Part shown: one piece after another, positions 1-64,000 of the stretch
Numbering within the stretch: the first letter of the stretch is position 1
Layout of the letters: each line of letters opens with the position of its first letter
Origin: Streptomyces phaeoluteigriseus
GTDB taxonomy: Bacteria; Actinomycetota; Actinomycetes; Streptomycetales; Streptomycetaceae
Length of the DNA stretch: 64,000 bases
Assembly: GCF_001896135.2 (NCBI RefSeq)
Contig: NZ_MPOH02000009.1
Coordinates: 1-64,000, forward strand
Reading direction: 5' to 3'
The notes under the pieces: generated by a model
Database searches by the model: none
Told to the model about the DNA's origin: nothing
The model's input: the letters and a program-made list of their open reading frames with translations, nothing else
Translations under genes and position numbers: made by a program

Positions 1-868
1 GCCCCGCCCCCGCCCTGCTGACGGTGCTGGTCGACACCGGCCCCGCCGTGCCGCTGGCCGTCCGGGACCAGTCGCTGATCGCGGCCGGGGGCATCGGCGT
101 GGCCGCCCTGCTGGCCGGTGCCGCGGCCGGGGTGCGCCGGCCGGCGGGACGCGCCGCGGTGCTCGCACGGCGGCCGGTGTGGCGTTCGGCGTGGCGTCGG
201 TCCACGTCAAGGTGGTCGTGGACGGCTGGGCGGTGTCGGCCGTCGGCGCGCAGGCGGTGGGCCTGTGCCTGACGGCGGTCATGGCCGGGACGGGACTGGC
301 CGCGTCGCAGGCGTCGTACCGCGATGCCGGTCTCGCGGTGCCGCTGGTGACCATGACCCTGGTCAACCCGGTCGTCGCGTCCGTGATCGGTGTCGCCGTC
401 ATGAACGACGGCTTCCGCCACGGTGCGGCCGGCGTGCCGCTGGCCCTGGCTGCCGCCACCACGGCGGCCGTCGGACTGCTGGCTCTGGCCGGCCACGGGA
501 CGGATCCCGCGGGCGCCGCTCCGAGGGCCGGCGCCCCTGACCGGATGACGGCGGCGAGGACGCGGCGCCGCGCGCCTCCCGCCTGTCACGCGCTTCCCCC
601 GGACGGCGCGTGTCGTGCCCGTCGCTTCATGGAAGAGAGAGTCCCGATGTCACGAGAGGCCAGTCATGCCGGAAGAGCCCCTGCATCTCGCAGTGATCAC
701 CAGCAGTCCACCGGAGAGCGGTTCCGGTCCCGTCGTCGCCCGATGGCTGACGGGACAGGCCGAGCAGTTCGGTGTGTTCACCGTCGACGTGATCGACGCC
801 GTCGAGGCCGACCTGCCGATGGTGGTCTCCCCCGCGCGCGCCGCGCAGGCGCGGGACCGGCTCGATGA
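1..868 (+). pseudogene. DMT (EamA-like) transporter, 3' part, frameshifted
   Basis: The window opens inside this gene. Two frames together read like the C-terminal half of a multi-helix drug/metabolite transporter: frame 3 carries hydrophobic segments to about base 163, then frame 2 continues with FGVASVHVKVV and TLVNPVVASVIGV. Joining them needs one extra base near 164, where 'ctcgcacgg' was probably 'ctcggcacgg', restoring the expected GTAAGVAF. The conserved part ends near base 500, but the open frame runs on to 868, inside the next gene, so a second lesion near the 3' end is possible. The family exports or imports small metabolites across the membrane; the substrate cannot be told. The family call is fairly safe, the 3' boundary is not. 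Confidence 0.6.
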
Positions 869-1250
869 GGTGGCCACCCGCATCGAGGCGGCGGACGCCT
901 ACGTGGTCGTCACCGCCGAGTACAACCACGGCTGCCCCGCCGCCCTGAAGAGCGTCATCGACTGGCATCCCACCCAGTGGCGCGGCAAGCCGGTCTCCTT
1001 CGTCTCCTACGGCGGCCGCTCCCGGGGGCTGCGGGCGGTGGAGCAGTTGCGGCAGATCTTCTCCGAACTCCACGTGGCGACCCTGCGGGACGGTGTCAGC
1101 TTCGCGGACGCGCGCAGCCACTTCGACGAGGACGGCAACCCGAGGGACGCCCCGGGCCTCGACGCGGCGGTGAAGACCATGCTCGGCCAGCTGGTGTGGT
1201 GGGCCGCCGCGCTCCAACAGGCACGCGGGCGACGCCCGTACACGCTGTGA
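666..1250 (+). CDS. NAD(P)H-dependent FMN reductase-like flavoprotein
   Basis: A 194-residue protein with a flavodoxin-like fold. Residues 5-12 (LHLAVITSS) form the first strand and FMN phosphate loop. The motif TAEYNHGCPAALKSVIDW near residues 80-97 is the family signature, and SFVSYGGRSRG near 110 is the second flavin loop. Such enzymes reduce FMN or quinones with NAD(P)H in the cytoplasm. The start is ATG 666, preceded by GAGAGG at 654-659; longer in-frame starts lack a ribosome site. It lies 17 bp upstream of the hydrolase gene, so the two are probably co-transcribed. The substrate (flavin, quinone or azo compound) cannot be decided from sequence. Confidence 0.85.
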   Translation: MPEEPLHLAVITSSPPESGSGPVVARWLTGQAEQFGVFTVDVIDAVEADLPMVVSPARAAQARDRLDEVATRIEAADAYVVVTAEYNHGCPAALKSVIDWHPTQWRGKPVSFVSYGGRSRGLRAVEQLRQIFSELHVATLRDGVSFADARSHFDEDGNPRDAPGLDAAVKTMLGQLVWWAAALQQARGRRPYTL

Positions 1251-1267
1251 GCACGAAGGAGACGATC

Positions 1268-2172
1268 ATGGGACGTCGGGAGAGTCCGGCCATGGAACGG
1301 GCGCAGGCCGCGAGGACGTCCGGGGTCACGGACATCACCCTCGACGCGGGTGGCATCACCCTGTCGGGACTGCACATCGAGCCGCCCGGCCCGTCGCCGC
1401 GGGCGGTCGTGGTCGCGTGCACGGCGGAGGCATGTCGGCCGGGTACTTCGACGGGCAGGCGCATCCGAGCGTGTCGCTGCTGGGGCTGGGGGCGAGCCTC
1501 GGCTTCGCCGTGCTGAGCCTGGACCGCCCCGGGTACGGCGGGTCCGCCCGCGAGGTACCGCACGGGCAGAGCCTGACCGAGCAGTCGGCCACCCTGCACG
1601 CGGCGCTCGACGACTACGCGCGGCGCTTCCCGACGGGCGCGGGATTCCTGCTGGTCGCGCACTCCTTCGGTGGCAAGGTGGCTTTGACGGCGGCCGCCGA
1701 CGACGAGCGCGGCCGGATCATCGGCCTCGACATCTCCGGCTGCGGGCACCGCTACGCCACCGACTTCGGCCGGCCGCCCGGGATCCTGGCCCGCGACTCC
1801 TGGAAGTGGCACTGGGGACCGCTGCGGCTCTACCCGCCCAACAGCTTCCGCTTCAGCCGGAACCTGCTGGCGCCCATGCCGCCGGTGGAGGAGGAAGAAC
1901 TGCGGCAGTGGTCGGAGTCCTTCCCCGGGGTCGCGGCCCGGGTCCGGGCGCCGGTCCGGCTCACCTTCGCGGAGTACGAGAACTGGTGGCTGCACGACGC
2001 CGACGCGCTGGCGGAGATGACCGGTCACCTGTGCGCCACCAGCGTCACGGTGCACCGCCAGCCGGACGCGGGCCACAACATCAGCCTCGGCTGGGCCGCC
2101 CGCTCCTACCACCTGCGCGTCCTGGCCTTCCTGGAGGAACTGCTCACGCGGCGCGGGCAGGCCGACGCATGA
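1268..2172 (+). pseudogene. alpha/beta hydrolase, frameshifted near N-terminus
   Basis: The N-terminal part (MGRRESPAMERAQAARTSG onward) is in frame 2 from ATG 1268 and ends with PRAVVVA. The rest is in frame 1 and begins HGGGMSAGYFDGQ, the oxyanion-hole segment. One G is missing near 1417 ('gcgtgcac' for 'gcggtgcac'). Downstream the hydrolase fold is complete: the nucleophile elbow AHSFGG, and the catalytic His in DAGHNISLGW near the C-terminus. With the base restored the protein is about 301 residues. The stop overlaps the ATG of the following MFS gene (ATGA), so hydrolase and transporter are translationally coupled. This suggests it hydrolyses a compound that the pump moves, which is inference. 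The lesion is more likely a sequence error than decay. Confidence 0.75.
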
Positions 2173-3488
2173 GACACCAGGAGACGGCCCGGCGGCCCGC
2201 CGGGCCGGTCCCCCGGTTCAGAGCGGTCGGCCGGTCCCTGTCGGTGCGCAACTTCCGGCTCTACTTCACCGGCCAGCTCGTGTCGGTCATGGGCACCTGG
2301 ATGATGATCGTCAGCCAGGACTGGCTGGTCCTCTCCCTGACCGACGACTCGGCCACGGCCCTCGGTCTCGTCACGGCCCTGCAGTTCGCACCCATGCTCC
2401 TCCTCTCCCTGTACGGCGGCCGGCTCGCCGACCGCCACGACAAACGTGTGCTTCTCGTCGTCGCCAACCTGGTCTCGGGGGCCCTGTCGCTGGCGCTGGC
2501 TCCTCTGGTGTTCACGGGCGCCGTGCGGGTCTGGCACGTGTGCGCCCTGGCCTTCTGTCTCGGTGTCGTCAACGCGATCGAGACGCCGGCCCGGATGTCC
2601 TTCGTGCAGGAGATGGTCGGCCCCGAACTCCTCCCCAACGCCTCGGCCATGAGCGCCGCCTACTTCAATCTGGCGCGCATCCTCGGCCCGGCGGCCGGCG
2701 GTCTCGCCATCACCTGGCTCGGCATCGGACCCGTGTCGGTGATCAACGCGTTCAGCTACCTGGCCACCGTGGCCGCGCTGATGCTGATGCGCCCCGGCGA
2801 ACTACGGCGGGTCAGGAGCACCGCCCGCGACGGGCGTGCCGTCGACGCCCTGCGGTACGTGGGCTCGCGCCCCGATCTGCTGCTGCCGCTCCTCCTCGTC
2901 GCGCTGGTCTCCCTGTTCGGCCTGAACTTCCAGCTGACGCTGCCGCTGCTCGCCAAGACGGTCTTCGACGCCGACGCCGGGTCGTTCGGGCTGTTCACCT
3001 CCGCCGTCGCCGCGGGGTCGCTCCTGGGCGCCCTGGCCGGCTCGGGGCGCACCGCGCGCCCCCCGGCCCTTCTGGTGGCGGGCGCGGCCGTCGCCTTCGG
3101 TACGGCGGAGGCGCTGACCGGGCTCGCGCCGGGGCAGGGCTCCGCTCTGGTGCTGCTGGCCCTCACCGGCTTCACCGCCCTGTACTTCACCCAGGCCGTC
3201 AACCACCGCCTCCAGCTCGGCTCCGACCCCGCCTACCGTGGCCGCATCCTGGCCCTCTACACGCTGCTGCTCCAGGGATCGACCCCCTTCGGCGCCCTTC
3301 TCACCGGCTGGGCCGCCGCCCGCCACGGCACGCGCGCGGCGCTCGTCGGCGGCGGTCTGATCTCCTTGGCCACCGGCCTCGCGGCCCTGGCCTTCCTCGC
3401 CCTCCGCGCTTCCCGGCCGACCACCGCCATGCCGGGGGTGGCCGGAAATGACCGGCCGCTCAAACGGGACCCGGCGTCCCGTGGGTGA
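2169..3488 (+). CDS. MFS transporter (EntS-like / MFS_3 type)
   Basis: A 439-residue membrane protein with about 12 predicted helices and the MFS loop signature GGRLADRHDKRVLLV after helix 2. The opening NFRLYFTGQLVSVMGTWMMIV is typical of the enterobactin-exporter-like branch, whose members usually export siderophores or drugs by proton antiport. A basic 30-residue leader precedes helix 1. ATG 2169 overlaps the hydrolase stop by 4 bp, which fixes the start. It converges on the SnoaL-like gene with 19 bp between the stops. The family is clear; the cargo is unknown. Confidence 0.85.
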   Translation: MRHQETARRPAGPVPRFRAVGRSLSVRNFRLYFTGQLVSVMGTWMMIVSQDWLVLSLTDDSATALGLVTALQFAPMLLLSLYGGRLADRHDKRVLLVVANLVSGALSLALAPLVFTGAVRVWHVCALAFCLGVVNAIETPARMSFVQEMVGPELLPNASAMSAAYFNLARILGPAAGGLAITWLGIGPVSVINAFSYLATVAALMLMRPGELRRVRSTARDGRAVDALRYVGSRPDLLLPLLLVALVSLFGLNFQLTLPLLAKTVFDADAGSFGLFTSAVAAGSLLGALAGSGRTARPPALLVAGAAVAFGTAEALTGLAPGQGSALVLLALTGFTALYFTQAVNHRLQLGSDPAYRGRILALYTLLLQGSTPFGALLTGWAAARHGTRAALVGGGLISLATGLAALAFLALRASRPTTAMPGVAGNDRPLKRDPASRG

Positions 3489-3507
3489 CGGCCGGACTCC
3501 GCTTCGG

Positions 3508-3975
3508 TCATTCGGCCGCCGCGGGCAGTTGCGGTGCCGTGCCGGACATCCATATCGGCCGGACGGAGGTGCGGGAGAAGCGCCAGCCGTCGGCCGTACG
3601 GCGCAGGTCCACGTCCCAGACGCCGCCCACGGTGAACAGCGGGTCGAGGCCCTCGCCGAGTTGGCCGAGTGTGGACTGGTGGTGGACGTGTGTCATCAGG
3701 GAGTTCCACGAGGCCGTGGCCTTGTCGGCGTCGGCCTCGTCGCCCTCGATGAGGATGTCCGTGTTCATGTACTGGACGACGGCCCAGTCCTCCACGGCCT
3801 GCTGCGACTGGCGCACGGCGTCGGCGCCCACCGCGGTTCCGTGCGGGCTCTCCGCCTTCACGTCGTCGGTGAAGTATTCCTTGGCCCAATCCCCTTCGAA
3901 ACGACGCTCATTGAGAGTGCGGAAAAACCGGCCGATGAGTACAGTGATGGCGGAGTCATCCAGTTGAGTGGTCAT
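3508..3975 (-). CDS. SnoaL-like / NTF2-fold protein
   Basis: A 155-residue cytoplasmic protein of the cone-shaped NTF2/SnoaL fold: an N-terminal helix pair (SAITVLIGRFFRTLNERRFEG), then alternating strands ending in GGVWDVDLRRTADGWRFSRTSVRPIW, the usual closing strands. Such proteins are small cyclases, isomerases, ketosteroid-isomerase-like enzymes or binding proteins; no catalytic pair can be assigned here. ATG 3975 fits the domain start better than upstream in-frame codons. A palindromic AT-rich site lies 44 bp upstream. It is divergent from the Clp-N gene. Confidence 0.7.
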   Translation of the reverse strand: MTTQLDDSAITVLIGRFFRTLNERRFEGDWAKEYFTDDVKAESPHGTAVGADAVRQSQQAVEDWAVVQYMNTDILIEGDEADADKATASWNSLMTHVHHQSTLGQLGEGLDPLFTVGGVWDVDLRRTADGWRFSRTSVRPIWMSGTAPQLPAAAE

Positions 3976-4018
3976 ACCGTGCACACTGCCACTCCCGACC
4001 GATGCACCGTCAAGTAGG

Positions 4019-4036
4019 TATTTGGTCAGCCAAATA
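4019..4036. promoter_or_regulatory. AT-rich palindrome in divergent intergenic region
   Basis: TATTTGG and CCAAATA form perfect 7-bp arms around TCAG, in a genome where such AT-rich runs are rare. It sits 44 bp upstream of the SnoaL-like start and 225 bp upstream of the Clp-N start, the position expected of an operator. No cognate regulator is adjacent, so the binding protein is unknown. The rest of 3976-4260 shows nothing else I can name. Confidence 0.4.
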
Positions 4037-4260
4037 TCGAGGAGGGCTCGGGATCGGTAAGTCCGGCGAAGTAGTCTGTCGGTGCCGTCCGACGGCGAGA
4101 CGGAGGACGGTCCGTCACATCCGTTTCGCCGCAAGGCACTTGACCGGCGCGATTACCGGCTCACGAACCGGTTTTCCGTCGGCGGACCGGCAGCCGGTCC
4201 CCCGGCCGGAAAATGCAGGACGGAAAAGACGAACAGACAGTGAAGTGAAGGGAATTCATC

Positions 4261-4710
4261 ATGCAGGTGCAGCAGACCGACCGTATGTCGACCGCCGTGC
4301 GGGCAGCCCGCGAACTCGCCGCCTCCCAGGGCAGTCCCGAATTGTTCACCATCCACCTGCTCACCGTGCTCAGCGCGCAGAACGATTCCACGTTCTCGGC
4401 CCTGCTGGTGGCCAACGACGTCGATCTCAAGGCGTTCCACGAATTCTCCGCCAACCGCAGCCGGCAGATGATTCCGCCGACGTCCCGGAAGTCCGCCGAC
4501 GCCATCCGGCCGAGCGGGGAGCACGCGTCGCTGCTCGAGGACGCGGCCGTCGAGATGGCGGAGATCGGCGACAGCCGACTCGGTACCGAGCACGTGTTGC
4601 TGGCGGCACTCAAGTACCGTCCCGGCAAGGGTGCCTGGGCCGTTTTCGGCCTCTCCTACCCTCCGGTCCGCAAGAGCCTGGACGCCATCAGGAAGAACAC
4701 GGCGGTCTGA
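4261..4710 (+). CDS. stand-alone Clp N-terminal (Clp_N) domain protein
   Basis: A 149-residue protein consisting only of the double Clp_N repeat found at the N-terminus of ClpA/ClpC ATPases. Repeat one covers about residues 8-60 (TAVRAARELAASQGSPELFTIHLL) and repeat two about 80-145 (LLEDAAVEMAEIGDSRLGTEHVLLAAL). There is no AAA module after it. Full-length family members use this domain to receive adaptors and substrates, so a free copy could be an adaptor, decoy or sensor; that is inference. GAAGGGA at 4246-4252 precedes ATG 4261. It is monocistronic in appearance. Confidence 0.8.
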   Translation: MQVQQTDRMSTAVRAARELAASQGSPELFTIHLLTVLSAQNDSTFSALLVANDVDLKAFHEFSANRSRQMIPPTSRKSADAIRPSGEHASLLEDAAVEMAEIGDSRLGTEHVLLAALKYRPGKGAWAVFGLSYPPVRKSLDAIRKNTAV

Positions 4711-4832
4711 CCGCGGGTATGTAGGGCGACGTGACCGGGGGTTTTCCGCCGGACGGAAGTCCTCTTGCCGGGGCGGAGGCCCCCTCGTCAAGGTGTGTGG
4801 CGACACATCGTCGACGAGGACGGGACCGGCCG

Positions 4833-5900
4833 ATGCCCCACATGACTGCCTTCGCCAGGAACCACTGGTACGTCGCCGCCTACAGCCACGAGGTCGGGCG
4901 GGCGGAGTTGCTCGGGCGCACGGTCCTCGGGGAGCCGCTCGTCCTGTACCGGACCGAGGAGGACGGAACGCCCGTCGCTCTGCACGACCGCTGTGTCCAC
5001 CGCCGTTTCCCGCTGTCCGAGAGCCGCCTGGACGGGGACCGGATCGTCTGCGGTTACCACGGTTTCACCTACGACCCGACCGGCACGTGCGTGTACGTGC
5101 CGGGGCAGAAACGCATCCCGCGCACCGCCCGCGTCGCCTCCTACCCGGTCGTCGAGCAGGACTCCCTGGTGTGGGTGTGGATCGGCGACCCGGCGCTCGC
5201 CGACCCTCGGGCCGTCCCACGCGCCCGGCACCTGGACTCCCCCGGCTGGACCACCGTCCGCGGCATGGAGCCGATCGACGCCGACTACGGGCTGCTGGTC
5301 GACAATCTGCTGGACCTGTCCCACGAGACGTATCTGCACGGCGGTTACATCGGCACGCCCGAGGTCGCGGAGACGCCGATCACCACCGAGGTGGACGAGG
5401 GCGCGGGCATCGTGCGGGTGAGCCGGCACATGGACGACGCCGAGTGCCCGCCGTTCTACGCCCGGTCGACCGGCATCCAGGGCCGCATCACCCGCTGGCA
5501 GGACATCGAGTACCACGCGCCCTGCCTGTACCTGCTGCACAGCCGCATCGCGCCCGTCGGCGTGCTGCCGGAGGCCGACGGCACCGATCCGAACGGCTTC
5601 CACACCGAGATCACCTACGCCATCACACCGTCCTCGGACGGGAAGGTGTACGACTTCTGGATGGTCTCGCGGGACTGGGCGACGGACGACGACGAGGTCA
5701 CCGAGTTCCTGCGGGGCAACAACCACACGGTCGTCATGCAGGACGTCGACGCGCTCAACCTCCTTCAGCGCACGCTCGGTTCGGAGCGGTCGGGCTACCA
5801 GGAGCTGAGCATCAACATCGACACCGGCGGGCTCGCCGCCCGCCGGATCCTCGCCCGGCTGGTCGAGGAGGGCGCCAAGCCGCAGGAGACGGTCCGGTGA
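4833..5900 (+). CDS. Rieske non-haem iron oxygenase, large subunit
   Basis: A 355-residue aromatic-ring-hydroxylating or O-demethylating oxygenase of the vanillate-demethylase (VanA) type. The Rieske 2Fe-2S ligands are visible as CVHRRFPL and CGYHGF (C-x-H, C-x2-H) between residues 50 and 75. The mononuclear iron motif is DLSHETYLH (D-x2-H-x4-H) near residue 165. It would take electrons from the reductase encoded two genes downstream. ATG 4833 is chosen, with 4842 as an alternative. Its stop overlaps the GTG of the next gene. Next to an ABC importer and an IclR regulator it probably opens degradation of an imported aromatic acid or ether. The exact substrate cannot be read off. Confidence 0.85.
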   Translation: MPHMTAFARNHWYVAAYSHEVGRAELLGRTVLGEPLVLYRTEEDGTPVALHDRCVHRRFPLSESRLDGDRIVCGYHGFTYDPTGTCVYVPGQKRIPRTARVASYPVVEQDSLVWVWIGDPALADPRAVPRARHLDSPGWTTVRGMEPIDADYGLLVDNLLDLSHETYLHGGYIGTPEVAETPITTEVDEGAGIVRVSRHMDDAECPPFYARSTGIQGRITRWQDIEYHAPCLYLLHSRIAPVGVLPEADGTDPNGFHTEITYAITPSSDGKVYDFWMVSRDWATDDDEVTEFLRGNNHTVVMQDVDALNLLQRTLGSERSGYQELSINIDTGGLAARRILARLVEEGAKPQETVR

Positions 5901-6148
5901 GCAGCCCCACCGGCGAGGTCTACCGCGTCGACTGGCTGCCGGGCACGGACGTCCTGCACGGCACCTGCCACTGCGGGGCCGAGCACGCCGCCCAGGACCC
6001 GGTGGAGATGTGGGAGTGGATGCTCGCCCACCCCGAGGGCCACCGGCCGCCGGGCCCCGGGGGAACCGGTGCAAGCACCGAGAACTCCGGAAACCCCGGA
6101 AGCAACGCAGGCGACACGGTCGACGAGGACAACGGAAGCGCCGCATGA
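5897..6148 (+). CDS. small CHC-motif protein between oxygenase and reductase
   Basis: An 83-residue protein I do not recognise as a named family. GTG 5897 overlaps the oxygenase stop (GTGA) and its own stop overlaps the reductase ATG, so it is locked into the operon. The first 55 residues are well composed, with GTCHCGAEH followed by PVEMWEWMLAHPEGH; the paired Cys and the His residues could bind a metal. The last 25 residues are a Gly/Asn/Ser-rich tail. The context suggests an accessory factor for the oxygenase system, for example in iron or cluster handling or subunit assembly; that is inference only. Confidence 0.65.
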   Translation: MSSPTGEVYRVDWLPGTDVLHGTCHCGAEHAAQDPVEMWEWMLAHPEGHRPPGPGGTGASTENSGNPGSNAGDTVDEDNGSAA

Positions 6149-7083
6149 CCACGGTCCACGAAACACAGCTCGTCGTCGACGGCATACAGTCCGCGGCCGT
6201 CGGTGTACGGGCCCTCACCCTGCGCCACCCACTGGGCGAGCCCCTGCCCGCCTGGGAACCCGGCGCCCACATCGACCTCCTCCTCGGCCCGGGGCTGGAG
6301 CGCCAGTACTCGCTGTGCGGTGACCCGGCGGACCGTTCCCTCTGGCGGGTCGCGGTGCTGCGCGAGCCGCTGGGCCGCGGTGGATCGGCCCATGTGCACG
6401 AGCGGTTGAGGCCGGGCGACACGGTCCGGGTTCGCGGCCCCCGCAACCACTTCGCGCTGCGGCCGGCCACCCGCTACCGCTTCGTCGCGGGCGGCATCGG
6501 CATCACCCCCATCCTCCCGATGCTCGCGGCGGCCGAGGCCACGGGCGCCGAGTGGAGCCTCCTCTACGGCGGCCGCTCCCGCGCTTCGATGGCGTTCACC
6601 GGGGAACTGGAGCGGTACGGCGACCGGGTCACCCTCGTCCCGCAGGACGAGGCCGGGCTGCTCGACCTCGACTCCGTGCTGGACGCGCTGCCCGAGGGGA
6701 CCCTGGTGTACTGCTGCGGTCCCGGTCCGCTGCTCGACGCGGTCGAGGCCCGCTGTCCGTCCGGCGCGCTGCACGTGGAGCGGTTCCGGGCGAAGGAGCG
6801 ACCGGGCGGCGAGGACGGCGGGTTCGAGGTCGAGCTGGCGCGCAGCGGCCGTACGCTCACCGTCGCGCCGGGCGTGTCCGTGCTGGACACCGTGCGCGCC
6901 GCCGGGGTCGAGGTGCTGTTCTCCTGTGCCGAGGGGACCTGCGGCACCTGTGAGACCGATGTCCTCGACGGCGCCCCGGACCACCGGGACTCCGTGCTCA
7001 CCGACGAGGAGCGGGAGGCCGGGGAGACGATGATGATCTGTGTGTCCCGCTGTCGGGGGAAGCGGCTCGTGCTGGACCTGTGA
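6145..7083 (+). CDS. oxygenase reductase (phthalate dioxygenase reductase type)
   Basis: A 312-residue three-domain electron-transfer protein. The flavin-binding barrel carries RQYSLCGD near residue 53. The NAD-binding domain has GGIGITPILPML and YCCGPGPLLDAVE. A C-terminal plant-type ferredoxin domain has CAEGTCGTCETDVLDG and a final Cys in MMICVSRC, giving the four 2Fe-2S ligands. This order (FMN, NAD, 2Fe-2S) is that of phthalate dioxygenase and vanillate demethylase reductases. It passes NAD(P)H electrons to the Rieske oxygenase. ATG 6145 overlaps the preceding stop. The 3' end overlaps the convergent IclR gene by 86 bp. Confidence 0.88.
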   Translation: MTTVHETQLVVDGIQSAAVGVRALTLRHPLGEPLPAWEPGAHIDLLLGPGLERQYSLCGDPADRSLWRVAVLREPLGRGGSAHVHERLRPGDTVRVRGPRNHFALRPATRYRFVAGGIGITPILPMLAAAEATGAEWSLLYGGRSRASMAFTGELERYGDRVTLVPQDEAGLLDLDSVLDALPEGTLVYCCGPGPLLDAVEARCPSGALHVERFRAKERPGGEDGGFEVELARSGRTLTVAPGVSVLDTVRAAGVEVLFSCAEGTCGTCETDVLDGAPDHRDSVLTDEEREAGETMMICVSRCRGKRLVLDL

Positions 7084-7861
7084 GCTGCGGAGCCGCGTCC
7101 AGGTCCGCCTCGATCCGGTTCACCGCCGTGAGCAGGTGCGGGAGCAGGTCGCGGCGGACGGCGGCCAGGGTGGTGCGGCCGGCGTGGACGGCGATGTTCA
7201 CGCCGGCCACGACCGCGCCGTCCCGGTCGCGCACCGGGGCGCCCACCGAGCGCAGCCCCTCCTCCAACTCCTGTTCCACCAGGGCGTATCCCTGGCGCCG
7301 GACCCGTTCCAGCTCCGCCCGCAGGGCCTGCGGTGTCACCAGGGTGCGGGCGGTCAGGGGGCTCAGTGGCGTCCGGGCCAGCCGGGCGTCGAGGTCGTCC
7401 TCGGGCAGGTGGGCGAGCATCACCCGGCCCACGGAGGTGACGTGTGCCGGGAAGCGGGTGCCGGCCGTGATCGTCGCGGACATGATGCGGCGGGTCGGAA
7501 CGCGGGCGACGTACACGATGTCGTCGCCGTCCAGGACGCACAGCGACGACGATTCCCGCGTCTCCGCGACGAGTTGCTCCAGGTGCGTCAGCGCGAGCTG
7601 GGGGAGCGTCAGTCCGGCGAGGTAGGCGTAGCCGAGTTCCAGGACGCGCGGGGTGAGCCGGAAGAGACGGCCGTCGCCGTGGACGTACCCGAGGTCGACG
7701 AGGGTGAGCAGCAGTCGGCGGGCGGCGGCGCGGGTCAGGTCACAGGCGCGGGCGACCTCGCTGAGGGTGCGCACCGGATGGTCGGCGTCGAAGGAGCGGA
7801 TGACGGCGAGGCCCCGCTCGAAGGACCTCACGAAGTGTGGTGCGCGGGCTCCGGCGGACAT
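6998..7861 (-). CDS. IclR-family transcriptional regulator (PcaR-like)
   Basis: A 287-residue regulator. The N-terminal winged helix is recognisable as FERGLAVIRSF, TLSEVARACDLTRAAARRLLLTLVDLGYV and a wing. It is followed by the GAF-like effector domain with GRVMLAHLPEDDL and GVNIAVHAGRTTLA. Members of the PcaR/PcaU branch bind aromatic acids and control their degradation. GTG 7948 and ATG 7897 are also in frame, but only ATG 7861 has a good ribosome site (GAGGGG, 7 bp spacing). The last 30 residues are a Ser/Pro/Arg tail antisense to the reductase gene, so the true end may have been extended. It probably controls the oxygenase operon and the divergent importer. Confidence 0.85.
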   Translation of the reverse strand: MSAGARAPHFVRSFERGLAVIRSFDADHPVRTLSEVARACDLTRAAARRLLLTLVDLGYVHGDGRLFRLTPRVLELGYAYLAGLTLPQLALTHLEQLVAETRESSSLCVLDGDDIVYVARVPTRRIMSATITAGTRFPAHVTSVGRVMLAHLPEDDLDARLARTPLSPLTARTLVTPQALRAELERVRRQGYALVEQELEEGLRSVGAPVRDRDGAVVAGVNIAVHAGRTTLAAVRRDLLPHLLTAVNRIEADLDAAPQLTGPARAASPDSGTHRSSSSPRPPAPRR

Positions 7862-7886
7862 CACCAACCCCTCACTGTCAACAATT

Positions 7887-7902
7887 CCGTCAGCCATGAC
7901 GG
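7887..7902. promoter_or_regulatory. candidate IclR operator
   Basis: CCGTCA and TGACGG form perfect 6-bp arms around GCCA, 26 bp upstream of the regulator start and 116 bp upstream of the importer start. The divergent arrangement fits an autoregulated IclR site. Short palindromes are common in GC-rich DNA, so this is tentative. Confidence 0.3.
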
Positions 7903-8017
7903 CCGGGCCATTGACCGCCTCGATCGCGTGGCTCTCCGTTCCCTGCACGCCAGTTGAGCACTACCGTGCGGTGTGCGCACAGCCTGTCGGAACCGTTTTC
8001 TCTGCACAGGGGGAGCC

Positions 8018-8998
8018 ATGCGTCGTCTGCTCGCCGGTCTCGCGGCCGGTACTTTCCTGCTCGCCACAGCGGCCTGCGGCTCGTCCGACGACTCCGGTTC
8101 CCCGGGTTCCTCGGGCAAGGACACGTCGTCCGGAGGTACCACCACCGTCGAACTGGGGCTGATTCCCATCGTGGACGTCGCCCCGGTCTATCTCGGCGTC
8201 GAGAAGGGCTTCTACGCCAAGCACGGGCTGGAACTGTCGATCACTACGGCGCAGGGCGGTGCGGCGATCGTTCCGGGTGTGGTCAGCGGTCAGTTCCAGT
8301 TCGGCTTCAGCAACCTGACGTCGCTGATGGTCGCCCAGTCCAACAACGTGCCCGTGAAGGCCGTTTCGAACGGCATCGCGTCGACGGGCGTGGCCGGCGA
8401 GGACTTCGGGGCCATCACGGTGAAGAAGGGCAGCGCGCTCAGGTCCGCCAAGGACCTCGAGGGCAAGAAGGTCGCCATCAACACCCTGAAGAACATCAAC
8501 GAGACCGCGGTGCGCGCCTCGGTGCGCAAGGCGGGCGGCGACCCGGACAAGGTGCGGTTCGTCGAGCTGCCCTTCGACCAGATGCCGGCCGCTCTCGACG
8601 GCGGGCGGATCGACGCCGCGATGGTGGTCGAACCCGCGCTGGCGACCGTCAAGAGCCAGGGCGGACAGGAGATCGTCTCGCCCTTCATCGACATCGCGCC
8701 GAACCTCACCATCGCCATGTACTTCACCTCCACGCAGTACGCGCGGCAACACCCGGACGTGGTGCGGAAGTTCCAGGAGGCCACCGCCGAATCCCTCGCC
8801 TACGCCGACGCGCACCCCGACGAGGTCCGCCGGACCGTCACCACGTACACCAAGATCCCGGCGGCGGTGCTGGAGCAGGTGACGCTGCCGAAGTGGCCCG
8901 CCGAGGCGAACCGCTCCTCCATCGAGGCGCTGCGCCGACTCGGCTCGGACGACGGCCTGTTCAAGTCGGAGCCCGACCTGGACAAGCTGCTGCCGTGA
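8018..8998 (+). CDS. ABC transporter substrate-binding lipoprotein (NMT1/SsuA type)
   Basis: A 326-residue exported lipoprotein: MRRLLAGLAAGTFLLATAAC with the lipid-anchored Cys at position 20, then a Ser/Gly linker. The mature domain has the NitT/TauT/SsuA-type pattern: VELGLIPIVDVAPVYLGVEKGFYAKHGLELSI, GQFQFGFSNLTSLMVAQSNN, and KDLEGKKVAINTLKN. The family captures sulfonates, nitrate, thiamine precursors or aromatic acids for import. ATG 8018 follows GGGGGAG at 8008-8014. The stop overlaps the first permease GTG. Next to a Rieske system, an aromatic acid or ether is the likeliest ligand, but this is inference. Confidence 0.85.
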   Translation: MRRLLAGLAAGTFLLATAACGSSDDSGSPGSSGKDTSSGGTTTVELGLIPIVDVAPVYLGVEKGFYAKHGLELSITTAQGGAAIVPGVVSGQFQFGFSNLTSLMVAQSNNVPVKAVSNGIASTGVAGEDFGAITVKKGSALRSAKDLEGKKVAINTLKNINETAVRASVRKAGGDPDKVRFVELPFDQMPAALDGGRIDAAMVVEPALATVKSQGGQEIVSPFIDIAPNLTIAMYFTSTQYARQHPDVVRKFQEATAESLAYADAHPDEVRRTVTTYTKIPAAVLEQVTLPKWPAEANRSSIEALRRLGSDDGLFKSEPDLDKLLP

Positions 8999-9768
8999 GG
9001 GGCGAGAACGCCGTGCTCGGCGCGGCCGGGCTCGCCGCCTTCCTCGCCCTGGGCGAGGCGGCACCGCGGCTCGGCCTGGTCGAGGAGGCCTACTTCCCAC
9101 CGACGAGCCGCATCGCCGAAGCCCTCGTGGACGAGCTGTCCGACGACGCCTTCTGGAGCGCGCTCGGCGACACGCTGACCGGCTGGGCCCTGGGCCTGGC
9201 CATCGCGGTCGGCGCGGGCATCGTGGCCGGGGTGGTGCTCTCCGTCGTCCCGCATCTGCGCGAGGCGACGGCGTCCACGATCGAGTTCCTGCGCCCCATC
9301 CCCTCCGTCGCCCTGATCCCCCTGGCGGTCCTGCTGTACGGCACCGAACTGCGCTCCGTCCTGCTGCTGGTCGTCTACGCCTCCTTCTGGCAGGTCCTGA
9401 TCCAGGTCCTGTACGGCGTCCAGGACGTCGACCCGGTCGCGGAGGAGACGGCCCGCTCCTACGGCCTCGGCCCGTGGGCGAGGGTCCGGCACGTGCTGTG
9501 GCCGACCGCGCTGCCGTACGTCATGACGGGGGTGCGGCTCGCTGCGGCGGTCGCGCTGATCCTGGCCGTGACCGCCGAACTCGTGATCGGGGCGCCCGGG
9601 TTGGGTTCGCGGATCGCGGTCGCGCAGACCTCGCAGGCGGTGCCCGAGATGTACGCGCTGATCGTGGTCGCGGGGCTGCTCGGCCTGCTGATCAACGTCG
9701 GCGCCCGGACGGTGGAGCGGCGGGCACTGGCCTGGCACCAGTCGGTGCGCGGGGAGGTGGCGGTGTGA
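8995..9768 (+). CDS. ABC transporter permease (SsuC/TauC type) 1
   Basis: A 257-residue inner-membrane protein with about six helices. The coupling-loop signature is near residues 145-170 (EETARSYGLGPWARVRHVLWPTALPYVMTG), the EAA loop that contacts the ATPase. GTG 8995 overlaps the lipoprotein stop by 4 bp and the stop overlaps the second permease GTG, so all are translationally coupled. It would form a heterodimeric channel with the next gene product. Confidence 0.87.
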   Translation: MRGENAVLGAAGLAAFLALGEAAPRLGLVEEAYFPPTSRIAEALVDELSDDAFWSALGDTLTGWALGLAIAVGAGIVAGVVLSVVPHLREATASTIEFLRPIPSVALIPLAVLLYGTELRSVLLLVVYASFWQVLIQVLYGVQDVDPVAEETARSYGLGPWARVRHVLWPTALPYVMTGVRLAAAVALILAVTAELVIGAPGLGSRIAVAQTSQAVPEMYALIVVAGLLGLLINVGARTVERRALAWHQSVRGEVAV

Positions 9769-10544
9769 GGCACCTGCTGCTGCGGCTGGGGTACGCCCTC
9801 GCCCTGCCGGCCGTGCTGGTCGCCGTGTGGTGGCTGGCGTCCGACGACAGCACCGACGTGTACCGGCCTCCCCTGCGGACCATCCTGGAGACCTTCCCGG
9901 ACGTGTGGACGGGCGACCGGCTGCGCTCGGACGTGCTGCCCAGCGTGCTGCGGCTCACCGGCGGCTACGCGCTGGCCGCCGTCGCCGGGATCGCGGTCGG
10001 CACGGTCATCGGCTCCCACCGGAGGGTGCGGGCGGTGTGCGAGCCGGTCCTGGAGTTCCTGCGGGCGGTGCCGCCCCCCGTGCTGGTGCCGGTCATCATG
10101 CTGTTCGCGGGCATCGGCGACACCATGAAGATCGTCGTCATCGCGACGGGCTGCGTCTGGCCGGTACTGCTCAACACGGTCGAGGGCGTACGGGCGGTGG
10201 ACCCGGTGATGGCGGAGACGGCCCGCTCCTACGGCATCACGGGCGTCGCCCGGCTCCGCCACCTGGTGCTGCGCTCGGCGAGTCCACAGATCTTCGCGGG
10301 CCTGCGCCAGGCGCTGTCCGTCGGGATCATCCTCATGGTCATCAGCGAGATGTTCGCCGCCAGCAACGGACTGGGTTTCACCATCGTGCAGTTCCAGCGC
10401 GGCTTCGCCATCCCCGACATGTGGACCGGGATCCTCGTGCTCGGCCTGCTGGGCTTCTTCCTGTCGGTCCTCTTCCAGCTTCTCGAGCGGCGGGTGCTCG
10501 GCTGGTACCACGGTCGGCGCGCCTCCACCCGGCGGTCCCCGTGA
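9765..10544 (+). CDS. ABC transporter permease (SsuC/TauC type) 2
   Basis: A 259-residue paralogue of the preceding permease. It starts with a hydrophobic helix (LGYALALPAVLVAVWWLA) and has its own EAA loop (AETARSYGITGVARLRHLVLRSASPQIFAGLRQ). Two different permeases in one operon imply a heterodimer, whereas most SsuC systems are homodimeric. GTG 9765 overlaps the upstream stop. It is followed within 30 bp by the ATPase. Confidence 0.87.
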   Translation: MRHLLLRLGYALALPAVLVAVWWLASDDSTDVYRPPLRTILETFPDVWTGDRLRSDVLPSVLRLTGGYALAAVAGIAVGTVIGSHRRVRAVCEPVLEFLRAVPPPVLVPVIMLFAGIGDTMKIVVIATGCVWPVLLNTVEGVRAVDPVMAETARSYGITGVARLRHLVLRSASPQIFAGLRQALSVGIILMVISEMFAASNGLGFTIVQFQRGFAIPDMWTGILVLGLLGFFLSVLFQLLERRVLGWYHGRRASTRRSP

Positions 10545-10573
10545 CGGCCTCGAGAACGGCGAAAGGGCGGGAC

Positions 10574-11473
10574 ATGCTCGACGTGCGCGGCCTGAGGAAG
10601 GTCTACGAGGGGTCCGGGCGGCGGGTGGAGGCGGTACGCGACCTCACCTTCACCGTCGGCGCCGGTGAACTGGTCTGTCTCGTCGGCCCGTCGGGCTGCG
10701 GCAAGACGACCCTGCTGAGGTGCATGGGCGGACTGCTGACGCCGACGGGCGGCGAGGTCCTGCTGGAGGGGCGGAAGGTGACCGGTCCGCCGCCCGGGAC
10801 GGCCTTCGTGTTCCAGGAGTACGGGCGCAGCCTCTTCCCCTGGATGCGGGTCGCAGAGAACGTCGAACTCCCGCTGAAGCAAAAGGGGTTGGGCAAGGCG
10901 CGACGGCGGGAACTGGTGACCGACGCGCTGGAGTCGGTCGGCCTCGCGGACGCCGCGGGGGCGTATCCCTGGCAGCTCTCCGGCGGTATGCAGCAGCGGG
11001 TGGCCATCGCACGGGCCCTCGCCTACGAGCCCCGCGTGCTGCTGATGGACGAGCCGTTCGCGGCGGTGGACGCACAGACCCGCGCCGATCTGGAGGACCT
11101 GGTGCGGGGGCTGTGGCGGGAGCGCGGGATGACGATCCTGTTCGTCACCCACGACATCGACGAGGCCGTGTACCTCGGCGAGCGGGTGATCGTCCTGTCC
11201 GGGTCCCCGACGGTCGTACGGGAGCAGCTGACGGTCGACCTGCCGGCGGAGCGCGACCAGTTGCACACCCGGGTCGCCCCGCGCTTCGCCGAACTGCGCA
11301 CCCATGTGTACGAGCAGATCCAGGCGGCCAAGCGCGGCATCGCGCCGCAGGACACGCCGGAGACACAGGACGCTCTCGCGAAGGCGGACGCTCCGCCGAA
11401 GCGGGACGCCCTGGTGAAGGCGGACGTGCCGGGGGATCCCGACGTGAGGACGGACCCGCCGCCGTCCCGCTGA
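10574..11473 (+). CDS. ABC transporter ATPase (SsuB/TauB type)
   Basis: A 299-residue ATP-binding subunit that powers the importer. Walker A is GPSGCGKTT, the Q-loop is in FVFQEYGRSLFPW, the signature is LSGGMQQRVAIARAL, and Walker B is VLLMDEPFAAVD followed by the H-loop THDIDEA. ATG 10574 has AAAGGG 6 bp upstream. GTG 10541, which overlaps the previous stop (GTGA), is a real alternative adding 11 residues. The last 45 residues are outside the family and contain a 12-residue repeat (QDALAKADAPPK / RDALVKADVPGD) encoded by a 36-bp in-frame duplication. Confidence 0.87.
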   Translation: MLDVRGLRKVYEGSGRRVEAVRDLTFTVGAGELVCLVGPSGCGKTTLLRCMGGLLTPTGGEVLLEGRKVTGPPPGTAFVFQEYGRSLFPWMRVAENVELPLKQKGLGKARRRELVTDALESVGLADAAGAYPWQLSGGMQQRVAIARALAYEPRVLLMDEPFAAVDAQTRADLEDLVRGLWRERGMTILFVTHDIDEAVYLGERVIVLSGSPTVVREQLTVDLPAERDQLHTRVAPRFAELRTHVYEQIQAAKRGIAPQDTPETQDALAKADAPPKRDALVKADVPGDPDVRTDPPPSR

Positions 11474-11477
11474 CCCG

Positions 11478-11510
11478 GGCGCCGTCGGCGACCTGAACGC
11501 CGACGGTGCC
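11478..11510. terminator. hairpin between convergent ATPase and MmyB-like genes
   Basis: A 13-bp stem (arms at 11478-11490 and 11498-11510, one G-U pair) closes a 7-base loop ACCTGAA and fills the 39-bp gap between the two stop codons. There is no U-tract, but Streptomyces terminators often lack one. It can serve both strands. Confidence 0.55.
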
Positions 11511-11512
11511 GG

Positions 11513-12178
11513 TCAGTCCTCGGGGGCGGGGACCACGCTGAGGTGTCCCGCGGTGCGGCGCGGACGCCGTGCCCGGCGGGGCGCCGGGGCGGGTGCCTCG
11601 CGCAGCACCATCGTCAGTCGCGTGTACCCCATGTCGCGCAGGGTCCGCGGGGTCTCGCAGACGATACGGCACTCGCTGGCGGCCCGGCGCGGGTCGGAGT
11701 GGAGCAGGGTGCGGACCGCGCCGTCGTGCTCGACGGCGTCCTCACCCATGGCTCGGACCCAGTGCGGCAGGCCCTGCCGGTACGCGGCCTCCATGAGGGG
11801 GTCCTGGGCGATCTCGCGGCGGATCGCCTGCAGGACGGGGTCGTGACCCTGCCGTTCGAGGGTCTCGGCGAACCGGGCGAGCATCGGCAGGCACCAGCCG
11901 GCCTCGTGGTCGCCGAGGACCGCGGCCGCGTCCGGGTGGAACAGGACGAACCGCAGGAAGTTGTCGTCCGGCAGCGCCGTCGGATGTGGGCTCACGTCCC
12001 GGAAAAGTGACGTGAAAGCGGCGTTGGCGAGGACGACGTCCCAGCGGTGGTCGAGGACGACCGAGGGAAAGGGCACGGCCTCCAGGTACGTGGCGTAGTC
12101 CCGTAGATAGGCCTGGGCCTCGGGACTCTCGGGGACGGGCCGCGGCGCCGGCCGCTGCCCACCTGCCTGATATGCCAT
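11513..12178 (-). CDS. MmyB-like ligand-binding regulator lacking the HTH
   Basis: A 221-residue protein matching the MmyB-type domain that normally follows an XRE helix-turn-helix: YLRDYATYLEAVPFPSVVLDHRWDVVLANAAFTSLF, then FLRFVLFHPDAAAVLGDHEAGW, and later ESCRIVCETPRTLRDMGYTRLTMVLREAP-like strands. The usual DNA-binding domain is absent. ATG 12178 is preferred, with GAGGGG about 10 bp upstream; longer starts at 12232 and 12253 add nothing recognisable. It is divergent from a separate HTH gene, which may supply the missing DNA-binding function. The C-terminus is a short basic tail. The ligand is unknown; fatty acids have been proposed for relatives. Confidence 0.65.
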   Translation of the reverse strand: MAYQAGGQRPAPRPVPESPEAQAYLRDYATYLEAVPFPSVVLDHRWDVVLANAAFTSLFRDVSPHPTALPDDNFLRFVLFHPDAAAVLGDHEAGWCLPMLARFAETLERQGHDPVLQAIRREIAQDPLMEAAYRQGLPHWVRAMGEDAVEHDGAVRTLLHSDPRRAASECRIVCETPRTLRDMGYTRLTMVLREAPAPAPRRARRPRRTAGHLSVVPAPED

Positions 12179-12406
12179 CGGGAGGTCACCCCTCTTGCCT
12201 CTGCGGCCTTCACACGGCGTGCCGATCCTCATGCCCGGCGCTCGGTGTGTCAACTATCGTGGCATTCGGCGCTCGTTGACGGCTGAAATTGGCCACAGTT
12301 GTGGCGAGACCTGGATGTGAGTTCGAAAGACCGGTTACTCTCCGGGCAGTTCACGGCGATCGCGTGTGCCCGTGAGAGGCTCGTGAGAGACGTAGGAGAC
12401 CTGTCG

Positions 12407-13057
12407 GTGACGGATGGCTTCGAAGTTCCGGGCGCCACGGCGACGGTGCTGCTGTCGGCCGTCGTCGCCCGTGTCACCGCTCTCGCCGACCGGCTCGGCG
12501 TGCCCCACGCGGAAGTCTTCGGTTCCGCTCGGCTGTCCGTCGCCTCCGGAGTCCCCGAGTCCGTGGTCAAGGCCCTCCTGAGCGGCCGTCCGGCCGGTGA
12601 GCCCGATGTGCAGGCCCGGTTCCTGCAACGCCTGGATCTGCTGCGCCGCACCCGGCTCAAGCCCAACGGGCGCAAGTACACCCAGCAGGAGATCGCCGAC
12701 GGCGCCGGCATGTCGCGGCAGCAGGCGGGCGCTCTCATCAACGGCGACCGCCGCCCCACCATGGAGCACTGCGACGCCCTCCAGCGCTTCTTCCGCGTGC
12801 ACGCCGGTTTCCTCACGGCCGAGGACCCCGAGGCCCTGGCGGGCGCCCTCCAGCACATCGAGCAGGAACTGCTCCAGAAGCTCGCCGCCCGGGAGGCCGC
12901 CGCGGCGGCCTCGGATCCGCTGGAGCGGCTGCTCCAGGACCACGGAGTGCGCGGGATCGCCTGGCGGGCCGCCCAACTCCCCACCGATCAGCACCGTGAC
13001 AAGGTCGCCGAGTGGCTGGACATGCTCCTGGAGAGCGTGAAGCGGCCCGAGTCGTGA
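12407..13057 (+). CDS. helix-turn-helix (XRE-like) regulator
   Basis: A 216-residue protein with an XRE-like HTH near residues 80-140: KYTQQEIADGAGMSRQQAGALINGDRRPTMEHCDALQRFF. The N-terminal 70 residues are a helical region, and the C-terminus (GVRGIAWRAAQLPTDQHRDKVAEWLDMLLES) is a helical partner domain. GTG 12407 has AGGAGA with 8-bp spacing; an upstream in-frame TTG at 12299 has no site. The next gene is an ImmA/IrrE-like protease, a pairing seen in phage- and toxin-antitoxin-like modules where the protease cleaves the regulator. It probably controls itself and the divergent MmyB-like gene. Confidence 0.75.
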   Translation: MTDGFEVPGATATVLLSAVVARVTALADRLGVPHAEVFGSARLSVASGVPESVVKALLSGRPAGEPDVQARFLQRLDLLRRTRLKPNGRKYTQQEIADGAGMSRQQAGALINGDRRPTMEHCDALQRFFRVHAGFLTAEDPEALAGALQHIEQELLQKLAAREAAAAASDPLERLLQDHGVRGIAWRAAQLPTDQHRDKVAEWLDMLLESVKRPES

Positions 13058-13080
13058 GTCGGGGGAGAACCAGGAGAACC

Positions 13081-13629
13081 GTGGGCATCGCCAAGGACAT
13101 GCGCCGTCTGTGCGGCGAGCTGGTCGGGGAACTGACCCTGCCCGCCCCCGCCGCCCCGGCCGACCTGTACGCGGCCCTGTGCGACGGCATGAGCCGCCGC
13201 CGCGGCCGCCCGGTGACGTTCCGTACGGCCGCGTTCCCGCCCGGCACCGCCAGCGGTCTGTGGCTCGACATGGCCGACCAGGACCTCGTCGTGATCGAGG
13301 AACGCACGGCGCCCGACCACCAGTTGGTGATCCTCGGCCACGAGCTGTGGCACATGAAGGCGGGGCACTGCGGCCACCACGTGGAGGGCGCCACCGTGGC
13401 GGCCCGGCTGCTCCACGACGAGGCGGACCTGCGGGCGACGGTCCGCAAGGTCGCCGCGCGCACCCGGTTCGACCAGGCCGAGGAACGCGACGCGGAGAGC
13501 TTCGGCCTGCTCCTCGCCAGCAAGTGCCGCACCTGGCTCGCCGGTTCGTCGCCGCGCGGACGCGGGCAGCGCGATCATCTGGCGGGCCGGATCGAGGCGG
13601 CACTGGGTTACCTGGGCCCGCAGGGCTGA
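13081..13629 (+). CDS. ImmA/IrrE-family metallo-endopeptidase
   Basis: A 182-residue protein with the zinc-protease motif HELWHMKAGH (HExxH) near residue 85 and a later acidic cluster EERDAESFGLLLASKC giving the third ligand. ImmA-type enzymes cut an HTH repressor to switch on a module. GTG 13081 has AGGAGA close upstream; GTG 13054 overlaps the preceding stop but lacks a site. It lies 23 bp downstream of the HTH gene, so co-expression is expected. The substrate is probably that regulator, by analogy with ImmR/ImmA. No mobile-element genes are adjacent. Confidence 0.75.
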   Translation: MGIAKDMRRLCGELVGELTLPAPAAPADLYAALCDGMSRRRGRPVTFRTAAFPPGTASGLWLDMADQDLVVIEERTAPDHQLVILGHELWHMKAGHCGHHVEGATVAARLLHDEADLRATVRKVAARTRFDQAEERDAESFGLLLASKCRTWLAGSSPRGRGQRDHLAGRIEAALGYLGPQG

Positions 13630-13675
13630 GCGGGCCGGGGACTCAGCGGGCCGGGGACTGAGCGGGCCGGGGGGG
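13629..13675. repeat. 16-bp tandem repeat, three copies
   Basis: Two full copies of AGCGGGCCGGGGACTS and a partial third follow directly on the stop codon of the ImmA-like gene. It is one of several short G-rich minisatellites at gene ends in this window. Confidence 0.7.
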
Positions 13676-13709
13676 TGAGCAGGCCGCGCCAATCGGTGCG
13701 CGGGACCGT

Positions 13710-14735
13710 TCAGGTCGCGCTGCGCTCGCTGGCTTCCTTCAGGTCCCTTTCCCCGGCGGCGGATGACGTGCCCGCGCCGGGCCGGCCCTCGCGCAGCAGG
13801 CCACGCCAGCGGTCGCGGCTCCAGTCCGCCGGGGCCGTGGTCCCGGTGAACTCCTCGACCAGGGCGCGGAACCGGGCCGGGTCGGTGTGGAACGGGAAGT
13901 GCCCGGCACCCTCGAAGATCTCCAGCCGACTGCCGGGCATGGCCTCGTGCGCCCCGTACGCGTGCCGGACCGGCACCACGCTGTCCCGGTCGCCCCACAG
14001 CAGCATGGTCGGCATGCCCTCGGTCAGGTAGCAGCGGTCGAGCATGGTGACGACCTGGCCTCGCCAGTCGACGACCGCGCGCAGGGTGCGGACGAAGGCG
14101 TCGCGCGAGGTCTCGTCCGGCAGGGCGTCGACCAGGGTGAGCAACTCGGGCGCGTCCTGCCCGAGGTCGGTGTCCAGGAGCTTCATCAGCCGCACCGCGA
14201 GGCCGACCGGGAAGCGCATTCCGGGCAACCGCAGTGCGGACAGCGCCAGATGCGCGCCGGGCAGGGACACCAGCCGCAGCCCGGGGTTGACCTCACGGCC
14301 GACACCGCCCGCGCTGACGAGGACGAGGCGCTCGGTGCGCTCGGGGAACTGGTAGGCGAACTGCATGGCCACTCCCCCGCCCAGGGAGTGACCGACCAGG
14401 GTCGCCGACTCGATGCCGAGCGTGCTGAGCAGGTCCCGCACCCCGTTGGCGTAGGCGGCCACCGAGTAGTCGGCACGCGGCTTGTCGGAGGCGCCGTGGC
14501 CCAGGAGGTCGGCGGCGATCACGGTGTGCGTGCGGGCGAGGTCGGGGATCAGCTCGGCCCAGGTGGCGGAGGAGTCCCCGATCCCGTGGATGAGGACCAG
14601 CGCCGGTCCTTCCCCGGCCATCCGGAAAGCGCGCCGGTATCCGTGCAGGACACGGTGGCGTACCTGGAGTTCGCCGTCGCCGACCCGGCGCAGCCGTGGG
14701 GCCCGCGCGGGGCGGTGCTGCGGGGCGTCGACCAC
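13710..14735 (-). CDS. alpha/beta hydrolase
   Basis: A 341-residue hydrolase with a full set of motifs: oxyanion hole LIHGIGDSSATW, nucleophile elbow VGHSLGGG, catalytic Asp in WGDRDSVVP and His in GAGHFPFH. This resembles haloperoxidase-like, epoxide-hydrolase-like or meta-cleavage-product hydrolases. GTG 14735 has GGGAGG with 8-bp spacing. The last 35 residues are a Gly/Ser/Arg tail outside the fold. It stands alone, convergent with the ImmA-like gene. The substrate is not predictable. Confidence 0.82.
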   Translation of the reverse strand: MVDAPQHRPARAPRLRRVGDGELQVRHRVLHGYRRAFRMAGEGPALVLIHGIGDSSATWAELIPDLARTHTVIAADLLGHGASDKPRADYSVAAYANGVRDLLSTLGIESATLVGHSLGGGVAMQFAYQFPERTERLVLVSAGGVGREVNPGLRLVSLPGAHLALSALRLPGMRFPVGLAVRLMKLLDTDLGQDAPELLTLVDALPDETSRDAFVRTLRAVVDWRGQVVTMLDRCYLTEGMPTMLLWGDRDSVVPVRHAYGAHEAMPGSRLEIFEGAGHFPFHTDPARFRALVEEFTGTTAPADWSRDRWRGLLREGRPGAGTSSAAGERDLKEASERSAT

Positions 14736-14975
14736 CTGTTCGCCTCCCGACCACCGTGGCCTCCGGCGGTCGGCCGAAAGCCCTTCCTCCCAGCGTAGGG
14801 CCCCTTTCCCCCAGGGGATTTCGACGAGGTTTCGCCTCCGCTAAGCGGGCGAACCGCTGCCGGGGAAAGCCGGATTGTCAGTGGTGGGCGGCAAGCTGGG
14901 AGGTGCGCCGCCGTACGGGGGCGTACGCGCCGCGGGGCGCGTGGGACACGACGCCGACACGGGGAGAGCCGACCG

Positions 14976-15215
14976 ATGCCCACTGCCGTACTGACCGACC
15001 GCGAGCGCACCGCCGTTCAGGCCTACCTGCGGCTGCTGCACACCGTCCGGGCGGCGTTCGGGGACGCCGCCGGCGGTCCGCCGTACGACCGTCGGCCCCC
15101 GGTGGTCCCGCCCGCCGTCCTCGCCGAGGCGGAACAGGCCCTGGCGGCCGCGGGGCTCGCGGGCAACGAGGAGGAGTTCTTCCGGCTGCTGCACAGCTGG
15201 TTTCCGGACCGGTGA
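14976..15215 (+). CDS. small hypothetical protein, 79 aa
   Basis: A 79-residue acidic helical protein (TDRERTAVQAYLRLLHTVRAAFGD, then LAEAEQALAAAGLAGNEEEFFRLLHSWFPD). GGGGAGA precedes ATG 14976 and the codon use is typical, so it is probably real. There is no membrane segment or known domain. It stands alone between a divergent hydrolase and a convergent PPTase. I do not recognise it. Confidence 0.6.
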   Translation: MPTAVLTDRERTAVQAYLRLLHTVRAAFGDAAGGPPYDRRPPVVPPAVLAEAEQALAAAGLAGNEEEFFRLLHSWFPDR

Positions 15216-15237
15216 GGGCGGGGCGGAGCCGGCGGCG

Positions 15238-15290
15238 GTGACGGGAGCGGACCGGTGACGGAAGCGGACCGGTGACGGCGGTTCGGTACC
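15238..15290. repeat. 17-bp tandem repeat in intergenic region
   Basis: Two copies of GTGACGGRAGCGGACCG (15238-15254 and 15255-15271) and a degenerate third lie between the 79-aa protein and the PPTase. The remaining intergenic bases to 15460 are GC-rich with scattered ACCGGCGCG words and no gene. Confidence 0.6.
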
Positions 15291-15460
15291 GATGACGGGA
15301 GGTCGCCGCCGTCCGGAGCGGCGCCGACCGAGGCGGTCACGGATGCGGGGACACCGTCCGGCAGGGCGCGGACCGGCGCGGCGGCAGGGGCGCCAGCGAC
15401 CCGAACCGGCACGACCGGCGCGACGACCGGGGTGACGACCGGCGCGGTGGGGCGGCGGAC

Positions 15461-16150
15461 TCAGCCGTGCGGGACGGCGATCGCCGTCGCCACCAGTCCC
15501 CGCCCGACGGTCCAGCTGCCCTCGAAGTGCCCGAGGCGGCAGCCGTCGACCACCGGTCCCGGGACGAGGAGCCGGGCCCGCAGCGTGCCCTGGGTGCCGT
15601 CCGCGGGGCCGGCGTCGATCTCGATGTCGGCCTCGCTGAAGTCCAGCCACTTTCGGGTGAGGGGGAACCACGCCTTGTAGACGGACTCCTTCGCGCTGAA
15701 CAGCAGCCGGTCCCAGTGGACCTCGGGCCGCTCCGCCGCCAGCCCGCGCAGCCGTTCCTGCTCCGCGGGCAGCGCGACGGCGGACAGGACGCCGTCCGGA
15801 AGCGGCTGGTGCGGTTCGGCGTCGATGCCGAGCGAGGCCAGGTCGGCGGCCCGCACCAGGGCGGCCGCGGCGTAGCCCTCGCAGTGGGTCATGCTGCCGG
15901 TCAGCCCGGCAGGCCACGTCGGGGCGCCGCGTTCACCGGGCAGCACCGCGTGCGGGGGCACCCCGAGCTTCTCCATGGCGCGGCGGGCGCAGGAGCGTAC
16001 GAGGGTGAACTCGCGCCGGCGCTTGGCGACGGCCCGCGCCACCAGCGCCTCCTCCTCCGGGTACAGCGGGCCGCCGCCGAACTCGCGGACGCCGTCCTCG
16101 CCGTGCGCCTCCACGGCGACCACCGTCTCCGGCAGCAGCTCCTCGATCAC
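15461..16150 (-). CDS. 4'-phosphopantetheinyl transferase (Sfp/EntD type)
   Basis: A 229-residue enzyme that transfers phosphopantetheine from CoA to carrier proteins of polyketide, non-ribosomal peptide or fatty-acid assembly lines. The family motifs are present: GSMTHCEGYAAAAL, LGIDAEPHQPLPDGV and FSAKESVYKAWFPL, with the Mg-binding acidic residues. It looks closest to the EntD/NpgA branch. GTG 16150 overlaps the stop of the upstream phosphoesterase by 4 bp, which fixes the start and couples the two. No carrier-protein gene is in the window, so it probably serves clusters elsewhere. Confidence 0.87.
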   Translation of the reverse strand: MIEELLPETVVAVEAHGEDGVREFGGGPLYPEEEALVARAVAKRRREFTLVRSCARRAMEKLGVPPHAVLPGERGAPTWPAGLTGSMTHCEGYAAAALVRAADLASLGIDAEPHQPLPDGVLSAVALPAEQERLRGLAAERPEVHWDRLLFSAKESVYKAWFPLTRKWLDFSEADIEIDAGPADGTQGTLRARLLVPGPVVDGCRLGHFEGSWTVGRGLVATAIAVPHG

Positions 16151-17007
16151 GCGCTCTCGTCCTTCCAGGGCAGGATGCGGCGCAGCCGGCCCGGCGGCTG
16201 CGGGCGTTTGCGCCACTCGCGCGGGTAGCCCACCGACACCTCCTCGAAGCGGACGCCCTCGTGCCAGGTGGTCCGGGGGATGTGCAGATGCCCGTAGACC
16301 ATGGCGGCGACGCGGAAGCGGCGGTGCCAGTCGGCGGTCAGCCGGGTGCCGCACCACATGGCGAACTCGGGGTACCACAGGACGTCGGTGGGGTGCCGGT
16401 CCAGCGGATAGTGGTTGACGAGGACGGTGGGGAGGTCCTCCGGAAGGGCGGCGAGCCGGCGCTCGGTCTCGGCGACGCGGGCCCGGCACCAGTCCTCGCG
16501 GGTCGGGTAGGGGTCGGGGTGCAGCAGGTACTCGTCGTTGCACACGACGCCCGTCCCGTGCGCGTACTCCAGGCCCTCCTCCTTGGTGGCGCAGCCGGCC
16601 GGGAGGAACGAGTAGTCGTAGAGCAGGAACAGCGGGGCGATCGCGACGGGGCCGCCGGGGCCCTCCCAGACCGGGTAGGGGTCCTCGGGGGTGATCACGT
16701 CCAGCTCACGGCACATCTCGACGAGGTGCTCGTAGCGGGCGACGCCGCGCAGGGCGACGGTGTCCTTGGGGTGGGTCCACAGTTCGTGGTTGCCGGGGGT
16801 CCAGACGACCTTGCGGAAGCGGCTCGCGAGGGTTTTCAGGGTCCAGTGGATGTCGGCCACGTTCTCCGAGACGTCACCGGCGACCAGCAGCCAGTCCTCG
16901 TCCGTCTCCGGGGCCATGCTCTCGACCAGGGCCCGGTTCTCGGGATAGCCGATGTGCAGATCACTGATGGCCAGCAACTGCCCGGCACCACCGGCCGTCG
17001 ATGTCAC
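16147..17007 (-). CDS. calcineurin-like metallophosphoesterase
   Basis: A 286-residue cytoplasmic phosphoesterase with ordered metal motifs: SDLHIGYPENR, AGDVSENVADIHW, PGNHELWT, VNHYPL and YGHLHIPRT. These give the Asp/His/Asn ligands of a dinuclear site. GTG 17007 has GGGAGC 6-7 bp upstream. It is translationally coupled to the PPTase, a pairing that suggests it acts on a phosphopantetheine- or CoA-related phosphate ester; this is inference. Confidence 0.83.
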   Translation of the reverse strand: MTSTAGGAGQLLAISDLHIGYPENRALVESMAPETDEDWLLVAGDVSENVADIHWTLKTLASRFRKVVWTPGNHELWTHPKDTVALRGVARYEHLVEMCRELDVITPEDPYPVWEGPGGPVAIAPLFLLYDYSFLPAGCATKEEGLEYAHGTGVVCNDEYLLHPDPYPTREDWCRARVAETERRLAALPEDLPTVLVNHYPLDRHPTDVLWYPEFAMWCGTRLTADWHRRFRVAAMVYGHLHIPRTTWHEGVRFEEVSVGYPREWRKRPQPPGRLRRILPWKDESA

Positions 17008-17273
17008 CCTGTGCTCCCGTTCCCCGACCCGTCACCGCGCGCGCAGGATCGACACCGCGGCCCTCCCATCCTTACCTCGCTCGCGCCCCATACGAACATG
17101 ATCGGAAAATCCGTAACACTCGCGTTGCACGCGGCACCTTCGGGACCCCGTATGATCGCCCCAACACCACCGCCCCGACCTCCCTTCGCGCAGGGCGGTT
17201 TGGTGTCCCTCCACTCCCCCTGCCCGGGCCGGGCCTGCTTCGCCCTGCCCGTGAACCGTGAAAGGCGGCCTGC

Positions 17274-18404
17274 ATGGTCTCTCGCGTACGCGTCTGGCTC
17301 AACCGCACGTACGCGGAGAACGTGTTCTTCATGGATCAGCTGCGGCGAAATCCGAGCGACCGGGCCGTGGACATCCACGCCACGCACGGTGACGCCGATT
17401 CGCCCGTCCTGGCCGCCGCCGACACCGCCGATCTCGAGCCGGAGGGCCTGTCCCCCGCCGGGTACGTCGAGTACGCCCTCGACCAGTGCCGGCGCCGCGG
17501 CATCGACGTGTTCGTCCCCCGGCTGCACCAGGCCGCGATCGTGGCGCACCGCGCCGACTTCGCCGCGGCCGGTACGGCGCTGCTGGCGCCGCCGCCCGAG
17601 GCCGTCGCGGTCTTCCACGACAAGGTGATCGCCTACGAGGCCGTCCAGGCGATCGGCGTGCCCGTCCCGCCGTGGCGGCGGGTGCGGACGGCGGACGAAC
17701 TCGTCTCGGCCGTCGAGGAGTTGGAGGCCGACGGGCACACCGCGTGCTTCAAGCCGGCGTCCGGCGCGGGCGGCGTGGGCTTCCGGGTGATCACGCGCAC
17801 CCCCTTCTCGCTGGCGCAGCTCAGCGGCTTCCCGGCGCCGTACGTCCAGCTGGACATGGTCGTCGAGGCGCTGGAGCAGGCCGACGAGCAGGTGGACTGG
17901 CTGGTGATGCCGCGGCTGGAGCAGCCGGAGGTGTCGGTGGACTGCCTGACGGGCCCCGACAACCGGATCCGGCTGTCCATCGGCCGGACCAAGAACGGCC
18001 GGCGCCGGGGTTTCACCCTCCAGGAGCAGTGGCTGGAGCCGGCCCGGCGGATCGCCGAGGGCTTCGGGCTGCACTACCTGTCCAACATCCAGTTCCGGAT
18101 GTTCGGCGACGTGCCGGTCCTGATGGACGTCAACACGCGTCCGGCCGGCGGACTTCACCAGCTGTCCCTGTGCGGCGTCAACGCCCCCTGGGCCGCGGTG
18201 CAGTTGGCGCTCGGCGAGGATCCCGGTGAGATCGTTCCGCCGTTCCTCGGCCAGGACTACGCGATCGTGTCGGGGCCGCGGCAACTGCGCGCGGTGTCGC
18301 TTCCGCAGCAGCGGGTGGAGGAGACGGAGCCCCTGCCGGCGGCCGTGCCCGCCCCGGTCGACTCCGTCGAGGTGGGCCAGGCGGCACAGGCCCTGCCGCT
18401 GTAG
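17274..18404 (+). CDS. ATP-grasp domain protein
   Basis: A 376-residue protein with an N-terminal Rossmann-like region (VWLNRTYAENVFFMDQLRR) and an ATP-grasp fold. FKPASGAGGVGFRVI is the ATP-binding strand and glycine-rich loop, and FRMFGDVPVLMDVNTRPAGGLHQLS is the Mg/ATP acidic site ending in N-x-R. Such enzymes ligate a carboxylate to an amine or thiol. The last 40 residues are a Pro/Val-rich tail. ATG 17274 follows GAAAGG. A possible promoter (TTGCAC at 17125, TATGAT at 17151, spacing 20) lies upstream. A strong hairpin terminator follows. The substrate is unknown. Confidence 0.78.
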   Translation: MVSRVRVWLNRTYAENVFFMDQLRRNPSDRAVDIHATHGDADSPVLAAADTADLEPEGLSPAGYVEYALDQCRRRGIDVFVPRLHQAAIVAHRADFAAAGTALLAPPPEAVAVFHDKVIAYEAVQAIGVPVPPWRRVRTADELVSAVEELEADGHTACFKPASGAGGVGFRVITRTPFSLAQLSGFPAPYVQLDMVVEALEQADEQVDWLVMPRLEQPEVSVDCLTGPDNRIRLSIGRTKNGRRRGFTLQEQWLEPARRIAEGFGLHYLSNIQFRMFGDVPVLMDVNTRPAGGLHQLSLCGVNAPWAAVQLALGEDPGEIVPPFLGQDYAIVSGPRQLRAVSLPQQRVEETEPLPAAVPAPVDSVEVGQAAQALPL

Positions 18405-19237
18405 ATCCCCGCGCGGCTCTGCAGGCTCCGCAGGCGTCACCGGTGCGGAGCCCGTCACCCGCGCGCGGCGGCACCTCCGTCCGGACCCCGTTGTCGACGG
18501 CGTACCGCCCGCCGCCGGCGTGGCCTTCACCACCCGGCGGTTCACCTCCCTCACGGCCGCTTTCACCGGCCGGCCCGGCCTCAGCGAGAGTGCCGGGGGC
18601 CGCGCCCTGCCGCCCGAATTCCCCCGGACGGGAAGTCCGGGGGAATTTTCCCTCCCCAAGGTGTATCAGGGGCCGGGGTGCGCGCTCTTAACGGTGTAAC
18701 ACCGAAGGCCCACGGAGGATCCACGGGGGACGACGGGGGTCATGGGGACCTCCGTGGGAGCGGAACAGCACCACGAGCACCACCGCACGGGGATCGACGG
18801 GGGATCCCCGGGCGAACGGGGGATCGGGCGCGCCGCGCTGCGGACGGGAGCGACCGGCCGGCCCGAGCACGTCAGGAGCACCCCGATCCCCGGTACAGCT
18901 CCAGCTCGCCGTCCAGCTCCACGGCGAGCACCGTCGCGTGCGGATCGAGGCCGGAACCGGCGGGGGGCTCGATCCACAGCACTCCGACGGCCCTCTGCAG
19001 TCCGCACGTTCGGGGGTGTTGGGGTGAGGGGGCGGGCGCGGCACGGGCCGCGCCCGCCGGGTGGTGGGGCGTGGGGCCTGTCGTTTGGATCACGCCGCGG
19101 ACGCGGGGTCCGGCACGCGCATCCGCCGCGTTGTCGTCGGTTGCCGACGCTCCGCGTCGACGCCCTCCTCCGCCTTTCCGCCTCCCCCTCCCCCGTCCCC
19201 CAGACACCCGACACCGACTCCCCCACATGCCCCTCCC
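18405..19237. other. 833-bp stretch without a convincing gene
   Basis: It holds the terminator at 18617-18649, a small palindrome CGGTGTAACACCG at 18692-18704, and a pyrimidine-rich leader before the sugar-binding protein. On the minus strand at about 18872-19010 a short run of balanced composition (VLWIEPP, then VLAVELDGELELYRGSG) could be a gene remnant, but nothing upstream supports a start. Confidence 0.6.
18617..18649 (+). terminator. strong intrinsic terminator after ATP-grasp gene
   Basis: A perfect 13-bp stem (AATTCCCCCGGAC with its complement) around the loop GGGAA runs straight into TTTT. This is the best rho-independent terminator in the window and lies 213 bp after the ATP-grasp stop. 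Confidence 0.85.
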
Positions 19238-20563
19238 ATGCGAACTCCCGAACAGATCCGAAAGGCGGTGGGAGCTGTGCGGCTCTCACGAAGAGGCCTG
19301 CTGCGCGCGGGCCTGGCCCCTGCGGCCGCCGCGGCGCTGGGCGGCCTGGCGTCCGGCTGCGCCGTCCCGACCGGCTCGACCGGCCGCAACATGGTCCTGT
19401 GGTACTGGAGCGGCGGCCTGAGCGACACCGTCGTCAAGAACGCCAGGGCCCGGTACGGCAGCACGGTGAACCTCCAGGCGATCCAGATCGGCGGCTACTA
19501 CCGTTCCAAGCTGATCACCACCATGGCCGGCCGCGCCCGCATCCCCGACATCGCGGGGCTCAAGGGCGAGGACATGGCGTCCTACCTCCCCAACGCCGAC
19601 CAGTTCGTCGACCTGCGGACGCTGGGGGCGGACACCTACAAGAGCCGTTACCTGTCCTGGAAATGGGACCAGGGCATCGCCGACGACGGCTCGATGATCG
19701 GCTTCCCGATCGACTGCGGGCCGGTCGCACACCTCTACCAGTACGACGTGTTCCGCAAGGCCGGACTGCCCTACGAGCCGGACGACGTGTCGAAGGAGCT
19801 GAACACCTGGGAGAGGTTCTTCGCCGCCGGAGAACAGCTCCGCAAGCGCGTTCCGGGTGCTTCTCTGCTCACCGACGTCAACGCGGTCTTCGACAACGTG
19901 GTGAACCAGGGCAGCGAGCGGTACGTCGACAGGGACCGTCACTTCATCGGCGACCAGGAGCATGTGCGCCACGCCTGGGATCTCGCCGTGGAGGCCGAGC
20001 GGCGCCGGCTCGTCTCGGATCTGGTCAACGGCACCCCGGACCAGCTGTCCGCCGTGGAGGACGGCAAGCTGCCCAGCCAACTGGGCGCCTCCTGGGCCAC
20101 GTTCGACCTCAAGAACGGGGTCCCCCGGACCAAGGGCAGGTGGCGCGTCGCCGACATGCCGGTGCGGCCCGCCAACAACGGGGGTTCGTTCCTGTCGATC
20201 ACCAGGGCGTGCCGGGAGCCCGAGCAGGCCTTCCGGCTGATCACCTGGATGCTCGACGCGAACAACCAGGCCCAGGGTTACGTCGACGCGGGCCTCTTCC
20301 CCTCCACCCCCGCCTCCTACGGGCTGAGACAACTGCGCGACCCCGACCCGTTCTTCGGCGGACAGGTCACCACGGATGTGTTCGGGCCCGCCGCGCAGAG
20401 GATCGCGGTCGCCTACAACAGCCCGTTCGACATCGCCCTCGGGCAGCCCGTCAAGGACGAGATCAAGAACGTCGGCGTCCTCGGCAAGGACCCGGACAAG
20501 GCCTGGAGTGACGCCATGAGCAAGTGCCGTCGCATCGCCGAGCACCTGGGGGTGAGCCACTGA
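19238..20563 (+). CDS. sugar ABC transporter substrate-binding lipoprotein (Tat)
   Basis: A 441-residue family-1 extracellular solute-binding protein. The leader carries a twin-arginine signal (LSRRGLLRAGLAP) followed by the lipobox LASGC, so it is likely exported folded and lipid-anchored. The mature part has KLITTMAGRARIPDIAGLKGEDM and the hinge region SWATFDLKNGVPRTKGRWRV typical of oligosaccharide binders. The start is uncertain: ATG 19238 lacks a ribosome site, while GTG 19268 and 19277 have closely placed purine runs. It heads an operon with two permeases and a beta-galactosidase, which points to a galactose-containing oligosaccharide. No ATPase gene is present; a shared MsiK is the usual solution in Streptomyces. 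Confidence 0.85.
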   Translation: MRTPEQIRKAVGAVRLSRRGLLRAGLAPAAAAALGGLASGCAVPTGSTGRNMVLWYWSGGLSDTVVKNARARYGSTVNLQAIQIGGYYRSKLITTMAGRARIPDIAGLKGEDMASYLPNADQFVDLRTLGADTYKSRYLSWKWDQGIADDGSMIGFPIDCGPVAHLYQYDVFRKAGLPYEPDDVSKELNTWERFFAAGEQLRKRVPGASLLTDVNAVFDNVVNQGSERYVDRDRHFIGDQEHVRHAWDLAVEAERRRLVSDLVNGTPDQLSAVEDGKLPSQLGASWATFDLKNGVPRTKGRWRVADMPVRPANNGGSFLSITRACREPEQAFRLITWMLDANNQAQGYVDAGLFPSTPASYGLRQLRDPDPFFGGQVTTDVFGPAAQRIAVAYNSPFDIALGQPVKDEIKNVGVLGKDPDKAWSDAMSKCRRIAEHLGVSH

Positions 20564-21525
20564 TGGCCACCGTCCCCGCACTGGAGAAGCCCCCGGTGGT
20601 CGTGGCGGAGATCCCCGCCGTCCAGCCTCGCAAGGGCCTGCGCAGATACTGGCACCTCTACGCCGCGATCTCCCCCTTCTACCTGCTCTTCCTCGCCTTC
20701 GGCCTGATCCCCGTGGGCTTCTCGTTCTACCTGTCCTTCCACCGGTGGGACGGGCTCGGGTCCATGGAGTGGGCGGGCCTGTCGCAGTACCGGTACCTGG
20801 TGGGCGACAGCGACTTCTGGCAGTCCATCGCCACCACCGTCGTCATCTGGGCCCTGGCCACCTTCCCCATGATCTTCCTGGCGATGGTCACGGCCGTGAT
20901 GCTCAACTCGGCGGTCCGTCTGAAGAACGCCTACCGCGTCGCCTTCTTCCTGCCCAGCGTGACCTCGGTGGTCGCCGTCGCGATCGTCTTCGGTTCGGTG
21001 TTCTCCACCAACTTCGGACTCGTCAACGCCCTGTTGCAGGCGGTGGGGCTGGACCAGGTGGCCTGGCTGAACACCCCGTGGGGCATCAAGGTCGCCATCG
21101 CCACGCTGATGACCTGGCAGTGGACCGGATACAACGCGATCATCTTCCTCGCCGGCCTCCAGACCATCCCCGGCGAGCTGTATGAGGCGGCGCGCATCGA
21201 CGGCGCCGGGCCGGTGCAGACCTTCTTCCGCGTCACCCTGCCACTGCTGCGGCCCACCCTGCTGTTCGTGCTCGTCGTCTCGACGGTCACCGGTCTGCAG
21301 AGCTTCTCCGAACCGCAGGTGCTGCTCCAGAACACCGCGAACGAGTCGACGTTCTCGGGCGGCCCCGGCCACTCGGGCCGGACCATGGTCCTCTACTTCT
21401 TCCAGCAGACCTTCGACAACAACGACTTCGGTTACGGCGCGGCCGTGGCCTGGGGCATCTTCCTCGTCGTCGTACTTTTCTCGATCATCAACTGGCGCCT
21501 GCTCCAGCGCCGGGACGAAGCATAG
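20563..21525 (+). CDS. sugar ABC transporter permease (MalF type)
   Basis: A 320-residue inner-membrane protein with six helices after a 30-residue cytoplasmic leader. The EAA loop is EAARIDGAGPVQTFFRVTLPLLRPT. ATG 20563 overlaps the lipoprotein stop by one base (TGATG), with a G-rich ribosome site before it. It pairs with the next gene to form the channel. Confidence 0.87.
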   Translation: MATVPALEKPPVVVAEIPAVQPRKGLRRYWHLYAAISPFYLLFLAFGLIPVGFSFYLSFHRWDGLGSMEWAGLSQYRYLVGDSDFWQSIATTVVIWALATFPMIFLAMVTAVMLNSAVRLKNAYRVAFFLPSVTSVVAVAIVFGSVFSTNFGLVNALLQAVGLDQVAWLNTPWGIKVAIATLMTWQWTGYNAIIFLAGLQTIPGELYEAARIDGAGPVQTFFRVTLPLLRPTLLFVLVVSTVTGLQSFSEPQVLLQNTANESTFSGGPGHSGRTMVLYFFQQTFDNNDFGYGAAVAWGIFLVVVLFSIINWRLLQRRDEA

Positions 21526-21539
21526 GAGGGGCCGGCACC

Positions 21540-22406
21540 ATGGCATCCATCCACGGCCTCAAGCCGTCCCGCGCGGGTATCCGGGGGTCACGGCGCCGCG
21601 CCCTCGCCCTGCACGCCTCGCTGATCACCGGCGTACTGCTGTCGGCCTTCCCGTTCTACTGGGCCGTCATCATGTCCACGCACACGTCGAGCGAGATCTT
21701 CTCGTACCCGCCGAAGCTGCTGCCGGGCACCCACTTCCTGGAGAACGTCCGCAGCCTCTTCGACGCGATCGACTTCTTCGGGTCCATGGCGAACTCGCTG
21801 CTCGTCGCGACGACGGTGACATTCCTGGTGCTGCTCTTCGACTCGCTCGCGGCCTTCGTCTTCGCCAAGTTCGCGTTCCCCGGCAAGCGGTTGCTGTTCG
21901 GGTTGCTGATGCTCATCTTCATGGTGCCGATGCAGCTCCAGGCCATCCCCCAGTTCGTCATCATGGCCCGGCTCGGCTGGATCGGTTCGATGACGGCGCT
22001 GATCGTGCCGGCGGCGGCGAACGCCTTCGGCATCTTCTGGATGCGCCAGTACATGAGGAGCGCCATCCACGACGAACTCCTCGACGCCTCCCGCATCGAC
22101 GGCGCGAACTTCCTGCGCCAGTACTGGCACGTCGCCCTCCCGGTGGTCCGGCCGGGCCTCGCCTTCCTCGCCATCTTCACCTTCATGGGCCAGTGGAACG
22201 ACTACGCCTGGCCGCTGATCGCCCTCACCGACCCCGGCAACGTGACCCTCCAGGTCGCCCTCTCCCAGCTCAACGGCACCCACGGCACCACCGACTACGG
22301 AATGGTCATGACCGGGGCGCTGCTCGCCCTGGTCCCGCTGCTGATCGTGTTCGCGATCGGCGCCCGCCAGATCATCGGGGACCTCGGAAAGGGAGCGATC
22401 AAGTGA
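21540..22406 (+). CDS. sugar ABC transporter permease (MalG type)
   Basis: A 288-residue permease with six helices and the EAA loop DASRIDGANFLRQYWHVALPVVRPG. AGGAGGGG precedes ATG 21540, the strongest ribosome site in the operon. Its stop overlaps the GTG of the beta-galactosidase, so uptake and hydrolysis are made together. Confidence 0.87.
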   Translation: MASIHGLKPSRAGIRGSRRRALALHASLITGVLLSAFPFYWAVIMSTHTSSEIFSYPPKLLPGTHFLENVRSLFDAIDFFGSMANSLLVATTVTFLVLLFDSLAAFVFAKFAFPGKRLLFGLLMLIFMVPMQLQAIPQFVIMARLGWIGSMTALIVPAAANAFGIFWMRQYMRSAIHDELLDASRIDGANFLRQYWHVALPVVRPGLAFLAIFTFMGQWNDYAWPLIALTDPGNVTLQVALSQLNGTHGTTDYGMVMTGALLALVPLLIVFAIGARQIIGDLGKGAIK

Positions 22407-25400
22407 GGGACCCCCTGTCGGCGCTCCGCCCCTGGGAGGCACCGGAGGTGACCGCCTGGGGGCGGCTGCCCATGAACGCCGTCGACCGGCGCGGCGCAGC
22501 GCACTCCCTGGACGGCGACTGGCGTTTCCAGCTGTTGTCCGCTCCGGACGCTCCGGTCGGCGACGCGTGGTCGACCGCCGCCGTGCCGGGCGTGTGGACC
22601 ATGCAGGACACCGCCGACCTTCCGCAGTATCTGAACATCCGTATGCCGTACACGGAATTCCCTCCGCTGTCGCCCGCGGACAATCCGACCGGTGTCCACG
22701 AACGGGACCTGGACATCCCCGCCGACTGGGCCGGGCGCCGGATCGTGCTCCAGGTCGGGGCCGCCGAGAGCGTGCTGCTGGTGCACGTGGACGGGCGGCC
22801 CGTCGGCATCTCCAAGGACTCCCACCTCGCCGCCGAGTTCGACCTGACCGACCTCGTGCACCCCGGCGCGCGGGCCGTCGTACGGCTGACCGTCGTCAAA
22901 TGGTCGGACGCCTCGCACATCGAGGACCAGGACCACTGGTGGCACGGCGGGATCACCCGCTCGGTGCTGCTGTACGCGACCGACCCGCTGCACCTGGCCG
23001 ACGTGACCGTACGGGCGCGCCGGGACGGCGAACTGCGGGTCGACTGCCTGGTGCGGGACGCCGGCGGGGCGCTGCCCGAGGGCTGGTACGTCAGCGGGGA
23101 ACTGGACGGGGTGCCGCTGACGCGGGACACCGGGTTCGACCGGCTGAACGCGCAGGACGAACGGGTCTCCGCCTTCCTCGGCGAGGCACGACTGCACACG
23201 CGCGTGCCCGAGGTACGCACCTGGAACGCCGAGACGCCCGAGCTGTACGGCCTGACCGTGCGCCTGCACCGCGCCGACGGCACCGTCGCCGACACCTCCC
23301 GGCACCGCGTCGGTTTCCGCGACGTCGAGATCGTCGGCCGGGACCTGCTGATCAACGGCGAGCGCGTCCTCGTCCGCGGCGTCAACCGGCACGACTTCCA
23401 TCCGCTGACCGGACGCACGGTGTCGTACGACGACATGCGCGCGGACCTGGTCCTGCTCAAGCGCTTCGGCTTCAACGCGATCCGCACCGCGCACTACCCG
23501 AACGACCCCACCCTGTACGACCTCGCCGACGAGATCGGCTTCTACGTGGTCGACGAGGCGGACATCGAGTCCCACGACCACGCCCATGAGATCGCCGACG
23601 ACCCGCGCTATCTCAACGCCTTCGTCGACCGGGTGTCCCGCATGGTGCTGCGGGACAAGAACCATCCCTCGGTGATCATCTGGTCGCTGGGCAACGAGTC
23701 CGACTACGGCGCCAACCACGACGCGGCGGCGGGCTGGGTGCGCCGGCACGACCCGACCCGGCCGCTGCAGTATGAAGGCGCCGCCAAGCGCGGCTGGGCG
23801 GACCCTGACGTGGCCTCCGACATCGCCTGTCCCATGTACGCGCCGCTGGAGGACTGCGTGGCCCACGCGCTCTCCGGGCGCCAGACCAAGCCGCTCATCC
23901 AGTGCGAGTACTCGCACGCGATGGGCAACAGCAACGGCACGCTGGCCGACCACTGGGCCGCCATCGAGGCCACCCCGGGACTTCAGGGCGGCTTCATCTG
24001 GGAGTTCTGGGACCACGGCATCCTCCAGAGCGTGACGGACGGAAGACCGGCCGGGCGTGGGGGCGCCGGGCTCTACGACAGCGGCGTCGCCGCACCCGGG
24101 TACCGCTGGGCCTACGGCGGCGACTTCGGCGAGAGCGACCACGACGGCGCGTTCGTCGCGGACGGCGTGGTCTTCCCGGACCGCACGCCGAAGCCCGTGA
24201 TGTACGAGCACCGGGAGCTGGCCGCTCCGGTGCGCCTGGACTGTTTCCGGCACGAGGGCCTGGTGCTCTCCAACCACCAGCACTTCCGCGGCCTGGACTG
24301 GCTCGCCGCCGAGTGGGAGCTGTCCCTGGCGGACGGCGGCACTCTCACCGCGCCAGCCGTGCTGCCCGAACTGCGGCCGGGCGAGACGGCGGTGGTGCCA
24401 CTGCCGTTCGAGCTGCCGCCCGACGGCGGCGAGGCATGGCTGACGCTGCGTGTGACGACGGCCGAGGACCTGCCCTGGGCACCGCGCGGCACCGAGGTGT
24501 GCACACCGCAACTCCTGCTGCGGGCCGCGGAAGCCGCTGTGGAGCCGGTTCCAGGTCCGCTCCCGGAAACCGTGGTGGAACCCGTCGCCGCGCCGCTCGT
24601 GGCACCCGTTGACGCATCGGTTGCCGCGCCGCTCGTGCAACCGGTCGCGAAACGGACGGCGGCCGCCCGGGTGGAGATCGACGCGGACGGGCTGCTGGTG
24701 CACCCGCTGCTGACCGCCGCCCCCACGCTGTCGCTGTGGCGGGCGCCCACCGACAACGACGAGCTGGGTGGTACGGCGCTGCGCTGGCGGACCTGGGGCC
24801 TGGACGCGCTCGTGCGCGAACCGGTCTCGGTGCGCCGCGACGGGGTGTCGGTGACCGTCGTCGCACAGTACGCCGGCCACATCGGGGTCGTCCGCCACCG
24901 TCAGGTGCTGACGCCGGTCGAGGGGGGCCTGCGGATCGACGAGGACGCCGAGCTGCCCGACGTGTTCGACGACGTGGCGCGGGTCGGCTCGGTCTTCGAG
25001 ACGGTCCCCGGGTTCGACCTGCTGGAGTGGTTCGGGCAAGGCCCCTGGGAGTCGTACCCCGACCGCAGCGCGGGAGCGCCGGTGGGTCATCACTCCCTCC
25101 CCGTCGACGCCCTGTTCACCCCCTACCTGCGGCCTCAGGAGAGCGGCGGCCGGCACGGCGTACGGCGGTTCACGCTGTCCGCGCCCGACGCCACCGGCCT
25201 CACGGTCACGCTGGACGAGCCGCGCCAGGTCTCCGTCACACGCCACCGCGCCGAGGATCTGACGGCCGCCGCCCACCACGACGAGCTAGTGCCGCGCACC
25301 GGCTGTGTGGTCCACCTCGACGCGGCGCACCGCGGGCTCGGTACGGCCTCCTGCGGTCCCGACACCTTCCCCTCCTATCTCGTCGCGCCGGGCCGGCACC

Positions 25401-25429
25401 GCTGGAGCTGGACCCTGCGCGTCCTCTGA
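22403..25429 (+). CDS. lacZ: beta-galactosidase, glycoside hydrolase family 2
   Basis: A 1008-residue five-domain LacZ-type enzyme with no signal peptide, so it acts on imported sugar. The acid/base Glu lies in WSLGNES (about residue 432) and the nucleophile in CEYSHAMGNSNG (about 502). NRHDFHPLTGRTV and FNAIRTAHYPNDP are the usual substrate-side motifs, and the C-terminal domain has FGQGPWESYPDR. Between domains 4 and 5 (about residues 713-752) there is an extra Pro/Val/Ala linker from a 36-bp in-frame repeat at 24584-24649. GTG 22403 overlaps the permease stop. It hydrolyses terminal beta-galactosides; close relatives may prefer other beta-linked sugars. Confidence 0.9.
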   Translation: MRDPLSALRPWEAPEVTAWGRLPMNAVDRRGAAHSLDGDWRFQLLSAPDAPVGDAWSTAAVPGVWTMQDTADLPQYLNIRMPYTEFPPLSPADNPTGVHERDLDIPADWAGRRIVLQVGAAESVLLVHVDGRPVGISKDSHLAAEFDLTDLVHPGARAVVRLTVVKWSDASHIEDQDHWWHGGITRSVLLYATDPLHLADVTVRARRDGELRVDCLVRDAGGALPEGWYVSGELDGVPLTRDTGFDRLNAQDERVSAFLGEARLHTRVPEVRTWNAETPELYGLTVRLHRADGTVADTSRHRVGFRDVEIVGRDLLINGERVLVRGVNRHDFHPLTGRTVSYDDMRADLVLLKRFGFNAIRTAHYPNDPTLYDLADEIGFYVVDEADIESHDHAHEIADDPRYLNAFVDRVSRMVLRDKNHPSVIIWSLGNESDYGANHDAAAGWVRRHDPTRPLQYEGAAKRGWADPDVASDIACPMYAPLEDCVAHALSGRQTKPLIQCEYSHAMGNSNGTLADHWAAIEATPGLQGGFIWEFWDHGILQSVTDGRPAGRGGAGLYDSGVAAPGYRWAYGGDFGESDHDGAFVADGVVFPDRTPKPVMYEHRELAAPVRLDCFRHEGLVLSNHQHFRGLDWLAAEWELSLADGGTLTAPAVLPELRPGETAVVPLPFELPPDGGEAWLTLRVTTAEDLPWAPRGTEVCTPQLLLRAAEAAVEPVPGPLPETVVEPVAAPLVAPVDASVAAPLVQPVAKRTAAARVEIDADGLLVHPLLTAAPTLSLWRAPTDNDELGGTALRWRTWGLDALVREPVSVRRDGVSVTVVAQYAGHIGVVRHRQVLTPVEGGLRIDEDAELPDVFDDVARVGSVFETVPGFDLLEWFGQGPWESYPDRSAGAPVGHHSLPVDALFTPYLRPQESGGRHGVRRFTLSAPDATGLTVTLDEPRQVSVTRHRAEDLTAAAHHDELVPRTGCVVHLDAAHRGLGTASCGPDTFPSYLVAPGRHRWSWTLRVL

Positions 25430-25469
25430 ACTCCCCTTTCCCTCGGCGGACTTCCCCTACGGAGCACAC

Positions 25470-27296
25470 GTGTGTACGTCGCATGCCCATGAACAGTGCG
25501 AGGCCGCCCAGGCCGACGCCGGACGACGCGGTTTCCTGAGGGCGACCGCGCTGCTGGGCGCCGCCGCCACCGCCTCGGTCGTCCTGCCGGCCGCCGGCGC
25601 CGAGGCGACGCCGTCCGCGTGGCGCCCCGATCCCGACAGCCGCCGCTTCACTCTCGCGGTGATGCCCGACACCCAGTACCTCTTCGACGGACCGAGCATC
25701 GACAAGGCACCCGTGGAGGCGTCCCTGCGCTACCTCCTGGAGCACGGCAGGGACGAGAACATCGTCTTCCTGTCGCACCTGGGCGACCTCACGCAGAACG
25801 GCACGAAAGCCGAAGTCAGCGCGATCAGCGAGGCGTTCACGCTGCTGGACCGGCGCGGGGTCGGCTACAGCGTGCTGGCGGGCAACCACGACGTGCGGTC
25901 GTCGACGACCGACCAGCGCGGAGCGAGCCCGTACCTGGACGCCTTAGGCCCGGACCGCTTCGCGGGCCGCCCGGCCTTCGGCGGCGCCTCCCCGGACGGC
26001 TACAACACCTTCCACCTGTTCCGGGCCGCCGGCCGGGAGTGGATGGTGCTGGCACTGGACTGGCGGCTGTCGCCGCAGGGGTACGCGTGGGCCGCCGACG
26101 TGCTGGCCCGGCACCCGGGGACGCCTGTCGTCCTGACCACACACGAGCTGGTCGTGGCGGACGACGCGCTGTCGGCGTACGGGCAGCAGTTGTGGGACCG
26201 GCTGATCAGGGACCACGACCAGATCTTCCTCACCCTCAACGGCCACTACTGGCCCGCCGGACGGGTGACCCGGAGGAACGCGGCGGGGAACGACGTCCAC
26301 CTGCATCTGACGAACTACCAGAACCGCTACTTCGGCGGCGCGGCGATGATCCGTCTCTACCGTTTCGACCTGGACCGGAACGTCATCGATGTGGAGACGG
26401 TCTCCCCCTGGATCCTCGGCCGGGCCGCGAAGGGCCTCAACGAGCTGGAGCGGCAGGAGATCGAGCTGAGCGGTGACGCCGACCGGTTCACCGTCGGCAT
26501 CGACTTCGCGGAGCGGTTCGCCGGCTTCGCCCCCGAACCGGCGCGGCCCGCACGTCCGGTGCCGAGGATGCTGGTCCCGGGCACGGTGGCGTACTGGCGC
26601 TTCGAGTCGCCCGCGGGGGGCACCGTCCGTGACCTGTCCGGACGCGGCAACGACCTCGCCGTCGTCACCGTCGGTGGCGGGTCGCTGGGCTGGTCGGCCG
26701 ACCACCACCCCGACCAGCCCGGCCACGGCAGCCTGGAGTTCCAGGGCCACAAGTCGCCGCTGAGGGGGGCGTACCTGCGGACGGTGGACGGGGCGCCGCT
26801 CAACTCGGCAACGTTCGAGAGCGGGTACACCATCGAGGCCTTCTACCGGCTGCCCGCCGACTGGGACGCCGCGCACCACGCCTGGTCGGGGCTGGTCGGC
26901 CGCACCGGAACCGGCGGGGCCGCCGGGAAGACCGGCGACGACCCCGACGAGCCGCTGGCCACACTCTCCCTCTCCAACGATCGCGAACCGCAGTGGGCGA
27001 TGCGTCCGCTCAACCAGGAGGGCATCGCCACCAACTGGGGCCAGGAGACGCCGCTGGAGACCTGGTGGCACCTCGCCGTCGTCAACGACGGCCGGCACAC
27101 CACGCTCTACGTCGAGGGCTGCCCGGTCGTCCGCAACCCGAAGGCGAGGTCGGTCGGCATCACCTCCGTGGGACTGCCGTGGCTGCTCGGCGGTTACGCG
27201 TACGGCGGGCAGATCGACCAGATCCTGCACGGTCGGCTCGGCGACGTCCGGATCGTCGAACGGGCGCTGCCCGTCACCTCCTTCATGAACCACTGA
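25470..27296 (+). CDS. exported metallophosphoesterase with C-terminal LamG-like domain
   Basis: A 608-residue two-domain secreted protein. The leader GRRGFLRATALLGAAATASVVLPAAGAEA is a Tat signal with a likely AxA cleavage. The phosphoesterase domain (about 60-330) has MPDTQY, LSHLGDLTQNG, LAGNHDVRS, TTHELV and NGHYWPAG, matching the dinuclear metal motifs. The C-terminal part (about 370-605) is a concanavalin-like LamG domain, starting VAYWRFESPAGGTVRDLSGRGNDL. GTG 25470 has GGAG 5 bp upstream. It lies 40 bp after lacZ, so it belongs to the sugar operon. A role in removing phosphate from extracellular glycan or glycerol-phosphate ligands is inference. Confidence 0.82.
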   Translation: MCTSHAHEQCEAAQADAGRRGFLRATALLGAAATASVVLPAAGAEATPSAWRPDPDSRRFTLAVMPDTQYLFDGPSIDKAPVEASLRYLLEHGRDENIVFLSHLGDLTQNGTKAEVSAISEAFTLLDRRGVGYSVLAGNHDVRSSTTDQRGASPYLDALGPDRFAGRPAFGGASPDGYNTFHLFRAAGREWMVLALDWRLSPQGYAWAADVLARHPGTPVVLTTHELVVADDALSAYGQQLWDRLIRDHDQIFLTLNGHYWPAGRVTRRNAAGNDVHLHLTNYQNRYFGGAAMIRLYRFDLDRNVIDVETVSPWILGRAAKGLNELERQEIELSGDADRFTVGIDFAERFAGFAPEPARPARPVPRMLVPGTVAYWRFESPAGGTVRDLSGRGNDLAVVTVGGGSLGWSADHHPDQPGHGSLEFQGHKSPLRGAYLRTVDGAPLNSATFESGYTIEAFYRLPADWDAAHHAWSGLVGRTGTGGAAGKTGDDPDEPLATLSLSNDREPQWAMRPLNQEGIATNWGQETPLETWWHLAVVNDGRHTTLYVEGCPVVRNPKARSVGITSVGLPWLLGGYAYGGQIDQILHGRLGDVRIVERALPVTSFMNH

Positions 27297-27376
27297 GCCC
27301 CACCCCGAGCCCGAGCACCACCCAGGGCCCGAGCGCCGAGCCCCGATCCCCGAGCCCCGAGCCCCGAAAGAGAGTC

Positions 27377-29048
27377 ATGGCCGAGCAGCAGCTGCCTTCC
27401 TGGGCGGATCCGTCCGTATCCTCCGCCGATCTCGACGCACAGGGTGCGTCCAGACGCCAACTCCTGCGGGCAGCAGGCCTGTTCGGTACCGCGTTCGCGC
27501 TCGGGGCGGCGGCGGCCGGCCGGCGTCCGCCGCGGCCTCGGCCGCCTCGGCGGTGAGGACCCGCGCCTGGGCTATCTCGTCGGCGACCATCACATCCACA
27601 CCGTCTACAGCCACGACGCCAAGTACACGTTCTCGCAACTGGCGGCGGCGGGCGCGGCGTACGGCCTGGACTGGATGGTCTTCACCGAGCACTCCAACCT
27701 CGGGCACGCGCGGTACGGCGCTTCGCTGGAGCACGACGAGATCGTCAAGGCCCGTGCCGAGAACCCGCGCCAGCTGATCTTCCAGGGCCTGGAGTGGTAC
27801 ATCCCGGCCGCCGAGCACGCCACGGTGTTCGCGGCGCCCGGTCCGCACGAGGTCGACCTGCTGACCCGTTTCGAGACCGCTTACGACGGCAAGCTCCTCG
27901 GCTACACCCAGGGGGCCGCCGGGGCCACGGACACCGCCCGCAACGAGGCCCACGCCGTCAGGGCCATCCAGTGGCTGGCGCGACAGCGCCGCACCGGCTA
28001 CGTCGACGACGTCCTGGTCCTCGCCAACCACCCGATGCGCCTCGGCATCGACTCCCCGCACGAGATGCGCGACTGGCGGGACGCGGCCCCCGAAATCATG
28101 ATCGGCATGGAGGGCGCACCGGGCGCCCAGGGCGCGGCCGTCCCCGGCCTGCGCGGTCCGACGTCGATCCGCGGCGAGTACGAGAACAAGCCGACGGCAC
28201 AGTCCTGGACCGGGTATCCGGCGGACGCCTATCTGACGTACGGCGGTTTCGACTGGGCGACGGCGACCGTCGGCGGGCTGTGGGACGCGCTGCTCTCCGA
28301 GGGCAGGGTCTTCTCCGTCACCACCAACTCCGACGCCCACCGCATCGTCTCCGACACCTGGAGGAACGGCGACTGGGCACCGGGGCAGAACTTCGACACC
28401 ACCGGCCGGCTGCCCGACCCGGTGAACACCGACACCCCGCAGCCGGGCAGCGACTTCTGGCCCGGCCAGTTCAGCCGCACCCACGTCGGCGTCACCCGGC
28501 ACGGATACCGCTCGGTGATGGCCGGACTTCGGGCCGGCCGGGTCTGGCTGGACCACGGGCATCTGCTCGACGGGCTGGAGGTGCGGCTGAAGCGCGAGCA
28601 CGACCACGGGCGGGGCGTCACGCTCGGCGGCCGGCTGCGGGTCCGCAAGGGTGAGAGGCTCACCCTGAACATCACCGTCACCAGCGCCTCCCGCCCCAAC
28701 TCCCAGGGGGTCCTGCCGGAGTTGGCACACGTGGACGTCATCCGGGGTGCGGTACGCGGCCCGGCCGCCGACCGGGACGACTGGCGGGCACCCGACACCA
28801 AGGTCGCCTGGTCGAAGGACGTCTCCGGCCGCAAGGGGACGTACACCCTGCGTGTCCCGCTGACCGCGGGCGAGGAGTCCTTCTACGTGCGGCTGCGGGG
28901 CAGCGACGGGAACCGCCACGGAACCGGTTACCTCGGTGCCGCGGTCGACCCGCACGGGCCGGTCCCGCACACCCCGGGCGACGGCGACCCGTGGGCCGAC
29001 ACCTGGTTCTACTCCAACCCGGTCTTCGTCGACGTGGTGGGCCGCTGA
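27377..29048 (+). pseudogene. exported PHP-domain phosphoesterase, two frameshifts in signal region
   Basis: The start ATG 27377 (MAEQQLPSWADPSVS) reads into a Tat leader SRRQLLRAAGLFGTAFALGAAAAG, then fails. The next bases in another frame give ASAAASAASA, an ideal cleavage region, and from about 27555 a third frame gives GEDPRLGYLVGDHHIHTVYSHD and the whole catalytic domain. One C near 27521 and one G near 27553 restore a single frame of about 557 residues. The PHP motifs are HHIHTVYSHD, FTEHSN, GLEWYIP, LANHPM and TNSDAHR, giving a multi-metal phosphoesterase site. It is the last gene of the sugar operon. The lesions look like sequence errors because everything downstream is intact. Confidence 0.75.
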
Positions 29049-29127
29049 GCGGGGTACCGACCGGGACGCTGGACGGCCGAGCGGGCGGAGAAGGCGGCCG
29101 CGGCGTCCACGCGGGCCGACCCCGCCG

Positions 29128-29152
29128 GCGGACGCCTCGGCGCGGCGTCCGC
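29128..29152. terminator. hairpin between convergent PHP and MaoC genes
   Basis: GCGGACGCC and GGCGTCCGC form a perfect 9-bp stem around a 7-base loop in the 217-bp convergent gap. There is no U-tract. The rest of the gap is featureless. Confidence 0.4.
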
Positions 29153-29265
29153 TCGACCCCGTGCCCGCGTCCCGATCCGGCGTGGAGACGCGGTCGCGCT
29201 CGGGACGGAACGGCTGGTGGCACGAAGCGGCCGGACCGCTCGATGCGACCGGGTGGCGAGGGCCC

Positions 29266-29720
29266 TCAGGCGTAGAACCGCGACAGGCTCTGCAGCACCG
29301 CGGCCGGCTTCGCGCCGCCCTCGATCTCGATCGCGCGTCGACGGCGATCTGCACCCCGCCCGGCACCCCCTCCACCTCGGTGAGCCGGGCGGTGAGGCGC
29401 AGGCGGGAACCGACCTTCACCGGCGAGGGGAAACGGACCTTGTTCAGGCCGTAGTTGACCTTCGTGGTGACGCCCTGGACGTCCAGCAGCTCGGTGAAGA
29501 GGGGGATGAAGAGGGACAGGGTGAGGTAGCCGTGGGCGATGGGGGCGCCGAAGGGGCCGTCCTTGGCGCGTTCCGGGTCCACGTGGATCCACTGGTGGTC
29601 GCCCGTGGCGTCGGCGAAGGTGTCGATGCGCTCCTGGGTGACCTCGATCCAGTCGCTGGTGCCCAGGTCGCTGCCTGCCAGCTTCTTCAGCTCGTCGAGG
29701 CCGTTGACGGTGAGGCTCAT
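29266..29720 (-). pseudogene. MaoC-family (R)-hydratase, frameshifted near C-terminus
   Basis: A 151-residue hot-dog-fold hydratase when repaired. The hydratase-2 motif DATGDHQWIHVDPERAKDGPFG with the catalytic Asp and His is near residues 38-60, and IAHGYLTLSL follows. The frame is good to GGVQIAVDA, then one base is missing near 29334; the adjacent frame finishes IEIEGGAKPAAVLQSLSRFYA and stops at 29266. The family adds water to trans-2-enoyl-CoA to give (R)-3-hydroxyacyl-CoA. It is the last gene of the operon with the CoA ligase, and its substrate is likely made by that ligase after a dehydrogenase elsewhere. Confidence 0.8.
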
Positions 29721-29760
29721 GTGGCTGTCCTACCTTTCGCCGGGGGTCGTTGCCGACCGG

Positions 29761-31434
29761 CTAGGAATTGGTGCCGAAGCGCTTGCGCACCCGGGACTTG
29801 AGGAGCTTCCCGGAGGCGGTGCGCGGGAGTTCGTCCGCGATGACGACCGACTTCGGGATCTTGTACTTGGCGAGCCGGCCGACGAGCGAGGCCAGGACCT
29901 CGTCGGGATCCGGCGAGACACCCTCGCGCGGCACGACCACCGCCCGCGGTACCTCACCCCACTTGTCGTCGGGCACGCCGATGACGGCGCACTCGACGAT
30001 GTCGGGGTGGGTGAGGAGCAGGTCCTCGATCTCGGCGGGATAGACGTTCTCACCGCCCGAGATGATCATGTCCTTCATACGGTCGACGATGTACACGTAA
30101 CCGTCCTCGTCGACGCGCGCGGCGTCCCCGCTGCGGAACCAGCCGTCGGCGAAGGAGGCGGCCGTCTCCTCGGGCAGCCCCCAGTAGCCGGGCATGACGT
30201 GCGGGCCGCGCACCATCACCTCGCCGGTCTCGCCGGTCTCGACGGGTACCAGGTCGGGACGGACCACCCGTACGTCGCTGAAGAAGTGCGGGACACCGGC
30301 CGAACCCGCCTTGGAGAGCGCGTGTTCCGCGTCGAGGAAGAGGGTGCCGGGGGCGGCCTCGGTCATGCCGTACCCCTGGAGGAAGGTCAGCCCGCGTTCC
30401 TGGTAGGCGGCGATGAGCGGGGTGGGGACCGGGGAGCCGCCGCAGGTCAGGATGCGCAGGGAGGACAGGTCGGCGTCCGGCCAGCGCGGGTGCCGGGCGA
30501 TCTGGTCGAACATCGTGGGCACCCCGAACATGAAGGTGACGCGGTGGCGTTCGACGAGGTCGAAGGTGGTGTCCGGGTCGAAGGACCCGACCAGGACGCA
30601 GGTGCCGCCCTTGAGCAGGACCGGCAGGGTGAGCATGTTCAGTCCGGCCGTGTGGAACAACGGCGCGGAGACCAGCGCCCGTTCGTCGGCGATGAGGTCG
30701 GTGTCGACGAGGACGTTGAGCGCGTTCCAGGTCAGGTTGCCGTGGGTGAGCATGGCGCCCTTGGGGCGGCCGGTGGTGCCCGAGGTGTACATGATGATGC
30801 AGGTGTCGTCGGGGCCGACCGGCTCGTCGATGGGGTCCTCCGCGGCCGACGCGAGCGACTCCTCGTACTCGGCGCCGACCTCGAGGTAGGTCCGGATGCC
30901 GGTACTGCCGGGCAGTCCCGCCACCAGTCCCGCGTAGGCCGGACCGTAGACCAGGGCCTTCGCGCCGGAGTCGGTGAGCTGGTAGGCGATCTCGGGCCCG
31001 GCCAGGCGGATGTTGAGCGGCACGAAGACCGCGCCGAGGGTGCCGGCCGCGAACAGGGTCTCCAGGTAGGAGGGGTGGTTCGGACCGAGGTAGGCGACCC
31101 GGTCGCCGCGCCGGACGCCCCGGGCGCGCAGGGTGTGGGCCAGGCGCGTGGTGCGCGTGTGCAATGTGCGGTAGTCGGTCGACCGCTCACCTCGGAACGT
31201 CGGCAGATCTCCGTGGACCGTCGACAGCTCACCGTGAACCGTCGACGGACCGCTGCGGGCCTTAGGCAGATCACTGCCGACCGTAGACCGCTCACCGGCG
31301 ATCGTAGACACGTCACCGTCGCCGGTCGGCCGCTCACCGCGGACCGTCGACGGGTCACCGTGGATCAGGGCCGTGCGGTGCGGGGTCTTACGGGCCCGGC
31401 GTGCGGGCCAGGATCCCAGTCCCTCGTTGCGCAT
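29761..31434 (-). CDS. acyl-CoA synthetase (AMP-binding) with 9-unit repeat insertion
   Basis: A 557-residue adenylate-forming enzyme that activates a carboxylic acid as its CoA thioester. The P-loop is YTSGTTGRPKGA, followed by GYGMTEAAPGT, GWFRSGDAAR, DRMKDMIISGGENVYP and the C-terminal catalytic Lys in PRTASGKLLK. ATG 31434 is chosen over GTG 31440 because of the spacing to AAGGGG. The oddity is an insertion at about residues 25-87 made of nine 7-residue units (consensus V-x-G-[DE]-x-[SP]-T) between HGD and RSTDYRT, where relatives run straight on. It is in frame and lies before the first strand of the N-domain. Long-chain or aromatic acids are both possible substrates. Confidence 0.87.
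   Translation of the reverse strand: MRNEGLGSWPARRARKTPHRTALIHGDPSTVRGERPTGDGDVSTIAGERSTVGSDLPKARSGPSTVHGELSTVHGDLPTFRGERSTDYRTLHTRTTRLAHTLRARGVRRGDRVAYLGPNHPSYLETLFAAGTLGAVFVPLNIRLAGPEIAYQLTDSGAKALVYGPAYAGLVAGLPGSTGIRTYLEVGAEYEESLASAAEDPIDEPVGPDDTCIIMYTSGTTGRPKGAMLTHGNLTWNALNVLVDTDLIADERALVSAPLFHTAGLNMLTLPVLLKGGTCVLVGSFDPDTTFDLVERHRVTFMFGVPTMFDQIARHPRWPDADLSSLRILTCGGSPVPTPLIAAYQERGLTFLQGYGMTEAAPGTLFLDAEHALSKAGSAGVPHFFSDVRVVRPDLVPVETGETGEVMVRGPHVMPGYWGLPEETAASFADGWFRSGDAARVDEDGYVYIVDRMKDMIISGGENVYPAEIEDLLLTHPDIVECAVIGVPDDKWGEVPRAVVVPREGVSPDPDEVLASLVGRLAKYKIPKSVVIADELPRTASGKLLKSRVRKRFGTNS
31177..31365 (-). repeat. 21-bp coding minisatellite, nine degenerate units
   Basis: Nine consecutive 21-base units start at 31177, 31198, 31219, 31240, 31261, 31282, 31303, 31324 and 31345. 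Conserved words are CGTCGAC and CTCACCG. Each unit encodes seven residues of the CoA ligase in the same frame. The units differ by several substitutions each, so the array is not recent. Confidence 0.85.
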
Positions 31435-31446
31435 CTCCACGCCCCT

Positions 31447-32334
31447 TCACGGTGTGGTCAGCCCGAGCAGCCGGGCGGCGTTCTCCTTGAGGATCTTCGG
31501 CCTCACCTCGTCCTTGATCGTCAGTTTGCCGAAGTCGGCGAGCCAGCGGTCGGGGGTCAGGACGGGGAAGTCGGAACCGAAGAGGACCTTGTCCTTGAGC
31601 AGTGTGTTGGCGTACTGCACCAGCTGCGGCGGAAAGTACTTGGGCGACCAGCCGGACAGGTCGATGTGCACGCCCGGCTTGTGCGTGGCGACGGCGAGGG
31701 CCTCGTCCTGCCAGGGGAACGACGGATGCGCCAGGATGATCTTCAGGTGCGGGAAGTCGGCGGCCACGTCGTCGACGTGCAGCGGGTTGGAGTACTTGAG
31801 CCGGATGCCGCCCCCGCCGGGCACGCCGGCGCCGATGCCGGTCTGGCCGGTGTGGAACAGGGCGATGGCGCCGGTCTCCTCGATCACCTCGTACAGCGCG
31901 TACGCCACGGCCCGGTCGTTGGGGAAGAACCCCTGGATGCTGGGGTGGAACTTGAAGCCCTTCACCCCGTACTCCTCGACCAGGCGGCGGGCCTGACGCA
32001 CCCCCGCCTTGCCGCGGAAGGGGTCGATGGAGGCGAAGGGGATGAGGACGTCGGCGTTGGCGGCGGCCGCCTCGGCGACCTCCTCGTTGGGGACGGGGGC
32101 GGTGCCGGTCGCGGACTCGGCGTCCACCGTGAAGATCACGGCGGCCATCCTGCGCTCGCGGTAGTAGCGGGCCGTCTCCTGAAGGGTCGGCTTACGCTCG
32201 CCTTCGACCTTGAAGTAGGCGGAGGAGGCGTCGTGCAGGTCGTCGTCGAGGGAGGAGTGGCCCTGGGAGGACACCTCCGCGTGGGTGTGGACGTCGATCG
32301 CGACGAGGTCCTCGACGTTCATGGAGGGAGCCAT
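31447..32334 (-). CDS. amidohydrolase-2 family protein (ACMSD-like)
   Basis: A 295-residue TIM-barrel metal enzyme. Visible metal-site motifs are IDVHTHAEV near the N-terminus, KFHPS, LFHTG, ILAHPSFPW and LFGSDFP near the C-terminus. This family includes decarboxylases and hydrolases of aromatic or lactone substrates. ATG 32334 overlaps the stop of the SDR gene (TGATG); GTG 32337 gives a 4-bp overlap and is the alternative. Sitting between an SDR and a CoA ligase, it probably hydrolyses or decarboxylates an intermediate of the same pathway. Confidence 0.82.
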   Translation of the reverse strand: MAPSMNVEDLVAIDVHTHAEVSSQGHSSLDDDLHDASSAYFKVEGERKPTLQETARYYRERRMAAVIFTVDAESATGTAPVPNEEVAEAAAANADVLIPFASIDPFRGKAGVRQARRLVEEYGVKGFKFHPSIQGFFPNDRAVAYALYEVIEETGAIALFHTGQTGIGAGVPGGGGIRLKYSNPLHVDDVAADFPHLKIILAHPSFPWQDEALAVATHKPGVHIDLSGWSPKYFPPQLVQYANTLLKDKVLFGSDFPVLTPDRWLADFGKLTIKDEVRPKILKENAARLLGLTTP

Positions 32335-33251
32335 CACGCCTCCGGGAACTGGGGCGCCGGGATGCCGACGGTCTGGAGTTCCGCGCCGACCGAGGTGGGG
32401 AAGGCGTCGGCCAGGCCGTCCGGGGTCCAGCCGCCGTCGGCGTAGGCCGTGCGGATCTCCTGCGGATGCGACCAGAGTGCCACCTTGTCGCCGCCGATGC
32501 CGATGGCCTGTCCGGTGACGGACCGGGCGGCGTCGGAGGCGAGGAAGGGGACGAGGGCCGCGCAGTCCTGGGGGGTGCCGAAGCCCTCACCCTTGCGCAG
32601 GAAGGCGGGCAGGGGCTCGCCGTCCTTCATGGCCTCGACGTAGGGGGCGAAGGCGGGGACGGTCTCGGTCATCGCGGTGGCGGCGACCGGGACGATCGCG
32701 TTGACGGTGATGTCCGCGCGGCCGAGTTCCATGGACCAGGTGCGGGCCATGGCGGCGATGCCGGCCTTGGCGGCGGCGTAGTTGGTCTGCCCGAAGTTGC
32801 CGCGCTGGCCGGCCGGGGAGCCCACCAGGATCAGCGTGCCGCCCTCGCCCTGCTCGCGCATCCGTACGGCGGCGGCGCGGGCGCAGGTGAAGGTGCCCTT
32901 CAGGTGGGTGGTGATCACCGCGTCGAAGTCGTCGTCGGTCATCTTCCACAGCACCCTGTCGCGCAGGATGCCCGCGTTGGTGACCAGGACGTCGAGCCGC
33001 CCGAACTCCTCGACGGCACGGTTCACCAGCCGGTCGGCGGCCTCGGTGGTGCCGACGGCGACCACCTCGGCGACGGCGGTGCCGCCCGCCTCGGTGATGG
33101 ACTTCACGGCCTGCTCGGCGACCGCCTCGTCCATGTCGTTGACGACCACGCGGGCGCCGTGGGCGGCCAGGGCGTGCGCGTAGGCGAGGCCGAGGCCCCG
33201 GCCGCTGCCGGTGACGACGGCGACCTTGCCGGTGAGATCGATGCTGGGCAC
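32334..33251 (-). CDS. SDR-family oxidoreductase (3-hydroxyacyl-CoA dehydrogenase-like)
   Basis: A 305-residue classical short-chain dehydrogenase with TGSGRGLGLAYA as the NAD(P) loop, NAG at residues 91-93, a catalytic Ser in LVGSPAG, and YAAAK as the Tyr/Lys motif. The length and C-terminal extension resemble MFE-2-like hydroxyacyl-CoA dehydrogenases, which often stand next to MaoC hydratases. GTG 33251 starts it. It is first in a four-gene minus-strand operon (SDR, amidohydrolase, CoA ligase, MaoC) and divergent from a MarR regulator. Confidence 0.85.
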   Translation of the reverse strand: MPSIDLTGKVAVVTGSGRGLGLAYAHALAAHGARVVVNDMDEAVAEQAVKSITEAGGTAVAEVVAVGTTEAADRLVNRAVEEFGRLDVLVTNAGILRDRVLWKMTDDDFDAVITTHLKGTFTCARAAAVRMREQGEGGTLILVGSPAGQRGNFGQTNYAAAKAGIAAMARTWSMELGRADITVNAIVPVAATAMTETVPAFAPYVEAMKDGEPLPAFLRKGEGFGTPQDCAALVPFLASDAARSVTGQAIGIGGDKVALWSHPQEIRTAYADGGWTPDGLADAFPTSVGAELQTVGIPAPQFPEA

Positions 33252-33344
33252 GACGGTGTCCCTTCACATGGGTCGGCCGCACCTCGACGCGGGGTGCGGC
33301 CGCATTCGGGGGTGCGGCTTCGAGATCGAAGCTAAGAGCAATAA

Positions 33345-33369
33345 TTGTTGTCGTCAATAGTTGTTGTCG
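33345..33369. promoter_or_regulatory. candidate MarR operator: duplicated TTGTTGTCG
   Basis: TTGTTGTCG occurs at 33345-33353 and again at 33361-33369, spaced 16 bp, each preceded by CAATA. CAATAATTGTTG is itself a near-palindrome. The pair lies in the AT-rich divergent gap between the SDR start (33251) and the MarR start (33401), which is where a MarR autoregulator would bind both promoters. Confidence 0.5.
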
Positions 33370-33400
33370 ACCTTGCATGTGCGTCATGCTGGAATGCGCC

Positions 33401-33925
33401 ATGACGAGACCGCCCTCCGGGGCCGACACCAGGGAGCCCGCCATCGCCCGCCAGGACGACACCGTGAACGCCACCCCGATCGACGCGGACGAGCCGTGGA
33501 TGCGCGGACTGCACGCCGACACCGGTTACCTGCTCTACCGCCTGGGACTGCGCTCGGGGCAGTTGTTCAACACGTCCCTCCAGGAGTCGGGGCTGCGTCT
33601 GCGCCACTACGCGGTGCTGCGCTTCCTGGCGACGGCCGAGGGCGCGCTCCAGCGCGAACTGAGCACCCGCCTCGGCTACGACCCGAGCGCGATCGTCGGC
33701 CTGGTCGACGACCTGGAGAAGCTGGGCTTCGCCGAACGCCGCCCCGCCCCGGACGACCGCCGCAGCCGGATCGTCGTCCTCACCGAGGACGGCCGCGCCT
33801 TCCTGCGCGGCACCGACGCGGCCGGCCGGCGGGTGACCAACGACCTCCTCACCCCACTCGACCAGGCGGAACGCGCCACGCTCCACACCCTGCTGCTGCG
33901 CATCGCGGAGGACGGACTCGACTGA
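33401..33925 (+). CDS. MarR-family transcriptional regulator
   Basis: A 174-residue winged-helix regulator: RLGLRSGQLFNTSLQESGLRLRHYAVLRFLATAEGALQRELSTRLGYDPSAIVGLVDDLEKLGFAERR, then the wing RRPAPDDRRSRIVVLTEDG. Members respond to phenolic acids or aryl-CoA compounds and usually repress the adjacent operon. ATG 33401 is chosen, but ATG 33386, ATG 33377 and GTG 33464 are also in frame, and the first 30 residues are poorly conserved. It is divergent from the SDR operon. Confidence 0.83.
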   Translation: MTRPPSGADTREPAIARQDDTVNATPIDADEPWMRGLHADTGYLLYRLGLRSGQLFNTSLQESGLRLRHYAVLRFLATAEGALQRELSTRLGYDPSAIVGLVDDLEKLGFAERRPAPDDRRSRIVVLTEDGRAFLRGTDAAGRRVTNDLLTPLDQAERATLHTLLLRIAEDGLD

Positions 33926-34090
33926 TGTCGTGCGGATCGTCCACGACGACCGCACCACCGCCCGCGTTCACGGGGCGCCGGGTCCGCCGCGCCGGCGCCG
34001 GCCGCGCTGAACCCGTGGGCCGCCATGCCCGTGAAGCGGTGGTGACGACGACGTCGCCGCGCCCCGTTGAAGCCGAGGAGACCCCGTGCC

Positions 34091-34837
34091 ATGACCGACC
34101 GCTCCGCGCCCGACCGGCTGCTGTCCGTGCTCGCCGCGTTCGACCACGCGCACCCCGCGCTGACCCTGACCGACATCAGCCGGCGGGCCGGGCTCACCCT
34201 CACCACGGCGCACCGGCTGGTGACCGCCCTGACCGGGTGGGGTGCGCTGGAGCGGGACGCGTCCGGGGTGTACCACGTCGGCCTGCGGCTGTGGGAGATC
34301 GCGGCGCTGGCCCCGCGCGGCCTGGCCCTGCGCCAGGCCGCGCTGCCGTATCTGGAGGATCTCTACGAAGCCACCCACGAGAACGTGCAGTTGGCGGTCC
34401 GGGACGGCTCCGAGGTCGTCTACACGGAGTGGCTGTCGGGGCACTCGGCGGTCGGTGTCCACATCCGGGTGGGCGCCCGCTGGCCCCTGCACGTCACCGG
34501 CGTCGGCCTCGCGCTGCTGGCCCACAGCCCGCCCGATGTGCAAGCGGCCTACTGCGAGGCGCCGTTGAAGGCCTGCACCGACCACACCCTCACCGATCCG
34601 CGGCGGTTGCGCCGGGTACTGGCCGAAGTACGGCGCATCGGGGTCGCGGTGAGCAGCCGTCAGGTCACCGACGACGCCCTGTCGGTGGCCGCGCCGGTGC
34701 GCGGTCCGGACGGCGCGGTGGTCGCGGCCGTGTCGGTCGTCGTGCCGTACGCCGACGCGCGGGTCCCGGTCCTGGTGCCGGCGGTCCGGCTCGCGGCCCG
34801 CGGAATCTCCCGGGCGCTCGGCTGGCAGCCGGACTGA
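34091..34837 (+). CDS. IclR-family transcriptional regulator
   Basis: A 248-residue regulator: HTH LTLTDISRRAGLTLTTAHRLVTALTGWGAL, then an effector domain with YLEDLYEATHENVQLAVRDGSEVVYTEWLSG and SVAAPVRGPDGAVVAAVSVVVP. GAGGAG at 34075-34080 precedes ATG 34091. It lies 131 bp upstream of the GH16 gene on the same strand and 165 bp after the MarR gene. Its target could be either neighbour or a distant operon; the palindrome before GH16 looks like a LacI-type rather than an IclR site. Confidence 0.83.
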   Translation: MTDRSAPDRLLSVLAAFDHAHPALTLTDISRRAGLTLTTAHRLVTALTGWGALERDASGVYHVGLRLWEIAALAPRGLALRQAALPYLEDLYEATHENVQLAVRDGSEVVYTEWLSGHSAVGVHIRVGARWPLHVTGVGLALLAHSPPDVQAAYCEAPLKACTDHTLTDPRRLRRVLAEVRRIGVAVSSRQVTDDALSVAAPVRGPDGAVVAAVSVVVPYADARVPVLVPAVRLAARGISRALGWQPD

Positions 34838-34888
34838 CCCGACCCTGACTCTTGACGGCCGGGGCGCCGAGGAGCACATTGACGGCAC

Positions 34889-34906
34889 TTTGAGAGCGCT
34901 CTCAAA
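34889..34906. promoter_or_regulatory. perfect 18-bp palindrome, LacI-type sugar operator
   Basis: TTTGAGAGCGCTCTCAAA is perfectly symmetric with the central CG of LacI/CebR-type operators. It lies 63 bp upstream of the GH16 start and just after TTGACG (34879-34884), a plausible -35 element, so a bound repressor would block the promoter. No LacI gene is in the window, so regulation would come from elsewhere. Confidence 0.7.
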
Positions 34907-34968
34907 CACGGGGCGCTGTCGAAGGCACCCGCGCACGAACACTCCGTACCCGAGAGGCACTCCCCACC

Positions 34969-36378
34969 ATGAGCGAATCCTCCGGCACACCACCTCGCAG
35001 ACGGCGCTCCCTGCGGCGGGCACTCGTCGCCCTCGTCGGCACACTGGGCCTCGCGGCGGCCGCCGCCACCCTCACCTCCCCGTCCGCGAACGCCTCCGCG
35101 CCCACTCCGCCGGCGGGCTGGTCACAGGTCTTCCTCGACGACTTCACCGGCGCCGCCGGCACCGGCGTCAACACCTCCAACTGGCAGTACGCCACCGGCA
35201 CCTCCTATCCGGGCGGCCCCGCGAACTGGGGCACCGGCGAGGTCGAGACGATGACGAACAGCACGAGCAACGTCTCGCTCGACGGCAACGGCAACCTGCG
35301 CATCACCCCGCTGCGGGACTCCGCGGGCCGCTGGACCTCCGGCCGTATCGAGACCAACCGCACCGACTTCCAGCCCCCGTCCGGCGGCAGGATGCGGGTC
35401 GAGGCCCGGCTGCAGATGCCCAACGTGACCGGCACCGCCGCCGAGGGCTACTGGCCGGCGTTCTGGATGCTGGGCGCGCCCTACCGCGGCAACTACCACA
35501 ACTGGCCCTCGGTCGGCGAGCTGGACATCATGGAGAACGTCCAGGGGCTGAACAGGGTCTGGTCGACGATGCACTGCGGGACCAATCCCGGCGGCCCCTG
35601 CAACGAGACCACCGGCATCGGCAACTCCACCCCGTGCCCCAACACCACCTGTCAGTCCGGCTTCCACACCTACACCATGGAGTGGGACCGCTCGGCGACC
35701 CCCGAGGCGCTCCGCTTCTTCGTCGACGGCGTCAACTACCACACCGTGACGGCGACTCAGGTCGACGCCACGACCTGGAACAACGCGACGAACCACGGCT
35801 TCTTCATCATCCTGAACGTGGCGATGGGCGGCGCCTTCACGGACGCGTTCGGCGGCGGTCTCGACGGTGACACCCGCTCGGGCGTGCCCATGGTCGTGGA
35901 CTACGTGCAGGTCCTCCAGGCGGCGGGCGGCGGCGGGGGCGGTACGACGCCTCCCCCGACCGGCAACCGCGACGCCTACGCCGCCGTCCAGGCCGAGTCG
36001 CACGACGGTCAGTCCGGTGCGGTCACCGAGACCACCACCGACACCGGCGGCGGCCAGAACATCGGTTCCCTCGCCAACGGCGACTGGGCGCTGTACCGCG
36101 GCGTCGACTTCGGTTCCACGGCGGCCAGGCAGTTCAGCGCCCGGGTGGCGAGTGGCGTGGCCGGCGGGGCCAGCGGTCTCGTCGAGGTGCGCCTGGACAG
36201 CCGTACCTCCGCACCGGTCGGGAGTTTCGCGCTGGCCAACACGGGCGGCTGGCAGTCGTGGCGGACGGTTCCGGCGAACATCACCCCGGTGACCGGAACC
36301 CACGACGTCTATCTGACCTTCACCAGCGGCCAGCCCGCCGACTTCGTGAACGTGAACTGGTTCACCTTCGGCCACTGA
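34969..36378 (+). CDS. secreted GH16 beta-glucanase with C-terminal CBM6-like domain
   Basis: A 469-residue secreted enzyme. The leader RRRRSLRRALVALVGTLGLAAAAATLTSPSANASA is a Sec or Tat signal ending in an AxA site. The catalytic domain (about 48-320) holds GELDIMENV, with Glu184 as nucleophile and Glu189 as acid/base by my count, and WPAFWMLG before it. A GGGGGGTTPPPTG linker leads to a beta-sandwich carbohydrate-binding domain (about 335-469; QAESHDGQSGAVTE, then IGSLANGDWALYRGVDFG), which looks like CBM6. Such enzymes cut 1,3- or mixed-linkage beta-glucans such as laminarin or fungal wall. A sugar-type operator precedes it. Confidence 0.9.
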   Translation: MSESSGTPPRRRRSLRRALVALVGTLGLAAAAATLTSPSANASAPTPPAGWSQVFLDDFTGAAGTGVNTSNWQYATGTSYPGGPANWGTGEVETMTNSTSNVSLDGNGNLRITPLRDSAGRWTSGRIETNRTDFQPPSGGRMRVEARLQMPNVTGTAAEGYWPAFWMLGAPYRGNYHNWPSVGELDIMENVQGLNRVWSTMHCGTNPGGPCNETTGIGNSTPCPNTTCQSGFHTYTMEWDRSATPEALRFFVDGVNYHTVTATQVDATTWNNATNHGFFIILNVAMGGAFTDAFGGGLDGDTRSGVPMVVDYVQVLQAAGGGGGGTTPPPTGNRDAYAAVQAESHDGQSGAVTETTTDTGGGQNIGSLANGDWALYRGVDFGSTAARQFSARVASGVAGGASGLVEVRLDSRTSAPVGSFALANTGGWQSWRTVPANITPVTGTHDVYLTFTSGQPADFVNVNWFTFGH

Positions 36379-36406
36379 CCGCGGCACGCGTCGACCCGGC
36401 GGCGTT

Positions 36407-37299
36407 TCAGCGCAGTTCCGCGCGGAACGCCGCCGGTGTCGTGTCCGTGTGCTGGTGGAAGAACTTGGAGAAGTTCGCCGGGTCGGGGAAGCCCACCGCC
36501 GCGCCGACCCGGCCGATCGGCAGCTCGGTGTGGGCCAGGAGCCGCTTCGCCTCCAGGACGACCCGTTTGTCGATGAAGCCCTTGGGGGTCTCGCCGGTCG
36601 CGGCGCGCACCGCGCGCACCAGGGTGCGGCGGGAGTACCCGAGCGCGTCGGCGTACGCGCTGACGCTGTGGTTGACGGCGAAGTCCCGTTCCACGGCCTC
36701 GCGGAAGAGGGTGAAGGTGGTGTCGGTCCGGCGGCGGGCCGCCTCCGCGGAGCTGGCGGCGAGATGCGCGAGGCGCAGCAGAAACGCCGTCAGGGAGTGC
36801 CGGAGCACGGAGGTGTGCAGGCTCAACGGCAGGGTCTCGGTGGCGAGGTCGTCGTACTCCTGTTGCAGGTACGCCAGGGCCGCGCGCAGGCCGGCCGACT
36901 GGGCCTCGTCGGGGTGCAGCAGCGGCGGCAGGTCGTAGCGGTACAGGCCGGTGGCCTCGACCGTGGCGCGAGGCAGGAAGCCGGGTTGCATGGCCAGCAC
37001 GGTTCCGCGGTACTCGCTGGTCTTCGAGAAGCGGTGGACCTGGCCCGGGCGGATCCACAGGACGTCTCCGGCCGTCGCCTCGTGCTCGGCGAAGTCGACC
37101 ATGTGACGGACGGACCGTCGGTGAAGAGCAGGACGATGTGGAAGTCGATCCGGTGCACGCGCTCCAGCGGCGCGTCGGCGTGCCAGGTGCGGCCGGCGCC
37201 CATGGGGCCGACCTGCATGCCGACGCCGCCGACGCTGAGGCCGACCGGGAAGGGGAACGTTCTGATCCCGTCACCGTCTTCGACGGTTGTGTCCGCCAT
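36407..37299 (-). pseudogene. AraC-family regulator, frameshifted
   Basis: The N-terminal sensor begins MADTTVEDGDGIRTFPFPVG at ATG 37299 and runs to LLFTDGPSV. It continues one frame over as MVDFAEHEATAGDVLWIRPGQVHRFS, the cupin-like AraC sensor. One base (probably C) is missing near 37101. The double HTH at the C-terminus is intact: SVSAYADALGYSRRTLVRAVRAATGETPKGFIDKRVVLEAKRLL and VGAAVGFPDPANFSKFFHQHTDTTPAAFRAEL. The repaired protein is about 297 residues. It is divergent from tkt, and a palindrome in the gap may be its site. Confidence 0.8.
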
Positions 37300-37386
37300 G
37301 TCCGTCTCGTGCCGCCTCGTTCGTGCCCGGCGCCGCCGGGGTGTCCCACTTTCACCACAGCCTGACACACGGGGACCTTCCCCCGA

Positions 37387-37401
37387 AAAAGTCAGACTTT
37401 T
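37387..37401. promoter_or_regulatory. inverted repeat between AraC gene and tkt
   Basis: AAAAGTC and GACTTTT form perfect 7-bp arms around a single A. It is 54 bp upstream of tkt and 88 bp upstream of the AraC-type start, in one of the few AT-rich spots of the region. It may be an operator for the divergent regulator or a promoter element of the pentose-phosphate operon. Confidence 0.4.
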
Positions 37402-37454
37402 ACTCTTGAACGCATCAGACCAGCCACTTCGCTCGCACCGAGGATTTCTTGAAG

Positions 37455-39547
37455 ATGAGCACGCAGACCCCGGACAGCTTCGAATGGACCGAACTCGACC
37501 GGCGTGCCGTCGACACCGCACGCCTGTTGGCGGCGGATGCCGTGCAGAAGGTGGGCAACGGCCACCCCGGCACCGCGATGAGCCTCGCGCCCGCCGCGTA
37601 CACGATCTTTCAGAAGGTGATGCGACACGACCCGGCGGACCCCGAGTGGGCCGGTCGTGACCGCTTCGTCCTCTCCCCCGGGCACACCTCGCTGACCCTG
37701 TACACGCAGTTGTACCTGGCCGGCTACGAGCTGGAGCTGGAGGACCTCAGGGCGTTCCGCACCCACGGCTCGAAGACGCCGGGCCACCCCGAGTACGGGC
37801 ACACCGCCGGTGTGGAGACCACCACCGGGCCGCTCGGTCAGGGCGCCGCCAACGCCGTCGGCATGGCGATGGCCGCCCGCTACGAGCGCGGCCTGTTCGA
37901 CCCCGAGGCCGCCGAGGGCACCTCGCCGTTCGACCACACCATCTGGGCGATCGTCTCCGACGGCGACCTCCAGGAAGGCGTCTCCGCCGAGGCCTCCTCG
38001 CTCGCCGGCCACCAGAGGCTCGGCAACCTGGTCTTCCTCTACGACGACAACCACATCTCCATCGAGGGCGACACCGCGACCGCCTTCTCCGAGGACGTCC
38101 TGAAGCGGTACGAGGCGTACGGCTGGCACGTGCAGCGCATCGAGCCGCTGGAGAACGGCGACGTCGACGTGCACGCCCTGTACGCCGCCCTGACCGCGGC
38201 GCGGGCCGAGACGGCACGCCCCTCGATCATCGCGATGCGCACGATCATCGCCTGGCCCGCGCCGAACGCGCGGAACACCGAGGCCTCCCACGGCTCCGCC
38301 CTCGGCGACGACGAGGTGGCCGCCACCAAGCGCCTCCTCGGCTTCGACCCGGAGAAGTCCTTCGAGGTCCCGGGCGACGTGCTCGCGCACACCCGCACCG
38401 CCCTCGACCGGGGCGCCGAGGCGCACGCCGCCTGGGACAAGCGGCTCGACTCCTGGCGCGGCGAGCGGCCGGAGCGGGCGCGACTGTTCGACCGGGTCCT
38501 CGCGGGTCAGCTCCCCGAGGGCTGGGAGGACCACCTGCCCGTCTTCGAGGAGGGCAAGGCGGTCGCCACCCGCGCGGCCTCCGGCAAGGTGCTCCAGGCG
38601 CTCGGCCCGGTCGTCCCGGAGCTGTGGGGCGGCTCGGCAGACCTGGCCGGTTCCAACAACACCACCATCGACAAGACCTCGTCCTTCCTGCCGCGGGGCA
38701 ACCCGCTGCCCGAGGCCGACCCCTACGGCCGCACGGTCCACTTCGGCATCCGCGAGTTCTCGATGGCCGCCGAGATGAACGGCATCGCCCTGCACGGCAA
38801 CACGCGCGTCTACGGCGGCACCTTCCTGGTGTTCTCCGACTACATGCGCAACGCCGTCCGCATGTCGGCGCTGATGCAACTCCCGGTGACGTACGTCTGG
38901 ACGCACGACTCCGTCGGTCTCGGCGAGGACGGCCCCACCCACCAGCCGGTCGAGCACCTGGCCTCGCTGCGTGCCATCCCCGGCCTGAACGTCGTACGGC
39001 CCGCCGACGCCAACGAGACGGCGATCGCCTGGGCCGAGATCCTCCGCCGGCACGGCACCCGCCCGGCACCGCACGGTCTGGCCCTCACCCGTCAGGGCGT
39101 GCCCACGTACGCGCCGAACGCGGACGCGGCGAAGGGCGGTTACGTCCTCGAGGAGTCCTCGAAGGACACCCCGGACGTCGTCCTGATCGCCACCGGCTCC
39201 GAGGTGCACCTCGCGGTCGCCGCGCGGGAGACGCTGGAGGCGGAGGGGATCGGCACCCGGGTGGTGTCGATGCCGTCGGTGGAGTGGTTCGAGGAGCAGT
39301 CGCCCGCGTACCGCGACAGCGTCCTGCCGCCGTCGGTGAAGGCCCGGGTCGCCGTCGAGGCGGGCATCGGCCTCACCTGGCACCGCTTCGTGGGGGACGC
39401 GGGACGCATCGTCTCCCTGGAGCACTTCGGCGCCTCCGCCGACGCCGGGACGCTGTTCGCCGAGTTCGGCTTCACCCCCGAGAACGTCGCCGCCGCGGCC
39501 CGGCCGCCCTCGATGCGACCACGAGCGTGGCGCACGCACGTGGTTGA
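37455..39547 (+). CDS. tkt: transketolase
   Basis: A thiamine-diphosphate enzyme of about 698 residues moving two-carbon units between sugar phosphates in the non-oxidative pentose-phosphate pathway. Motifs: [45 protein letters not shown] (ThDP/Mg motif), [15 protein letters not shown] and [14 protein letters not shown] 37455 has GAGGA about 10 bp upstream. As sequenced, the frame does not stop but runs on into tal. The neighbouring frame ends in [12 protein letters not shown] and TGA at 39545-39547, as expected for this enzyme, so one base is probably missing near 39505. It is the first gene of tkt-tal-zwf-opcA. Confidence 0.85.
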
Positions 39548-39566
39548 TCCGATCGCCAGAAAGAAG

Positions 39567-40766
39567 ATGATCACAGTGTCCGAAGCAACCGCCGCCGCGG
39601 GAGCCCTGAAGCGCCTCTCCGACGAAGGCGTCTCGATCTGGCTGGACGACCTGTCCCGCGAGCGGATCACCTCCGGCAACCTCGCCGGGGTCGTCGCCAC
39701 GCGGCACGTCGTCGGCGTCACCACCAACCCGTCCATCTTTCAGGCCGCCATCGGCTCCGGCGAGGGTTACCAGGAGCAGCTCGCCGACCTGGCCGTGCGG
39801 GGCGTCACGGTCGACGAGGCCGTACGGATGATGACGACCGCCGATGTGCGTGCGGCCGCCGATGTCCTGAATCCCGTATACACGTCCACGGGTGGCCGCG
39901 ACGGCCGCGTCTCCATCGAGGTCGACCCCCGGCTGGCCCACGAGACCGCGGCCACCATCGCCGAGGCCAAGCAGCTCGCCTGGCTCGTCGACCGCCCCAA
40001 CGTCATGATCAAGATCCCGGCGACGAAGGCCGGTCTCCCGGCGATCACCGAGGTCATCGGCCTCGGCATCAGCGTCAACGTCACACTGATCTTCTCGCTG
40101 GAGCGCTACCGCGAGGTCATGGACGCCTACCTGGCCGGCCTGGAGAAGGCCGCCGCGCGGGGCATCGACCTGTCGACGATCCACTCCGTCGCCTCCTTCT
40201 TCGTCTCCCGCGTCGACGCCGAGATCGACAAGCGCCTCACCGTCCTCGGCACCGACGAGGCCCTCGCGCTCAGGGGCCGGGCCGCGCTCGCCAACGCACG
40301 TCTGGCGTACCAGGCGTACGAGGAGAGGTTCGGCTCCGCCGACGACACGACGCGCGGCGGAGACCGCTGGACCGCCCTCGCCGGGGCGAGGGCCAACAAG
40401 CAGCGTCCGCTGTGGGCATCCACCGGTGTGAAGGATCCTGCATACAAGGACACGCTGTACGTCGACGAACTCGTGGCGCCCGGCACCGTCAACACCATGC
40501 CGGAGGCCACGCTGAACGCCACCGCCGACCACGGCGTCATCACCGGCGACACGGTCACCGGCGGCTACGCGCAGGCCCACGCGGACCTCGCCGCCGTCGA
40601 GGCGCTCGGCATCTCCTACGAGGAGGTCGTCACCCGGTTGGAGGACGAGGGCGTCGCCAAGTTCGCGGTGGCGTGGCAGGACCTGCTGGACGCGGTCACG
40701 AAGTCCCTCGACACCAGGGAACTCGACGCAGAGGGACCCGACACCGAAGGAGCTGACGCGGAATGA
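39567..40766 (+). CDS. tal: transaldolase
   Basis: A 399-residue type of transaldolase common in actinobacteria, transferring dihydroxyacetone from sedoheptulose-7-phosphate to glyceraldehyde-3-phosphate. Visible motifs: [27 protein letters not shown], the Schiff-base Lys in [24 protein letters not shown] and [18 protein letters not shown] 39567 follows AGAAAGAAG; GTG 39576 is an alternative. In this sequence the gene is in frame with tkt without a stop, giving an apparent 1104-residue fusion. The stop overlaps the zwf ATG. Confidence 0.88.
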
Positions 40767-42306
40767 GCACTGCCGGCATGGACACCGCCTGGGACAACCC
40801 GTTGCGGGATCCCCGCGACCGGCGCCTGCCCCGGATCGCCGGTCCGTCCGGGCTCGTCATCTTCGGCGTGACCGGCGACCTGTCCCGCAAGAAGCTGATG
40901 CCCGCCGTCTACGACCTGGCCAACCGAGGCCTGCTCCCGCCGGGCTTCTCGCTCGTCGGCTTCGCCCGCCGCGACTGGGAGGACCAGGACTTCGCGCAGG
41001 TCGTCCACGACGCGGTGCGCGAGCACGCGCGGACGCCGTTCCGGGAGGAGGTCTGGCAGCAGCTCGCCGAGGGCATGCGGTTCATCCCCGGTGACTTCGA
41101 CGACGACTCGGCGTTCAAGCAGCTCCGCGACGCCGTCGAGGAGCTGGACCACTCCCGCGGCACCGGCGGCAACTTCGCCTTCTACCTCTCCGTACCGCCG
41201 AAGTTCTTCCCCAAGGTCGTCGAGCAGCTGAAGAAGCACGGCCTGGCGAACGCCCCCGACGGGTCGTGGCGGCGGGCGGTCATCGAGAAGCCGTTCGGGC
41301 ACGACCTGTCGAGCGCGCAGGAACTCAACGCGATCGTGCACGACGTGTTCGAGCCGGACCAGGTGTTCCGCATCGACCACTACCTGGGCAAGGAGACCGT
41401 CCAGAACATCCTGGCGCTGCGCTTCGCCAACCAGATGTTCGAGCCGATCTGGAACCGGTCGTACGTCGACCACATCCAGATCACGATGGCCGAGGACATC
41501 GGCATCGGCGGCCGGGCCGGCTACTACGACGGCATCGGCTCGGCGCGCGACGTCATCCAGAACCACCTCCTCCAGCTGATGGCACTGACCGCGATGGAGA
41601 GCCCGCCTCCTTCGACGCGGCCTCGCTGCTCGCCGAGAAGCTGAAGGTCTTCAAGGCCGTGAAGCTGCCGGAGGACCTCGGCAGGCACACCGTGCGGGCG
41701 CAGTACGCGGGCGCCTGGCAGGGCGGCGAGAAGGTGCGCGGCTATCTGGAGGAGGACGGCATCGACCCGTCCTCCACGACGGACACCTACGCCGCCGTCC
41801 GGCTGAACGTCGACAACCGCCGCTGGGCGGGCGTGCCGTTCTACCTGCGCACCGGCAAGCGGCTGGGCCGCCGGGTCACCGAGATCGCGGTCGTGTTCCA
41901 GCGGGCGCCGCACTCCCCCTTCGACTCCACCGCCACCGAGGAACTCGGTGCCAACGCGATCGTCATCCGAGTCCAGCCCGACGAGGGCGTCACGGTCCGC
42001 TTCGGCTCCAAGGTGCCGGGCACGTCGATGGAGATCCGGGACGTGACGATGGACTTCGCGTACGGCGAGTCCTTCACGGAGTCCAGCCCGGAGGCGTACG
42101 AGCGCCTGATCCTGGACGTGCTGCTCGGCGACGCCAACCTGTTCCCGCGCCACCAGGAAGTGGAAGAGTCCTGGAGGATCCTCGACCCGATCGAGGAGTA
42201 CTGGGCACGGCACGGCAGGCCCGCGCAGTACGCCTCGGGAAGCTGGGGACCCGAGGAAGCCGACGAGATGCTCGCACAAGACGGACGGAGCTGGCGCAGG
42301 CCATGA
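40763..42306 (+). pseudogene. zwf: glucose-6-phosphate 1-dehydrogenase, frameshifted
   Basis: First enzyme of the oxidative pentose-phosphate branch, making NADPH and 6-phosphogluconolactone. The N-terminal half has VIFGVTGDLSRKKLMPA (NADP loop), IEKPFGHDL and the active-site motif RIDHYLGKE. At about 41600 'atggagagccc' should read 'atggaggagccc' (LTAMEEPASFDAASLLAEKL), one G missing. The second frame then gives the complete C-terminal half to GRSWRRP. The repaired length is 514 residues. ATG 40763 overlaps the tal stop and the end overlaps the opcA ATG. The lesion is probably a sequence error because the rest is pristine. Confidence 0.87.
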
Positions 42307-43238
42307 AGATCGACCTGACCGACACCACGGCAAGCAAGATCAACAAGGCGCTGGTGCAGGGTCGCCGCGCCATCGGCACACCGGCCGTGGGCATGGTCCT
42401 GACGATGGTGATCGTCACGGACGAGGAGAACGCCTACGACTCGATCAAGGCGGCCGAGGAGGCCTCGCACGAGCACCCCTCGCGCACCCTGGTCGTCATC
42501 AAGCGGCACGCCCGCACCCCCCGGGAGCGCACGCAGTCGCGCCTCGACGCCGAGGTCCGGGTGGGTTCCGAGGCCGGCACCGGCGAGACGGTCATCCTGC
42601 GGACGTACGGCGAGGTGTCGGAGCACGCCGACTCCGTCGTGCTGCCGCTGCTGCTGCCGGACGCCCCGGTCGTCGTGTGGTGGCCGGTGGACGCGCCGCA
42701 GTACCCGGTCAAGGACCCGCTGGGCGCGCTCGCCCAGCGCCGGATCACCGACATGTACGCCGTCGAGCGGCCCCTCCAGGCCCTGGAGGCGCGCGTGAAT
42801 TCGTACGCGCCCGGCGACACCGACCTGGCGTGGACCCGGCTCACGCCGTGGCGCTCCATGCTGGCGGCGGCGCTGGACCAGGCGCGGACGCCCATCGTGT
42901 CGGCGGCCGTGGAGAGCGAGGCGGACAACCCCAGTGCGGAGTTGCTCGCGCGCTGGCTGGAGGCCCGGCTGAACGTGTCGGTCGAGCGGGTGGAGACCGC
43001 GGGCCCGGTCGTCACGGCCGTCCGGCTCGGCACCGAGAACGGCGAGGTCGTCATCGACCGCCCCGAGGGCCCGCTGGCCACGCTGTCGCTGCCCGGCCAG
43101 CCCTCGCGCAGCCTCGCGCTGAAGGTCCGCCCCACCTCCGAACTGATCGCCGAGGAGCTGCGGCGCCTCGACGCCGACGAGATGTACGCCGTCGCCCTGC
43201 GGGGCGAGGGCACCAAGGAGACCCCCTCCCATGTCTGA
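42303..43238 (+). CDS. opcA: glucose-6-phosphate dehydrogenase assembly protein OpcA
   Basis: A 311-residue cytoplasmic protein that in cyanobacteria and actinobacteria promotes assembly or activation of G6PDH. It begins MKIDLTDTTASKINKALVQGRR and contains the conserved VVWWPVDAPQYPVKDPLG and TDMYAVERPLQALEAR, TDLAWTRLTPWRSMLAAALDQ. ATG 42303 overlaps the zwf stop by 4 bp, so the two are co-translated. Its stop overlaps the truncated pgi by 8 bp. Confidence 0.9.
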   Translation: MKIDLTDTTASKINKALVQGRRAIGTPAVGMVLTMVIVTDEENAYDSIKAAEEASHEHPSRTLVVIKRHARTPRERTQSRLDAEVRVGSEAGTGETVILRTYGEVSEHADSVVLPLLLPDAPVVVWWPVDAPQYPVKDPLGALAQRRITDMYAVERPLQALEARVNSYAPGDTDLAWTRLTPWRSMLAAALDQARTPIVSAAVESEADNPSAELLARWLEARLNVSVERVETAGPVVTAVRLGTENGEVVIDRPEGPLATLSLPGQPSRSLALKVRPTSELIAEELRRLDADEMYAVALRGEGTKETPSHV

Positions 43239-43453
43239 CACACCCCTGCTCACGCGGCGGCCCGAGTGGGCCGCGCTGGAGGACCACCGCGCCCACCGGC
43301 AGGCGCATCTGCGCGAGTTGTTCGCGGCGGACCCCGGGCGCGCCGAGCGGTACGTCGTGCGCGTCGGTGACCTGCGCATCGACTATTCCAAGCATCTGAT
43401 CACCGATGAGACCCTCGCGCTGTTGCGCGAGCTGGCCGCCGCCACCGGCGTGT
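43231..43453 (+). pseudogene. pgi: glucose-6-phosphate isomerase, N-terminal remnant
   Basis: About 74 codons of a Pgi N-terminus (LLTRRPEWAALEDHRAHRQ, then VVRVGDLRIDYSKHLITDETLALL) in the expected place after opcA. The family homology stops abruptly at ATGVS, and the next bases belong to the end of a gnd gene. The remaining roughly 470 codons, including all catalytic residues, are absent. The open frame continues out of phase to 43776 but is meaningless after the junction. Confidence 0.85.
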
Positions 43454-43549
43454 CGGTTCGCCTCCCGCCAGGAGGACTCGCCCCAGATGAAGATGATCGC
43501 GGCGCTGCGCAACCAGTTCGGCGGCCACGCCGTCGAGTCGTCGAAGTAG
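43454..43549 (+). pseudogene. gnd: 6-phosphogluconate dehydrogenase, C-terminal remnant
   Basis: The last 31 codons of a short-form (about 290-residue) Gnd: RFASRQEDSPQMKMIAAL and RNQFGGHAVESSK, then TAG. It is one base out of phase with the pgi remnant. The junction falls at CGG (43454-43456), which both parental genes could have shared as microhomology. Most of pgi and of gnd were therefore lost in one deletion event, or collapsed in assembly. Confidence 0.75.
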
Positions 43550-43924
43550 GCCCGGCCAGGTTCTGCGATGGTCCCGCCCCCACGGCCTCATGGGCGTGGG
43601 GGTGGCCTCCGTCGGGCGGACGGAGGGGGAGCCTGACGGACCGGCGCACCCGCCGGACCGACCTGCCGCCCACCGCGCACGGCGAGGAACTAGCCGAGTT
43701 CCTCGCCCCACTCCTCTCCGGCCGAAACCTGTGGCCGGACGGCGCGCCAACCCGGCCCGGACGGCCATCCCGGTGAGTCGCCGCAGGCGGCCGGGGGGCG
43801 CGCGACGGGGTGCCGGGCCGGCTGCTCCTGGCCAAGACCGTCGTCGCCGGTGTGACGAGGACGGTCAGCCGCCAGTAGCCGGGCCGGTGGCCGGTGAGTG
43901 GGTGCCGGGAGGCCGGGCGTCGGG
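43550..43924. other. 375-bp gap with two tandem hairpins
   Basis: After the gnd remnant come two hairpins: CCCCCACG paired with CGTGGGGG (43577-43602) and CCTCCGTC paired with GACGGAGG (43606-43626). The rest has an open frame (GEELAEFLAPLLSGRNLWPDG near 43680-43740) that looks partly protein-like but has no start or recognisable family. No gene is called. Confidence 0.6.
43577..43626 (+). terminator. double hairpin terminator after the pentose-phosphate operon
   Basis: Two perfect 8-bp stems lie 4 bp apart, with loops of 10 and 5 bases, 28 bp after the gnd stop. This is probably the original terminator of the operon, preserved beyond the deletion. Confidence 0.6.
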
Positions 43925-45740
43925 TCAGCGTGGGGTGTGCTGGGCGGCCAGCCGCACCGGCGCGTTCACGGCGCCGTAGCCCTGGTAGCCGCCGTCGCGC
44001 TGGACGAGTTCGAAGAAGACGCGGCCGACGGTGCGGGTGTAGCAGTGCCGGAAGACGCCGTGCGCGTCCCGGTCGTAGAGGATGCCCAGTTCGCGGTACG
44101 TCGCCAGCTCGCCGTCGGCGAACTCGTGGCGGGCCGCCAGGTCGTCGTAGTAGTTCGCGGGGATCGGCAGGAGGTGGCCGCCGGCCTCGGTGAAGCGGCG
44201 GGCCGCCGCGACCACGTCGGGGGTGGCCAGGGCGATGTGCCGGGCGTGGGCGGTGTCGTCGCCGGGTGCGGCGCCGACCGTGAGGGGGATGCGGACGGCG
44301 CCGTCGGCGGTGCTGACGGCACGGCTGCGCAGCAGTCCGTAGGGGTCGGCGACGTCGACGCTCTCCTGGGCGTCGAGGCCGAGGACGGCACGGTGGAAGA
44401 GGACGGCCTCGTCGAAGTGGTGCCAGGGCTGGGTGAGGGAGAGGTGGTCGATACGGACCCCGTCCCGCGGGGCGGCGACGCCCGGCAGGTCCACGAAGTC
44501 GCCGCGCCAGTCCGGCAGTCGCGGCCGGTTCGTCGCGCACAGGAAGAGTTCGGTGCCGTCGGGGGCGGCTACGGCGTCCAGCGGGGCGTCCTCGGCGCGC
44601 GGCGGCGGGGCAGGACGGGGGCGAGGAGGGCCTCGGCGCGGCGGGCGGCACCGGCCGGGTCCGGGGACTCCAGGCCGACGGCGGCCAGGCAGGTGCCGTC
44701 GACGGGGGTGCCCCCGCCCGAGCGGCGCCGGGAAGGGGGGAGGGCGGCCGAGCCGGTGTTGACCAGGACGCGGGCCTCCCCCCGCTCCCACAGCTCGACG
44801 GGTTTGCCGCGGTGGCGGGCGGTGCGGGCGAAGCCGAGCGCGCCGAGCAGGGAGGTGACGGGCTCGGCATCGGGGGTGACGAGTTCGGCGAAGGCGACAC
44901 CGGTGGGCACGACCGGTGCGGGCAGGGCGCCGAGGCCCACCTCTTCCTGGAGGACGAGCAGGGAGCGGCGGGCGTCCACGGCGGTCGGGCCGGCCTCGGC
45001 CTGCCGGAACACGTCGTTGAAGACCTCCAGGGAGAGCGGGCCGTCGTAACCGGCGCGCAGCACGTGCCGCAGCAGGCCCGCCACGTCGAAGCCGCCCTGG
45101 CCGGGGAAACGGCGGTGGTGGCGGGACCACTGGAGGACGTCCATCGCCGGCAGGGGCGCGTCGGCGAGCTGGAGGAAGAAGATCTTCTCGCCGGGGATGT
45201 CCTCGATCGACTTGGGGTCGGAGCCGCGGGAGAGGATGTGGAAGCTGTCCAGGCAGGTGCCGAGCGCGGGATGTCCGGCCGCCTCCACGATGCGCCAGGC
45301 GTGGTCGTACGTGCTGACGTGCCGTCCCCAGGCGAGCGCCTCGTAGGCGACGCGGACGCCGAAGTCCTGGGCGAGGTCGGCGAGTCGGGCGAGCTGTTCG
45401 GCGGCGAGGGCGTCGTCGTCCGCGGCGAGCGGGGAGACGCTGGAGCAGACCAGGACGGTGTCGGCGCCGAGCCGGTTCATCAGGGTGAACTTGGCGCGGG
45501 CGCGGCGCAGGTTGCGGGCGAACTCGTCGGCGGGCACGGCCTCGATGTCCCGCATCGGCTGGTACAGGTCGATGGTGAGGCCCAGGTCGGCGCAGCGGGC
45601 GCGGACCTCCTCGGGGGCGAGGGGGCTGGCGAGCAGATCGTTCTCGAAGATCTCGACCCCGTCGAAGCCCGCGCGGCCGCGGCCGTGAGCTTCTCGGTGA
45701 GGGAACCGCTCAGGGAGACGGTGGCGATGGATGTACGCAC
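43925..45740 (-). pseudogene. 3-dehydroshikimate dehydratase / HPPD-like fusion (QuiC type), two frameshifts
   Basis: The repaired protein is about 605 residues with two parts. The N-terminal sugar-isomerase-like TIM barrel begins VRTSIATVSLSGSLTEKLTAAA and carries AGFDGVEIFENDLL, GTCLDSFHILSRG and LQLADAP. The C-terminal half is a pair of glyoxalase/HPPD-like domains with VRIDHLSLTQPWHHFDEAVLF and GVFRHCYTRTVGRVFFELVQRDGGYQGYG, including iron-ligand-like His and Glu. This matches the fused bacterial enzymes that dehydrate 3-dehydroshikimate to protocatechuate. Single bases are missing near 45676 and near 44607. GTG 45740 is the start. It lies downstream of a shikimate/quinate dehydrogenase on the same strand. 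Confidence 0.8.
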
Positions 45741-45818
45741 CTGGTGTACCTCTTCCTTCTTCCTGGCCACGCTCGGCACAGCGATCGGGAACCGCCTTCG
45801 GCGAACGCGGTGCCGCTT

Positions 45819-45886
45819 GCGGGGACCGCGTTCGGTAGCCGCGTGCGTGGTACCGCTGGCGGGGACCGCGTTCGGTAGCCGCGTGC
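45819..45886. repeat. 40-bp period repeat, two copies
   Basis: A 28-base identical block (GCGGGGACCGCGTTCGGTAG and 8 more bases) occurs at 45819-45846 and 45859-45886. It fills the 223-bp gap between the dehydratase start and the dehydrogenase end, and shorter ACCGC words extend on both sides. Confidence 0.75.
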
Positions 45887-45963
45887 AGCAACCGCCTCAC
45901 CGCGTCACCGCGTCGGGGAGCCGCTTTCAGCAGCCGCTTCGGGAACCCGTCGGACCGTCCGGG

Positions 45964-46860
45964 CTATTCGGGGACCGGGATCGCGCCGGCCAGTTCGGCG
46001 ATGTCCGCGAGCATGCGCGGGCTGTCGGGTTCCCGGCCGGTGAAGAGCCGGAACGCGTCCACAGCCTGGAAGACGGCCATCCCGCCGCCGTCCAGAACGG
46101 CGCAGCCCTGGGCGCGGGCGGTGCGCAGCAGCTCGGTCTCCAGAGGTCGGTAGACGACCTCGGCGACCCACAGGCCGGGGTGCAGCAACTGTGCCGGGAA
46201 GGGCAGGCCGGGGTGGGCGGCCATGCCGGTAGGGGTGGCGTGGACGATGCCGTCGGCCCGCGCCAGCAGAGCGGCGAGGCGGTCCGGGGTCGCCGAGTCC
46301 GCCCGGCCCGCGCCGAAGTGCCGGTTGAGGGAGTCGGCGAGGGCGGCGGCCCGTCGGGGCAGCGCGTCCACGACGGTCACCCGGCCGGCCCCGAGGGTGA
46401 GCGTTGCGTGCGCGACGGCCGCGCCCGCGCCGCCCGCGCCGAGCTGCACCACCCGCTCCAGCGGTGCGTCGGGCAGACCGCGTGCGAAGGACGCGGCGAA
46501 ACCGGTCACGTCCGTGTTGTGGCCGACGGCCCTGCCGTCCTCGAAGACGACGGTGTTGACCGCGCCCAGCGCCTCGGCCTGGGGGGCGAGCCCGTCGAGG
46601 TGCTCGATGACGAGTTGCTTGCACGGGTGCGTGATGTTCAGTCCGTCGAAACCGAGGTCGCGCGCGGCCCGTACTAGATCGCCCACCGCCTCCGGCGGCA
46701 CACCGAGCACGTCGATGTCGAGCAGCCGGTACAGATAGCGCAGCCCCTGCCGGTCCGCCTCCCGCTGGTGCAGCGCCGGGCTGAGCGACGGGCCGATGCC
46801 GGAGCCGATCAGTGCGACGAGATACGAGTCCTGCGTCACGTGGGACACGTCCTTGGTCAC
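45964..46860 (-). CDS. shikimate/quinate 5-dehydrogenase
   Basis: A 298-residue AroE-family dehydrogenase. The substrate domain has LSPALHQREADRQGL, catalytic Lys in NITHPCKQLVIEHLD, and Asp in VGHNTDVTGFAASF. The nucleotide domain has VVQLGAGGAGAAVAHATL. The GHNTDVTGF form, rather than the biosynthetic GDNTDGxGF, resembles catabolic quinate/shikimate dehydrogenases that oxidise quinate or shikimate with NAD. GTG 46860 has AGGAGG 6 bp upstream. Context (dehydratase, TetR, MHS transporter) supports a catabolic role feeding 3-dehydroshikimate to the next gene product. Confidence 0.85.
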   Translation of the reverse strand: MTKDVSHVTQDSYLVALIGSGIGPSLSPALHQREADRQGLRYLYRLLDIDVLGVPPEAVGDLVRAARDLGFDGLNITHPCKQLVIEHLDGLAPQAEALGAVNTVVFEDGRAVGHNTDVTGFAASFARGLPDAPLERVVQLGAGGAGAAVAHATLTLGAGRVTVVDALPRRAAALADSLNRHFGAGRADSATPDRLAALLARADGIVHATPTGMAAHPGLPFPAQLLHPGLWVAEVVYRPLETELLRTARAQGCAVLDGGGMAVFQAVDAFRLFTGREPDSPRMLADIAELAGAIPVPE

Positions 46861-46909
46861 GGCGGACCTCCTGAGCGGGCGAAGTGGGCGAAGGGAGCGA
46901 AGAGGGGAT

Positions 46910-46937
46910 GGTTAATGTACGAACTGGTGAGTTAGTC
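46910..46937. promoter_or_regulatory. shared TetR-type operator, copy 1
   Basis: On the minus strand this site contains ACTAACT, then CCAGT, CGT and ATTA, matching the site at 47888-47915 at 21 of 28 positions. It lies 50 bp upstream of the dehydrogenase start and 111 bp before tetR, covering possible promoter boxes of the dehydrogenase (TTATGA and TACATT on the minus strand). Confidence 0.7.
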
Positions 46938-47047
46938 ATAACACCGAGTCGGGTCATGAGGGAAGACCTCTCGCCGTACGAGGGCACGGGGGCTTCTAGA
47001 ATCACGGCACGCCGAATGGAAGCGCGCCCTACGCCCGAAGGAACCCG

Positions 47048-47713
47048 ATGACCAGCGTCGACGAACCGGCACGACCCAACGGGCGGATCCGCGACGCCGC
47101 CCGCACCCAGGCCGAGATCCTCGACGTGGCCACCCAGGAGTTCGCCCGCGCCGGGTACGACGGCGCCCGCGTCGACGAGATCGCCGCCCGCACCCGCACC
47201 ACCAAGCGCATGATCTATTACTACTTCGGCGGCAAGGAGCAACTGTTCACCGCCGTCCTGGAGCGGGCCTACGGCGTCATCCGGGACACCGAGCAGCAGC
47301 TCGACGTGGAGCACCTGGACCCGGTCGCGGCCATCCGCCGGCTGGCGGAGCTGACCTTCGACCACCACGAACAGCACCCCGACTTCATCCGTCTCGTCAG
47401 CATCGAGAACATCCACGGGGCCGAGCACATCGCCGCTTCCGAGAAGTTGGGGAAGATCGGCTCCCCCGCCCTCGACGTGATCCGCCGCATCCTGGCCTCC
47501 GGACAGGAGTCCGGCCTGTTCACAGCCGATGTCGACGCCGTCGATCTGCACGCGATGATCAGCGCGTTCTGCTTCTTCCGGGTGGCCAACCGGCACACCT
47601 TCGGCGCCCTGTTCGGGCGCGACCTGGTCGACCCGGCCCAGCGCGAGCACTACCGCGCCATGCTCGGCGACATGGTGATCGCCTACCTGACGGCGGACCG
47701 CGCGGCGGAGTGA
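47048..47713 (+). CDS. TetR-family regulator of the quinate/shikimate module
   Basis: A 221-residue TetR regulator: the HTH is AEILDVATQEFARAGYDGARVDEIAARTRTTKRMIYYYFGGKEQLFTAVLERAY. The C-terminal ligand domain includes FDHHEQHPDFIRLVSIENIHGAEHI. AAGGA precedes ATG 47048, and TAGAAT at 46997-47002 is a likely -10 box. It is divergent from the dehydrogenase and in tandem with the MHS transporter, and both flanks carry the same 28-bp site. It most likely represses uptake and oxidation until a substrate such as quinate, shikimate or dehydroshikimate binds. Confidence 0.85.
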   Translation: MTSVDEPARPNGRIRDAARTQAEILDVATQEFARAGYDGARVDEIAARTRTTKRMIYYYFGGKEQLFTAVLERAYGVIRDTEQQLDVEHLDPVAAIRRLAELTFDHHEQHPDFIRLVSIENIHGAEHIAASEKLGKIGSPALDVIRRILASGQESGLFTADVDAVDLHAMISAFCFFRVANRHTFGALFGRDLVDPAQREHYRAMLGDMVIAYLTADRAAE

Positions 47714-47844
47714 CGCCGGCGTGACGCCGGTCCGCGGCGGGCCGACGGCGGGAACGCCCCGCGCCGACCGCGCGGGCCGCGACGGGGCACGTGCCAGGTC
47801 GTACGGCGGACCCACGGCGAGCCGACCTCGTCGTGCGGGACCTC

Positions 47845-47873
47845 TTGACACCGGCGAAACGCGGGCGCAACAT
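47845..47873 (+). promoter_or_regulatory. promoter of MHS transporter
   Basis: TTGACA (47845-47850), a perfect -35 box, is followed after 17 bp by CAACAT (47868-47873) as -10. The predicted start of transcription, near 47880, lies immediately before the operator at 47888. Confidence 0.6.
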
Positions 47874-47887
47874 CCCTACCCAACCGC

Positions 47888-47915
47888 TACTAACTATCCA
47901 GTGCGTTAATTAGCC
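47888..47915. promoter_or_regulatory. shared TetR-type operator, copy 2
   Basis: The site reads TACTAACTATCCAGTGCGTT followed by AATTAGCC, in an AT-rich patch, with imperfect symmetry (CTAAC and GTTA-TTAG). It matches the inverted site at 46910-46937 at 21 of 28 positions and sits directly downstream of the promoter, so a bound repressor would block transcription. Confidence 0.75.
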
Positions 47916-48024
47916 GGGTAGCGCCCGGCAGAGCCGCCCCGTCACCCCAGGGAACCGGCCCCTTCGTCCCTCCCTCGCCCTCCCTCACTCCGCGTACGTT
48001 GGAGTTTCCCCGAAGGAGCACGCC

Positions 48025-49380
48025 GTGTCCGTCCCCGCAGCGCCCCATGACGCCGCCCCGCCCGGCCAGCCGAAGAAGGCCGCGACCGCCGCCTGGATCG
48101 GCAGCGCCCTGGAGTACTACGACTTCTTCATCTACGGCAGCGCGGCGGCGCTGATCTTCCCGAAGGTCTTCTTCGACGAGTCCGACCCGGCCACCGCGAC
48201 CCTGCTGTCACTGGCCACCTTCGGTGTCGCGTACGCGGCCCGTCCCGTCGGCGCGCTGTTCCTCGGTCACTTCGGGGACCGGGTGGGCCGTAAGAAGATC
48301 ATGGTGTTCACGCTGATGCTCATGGGCGTGTCGACCTTCCTCATCGGCTGTCTGCCCACCCGCGACCAGGTCGGCACCCTCGCCCCCGTGCTCCTGGTGC
48401 TGTGCCGGGTGCTCCAGGGCATCTCCGCGGCCGGTGAGCAGGCCAGCGCCAACTCCATGACGCTGGAGCACGCACCGCCGCACCGGCGCGGCTTCTTCAC
48501 CAGCTTCACCCTCAGCGGCACGCAGGGCGGTCAGCTCCTGGCCACCCTGGTCTTCCTCCCCATCGCCGCCCTGCCCGAGGAGCACCTGCTGTCCTGGGGC
48601 TGGCGGGTGCCGTTCTGGCTCAGCGTCGGGGTCGCCGTCGTCGGCTTCGTCATCCGCCGCAAGCTCGACGAGACGCCGGCCTTCGCCCAGCAGGCGAACA
48701 GCGAGGGCGTCGTCAAGCTGCCGCTGGTGGTGCTGCTGCGCGAGCACTGGGCGGACGTGCTGCGGGTCGTCGCGGGCGCGCTCGTCGCCTCCGTCTCCAC
48801 GATCTTCACGGTGTGGGCGCTGGCCTACGCCACCAGCGACTCGGTGGGGATGAGCCGCTCCTCGATGCTGTGGGTGGGCGCGCTGGCCAACCTGGTCGCG
48901 CTGGCGGCGATCCCCCTGTGGGCCACGTTGTCCGACCGCATGGGCCGCCGTCCGGTGTTCCTGGTCGGCGCGGCCGGCAGCGCCGTGGCGATGTTCCTCT
49001 ACCTGTGGGCGATCTCCACCGGGTCCTACCCGCTGACCATGGTCCTCGGCATCGTCGCCTTCGGCATCGTCTACAGCGCGGCCAACGGGGTGTGGCCCGC
49101 CTTCTACGGCGAGATGTTCTCCACCCGCGTGCGGTTGTCCGGTATGGCGATCGGCACCCAGATCGGCTTCGCCGTAGCCGGTTTCGCGGTGACCTTCGCC
49201 GCGCAGATCACGGGCCCCGACGGCGACGACTGGTCGGCGGTGGCCCTGTTCACGGCGGCGCTGTGCGTGCCCCCGGTGATCGCGGCCCTGTCGGCGAAGG
49301 AGACGGCGAAGCTCCCGACGGAGCAATTGGGCGAGCGCCCGCGCCGGCCGGCAGCCGAGCGGGAGACGGTCACGGCCTGA
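48025..49380 (+). CDS. MHS-family MFS transporter (shikimate/quinate type)
   Basis: A 451-residue, 12-helix metabolite:H+ symporter. Family motifs are GSALEYYDFFIYGSAAALIF, GHFGDRVGRKKIM in the first cytoplasmic loop, LQGISAAGEQASANSM, and TLSDRMGRRPVF in the central loop. Relatives include ShiA, KgtP and ProP. Adjacent genes and the shared operator point to quinate, shikimate or dehydroshikimate as substrate, which is inference. GTG 48025 is the start, preceded by GAAGGAG. Confidence 0.85.
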   Translation: MSVPAAPHDAAPPGQPKKAATAAWIGSALEYYDFFIYGSAAALIFPKVFFDESDPATATLLSLATFGVAYAARPVGALFLGHFGDRVGRKKIMVFTLMLMGVSTFLIGCLPTRDQVGTLAPVLLVLCRVLQGISAAGEQASANSMTLEHAPPHRRGFFTSFTLSGTQGGQLLATLVFLPIAALPEEHLLSWGWRVPFWLSVGVAVVGFVIRRKLDETPAFAQQANSEGVVKLPLVVLLREHWADVLRVVAGALVASVSTIFTVWALAYATSDSVGMSRSSMLWVGALANLVALAAIPLWATLSDRMGRRPVFLVGAAGSAVAMFLYLWAISTGSYPLTMVLGIVAFGIVYSAANGVWPAFYGEMFSTRVRLSGMAIGTQIGFAVAGFAVTFAAQITGPDGDDWSAVALFTAALCVPPVIAALSAKETAKLPTEQLGERPRRPAAERETVTA

Positions 49381-49603
49381 CCGCTCCTGCGCTCCCCCTC
49401 GCCTCGCCCTCCTCCGCCCAGCCCCTGGACGCCGGTCACGGCTCCGGGGGCTCGGGCGGGCCGGGCGGGCCACTGGGGGGAACCGTTCGCGGGATCCGCG
49501 GCGTTGCGGACCGGTTGCCGGGTGCCTCGGGGCACCGGTTGCTCCCTTCGCGCGGGTCGGGGCGTGCACCCGGGCGCCGCCCGTCGGCTCGCGCAGCAGG
49601 CGC

Positions 49604-50050
49604 TCAGCCGTCGCCGGTCGCCTTGGGGATCCCGTACGCGCGCTCCACCCGGAGGCGGACCACCAGCCGGCGGTCGCGGACCATGGCGGCGCGGTAGTCC
49701 TCCCAGTCGGGGTGTTCGCCGAGGACGTCGCGGTAGAGGCGGACGAGTTCCTCGACCGTTTCGTCGTAGGGGTGGGCGGCGACGGGTGAGAGGTCGGCGG
49801 CGCCCTCGACGACGGTGTAGGCGCGGCGGTCGGGGGTGGACACGTGGTACGAGGCCCGTGGGTCGCGGCGCAGGTTGCGGGTCTTCGCCCGGTCGTCGGT
49901 GACGGAGATCCGGATGACGCCCTCGTCCGGGTAGTGGTGGTGGCTGACGTTCGACAACTGCGGTCGGCCGTCCCGTCTGAGAGTGACCAGTACCCCGTCG
50001 CGGCCGTCGGAGAGCAGTGCGAGCAGGGCGGGTTGCGTGTCCTGGGTCAT
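49604..50050 (-). CDS. PPOX-class F420-dependent oxidoreductase
   Basis: A 148-residue split-barrel flavin/deazaflavin protein. Typical motifs are LLSDGRDGVLVTLRRDGRPQLSNV, RISVTDDRAKTRNLRRDPRASYHV and TVVEGAADLSPV, ending in VRLRVERAYGIPKA. Actinobacterial members use F420H2 to reduce various small molecules. ATG 50050 is the start, with AGGAG immediately upstream. It converges on the MHS transporter; a weak hairpin (GGTGCC/GGCACC, 49521-49536) lies in the gap. Confidence 0.83.
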   Translation of the reverse strand: MTQDTQPALLALLSDGRDGVLVTLRRDGRPQLSNVSHHHYPDEGVIRISVTDDRAKTRNLRRDPRASYHVSTPDRRAYTVVEGAADLSPVAAHPYDETVEELVRLYRDVLGEHPDWEDYRAAMVRDRRLVVRLRVERAYGIPKATGDG

Positions 50051-50630
50051 CTCCTCACAACGGTGCGGGACCCGTCCGCATTCCCCGGCAGCCAACGGCG
50101 GTAGACCCTGTCCACGGCCCGCCGGTGGACAGGCTCCGGCTGGGGAGTCCTCCAACCCGCCACGGACACCGGCGGCTTCACACCGTTGTCACGGACGGCA
50201 CCCGACGCGCTTCTGGGGCCGGAGGCGCCGGCCGGGGCACCGTCCGCCGACCCTGGCGGGCAGTGTCGCCGGCGCCATGGTCGCCGCCCTGGACGGCACC
50301 GTCCTCACGAGTGCCCGGCCGACACTGCAACGCGATCCGGACGGGAGGGGCCACGGGCGGCCGCGCCCGGACTTCCCGGCGCCATCCCCACCGCAGTTCC
50401 CGCCGCCGCCCCCGCCGCCATTCATTCCCGGCGCCGTTCCCGCCGCAGCTCCCCCCGTTGCTCCCGACCCCCTCGGGCGGCCGTTCCCGCCGGTAGGAGC
50501 GACGCACAGCACATCGTTGGCGCTGTCGAAAGGGGGGCTTTCGAACCGTGTCTGCGCGACGATGAGGTCTGAGGTGGTTCCGGCGGGGTATGCCGGACCG
50601 CACCTTGATCGAACGCACCGGAGGATAGCG
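50051..50630. other. 580-bp stretch with a likely transporter relic
   Basis: No intact gene. It holds a short MFS-like remnant (50250-50340), a proline-coding CCG/CCC-rich run at 50375-50460, and the leader of the serine hydrolase. Composition is more C-rich than in the flanking genes. Confidence 0.55.
50250..50340 (+). pseudogene. DHA2-type MFS transporter, N-terminal relic
   Basis: About 30 codons reading LAGSVAGAMVAALDGTVL and TSARPTLQRD resemble the first helix and loop of drug:H+ antiporter-2 transporters (typically LDGTVLxVAxPxLQRDL). Nothing after it continues the family. It is a decayed fragment, judged from this short match only. Confidence 0.35.
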
Positions 50631-51859
50631 ATGGCACAGCTGCGGCAAGAGGTCGACCCCGCCGAGGTCGGGCTGGACGGGAAGGCCCTGGACCGCCTCG
50701 ACCAGCATGTCGCCCACTACGTCGACGAGGGCAGGCTGCCCGGTTTCCTCGTGGCCGTCGCCCGCGGCGGCCGGATCGCGCACCTCACCACGCACGGCCA
50801 CCGCGACGTCGCCGCCGGCCTCCCCGTCGAGCCGGACACCCTGTGGCGGATCTACTCGATGACCAAGCCGGTCACCTCGGTCGCCGCGCTGATGCTGACG
50901 GAGGAGGGCCGGCTCTCCCTCGACGATCCGGTGGCCGCCCACCTTCCGGCCTTCGCCGACCCGCGGGTGTACGTCGGCGGCTCCGGCCAGGACATCGAGA
51001 CCCGGCCGGCCGGGCGGCCGCTGCTGGTGCGCGACCTGATGACCCACACCGCGGGCCTGACCTTCGCCTTCTACCACTGCCACCCCGTCGACGCCTTGTA
51101 CCGGGAGGCCGGGCTGGAGTCGGCGGTGCTGCCCGGTTCCGACCTGGCGACGACCGTCGAGGCGTACGCGCGTCTGCCGCTCCAGTTCGAGCCGGGCACG
51201 CAGTGGAACTACTCGGTGGCCACCAACGTCCTGGGCCGGATCATCGAGGTCGTCTCCGGCCGGCCCCTCGACGCGTTCCTCGCGGAACGCGTCTTCCGCC
51301 CGCTCGGGATGAGCGACGCCGGTTTCCAGGTCACGGGCGACCAGGCGGGCCGGCTGGCCGAGCTGTACGGCGGCACCGACGACGACGGGATCGAGCCGAT
51401 CCCCGGGCTGCCGCTGTTCGGGCGGCCCCGGTTCCTGTCGGGCAGCGGCGGTATGGTGGCGACCGCATACGACATACACCGCTTCATGGAGTTGTTGCGC
51501 CGCCGTGGCGAACTCGACGGGACACGGCTGCTGAAGCCCGAGACGGTGGATCTGATGACCCGCAACCATCTCCCGGGCGGCGCCGACCTGCGCGCGGTCG
51601 GCAGTCGGCCGCCCACGACGAACCCGGCAACGACGGGGTCGGCTTCGGCCTCGGCGTCTCCGTGGTGATCGACCCGGCCCGCGCCCAGGCCCCCTCCGGG
51701 CTCGGCACCTACGGCTGGAGCGGGGTGGCCACGACGACGTTCTGGGTCGACCCGAGTCGCGATCTCACCGTCCAGTTCCTCACCCAGCTACGGCCGAAGA
51801 GGTCGCTGAAGCTCTACCCCGACCTCAAGCGGCTGGTCCACGAAGCGGTCACGGACTGA
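50631..51859 (+). pseudogene. serine hydrolase (beta-lactamase/EstB class C type), frameshifted
   Basis: Repaired length about 409 residues. The catalytic SxxK is in YSMTKPVTS near residue 86, the Tyr motif in WNYSVATN near 200, and GSGGMVATAYDI is a further conserved segment. GGAGGA precedes ATG 50631. Near 51611 one base is missing ('cggccgcccacgac' for 'cggccggcccacgac'). The first frame ends early at 51668, while the second continues HDEPGNDGVGFGLGVSVVIDP, LGTYGWSGVATTTFWVDP to the proper end at 51859. There is no signal peptide, so an esterase-like role in the cytoplasm is more likely than antibiotic resistance. The end overlaps the convergent gene by 11 bp. Confidence 0.82.
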
Positions 51860-53018
51860 CCGGCGGGCCGTCGACGCGCAGGGTGAACGGAACGCCCTCC
51901 CGGGCGAGTTCGCCGAGCCACTCCCGCGACCGCTCCTCCGTCTCGGCGGCGCGGTTGAGTCCCGCCGGCAGGGAGCCGTCCAGAAGGTGCCGCACGCCGA
52001 GCGCGAGGGGCCGGGAGACACAACGCGCCATCGCGCTCTCCTCCGCGTCGCCCACCATGTCCAGCAGGCAACTCCCTGACCATGAGGTGCCGTTGCGGGC
52101 CCGAACCGCCAGGGACACGGCGAGGACGACCCGGTCGCGGTCGGTGTCCGTCATCGGGTGGGCCGCCGCCAACTCGCGGGCCAGGGAGGCGATCCGGGTG
52201 TCGTCGCCCGCCTTCAGCTCCTCGAACACCGGCTCCCAGGCTCGACGCCAGCCGCCCAGCCGCAGGGTGCCGCGCACGAAGGTCCGCGCCTGCCAGGCGG
52301 CGGGGAGCCCGTACTGCTCGACGAAGGGCACGCTGTCGCGGTTGGGGTAGACCTCGAAGACCTCCCCGTCGACGAGGTGCGCGCGGGTCGCCTCCCACGG
52401 CCGCCCGGCGGTCGTCTCGGTGCCGCCCTCCACGTAACGGGCGGGCGAGCGGAGGGCGTTGAGGACTCCTAGGGGCGCCCAGCTGAAGCGGTAGCGGAAG
52501 TCGTCGGCGACCGCCGGGATGCCGCCGCAGTACGAGGTGAAGTGGTACGACGCCGGTGTGCCGTCCCCGACCGCGGCGCGTGCGCGGGCCACCAGGGCGT
52601 GCGCGAAGAGGTGGTCGATGCCGGGGTCGAGCCCCGCCTCGGTGAGGACGACGACGCCGGCGTCGACGGCCGCGGGGACCTGCTCCAGCACCGCGTCCGA
52701 GACATAGCTGGAGCAGGCGAAGTGCGCCCGCTCCGCCACGCAGGCCGCGAGCAGCGGGGCGTGTTCGCCGGCGGGCAGCATCGACACCACGACGTCACCG
52801 GGGGCCAGTTCGGAGGTGAGCGCGCGCAGGGTGAAGGCGCGCGGTTCGGCGCGTCCGGTCAGGCCCAGCCGGCCGAGGGCGTCGGCGGCGCGTTCCTCGG
52901 TGCGGTGCCACAGCCGGACCCGGTCGGCGTGCTCGCAGAGGGCGGCCAGTCCGCTGCCCGTGGACAGGCCGGCGCCGACCCAGTGGACGGTGCCGCTCGC
53001 GGGGAGGCGGTCAGTCAC
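51849..53018 (-). CDS. saccharopine dehydrogenase-like NADP-binding protein
   Basis: A 389-residue protein of the saccharopine reductase (Lys9)-like family: Rossmann loop WVGAGLSTGSGLAAL at the start, VVVSMLPAGEHAPLLAAC, YVSDAVLEQVPAAVDAGVVVLTEAGLDPGIDHLFA, and TSYCGGIPAVADDFRYRFSWAPLGVL. These match the substrate-domain entry of enzymes acting on saccharopine or similar carboxyalkyl amino acids. GTG 53018 overlaps the stop of the next upstream gene. It forms an operon with a Lys1-like enzyme and an FAD oxidase. The exact opine substrate is uncertain. Confidence 0.78.
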   Translation of the reverse strand: MTDRLPASGTVHWVGAGLSTGSGLAALCEHADRVRLWHRTEERAADALGRLGLTGRAEPRAFTLRALTSELAPGDVVVSMLPAGEHAPLLAACVAERAHFACSSYVSDAVLEQVPAAVDAGVVVLTEAGLDPGIDHLFAHALVARARAAVGDGTPASYHFTSYCGGIPAVADDFRYRFSWAPLGVLNALRSPARYVEGGTETTAGRPWEATRAHLVDGEVFEVYPNRDSVPFVEQYGLPAAWQARTFVRGTLRLGGWRRAWEPVFEELKAGDDTRIASLARELAAAHPMTDTDRDRVVLAVSLAVRARNGTSWSGSCLLDMVGDAEESAMARCVSRPLALGVRHLLDGSLPAGLNRAAETEERSREWLGELAREGVPFTLRVDGPPVSP

Positions 53019-54071
53019 GGTGCCCGCTTTCCCCGTCGGGGCCGAGTCCGGCGCGGGCCCGCCGGAAGCGGGCCATGCATCGCGACCAGGCCGGGTTCAC
53101 GTCGTACTCCAGCAGGAGGGGCAGCAGGGCGCGGGAGAAGTCGGCGCTGGACTCGCGCGGCAGCAGGGAGGGCAGGTTGTCGATGGCGATCAGGTCGAGC
53201 GGGGGTTCCTTGCGCAGCCGCCGGGCGGGCTCGGTCCACTCGGTCGTCCGGTCGTAGACCGGAAGGACGTTGAGGGGGGAGCCGACGTCACAGGTGACGT
53301 CGCAGAGGGTGCGCAGCCGGCGGGCGGGGTCGTCGAGGTCCCGCTCGCGCAGGAACGGCGGGATCGGGCTGGTGGCGAGGACGGCGTTGACCATGACGTC
53401 GTGGCCGAGCAGGGCCGCACGGTCGAGGTCGCGGGTCTCCGCCAGGTCCCAGCAGGTCGGGTGGACGCCTGCCGTGCCGAACGCGGCCCGTGCGCCGCGC
53501 CCGCTGCGGCCCAGGGCGCGACGACGAGTGCGGTGAGGTCCTCGTCGCCGGGGAGCGGGCGCAGGGTTTCGTCCAGGGTGTCCTTGTCGGTGGGGCGCAG
53601 GGGTGCCGTGAGCCGGCCCCGGTGCTGGAGCACCGCGAGGGCCGCGCCCAGATAGCCGGCCCAGTACCCGAACGCGGCGAGTCGGCGGCCCTCGTCGTCG
53701 ACCAGGTACTCCAGGTCGAGGAGCGCCCCGCCCCCGGCGGCGAACCTGCGCAACAGGTGGGCGGCGCCCGGCTGTTCCTTGTAGGCGTGCCCGAAGTAGA
53801 CGTGGTGGTGCGTCAGTTCGACGGGCTCGTCGGGGAGTTCCTTCAGGCCGAGGACGACCGTGCCGGGCGGCGCCGACGTCCAGGAGCCCGCGGGCACGAC
53901 ACGGGCGCCGACCGCCTCGTACGCCGCGACCGGGAAGATGCGCTGCGGGGACTCCTCGACCGTCAGTCGCACACCGCTGTCCACGAGGCGGCGGGCGTCG
54001 TCGGGGACGAGCGGGGTGCGGCGTTCGGTGGAGCGGACCTCGTGGCGCAGCCACAGGTGGCGTTCCGTCAT
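53011..54071 (-). pseudogene. saccharopine dehydrogenase (Lys1/AlaDH-like), frameshifted
   Basis: The first half, from ATG 54071, reads LWLRHEVRSTERRTPLVPDDARRLVDSG, VVLGLKELPDEPVELTHHHVYFGHAYKEQPG and FGYWAGYLGAALAVLQHRG, the NAD-type saccharopine dehydrogenase signature. Near 53517 one G is missing ('gtcgcgccctggg' for 'gtcgcggccctggg'). The other frame then continues FGTAGVHPTCWDLAETRDLDRA, CDVTCDVGSPLNVLPVYDRTTEWTEP and DNLPSLLPRESSADFSRALLP. The repaired length is 353 residues. In fungi this enzyme interconverts saccharopine with lysine and 2-oxoglutarate. ATG overlaps the FAD oxidase stop. Confidence 0.8.
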
Positions 54072-55216
54072 ACGCGGTTGACCTCCGGACGCGGGGCGTC
54101 GGCGGCGAACCGGCCGGCGCCGAGGGGGCTGACGTCCACGAAGGGTACGCGGCCGAGGCAGAGGTCGCGGACGACCTCGCCGACGGCCGGTCCCTGGAGG
54201 AAGCCGTGCCCCGAGAAACCGGTCGCATACAGAAAGCGGGATACCGAAGGCGCCTCGCCGATCAGGGCGTTGTGGTCCGGGGTGACCTCGTACAGTCCCG
54301 CCCAGCCGCCCGCGCGGCGCAGGTCGAGGAGGGCGGGGGCGCGGCGTTCCATCGCGGCGACCAGGCGCGGGATCCATCGCTCGTGGGTGTCGGTGGCGAA
54401 GCCGGGCCGCTCGTCGGGGTCCGACATGCCGACCAGCAGGCCGGGACCCTCGGCGTGGAAGTAGAGGCTGCTGGTGAAGTCGATCGTCATCGGCAGGCCG
54501 GGCGGCAGACCGCCGGGGAACGGTTCGGTCACCGCTATCTGGCGGCGCAGCGGCCGTACCGGCAGATCCACGCCCACCAGGCCGGCGACGGACCGCGACC
54601 AGGCACCGGCCGCGCAGACCACGGTGTCGGTGGTGATGCGGCCGAGGGTGGTCGTCACGGCGGTGATCCTGCTGCCCCGCGTTTCGATACCGGTCACCTC
54701 GGTGTGGCGCAGGATGCGCGCGCCGCAGCGGCGGGCGGCGGCCGCGTATCCGTGGACGACGGCCTCGGGCGTGCAGTGACCGTCGTCGGGCGAGTACGCG
54801 GCGGCCCGTAATCCCTCGGTGGTGATCAGCGGGGAGAGCCGACGGGCCTCGGCCGGGTCGATCATGCGGCTGGGCACGCCCAGCGCGTTCTGGAGCCGGA
54901 CCCCCGCCTCGAAGGAGGCGACCTCCTCGGGCGTCGACAGCAGGAAGAGGTAGCCGACGCGGTGCAGTCCGATGTCGTAACCGATTTCCTCCCCGAACCG
55001 GGCGAACGCCTCCAGGCTGCGCGCGCCGAGCTGGATGTTCAGCTCGTCGGAGAACTGGGCGCGTACGCCGCCCGCGGCCTTCGAGGTCGAGCCCGCGCCG
55101 AGTTCGTCCCGCTCGACCAGCAGGACGTCCCGGACGCCGGCGGCGGCCAGATGGTAGGCGATGCTCGTCCCCATCACTCCGCCGCCGATCACGACGACCG
55201 AGGCTTGCGTGTTCAC
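54068..55216 (-). CDS. FAD-dependent amino-acid oxidase (DAO/sarcosine oxidase type)
   Basis: A 382-residue flavoprotein with the FAD-binding GGGVMGTSIAYHLAAAGVRDVLLVER at the N-terminus, STSKAAGGVRAQFSDELN after it, and FLYATGFSGHGFLQGPAVGEVVRDL near the end. These are typical of glycine, sarcosine, D-amino acid and N-alkylated amino acid oxidases. ATG 55216 starts it. It precedes two saccharopine-dehydrogenase-like genes with a 4-bp overlap, so the three may degrade or build one secondary amine such as saccharopine or a related opine; that is inference. Confidence 0.83.
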   Translation of the reverse strand: MNTQASVVVIGGGVMGTSIAYHLAAAGVRDVLLVERDELGAGSTSKAAGGVRAQFSDELNIQLGARSLEAFARFGEEIGYDIGLHRVGYLFLLSTPEEVASFEAGVRLQNALGVPSRMIDPAEARRLSPLITTEGLRAAAYSPDDGHCTPEAVVHGYAAAARRCGARILRHTEVTGIETRGSRITAVTTTLGRITTDTVVCAAGAWSRSVAGLVGVDLPVRPLRRQIAVTEPFPGGLPPGLPMTIDFTSSLYFHAEGPGLLVGMSDPDERPGFATDTHERWIPRLVAAMERRAPALLDLRRAGGWAGLYEVTPDHNALIGEAPSVSRFLYATGFSGHGFLQGPAVGEVVRDLCLGRVPFVDVSPLGAGRFAADAPRPEVNRV

Positions 55217-55564
55217 GCGGGCGGCTCCTTCCGGGCGGGCTGCCCGCGTCCCGCCGTCAGGCCGGGGCCACCGGGGCTGTCCGCTGTCGTGTGCCGTGGC
55301 TGTCGCGTGGCGTGACGGTGACCGTCGTGATCCTTACCCCGCACAGCGGCCCGCAGTACGCGACTTCAGGACAGTGCGCGCCTTCCGGGCGGTGCTCGAC
55401 CTCCGGGCAGCCCGCGGCTACCGGGCGGTGCTCGACCTCCGGGCAGCCCGCGGCTACCGGGCGGTGCTCGACCTCCGGGCAGCCCGCGACGTACGGGCGG
55501 TACGCCCCTTCCGGGCAGCCCGCGGCTTCCGGGCGGTGCGCCGTCGAAGGACCGGTGCCCGGCG
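55217..55564. other. 348-bp gap dominated by a 36-bp repeat array
   Basis: No gene. The gap between the FAD oxidase start and the cyclohydrolase end holds the array at 55387-55530 and degenerate flanking copies from about 55350. A promoter for the FAD oxidase operon should lie at 55220-55340 on the minus strand, but I see no convincing boxes. Confidence 0.6.
55387..55530. repeat. 36-bp tandem repeat, four copies plus partial ones
   Basis: Units begin at 55387, 55423, 55459 and 55495 with GGGCGGTGCTCGACCTCCGG as the first 20 bases. The first two are identical, the third differs at its end and the fourth at several bases. A degenerate copy precedes and a truncated copy follows. It ends 35 bp before the cyclohydrolase stop codon. 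Confidence 0.85.
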
Positions 55565-56224
55565 TCAGGACCAGTGCGCCACCGCGTCCAGGTGCGGCAG
55601 GCGGTGGTCGAGCCGCTCCCGCTTGGTGCGCAGATACGTGATGTTGTTCTCGCACGGCTCTATCAGCAGCGGCACCTCCTCGGCGACCTGGATGCCGTTC
55701 TCGACCAGCGCCTCCCGCTTGCGCGGGTTGTTCGACATCAGGCGGACGGAGCGCACGCCCATGTCGCGCAGCATGTCGGCGGCCACCTTGTAGTCCCGGG
55801 CGTCCACCGGGAAGCCCAGCGCGACGTTCGCCTCGACGGTGTCCAGGCCCTCCGCCTGGAGCGCCATCGCCCGCAGCTTGCCCAGCAGCCCGATGCCCCG
55901 GCCCTCGTGCCCGCGCAGGTAGACGACGATGCCCCGGCCCTCGGCGACGACGGCCCGCAGCGCGGACTCGAGCTGATCGCCGCACTCGCAGTGCTGGGAG
56001 CCGAACGCGTCACCGGTCAGGCATTCCGAATGCAACCGGGTCAGCACGTTCTCGGAACCCGGCTCGCCGTACACCAGGGCCACCTGCTCGTCGCCGCGGT
56101 CGTGGTCGAGGTAACCGATCGCCTGGAATTTGCCGTACACGGTGGGCAGCGGTGCATTCACCACGCGTTCCACACCGGTGCGCTGGGGGGACTTCTTGCC
56201 GAGCACGCCAAATTTGTCTGTCAT
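55565..56224 (-). CDS. ribA: GTP cyclohydrolase II paralogue, Met120 (FAPy-forming type)
   Basis: A 219-residue stand-alone RibA domain. The zinc Cys residues are C68, C79 and C81 (HSECLTGD, HCECG), and the GTP-binding and catalytic segments RGHEGRGIGLL and SNNPRKREAL are present. Canonical enzymes read KIRAYALQ; this one reads KLRAMALQ, placing Met at residue 120 by my count. From memory, the S. coelicolor paralogue SCO6655 carries the same Met120 and makes the formylated pyrimidine FAPy instead of the deformylated product, and restoring Tyr recovers normal activity. This is therefore probably not a riboflavin enzyme. ATG 56224 has AGGAA upstream and lies only 38 bp from the divergent creatininase-family gene. 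No ribB, ribH or ribE is nearby. Confidence 0.9.
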   Translation of the reverse strand: MTDKFGVLGKKSPQRTGVERVVNAPLPTVYGKFQAIGYLDHDRGDEQVALVYGEPGSENVLTRLHSECLTGDAFGSQHCECGDQLESALRAVVAEGRGIVVYLRGHEGRGIGLLGKLRAMALQAEGLDTVEANVALGFPVDARDYKVAADMLRDMGVRSVRLMSNNPRKREALVENGIQVAEEVPLLIEPCENNITYLRTKRERLDHRLPHLDAVAHWS

Positions 56225-56262
56225 GATCTGGTTCCTAAGCAGAGACGAAAGGCCGGGAAAAG

Positions 56263-57051
56263 ATGAGTGGTTCGGGAATGCGGACGGCGGCGTACGGAGG
56301 ACTGGTGCCGGCGGACACCACCGAGGACGTGCGGTCGCGCGGCGCGGACGTCCCGGTCCAGGTGGCGGTGCTGCCCGTCGGAAGCTTCGAACAGCACGGA
56401 CCGTACCTGCCGTTGGCGACCGACACGCTCGTCGCGTGTGCGATAGCGCGGGAGATCGCCGCCGTGCATCCGGTGCACCTCCTCCCTCCGGTGACCATCG
56501 CCTGCTCGCACGAGCACGCGGACTGGCCGGGAACCGTCAGCATCTCCGCCGTCACCCTTCACGCGGTGGTACAGGACATCGCGGCCTCACTGCGCCGCTC
56601 GGGCGTCGAGGCCCTGGTGCTGGTCAACGGACACGGCGGGAACTACGTCCTGGGCAACGCGGTCCAGGAGTCCTCCGCCCGCGGCGAGCGGATGGCCCTC
56701 TTCCCGGCCGCCGAGGACTGGGAGGCGGCACGGCAGCGGTCCGGGATGTCGACCTCTCTGCTCACCGACATGCACGCCGGGGAGATCGAGACCTCGATCC
56801 TGCTGCACGCCCATCCCGAACTCGTCCGGCCCGGTTACGAGTCGGCCGATTTCACCGCGGACGACCGTCGCCATCTACTCACGCTGGGAATGTCCGCCTA
56901 TACCGATTCGGGCGTCATCGGCCGTCCCTCCCTGGGGTCCGCGGAAAAGGGGAAGGAACTCCTGTCGAGCCTGGCGGATTCCTTCGGAACGTATTTCTCG
57001 ATCCTGACGACCGGGACGACCGAGGGGGATTCCGACGGCGCCGCCGTGTGA
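56263..57051 (+). CDS. creatininase-family amidohydrolase (ArfB-like FAPy deformylase candidate)
   Basis: A 262-residue metal-dependent amidohydrolase. The metal ligands are intact: Glu, His and Asp in GSFEQHGPYLPLATDT, His in NGHGGN, and Glu in TDMHAGEIETS. Known members are creatininase, MftE and the archaeal ArfB, which removes formate from FAPy in flavin and F420 synthesis. Being head to head with a FAPy-type cyclohydrolase makes the ArfB reaction the best guess. ATG 56263 is preferred; MRTAAYGG at 56278 is possible. The 3' 154 bp overlap the convergent flippase gene, covering the last 51 codons, which is unusually long. Confidence 0.82.
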   Translation: MSGSGMRTAAYGGLVPADTTEDVRSRGADVPVQVAVLPVGSFEQHGPYLPLATDTLVACAIAREIAAVHPVHLLPPVTIACSHEHADWPGTVSISAVTLHAVVQDIAASLRRSGVEALVLVNGHGGNYVLGNAVQESSARGERMALFPAAEDWEAARQRSGMSTSLLTDMHAGEIETSILLHAHPELVRPGYESADFTADDRRHLLTLGMSAYTDSGVIGRPSLGSAEKGKELLSSLADSFGTYFSILTTGTTEGDSDGAAV

Positions 57052-58297
57052 CGTCCGTCGCGGGGCTCCGCGTCCGGTACGACGCTGTCGGCCGCCGCGC
57101 TCCGGTTCCCGTCCCGCAGCCCGGTGTACCAGCGGGCGACCAGGACGACGAGGCCGGGCAGCGCGGCCGCGAAGCTGAGCACCCCGTACACGACGGCGAC
57201 CGCGAGTCCGGTGCTCGCGCCGAGTCCGGCCGCGCCGAACGCCCAGGCGGTGACGCCCTCGCGAGGCCCCCAGCCGCCGACGTTCAGCGGCACGCCCATC
57301 GCGAGCAGGGCGAGGACCCCCAGCGGCAGCAGCGTGAGGACCGGGGCGGCGGAGCCGGCCGCGCGGGCGGCGACCACGAACGTGGCGAGATGCCCGGCCA
57401 GCACGACCGCCGACGACAGGGCGACGCCGGGCGCGTTGCGCCGGGACAACAGCCCCGCGCGCCCCTCGGCGTACGCCGCCCGCATCCGTCCGCCCCGGCG
57501 GGAGGCCGAGGAGTTCGTCCGCAGGGCGCGGACGACGATCAGCACGCCGAGCCCGCCGACCGCGGCGAGGCCGGCCAGCGGCACGAAGTGCCGTACGTCG
57601 GCCATGACCGGGGACGGCAGCGTCAGCAGGATCGTCACTCCTGCGACGGCCAGGACGAGTTGGCCCGCCGTGCGCTCCAGGACGACGGCCCGCACGCCGC
57701 GTCCGACGTCGCCGGTGCTCTGCCCGTGGCGCACCGCGCGGTGGACGTCGCCGAGGATGCCGCCGGGCAGGGCCGCGTTCAGGAACAGCGAGCGGTAGTA
57801 GTCGGCGACGGCGGGCCCGAGGGGCAGCCGGATGTTCAGTCCGCGGGCCACCAGCGCCCATCGCCACGCGCTGAACACGGTGGTGACGGCCCCGATCCCG
57901 AGCCCGAGCAGCAGGGTGGGGGCGTCGATCCGCCGCAGCCCGTCCAGGACGGCGCCGGTGCCCATCCGCCACAGCAGGACGCCGAGGATGACGACGCCGG
58001 CGAGGGTGCCGAGGTGGGTGCGCAGCGCCGCGAACCGGGAACGGGCGGCCGGCCGCGGGGCCCGCGGCTCGGTCACGATCACGCCGGTACGGGCCTCGGA
58101 GACGGCGGGGCCGGTACGCGCCGGGAACGTCACGGCCGCCGTACGCGCCGGGAGCGCCTTGGCCGCCGTACGGGGAACGGTCACGACCGTTCCCGTCCGG
58201 GTCGCGCCGTCGCGCGGGGCCGTCGTACGGCCGTCCGCGCGCGCCGCGCCGACAGCGGCGCCGCCGGGACGCGCGCGCCCACCGTCTCCGCGCTCAT
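56898..58297 (-). CDS. flippase-like membrane protein (LPG-synthase TM / UPF0104)
   Basis: A membrane protein of about eight helices beginning at LAGVVILGVLLWRMG and ending at LVVLVARWYTGL. Family motifs include FSAWRWALVARGLNI, YYRSLFLNAALPGGILGDVHRA and VPLNVGGWGPREGVTAWAF. It matches the flippase half of MprF but lacks the lysyl-transferase domain, as in proteins that move lipid-linked molecules across the membrane. ATG 58297 overlaps the methyltransferase stop (ATGA) and opens MSAETVGARVPAAPLSA, but the domain is one frame over, so one base is probably missing between 58200 and 58250. GTG 58184 is the in-frame fallback. The N-terminal 50 residues come from a 27-bp repeat. The C-terminal tail is antisense to the creatininase gene. 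Confidence 0.75.
58065..58199 (-). repeat. 27-bp coding repeat, five units
   Basis: Five successive nine-residue units, RTGTVVTVP, RTAAKALPA, RTAAVTFPA, RTGPAVSEA and RTGVIVTEP, form the cytoplasmic leader of the flippase-like protein. The DNA units share CGTACGGCGGCC or CGTACCGGC words. The period is a multiple of three, so the frame is kept. Confidence 0.75.
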
Positions 58298-59327
58298 CAG
58301 ACGCCGCCCGTGGGCCGGGGCAGGGCGAGGAGGTCGCTGTGGTGGACGGTGACGTGGAGTTCACCGGCGGCGCAGGCCGCGAGCCGGGCCGCGAGGTACG
58401 TCTCGGCGCGGGCGGCGAGGTCGGGGCGCTCCTCGACGGCGGCGCCGACCCAGCCGCGCAGCCACTGGGCGGTGAGTGCGGCCTCGTCGGGGCCGAGCCG
58501 CCAGGCGCTCGGGTGCACCTTGACGCTCGCGCCGTGGTCGGCGAACGCCTCGCAGGCCGCCGTGACCGAGTCGGGGCCGAGGAGGCCCCCGCGGCGTTGG
58601 TGGTCGTCGAAGGCGGCGGCGATCTCCTCGTCCATCGGGTCCTCGGCACTCAGTTCGACGCGCCCGGCGACGGAGAGGGTCAGCAGGGCGGGGCAGCCGG
58701 CGCCCGCGCAGGCCGCGGCGAGGGTGTCGATCTCCTCGCGGGTGAGGACGTCGAGCAGCGCCGACGCGGTCACCAGTGAGGCGCCGACCAGGGCGTCCGG
58801 GGTCAGCCGGGCGACGTCGCCGCGGCGGGTCTCGACGGTGACCCGGCTGCCGTCCGCGGCGACCCGCGGCGAGCCGACGGCCGCGAAGTGCAGCAGGTAG
58901 GGGTCGCGGTCGTGCAGGATCCAGTGCTGGGGGCCGTCGAGGCGGGGGGCGAGCCAGCGGCCCATCGAGCCGGTGCCGCAGCCCAGGTCGTGCACGACGA
59001 GTCCGCCGGTGCGGCCGGGCAGGTTGGCCAGCCGGATCCGCAGCGGGTCCAGCAGGTCGATCGCCCGTGCCCTGGCGTCGGCGGGCTCGCGCAGCCGCAG
59101 CCACTCGGGGGCGTAGCGGGGCGGTTCCTGCGCCGCGCCGTCCTCGTCCCGCAGCCGTACGGTCGGCCGCTCGCCGGGGCGGGTCACCGGGCCCGCGCCC
59201 TCGATGACACCTGACATGACACCGGTCGCCTGCGTCTCCATGTCCGAGGACACCTCCCGAGCTCCGGGCTGCGCCGGAATCCGTCCGATCTGCCGTGCCA
59301 GGTCGGCCGGGGTCACCGTGGTCTTCC

Positions 59328-59331
<4 letters not shown>
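58297..59331 (-). CDS. SAM-dependent methyltransferase
   Basis: A 344-residue class I methyltransferase. The SAM loop is VVHDLGCGTGSMGRWLAPRL near residue 120, followed by HWILHDRDPYLLHF (acidic end of strand 2) and VTASALLDVLTREEI. The N-terminal 100 residues are poorly conserved and partly disordered. ATG 59331 overlaps the glycosyltransferase stop by 4 bp and the end overlaps the flippase ATG, so the set is translationally coupled. The acceptor is unknown; a sugar or heterocycle made by its neighbours is likely. Confidence 0.8.
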
Positions 59332-61018
<1,687 letters not shown>

Positions 61019-61023
61019 TCAGG

Positions 61024-62004
61024 TCAGGCGCTTTTGTCGTAGCGCACCCGGTGACACAGGGCCGCGATCGCCCCGCTCGTGAGCCGGGGCATCACCTCCG
61101 GCAACTCGTCGAAGGCGCTCTCCCCGGTGACGAGGGCGTCGAGCGCGGGGTCGGCGAGGAGGTCCAGGGCGAGGGCGAGCCGGTCGGCGTAGCTGCGGTT
61201 CGCTCGGCGCGGGGAGACGGTGCCGACCTGACTGCTGCGGATGACCAGTCGTCGGGAGTGGAAGGCCTCGCCGAGCGGCAGGGTGACCTTGCGGTCGCCG
61301 TACCAGCTCAGTTCGAGGACCGTGCCCTCGGCGGTCAGCAGTTCCAGGGAGCGGGCGAGGCCCTGCTCGGTGGCGCTGGCGTGCACGACGAGGTCGCAGC
61401 CGCCCAGTGCCTCCTCCGGGGAGGCGAAGCCGACGCCGAGCGCCTCGGCGGTCTTCGCCCGCGCCGGATCGGCGTCCACCAACTGCACGCGCACGCCCGG
61501 GAAGCGGCTCAGCAGCGCGGCCACCGAGCAGCCGACCATTCCGCCGCCGACCACCGCGATCCGGTCGCCCACCAGCGGTGCCGCGTCCCACAGCGCGTTC
61601 ACGGCCGTCTCGACCGTGCCGGCGAGGACGGCCCGCCCCGCGGGCACGGAGTCCGGTACGACGGTGACGGCGCTCGCCGGGACGACGAAACGGGTCTGGT
61701 GCGGAAACAGGGAGAAGACGGTACGCCCGACCAGTTCCTCGGGCCCCTCCTCCACCACCCCGACGTTGAGGTAGCCGTATTTCACGGGCGCCGGGAAGTC
61801 GCCCTCCTGGAACGGCGCCCGCATCACGGCGTGCTGACTCTCCGGGACCCCGCCGCGGAAGACGAGGGTCTCCGTGCCACGGCTGACCCCCGAATACAGC
61901 GAGCGGACGACGACCTCGCCCTCCGCCGGGTCCGGCAGGGTCACGTCACGGATCTCTCCATGGCCCGGCGAACCGATCCAGAACGCACGTGCGGTGCGGT
62001 TCAT
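61024..62004 (-). CDS. MDR-family dehydrogenase without zinc ligands
   Basis: A 326-residue medium-chain dehydrogenase. The N-domain has SLYSGVSRGTETLVFRGGVP where zinc alcohol dehydrogenases have a Cys-G-x-D/E ligand, and the four-Cys structural loop is absent. The nucleotide domain has IAVVGGGMVGCSVAALLSRFPGVRVQLVDADPARA. The SGVSRGTE form is seen in dehydrogenases of chlorophyll-like and sugar-like pathways. ATG 62004 has AGGAGG at 7-bp spacing. It lies 116 bp upstream of the PTPS-like gene on the same strand and is divergent from the phosphatidyltransferase. It may reduce or oxidise the heterocyclic or sugar intermediate; the substrate is unknown. Confidence 0.8.
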   Translation of the reverse strand: MNRTARAFWIGSPGHGEIRDVTLPDPAEGEVVVRSLYSGVSRGTETLVFRGGVPESQHAVMRAPFQEGDFPAPVKYGYLNVGVVEEGPEELVGRTVFSLFPHQTRFVVPASAVTVVPDSVPAGRAVLAGTVETAVNALWDAAPLVGDRIAVVGGGMVGCSVAALLSRFPGVRVQLVDADPARAKTAEALGVGFASPEEALGGCDLVVHASATEQGLARSLELLTAEGTVLELSWYGDRKVTLPLGEAFHSRRLVIRSSQVGTVSPRRANRSYADRLALALDLLADPALDALVTGESAFDELPEVMPRLTSGAIAALCHRVRYDKSA

Positions 62005-62111
62005 CGGCGTCCTCCTGAACGTTCGGGAACTTGCTCACGTACCGAGGTGTGCACAGGTCGCGCACAGTACGCGGCCTTGATCGACTCTGTCACCTGGCCG
62101 GAGGATGTGCG

Positions 62112-62957
62112 GTGGCCCTGAACAACACTTACGACGCAAGGCTGGTCCAGCAGGAGACCGCTGTGGGAGCGGGCGTACAGATCCTGGTACTGGCCCTGCT
62201 CGGCACGGCGATCGGCATGGGCCCGGCAGGCTGGGTGACCGGCCTCGTCTTCGCCGTCGCCACCTGGGCGGTGCTCTCACGGGCACTGCACCGCTCGGGT
62301 CTGCGCACGTTCGGCCCGGCGAACCGGGTCACCCTCGGCCGGGCCACCCTGGTCGGCGGGGTGACGGCACTGGTCGCGGACTCCTTCGTGAGCGCGCCCC
62401 CGGTGTCCCTGCTGGTCGGCCTGACGGCCGTGGCCCTGCTGCTGGACGGCGTGGACGGCAAGGTGGCCCGACGCACGGGCACCTCCACGGCACTGGGCGC
62501 ACGCTTCGACATGGAGGTCGACGCGTTCCTGATCCTCGTCCTCAGCGTGTACGTCTCCATGGCGCTGGGTCCCTGGGTCCTGCTGATCGGCGCGATGCGC
62601 TACGCCTTCGTCGCGGCGGCCCGCCTGGCCCCGTGGCTCAACGCCGCGCTCCCGCCGAGCACGGCCCGCAAGACGGTCGCCGCGATGCAGGGCGTCTGCC
62701 TCCTCGTCGCCGGCGCCGACCTGCTCCCGCACGCCGGCAACCTCGCGGTGGCCCTGCTGGCCCTGGCCCTGCTGCTGTGGTCCTTCGGCCGCGATGTGCT
62801 GTGGCTGTGGCGGGAGTCGCGGGCGAACCGGGGAAGCGGAAGCGAGAACGCGGGCGCGGGACCGGCACGAGCGGAGAAGAGGCTGGCCCTGGAACTCGAA
62901 CTGGAGCTGGAGCTGGAAACTGGAACTGGCGGGGCGCTGAGCCTGGCTGGGCGCTGA
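62112..62957 (+). CDS. CDP-alcohol phosphatidyltransferase
   Basis: A 281-residue integral membrane enzyme with about six helices. The active-site motif D-G-x2-(D)-G-x2-A-R-x8-G-x3-D-x3-D is visible as LDGVDGKVARRTGTSTALGARFDMEVD. It joins an alcohol headgroup to a CDP-activated lipid or polyol. GTG 62112 follows GGAGGA. The first 20 residues and the last 40 are outside the family. The tail LALELELELELETGTGG comes from CTGGAG repeats and the stop lies inside a 17-bp array, so the original 3' end was probably overwritten. It is divergent from the dehydrogenase by 107 bp. Confidence 0.85.
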   Translation: MALNNTYDARLVQQETAVGAGVQILVLALLGTAIGMGPAGWVTGLVFAVATWAVLSRALHRSGLRTFGPANRVTLGRATLVGGVTALVADSFVSAPPVSLLVGLTAVALLLDGVDGKVARRTGTSTALGARFDMEVDAFLILVLSVYVSMALGPWVLLIGAMRYAFVAAARLAPWLNAALPPSTARKTVAAMQGVCLLVAGADLLPHAGNLAVALLALALLLWSFGRDVLWLWRESRANRGSGSENAGAGPARAEKRLALELELELELETGTGGALSLAGR

Positions 62958-63018
62958 GCCTGGCTGGGCGCTGAGCCTGGCTGGGCGCTGAGCCTGGCTG
63001 GGCGCTGAGCCTGGCCGG
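62934..63018. repeat. 17-bp tandem repeat, five copies over the 3' end
   Basis: Copies of GCGCTGAGCCTGGCTGG start at 62934, 62951, 62968, 62985 and 63002, the last with one change. The phosphatidyltransferase stop codon lies in the second copy. Because 17 is not a multiple of three, each copy shifts frame and supplies a TGA. Confidence 0.9.
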
Positions 63019-63132
63019 AGGCTCGTCCTGGCTGGGCGTTGCATCTGGCACACGACGTCGAGGGGCCCGGTCCGCTGAACGGATCCGGGCCCTCGTCGCC
63101 TGCGGGGGGGCTTTGCGCAACCGGTTCCGGGC

Positions 63133-63219
63133 GGTGGTCGTGTGGGGCTGTTCTGTGGGCGGTGGTCGTGTCGGGCTGTTCTGTGGACGGTGGTCGTGCG
63201 GTGCGGACTTTCTGTGGGC
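63133..63219. repeat. 28-bp repeat, three copies
   Basis: Two 28-base units (63133-63160, 63161-63188), beginning GTGGTCGTGT and containing GGGCTGTTCTGTGG, are followed by a diverged 31-base copy and a further GTGGTCG word at 63220. Confidence 0.7.
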
Positions 63220-63281
63220 AGTGGTCGCCGGCGCTGGTGTCTCGGGGAGTGGTCGCCCGGCGCGGGTCGCCCGGCACCGGT

Positions 63282-63312
63282 CAGCAGGCAGCAGGCAGCA
63301 GGCAGCAGGCAG
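63282..63312. repeat. 7-bp repeat CAGCAGG, four copies
   Basis: Four perfect CAGCAGG units followed by CAG, in the gap after the 28-bp array. This is the shortest period found in the window. Confidence 0.8.
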
Positions 63313-63471
63313 ATCAAACCTCGGGCCGACCAGCCCGCCGGGAGACAGCAGGCCGTGCCGGGACCCACCAGCCCGTCCGGCGACTTGAGGACGAGGCCGT
63401 TCAGGCCGAACGGGGGTCCGGGGGCGGAGCCCCTGGAACAGGTGGGGCAATGAGGGGCAGGACGGCCGAGG

Positions 63472-64000
63472 TCAGGAGGCCTGCGCCAGGGCCCGCATCT
63501 GGTTGAAGACGTTCTTGCGCTGCATCTCCGCGGTACCGCCGGCGATGAGGGTGCCCAGTGCGTCCTGGAGGGCGTGCGCGGCGGGACCGTCCATGTAGCC
63601 GAGGTGACCGTAGACACGCAGCGCGGTCTCGGTGCCGAGCCTGAGCGTCTCGCCGGCGTGGTACTTGGCGGTGGAGCACAGCAGCGACGCCTGCCTGTCG
63701 CCGCGCAACAGGGCGTCCAGGGCGCCGTAGGAGACGTAGCGGGTCGCCTCGATGGCGAACTTGGCGTCGGTGATGCGGCCCTGGACGTACTGGTGGTCGG
63801 CGATCGGCTGCTTGAAGGCCTGCCGCCGGCGCGCGTACGCGAGCACCTCGTCCAGGTGGGGGTCGAGGTAGGCCGCGGCCAGCACCCCGTACAGCAGGCG
63901 GTCGAGGGCGATGGTGTTGTAGATCGCCTCGATGCCCGCGCCGATCTCGCCGACCAGGTGCCGGGCGTCCACCCGCACGTTGTCGAAGGCGAGGGGTCCG
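63472..64000 (-). CDS. acyl-CoA dehydrogenase, C-terminal part
   Basis: The gene runs off the window; 176 codons of the C-terminal helical domain are present. FDNVRVDARHLVGEIGAGIEAIYNTIALDR is the start of that domain. YARRRQAFKQPIADHQYVQGRITDAKFAIEATRYV and QDALGTLIAGGTAEMQRKNVFNQM follow, the latter with the FAD-contacting GGTAEMQ signature. Such flavoenzymes oxidise acyl-CoA to enoyl-CoA, passing electrons to ETF. The catalytic Glu, the chain-length preference and the upstream context are outside or unclear. Confidence 0.87.
   Translation of the reverse strand, partial: GPLAFDNVRVDARHLVGEIGAGIEAIYNTIALDRLLYGVLAAAYLDPHLDEVLAYARRRQAFKQPIADHQYVQGRITDAKFAIEATRYVSYGALDALLRGDRQASLLCSTAKYHAGETLRLGTETALRVYGHLGYMDGPAAHALQDALGTLIAGGTAEMQRKNVFNQMRALAQAS

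Follow-up and report, generated by a model that had tools for sequence, protein, structure and literature searches.

The window, a 64,000 nt stretch of Streptomyces phaeoluteigriseus DNA (assembly GCF_001896135.2, contig NZ_MPOH02000009.1, positions 1 to 64,000, forward strand), contains all eight genes of the cluster proposed in the initial annotation, at 55565..62957. Six of the encoded proteins score above their Pfam cut-offs. These are a RibA-type GTP cyclohydrolase II whose active-site Tyr is replaced by Met120 (55565..56224, minus strand; PF00925, 217.9 bits), a creatininase-family hydrolase and predicted FAPy deformylase (56263..57051, plus strand; PF02633, 214.4 bits), an LPG-synthase-TM/flippase-like membrane protein (56898..58184, minus strand; PF03706, 107.5 bits against a cut-off of 33.4), a GT4 glycosyltransferase (59328..60512, minus strand; PF00534, 97.8 bits), a PTPS-fold protein without the catalytic Cys (60509..60949, minus strand; PF01242, 83.1 bits against 22.4) and a CDP-alcohol phosphatidyltransferase (62031..62957, plus strand; PF01066, 47.9 bits). 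The SAM-dependent methyltransferase (58297..59331, minus strand; Methyltransf_25, 25.2 bits, cut-off 27) and the zinc-less MDR dehydrogenase (61024..62004, minus strand; ADH_zinc_N, 21.5 bits against 31.8) score under theirs.

The creatininase and CDP-alcohol genes lie on the opposite strand to the other six. The RibA and creatininase genes are divergent, with 38 bp between them, and the 3' ends of the creatininase and flippase genes overlap by 154 bp. The MDR and CDP-alcohol genes are also divergent, with a gap of 26 bp if the latter starts at TTG 62031, or of 107 bp if the later GTG 62112 is the start. The flippase start is likewise uncertain (GTG 58184 or GTG 58364), and the true PTPS start may lie about 14 codons later, since most of the PTPS relatives listed are 132 aa long. 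Overlaps of 4 bp, previously described as the prevailing arrangement, occur at two junctions only (PTPS/GT4 and GT4/methyltransferase), and 74 bp separate the PTPS and MDR genes. An Rfam search and a tRNA search found none.

The family assignments made in the initial annotation stand for all eight proteins. Residue 120 of the RibA is Met, the PTPS homologue has Ala in the position of the catalytic Cys, and in the MDR protein Ser replaces the Cys of zinc MDRs, a position located by reading. The methyltransferase falls short of its Pfam cut-off, yet its SAM motif (DLGCGTG) is kept in relatives, and a fold search with its structure model returns SAM methyltransferases as generic matches. The MDR protein also has a nucleotide motif that is kept in relatives; it matches BchC weakly (50.7 bits against an equivalog cut-off of 291.25), and its model is nearest to alcohol, threonine, idonate, sorbitol and xylitol dehydrogenases. 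Both models come from shallow alignments (pLDDT 69 and 78). As Asp177 follows strand two of its nucleotide fold, the dehydrogenase is probably NAD-type. The GT4 motif E-x7-E is well preserved, with E292 in 137 of 138 rows and E300 in 135, and the CDP-alcohol phosphatidyltransferase motif, D-x2-D-G-x2-A-R-x8-G-x3-D-x3-D, is complete in the window and in 109/109 rows. For the flippase-like protein, TIGR00374 remains below its cut-off (27.1 of 43.2).

Of 80 Streptomyces loci, 76 hold all eight genes in one and the same order; among the four exceptions, three run out where the contig stops and the last is a stray copy of PTPS. A further 58 distant loci were picked by their PTPS protein. These draw on every one of the 42 matches that the class holds beyond crown Streptomyces and on 62 phylum hits, for which 18 of the 54 outside the class were fetched at length, the other 36 being mostly weaker; L132 and L133, one family in which PTPS occurs with RibA and RibD and with neither MDR nor GT4, are left out of the counts. 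The PTPS gene is adjoined by GT4 in 58/58 distant loci and by the dehydrogenase in 54, and the remaining genes recur in varied orders. GT4 is present in all 58 and MDR in 56, the two others being cut by contig ends, followed by the flippase (35), the CDP-alcohol enzyme (34) and the Streptomyces-type methyltransferase (32). Within the fetched stretches, RibA is found in 32 loci and creatininase in 16.

In three loci (L115, L194 and L196), MDR-PTPS-GT4 is all that is seen. The CDP-alcohol enzyme and flippase are missing from the 15 Rubrobacter-type loci, only one of which has RibA; a FolB (dihydroneopterin aldolase) gene lies beside all 15 of these clusters and an acyltransferase gene beside 14. 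Among 30 short loci, 27 have MDR or GT4 beside PTPS, and L104, L106 and L113 have neither. Of the 40 loci checked, at most 7 were found to share any one additional family. Fusions of GT4 with the methyltransferase (six loci) and of RibA with RibD_C (two loci) were detected; open-frame lengths had also raised the suspicion of an MDR-PTPS fusion, but none turned up, and a link between the CDP-alcohol and MDR genes in the neighbor survey was judged an antisense ORF artefact.

The distribution is patchy: of 394 genomes of the class, 57 have a PTPS match. Chance clustering can be excluded, because a given gene is expected to have a RibA no more than 10 kb away in about 0.7% of cases, and 32 of the 58 distant loci have one; the completeness of the Streptomyces loci points the same way. 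The refuting outcome named in the initial annotation, genes that seldom occur together, was not borne out: the eight genes are one conserved unit across Actinomycetota. The window PTPS protein is an orthologue of SCO6650 of Streptomyces coelicolor (PDB 3d7j, deposited as uncharacterized; 135 residues aligned, E 6.5e-80). SCO6655, annotated as GTP cyclohydrolase II, is five tags from SCO6650, matching the place of RibA in the conserved order, and from the 3d7j match and the locus tags this looks like the same locus as that in the window.

The set has a ninth member family that is absent from the window, a RibD_C reductase that stands alone. It is present in 37 of the 58 distant loci and in 0/80 crown Streptomyces loci. 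A search of 18 genomes detected a close copy in four early Streptomyces only, with matches at 30-36% in 13 others and none in one; relocation within crown Streptomyces genomes is ruled out by the lack of a close copy elsewhere in the 14 tested. Ribosyl reduction in crown Streptomyces would therefore be carried out by another enzyme, or there is no such step. Of the 26 distant loci with no RibA in the fetched stretch, eight are also without RibD_C and creatininase, and would have to use general enzymes.

The clearest pattern concerns residue 120 of RibA. The zinc-binding Cys68, Cys79 and Cys81 and Arg143 are invariant in 35/35 RibA rows. The active-site Tyr is present in 22/22 non-cluster rows (the other three of the 25-row set being cluster RibAs) and in both other RibAs of the window genome, and it is Met in the window and in all 76 RibA-bearing Streptomyces loci, each of which has a creatininase. 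This Tyr is reportedly needed for formate release by GTP cyclohydrolase II, and SCO6655 is said to make FAPy through Met120, both from work by Spoonamore in 2006. In the distant loci, a non-Tyr cluster RibA (Met, Leu, His or Gln) is accompanied by a creatininase in 17 of 17 cases. Sixteen of these have it in the locus, and for L176, which had looked like an exception, a genome search located it about 13 kb away (64% identity). Tyr-type cluster RibAs have a creatininase in 0 of 15 loci, and all 14 of their genomes that were searched lack a close creatininase, with a best match of 42%.

Creatininase is thus present only with a non-Tyr RibA among the cluster loci that hold a RibA. The resulting table (17:0 against 0:15) gives a Fisher p of 1.8e-9, which is not a count of independent events, since the link is most simply explained by one origin and two joint losses. 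RibA and creatininase are both missing in three loci on two branches; in these genomes one further RibA remains, and a close creatininase is absent. Three of the 32 genomes searched fall outside the completeness filter, and the absence of creatininase is weaker where genomes are incomplete. The cluster RibAs sit on several tree branches, which suggests that RibA has been recruited repeatedly to this locus.

The association is consistent with a RibA that leaves the formyl group in place and a deformylase that acts separately, and it lends comparative support to the route from GTP to FAPy and on to deformylation that the initial annotation had put forward. What we take to be the metal-ligand positions of the creatininase family are preserved: one of the 93 rows departs at each of E43, H45 and D54, and none at H124, H171 or E174. 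Equivalog scores are all below cut-off (ArfB 38.6 of 180, MftE 137.9 of 172, creatininase 94.9 of 235), which rules out MftE and ArfB, and the protein is predicted to deformylate FAPy. BrbF of Sinorhizobium and Brucella (PMC9478397) is likewise a creatininase-family protein, shown biochemically to deformylate the GTP cyclohydrolase intermediate FAPy; the likeness is one of family and predicted reaction. BrbF serves riboflavin, whereas the window pair stands with PTPS, MDR, GT4, methyltransferase, flippase and CDP-alcohol enzyme.

Sequence comparison shows the unit, RibD_C as its ninth family, the Tyr replacement that goes with creatininase, and a PTPS that has lost its catalytic Cys and kept its ring-binding Glu; remodelling, glycosylation, methylation, lipid attachment and flipping are suggested by family membership. 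RibA(Met120) would convert GTP to FAPy, and the creatininase would then yield 2,5-diamino-6-ribosylamino-4(3H)-pyrimidinone 5'-phosphate; these two steps are the firmest. The ribosyl group would be reduced to ribityl without deamination of the ring, by RibD_C where present and by a general reductase in the window species. Oxidation of a side-chain alcohol by the MDR enzyme with NAD, binding of the ring by a PTPS-fold hexamer that closes it to a dihydropterin, and attachment and export by the CDP-alcohol enzyme and flippase are guesses from fold and gene order; before export, GT4 would add a sugar and the methyltransferase a methyl group. We give even chances to the whole scheme, in which the unit makes a glycosylated, methylated pterin-like compound, maybe joined to a lipid and flipped.

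It is possible, if somewhat unlikely, that the end product is soluble and that the flippase-like and CDP-alcohol proteins have no part in a lipid conjugate, with a role in transport or membrane housekeeping instead, as their absence from the Rubrobacter-type loci and from L115, L194 and L196 would allow. However, both recur in more than half of the distant loci in varied orders, the CDP-alcohol signature is intact throughout, and an acyltransferase accompanies nearly all Rubrobacter-type clusters.

An unlikely reading is that the ring is never closed, the PTPS fold only binding or isomerizing, and that a nucleoside-like ribosyl- or ribityl-pyrimidine with sugar and methyl groups results. The upstream enzymes do act on open pyrimidines. 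The PTPS catalytic Cys is Ala in 85/85 readable rows, Tyr predominates in the column of the catalytic His, and of the three zinc His the third is replaced by Ala in the window and retained in the 15 Rubrobacter-type rows alone; lacking one of three zinc ligands, the window protein may bind rather than catalyse. Against this, the fold is that of pterin-ring proteins, the Glu that we take to bind pterin-like rings is kept in 87/87 rows, and FolB accompanies every Rubrobacter-type cluster. It is very improbable that the RibA-creatininase pair provides a reserve supply of riboflavin precursors, with the remaining genes forming an unrelated glycolipid operon. BrbF does act in riboflavin synthesis in Rhizobiales (PMC9478397), and a metabolic model files SCO6655 under riboflavin. 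Membership in riboflavin synthesis is nevertheless rejected, given the two further Tyr-type RibAs of the genome, the RibD deaminase domain that tblastn did not find in 57 of the 58 distant loci (with a weak hit in L115), the seemingly repeated recruitment of RibA and the persistence of MDR-PTPS-GT4.

The proposed pterin-like route shares FAPy, separate deformylation and reduction without deamination with the archaeal pathway of GTP cyclohydrolase III, ArfB and 2,5-diamino-pyrimidinone reductase. It differs in that the window RibA is of bacterial type II and the creatininase is below the ArfB cut-off. The two RibD_C proteins tested, from L126 and L114, reach 153 and 128 bits with the model of the archaeal reductase, under its cut-off of 186. 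With PTPS and QueD the window protein has the fold and ring-binding Glu in common, whereas the Cys, the His column and, outside the Rubrobacter-type loci, the third zinc His are changed. Sugar-bearing pteridine natural products exist in the cyanobacterial pterin glycosides. The pteridine-NRPS cluster of PMC5384830 likewise concerns a pteridine natural product, the likeness being one of product type. The literature searched assigns no product to this gene set, and its locus tags appear in one metabolic-model table and one expression table.

A bolder form of the proposal, which we consider decidedly unlikely, is that a pathway of Actinomycetota bypasses GTP cyclohydrolase I and ends in a methylated pterin glycoside linked to the membrane, a new class of envelope molecule that is perhaps switched on in sporulating mycelium. 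A formyl-retaining cyclohydrolase II with its own deformylase would begin this bypass, the reductase and NAD dehydrogenase would jointly mimic the Amadori step, and the PTPS-fold protein would be repurposed for ring closure.

The activity of SCO6655 and the structure of SCO6650, reportedly the subjects of papers in 2006 and 2008, are said to have stood without a pathway for years. Both now appear as members of a conserved nine-family unit that extends from Streptomyces to Rubrobacter-type genomes, for which a likely order of early steps can be given. The unit also yields a sharp prediction, that the RibA residue and the creatininase are mutually dependent, and this link may be of use in picking out the FAPy deformylases among creatininase-family proteins. 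The unit as a whole points to a pterin- or pyrimidine-derived molecule.

The eight genes that the initial annotation had placed in 55565..62957 of the window, encoding RibA, a creatininase, a flippase-like protein, a methyltransferase, GT4, a PTPS-fold protein, an MDR dehydrogenase and a CDP-alcohol phosphatidyltransferase, were confirmed there. Its residue-level readings also hold: RibA carries Met at residue 120, the active-site Tyr position, the PTPS homologue has Ala in place of the catalytic Cys, and the zinc-less MDR has Ser where zinc MDRs carry Cys, at a position that we assigned ourselves. The genes had been described as mostly overlapping by 4 bp, but such overlaps occur at two junctions only, PTPS/GT4 and GT4/methyltransferase; the latter is 4 bp in 55 Streptomyces loci (at most 79 compared, start sites chosen by script). 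RibA and creatininase are transcribed divergently across a 38-bp gap, and the CDP-alcohol gene and MDR are likewise divergent. The 3' ends of the convergent creatininase and flippase genes share 154 bp (56898-57051), at the site occupied by RibD_C, a stand-alone reductase domain, in early Streptomyces loci. Tandem repeats lie 3' of RibA (55356-55539; GC-rich, 36-bp period, about 4.5 copies) and where the CDP-alcohol gene ends (62926-63038; 17-bp period, 6.6 copies). After RibA, two saccharopine-dehydrogenase-like genes and an FAD oxidoreductase were assigned by eye at 51849-55216, with relatives in 42, 39 and 37 of the best 80 Streptomyces loci (of at least 566).

A scan of named genomes returned at least 566 stretches encoding a PTPS relative; among the best 80, which were retained, 76 contain all eight genes in unchanged order, in keeping with the proposed gene set, and three are incomplete at contig ends. 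Locus L062 holds a solitary PTPS copy, with the full cluster (L083) in the same genome; two ORFs in the 20-kb stretch around this second copy (L062:10001-10423) resemble transposases by eye.

Beyond Streptomyces, PTPS is encoded in Nocardiopsis, Amycolatopsis, Actinomadura and Pseudonocardia. It was matched in 62 of 296 phylum genomes (E 1e-5) and 57 of 394 class genomes (1e-10), and the gene set is therefore patchy. Sixty distant loci were selected by PTPS and 58 counted, L132 and L133 being left out because they contain no MDR or GT4. Within the stretches examined, GT4 is present in 58/58, MDR in 56, RibD_C in 37, the flippase in 35, the CDP-alcohol enzyme in 34, the Streptomyces-type methyltransferase in 32, RibA in 32 and creatininase in 16. 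Gene order differs among these loci, and PTPS is adjoined by GT4 in all 58 and by MDR in 54. GT4 and methyltransferase are fused in six loci and RibA and RibD_C in two; no additional family was found in more than 7 of 40 class loci by heuristic ORF calls. In the 15 Rubrobacter-type loci (f18, L117-L131), whose PTPS matches proteins named Rubrobacter in 4 of the 120 matches listed, RibD_C, MDR, PTPS and GT4 are each present in 15/15 and a methyltransferase in 13, the remaining two loci being cut. Their divergent neighbours are FolB, which may be the folate enzyme (15/15), and a PlsC-like acyltransferase (14/15), and RibA occurs in one.

The alignment keeps the PTPS Glu, which we take to bind pterin-like rings, in 87/87 rows, and has Ala in the catalytic Cys column in all 85 readable rows; the third zinc His is kept in f18 only. 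The creatininase, GT4 and CDP-alcohol motifs of the window are intact. The MDR model (pLDDT 78) is nearest to alcohol, threonine, idonate, sorbitol and xylitol dehydrogenases, and Asp177 suggests NAD as cofactor, while the methyltransferase model (pLDDT 69) resembles SAM methyltransferases, with nothing narrower.

RibD_C accompanies creatininase and RibA in the four early Streptomyces loci (L158-L161). It was found neither in the window nor, with an f18 query, in any of the 80 crown Streptomyces loci (best 80 of at least 566), and a search of 14 such genomes gave no close copy outside the locus. Save for a weak match in L115, no deaminase domain was found beside cluster RibD_C. Two tested cluster proteins are similar to archaeal 2,5-diamino-pyrimidinone reductase, although below the cut-off of its model. 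At a distance from the PTPS cluster, another RibA lies near two further RibD_C genes (G008:C16:70917-74483, L236), perhaps as part of another pathway.

Creatininase follows the RibA residue at the Met120 column. Tyr is found in 15 of the 32 distant RibA loci, with RibD_C in 15/15 and creatininase in 0/15; the other 17 have Met (6), Leu (6), His (4) or Gln (1), with creatininase in the stretch in 16 and about 13 kb off (64% identity) in the last. Of the remaining 26 loci, without RibA in the stretch, eight also lack RibD_C and creatininase. When 32 genomes were searched whole (E 1e-15), a close creatininase (64-68%) was found in three, all non-Tyr, relatives at only 31-42% in ten and none in 19; the 14 Tyr-cluster genomes among them yielded no close copy. 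In a midpoint-rooted tree, non-Tyr RibAs form a single clade (support 1.0) adjoining long-frame RibAs, taken to be housekeeping enzymes, and Tyr cluster RibAs lie on at least three other branches, which suggests that RibA was recruited repeatedly. Creatininase holders group together in the MDR, PTPS and GT4 tree, most simply with a single origin of creatininase in the cluster; L162 and L174 have lost both RibA and creatininase, as has, separately, L186, and the genomes of all three have one RibA match apiece and yielded no close creatininase. The association should therefore be counted as a single gain with two losses of both genes, and its 32 points are not independent.

The window PTPS matches PDB 3d7j, SCO6650 of Streptomyces coelicolor, deposited as uncharacterized. 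By counting, the conserved order PTPS, GT4, methyltransferase, flippase, creatininase, RibA would correspond to SCO6650 to SCO6655, and SCO6652 should therefore be the methyltransferase. Excerpts of PMC2853524 annotate SCO6655 as GTP cyclohydrolase II, and those of PMC3610822 place SCO6652 among conserved genes of unknown function that are more highly expressed in the second mycelium than in the first (16 h), with log2 rises of 0.8 (24 h), 4.3 (48 h) and 4.1 (72 h).

A literature search, with most subscription papers outside its reach, found no product for the gene set. According to excerpts of PMC9478397, the creatininase-type formamidase BrbF, tested in Rhizobiales, removes formate from the cyclohydrolase intermediate. 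In the present locus, such a RibA and creatininase pair would feed the conserved gene set and not riboflavin. After deformylation, the ribosyl chain may be reduced or used, MDR would carry out an NAD oxidation, and the PTPS-fold protein would bind, and perhaps close, the ring. Glycosylation and methylation would follow, and in Actinomycetia the product may be attached to a lipid and flipped.
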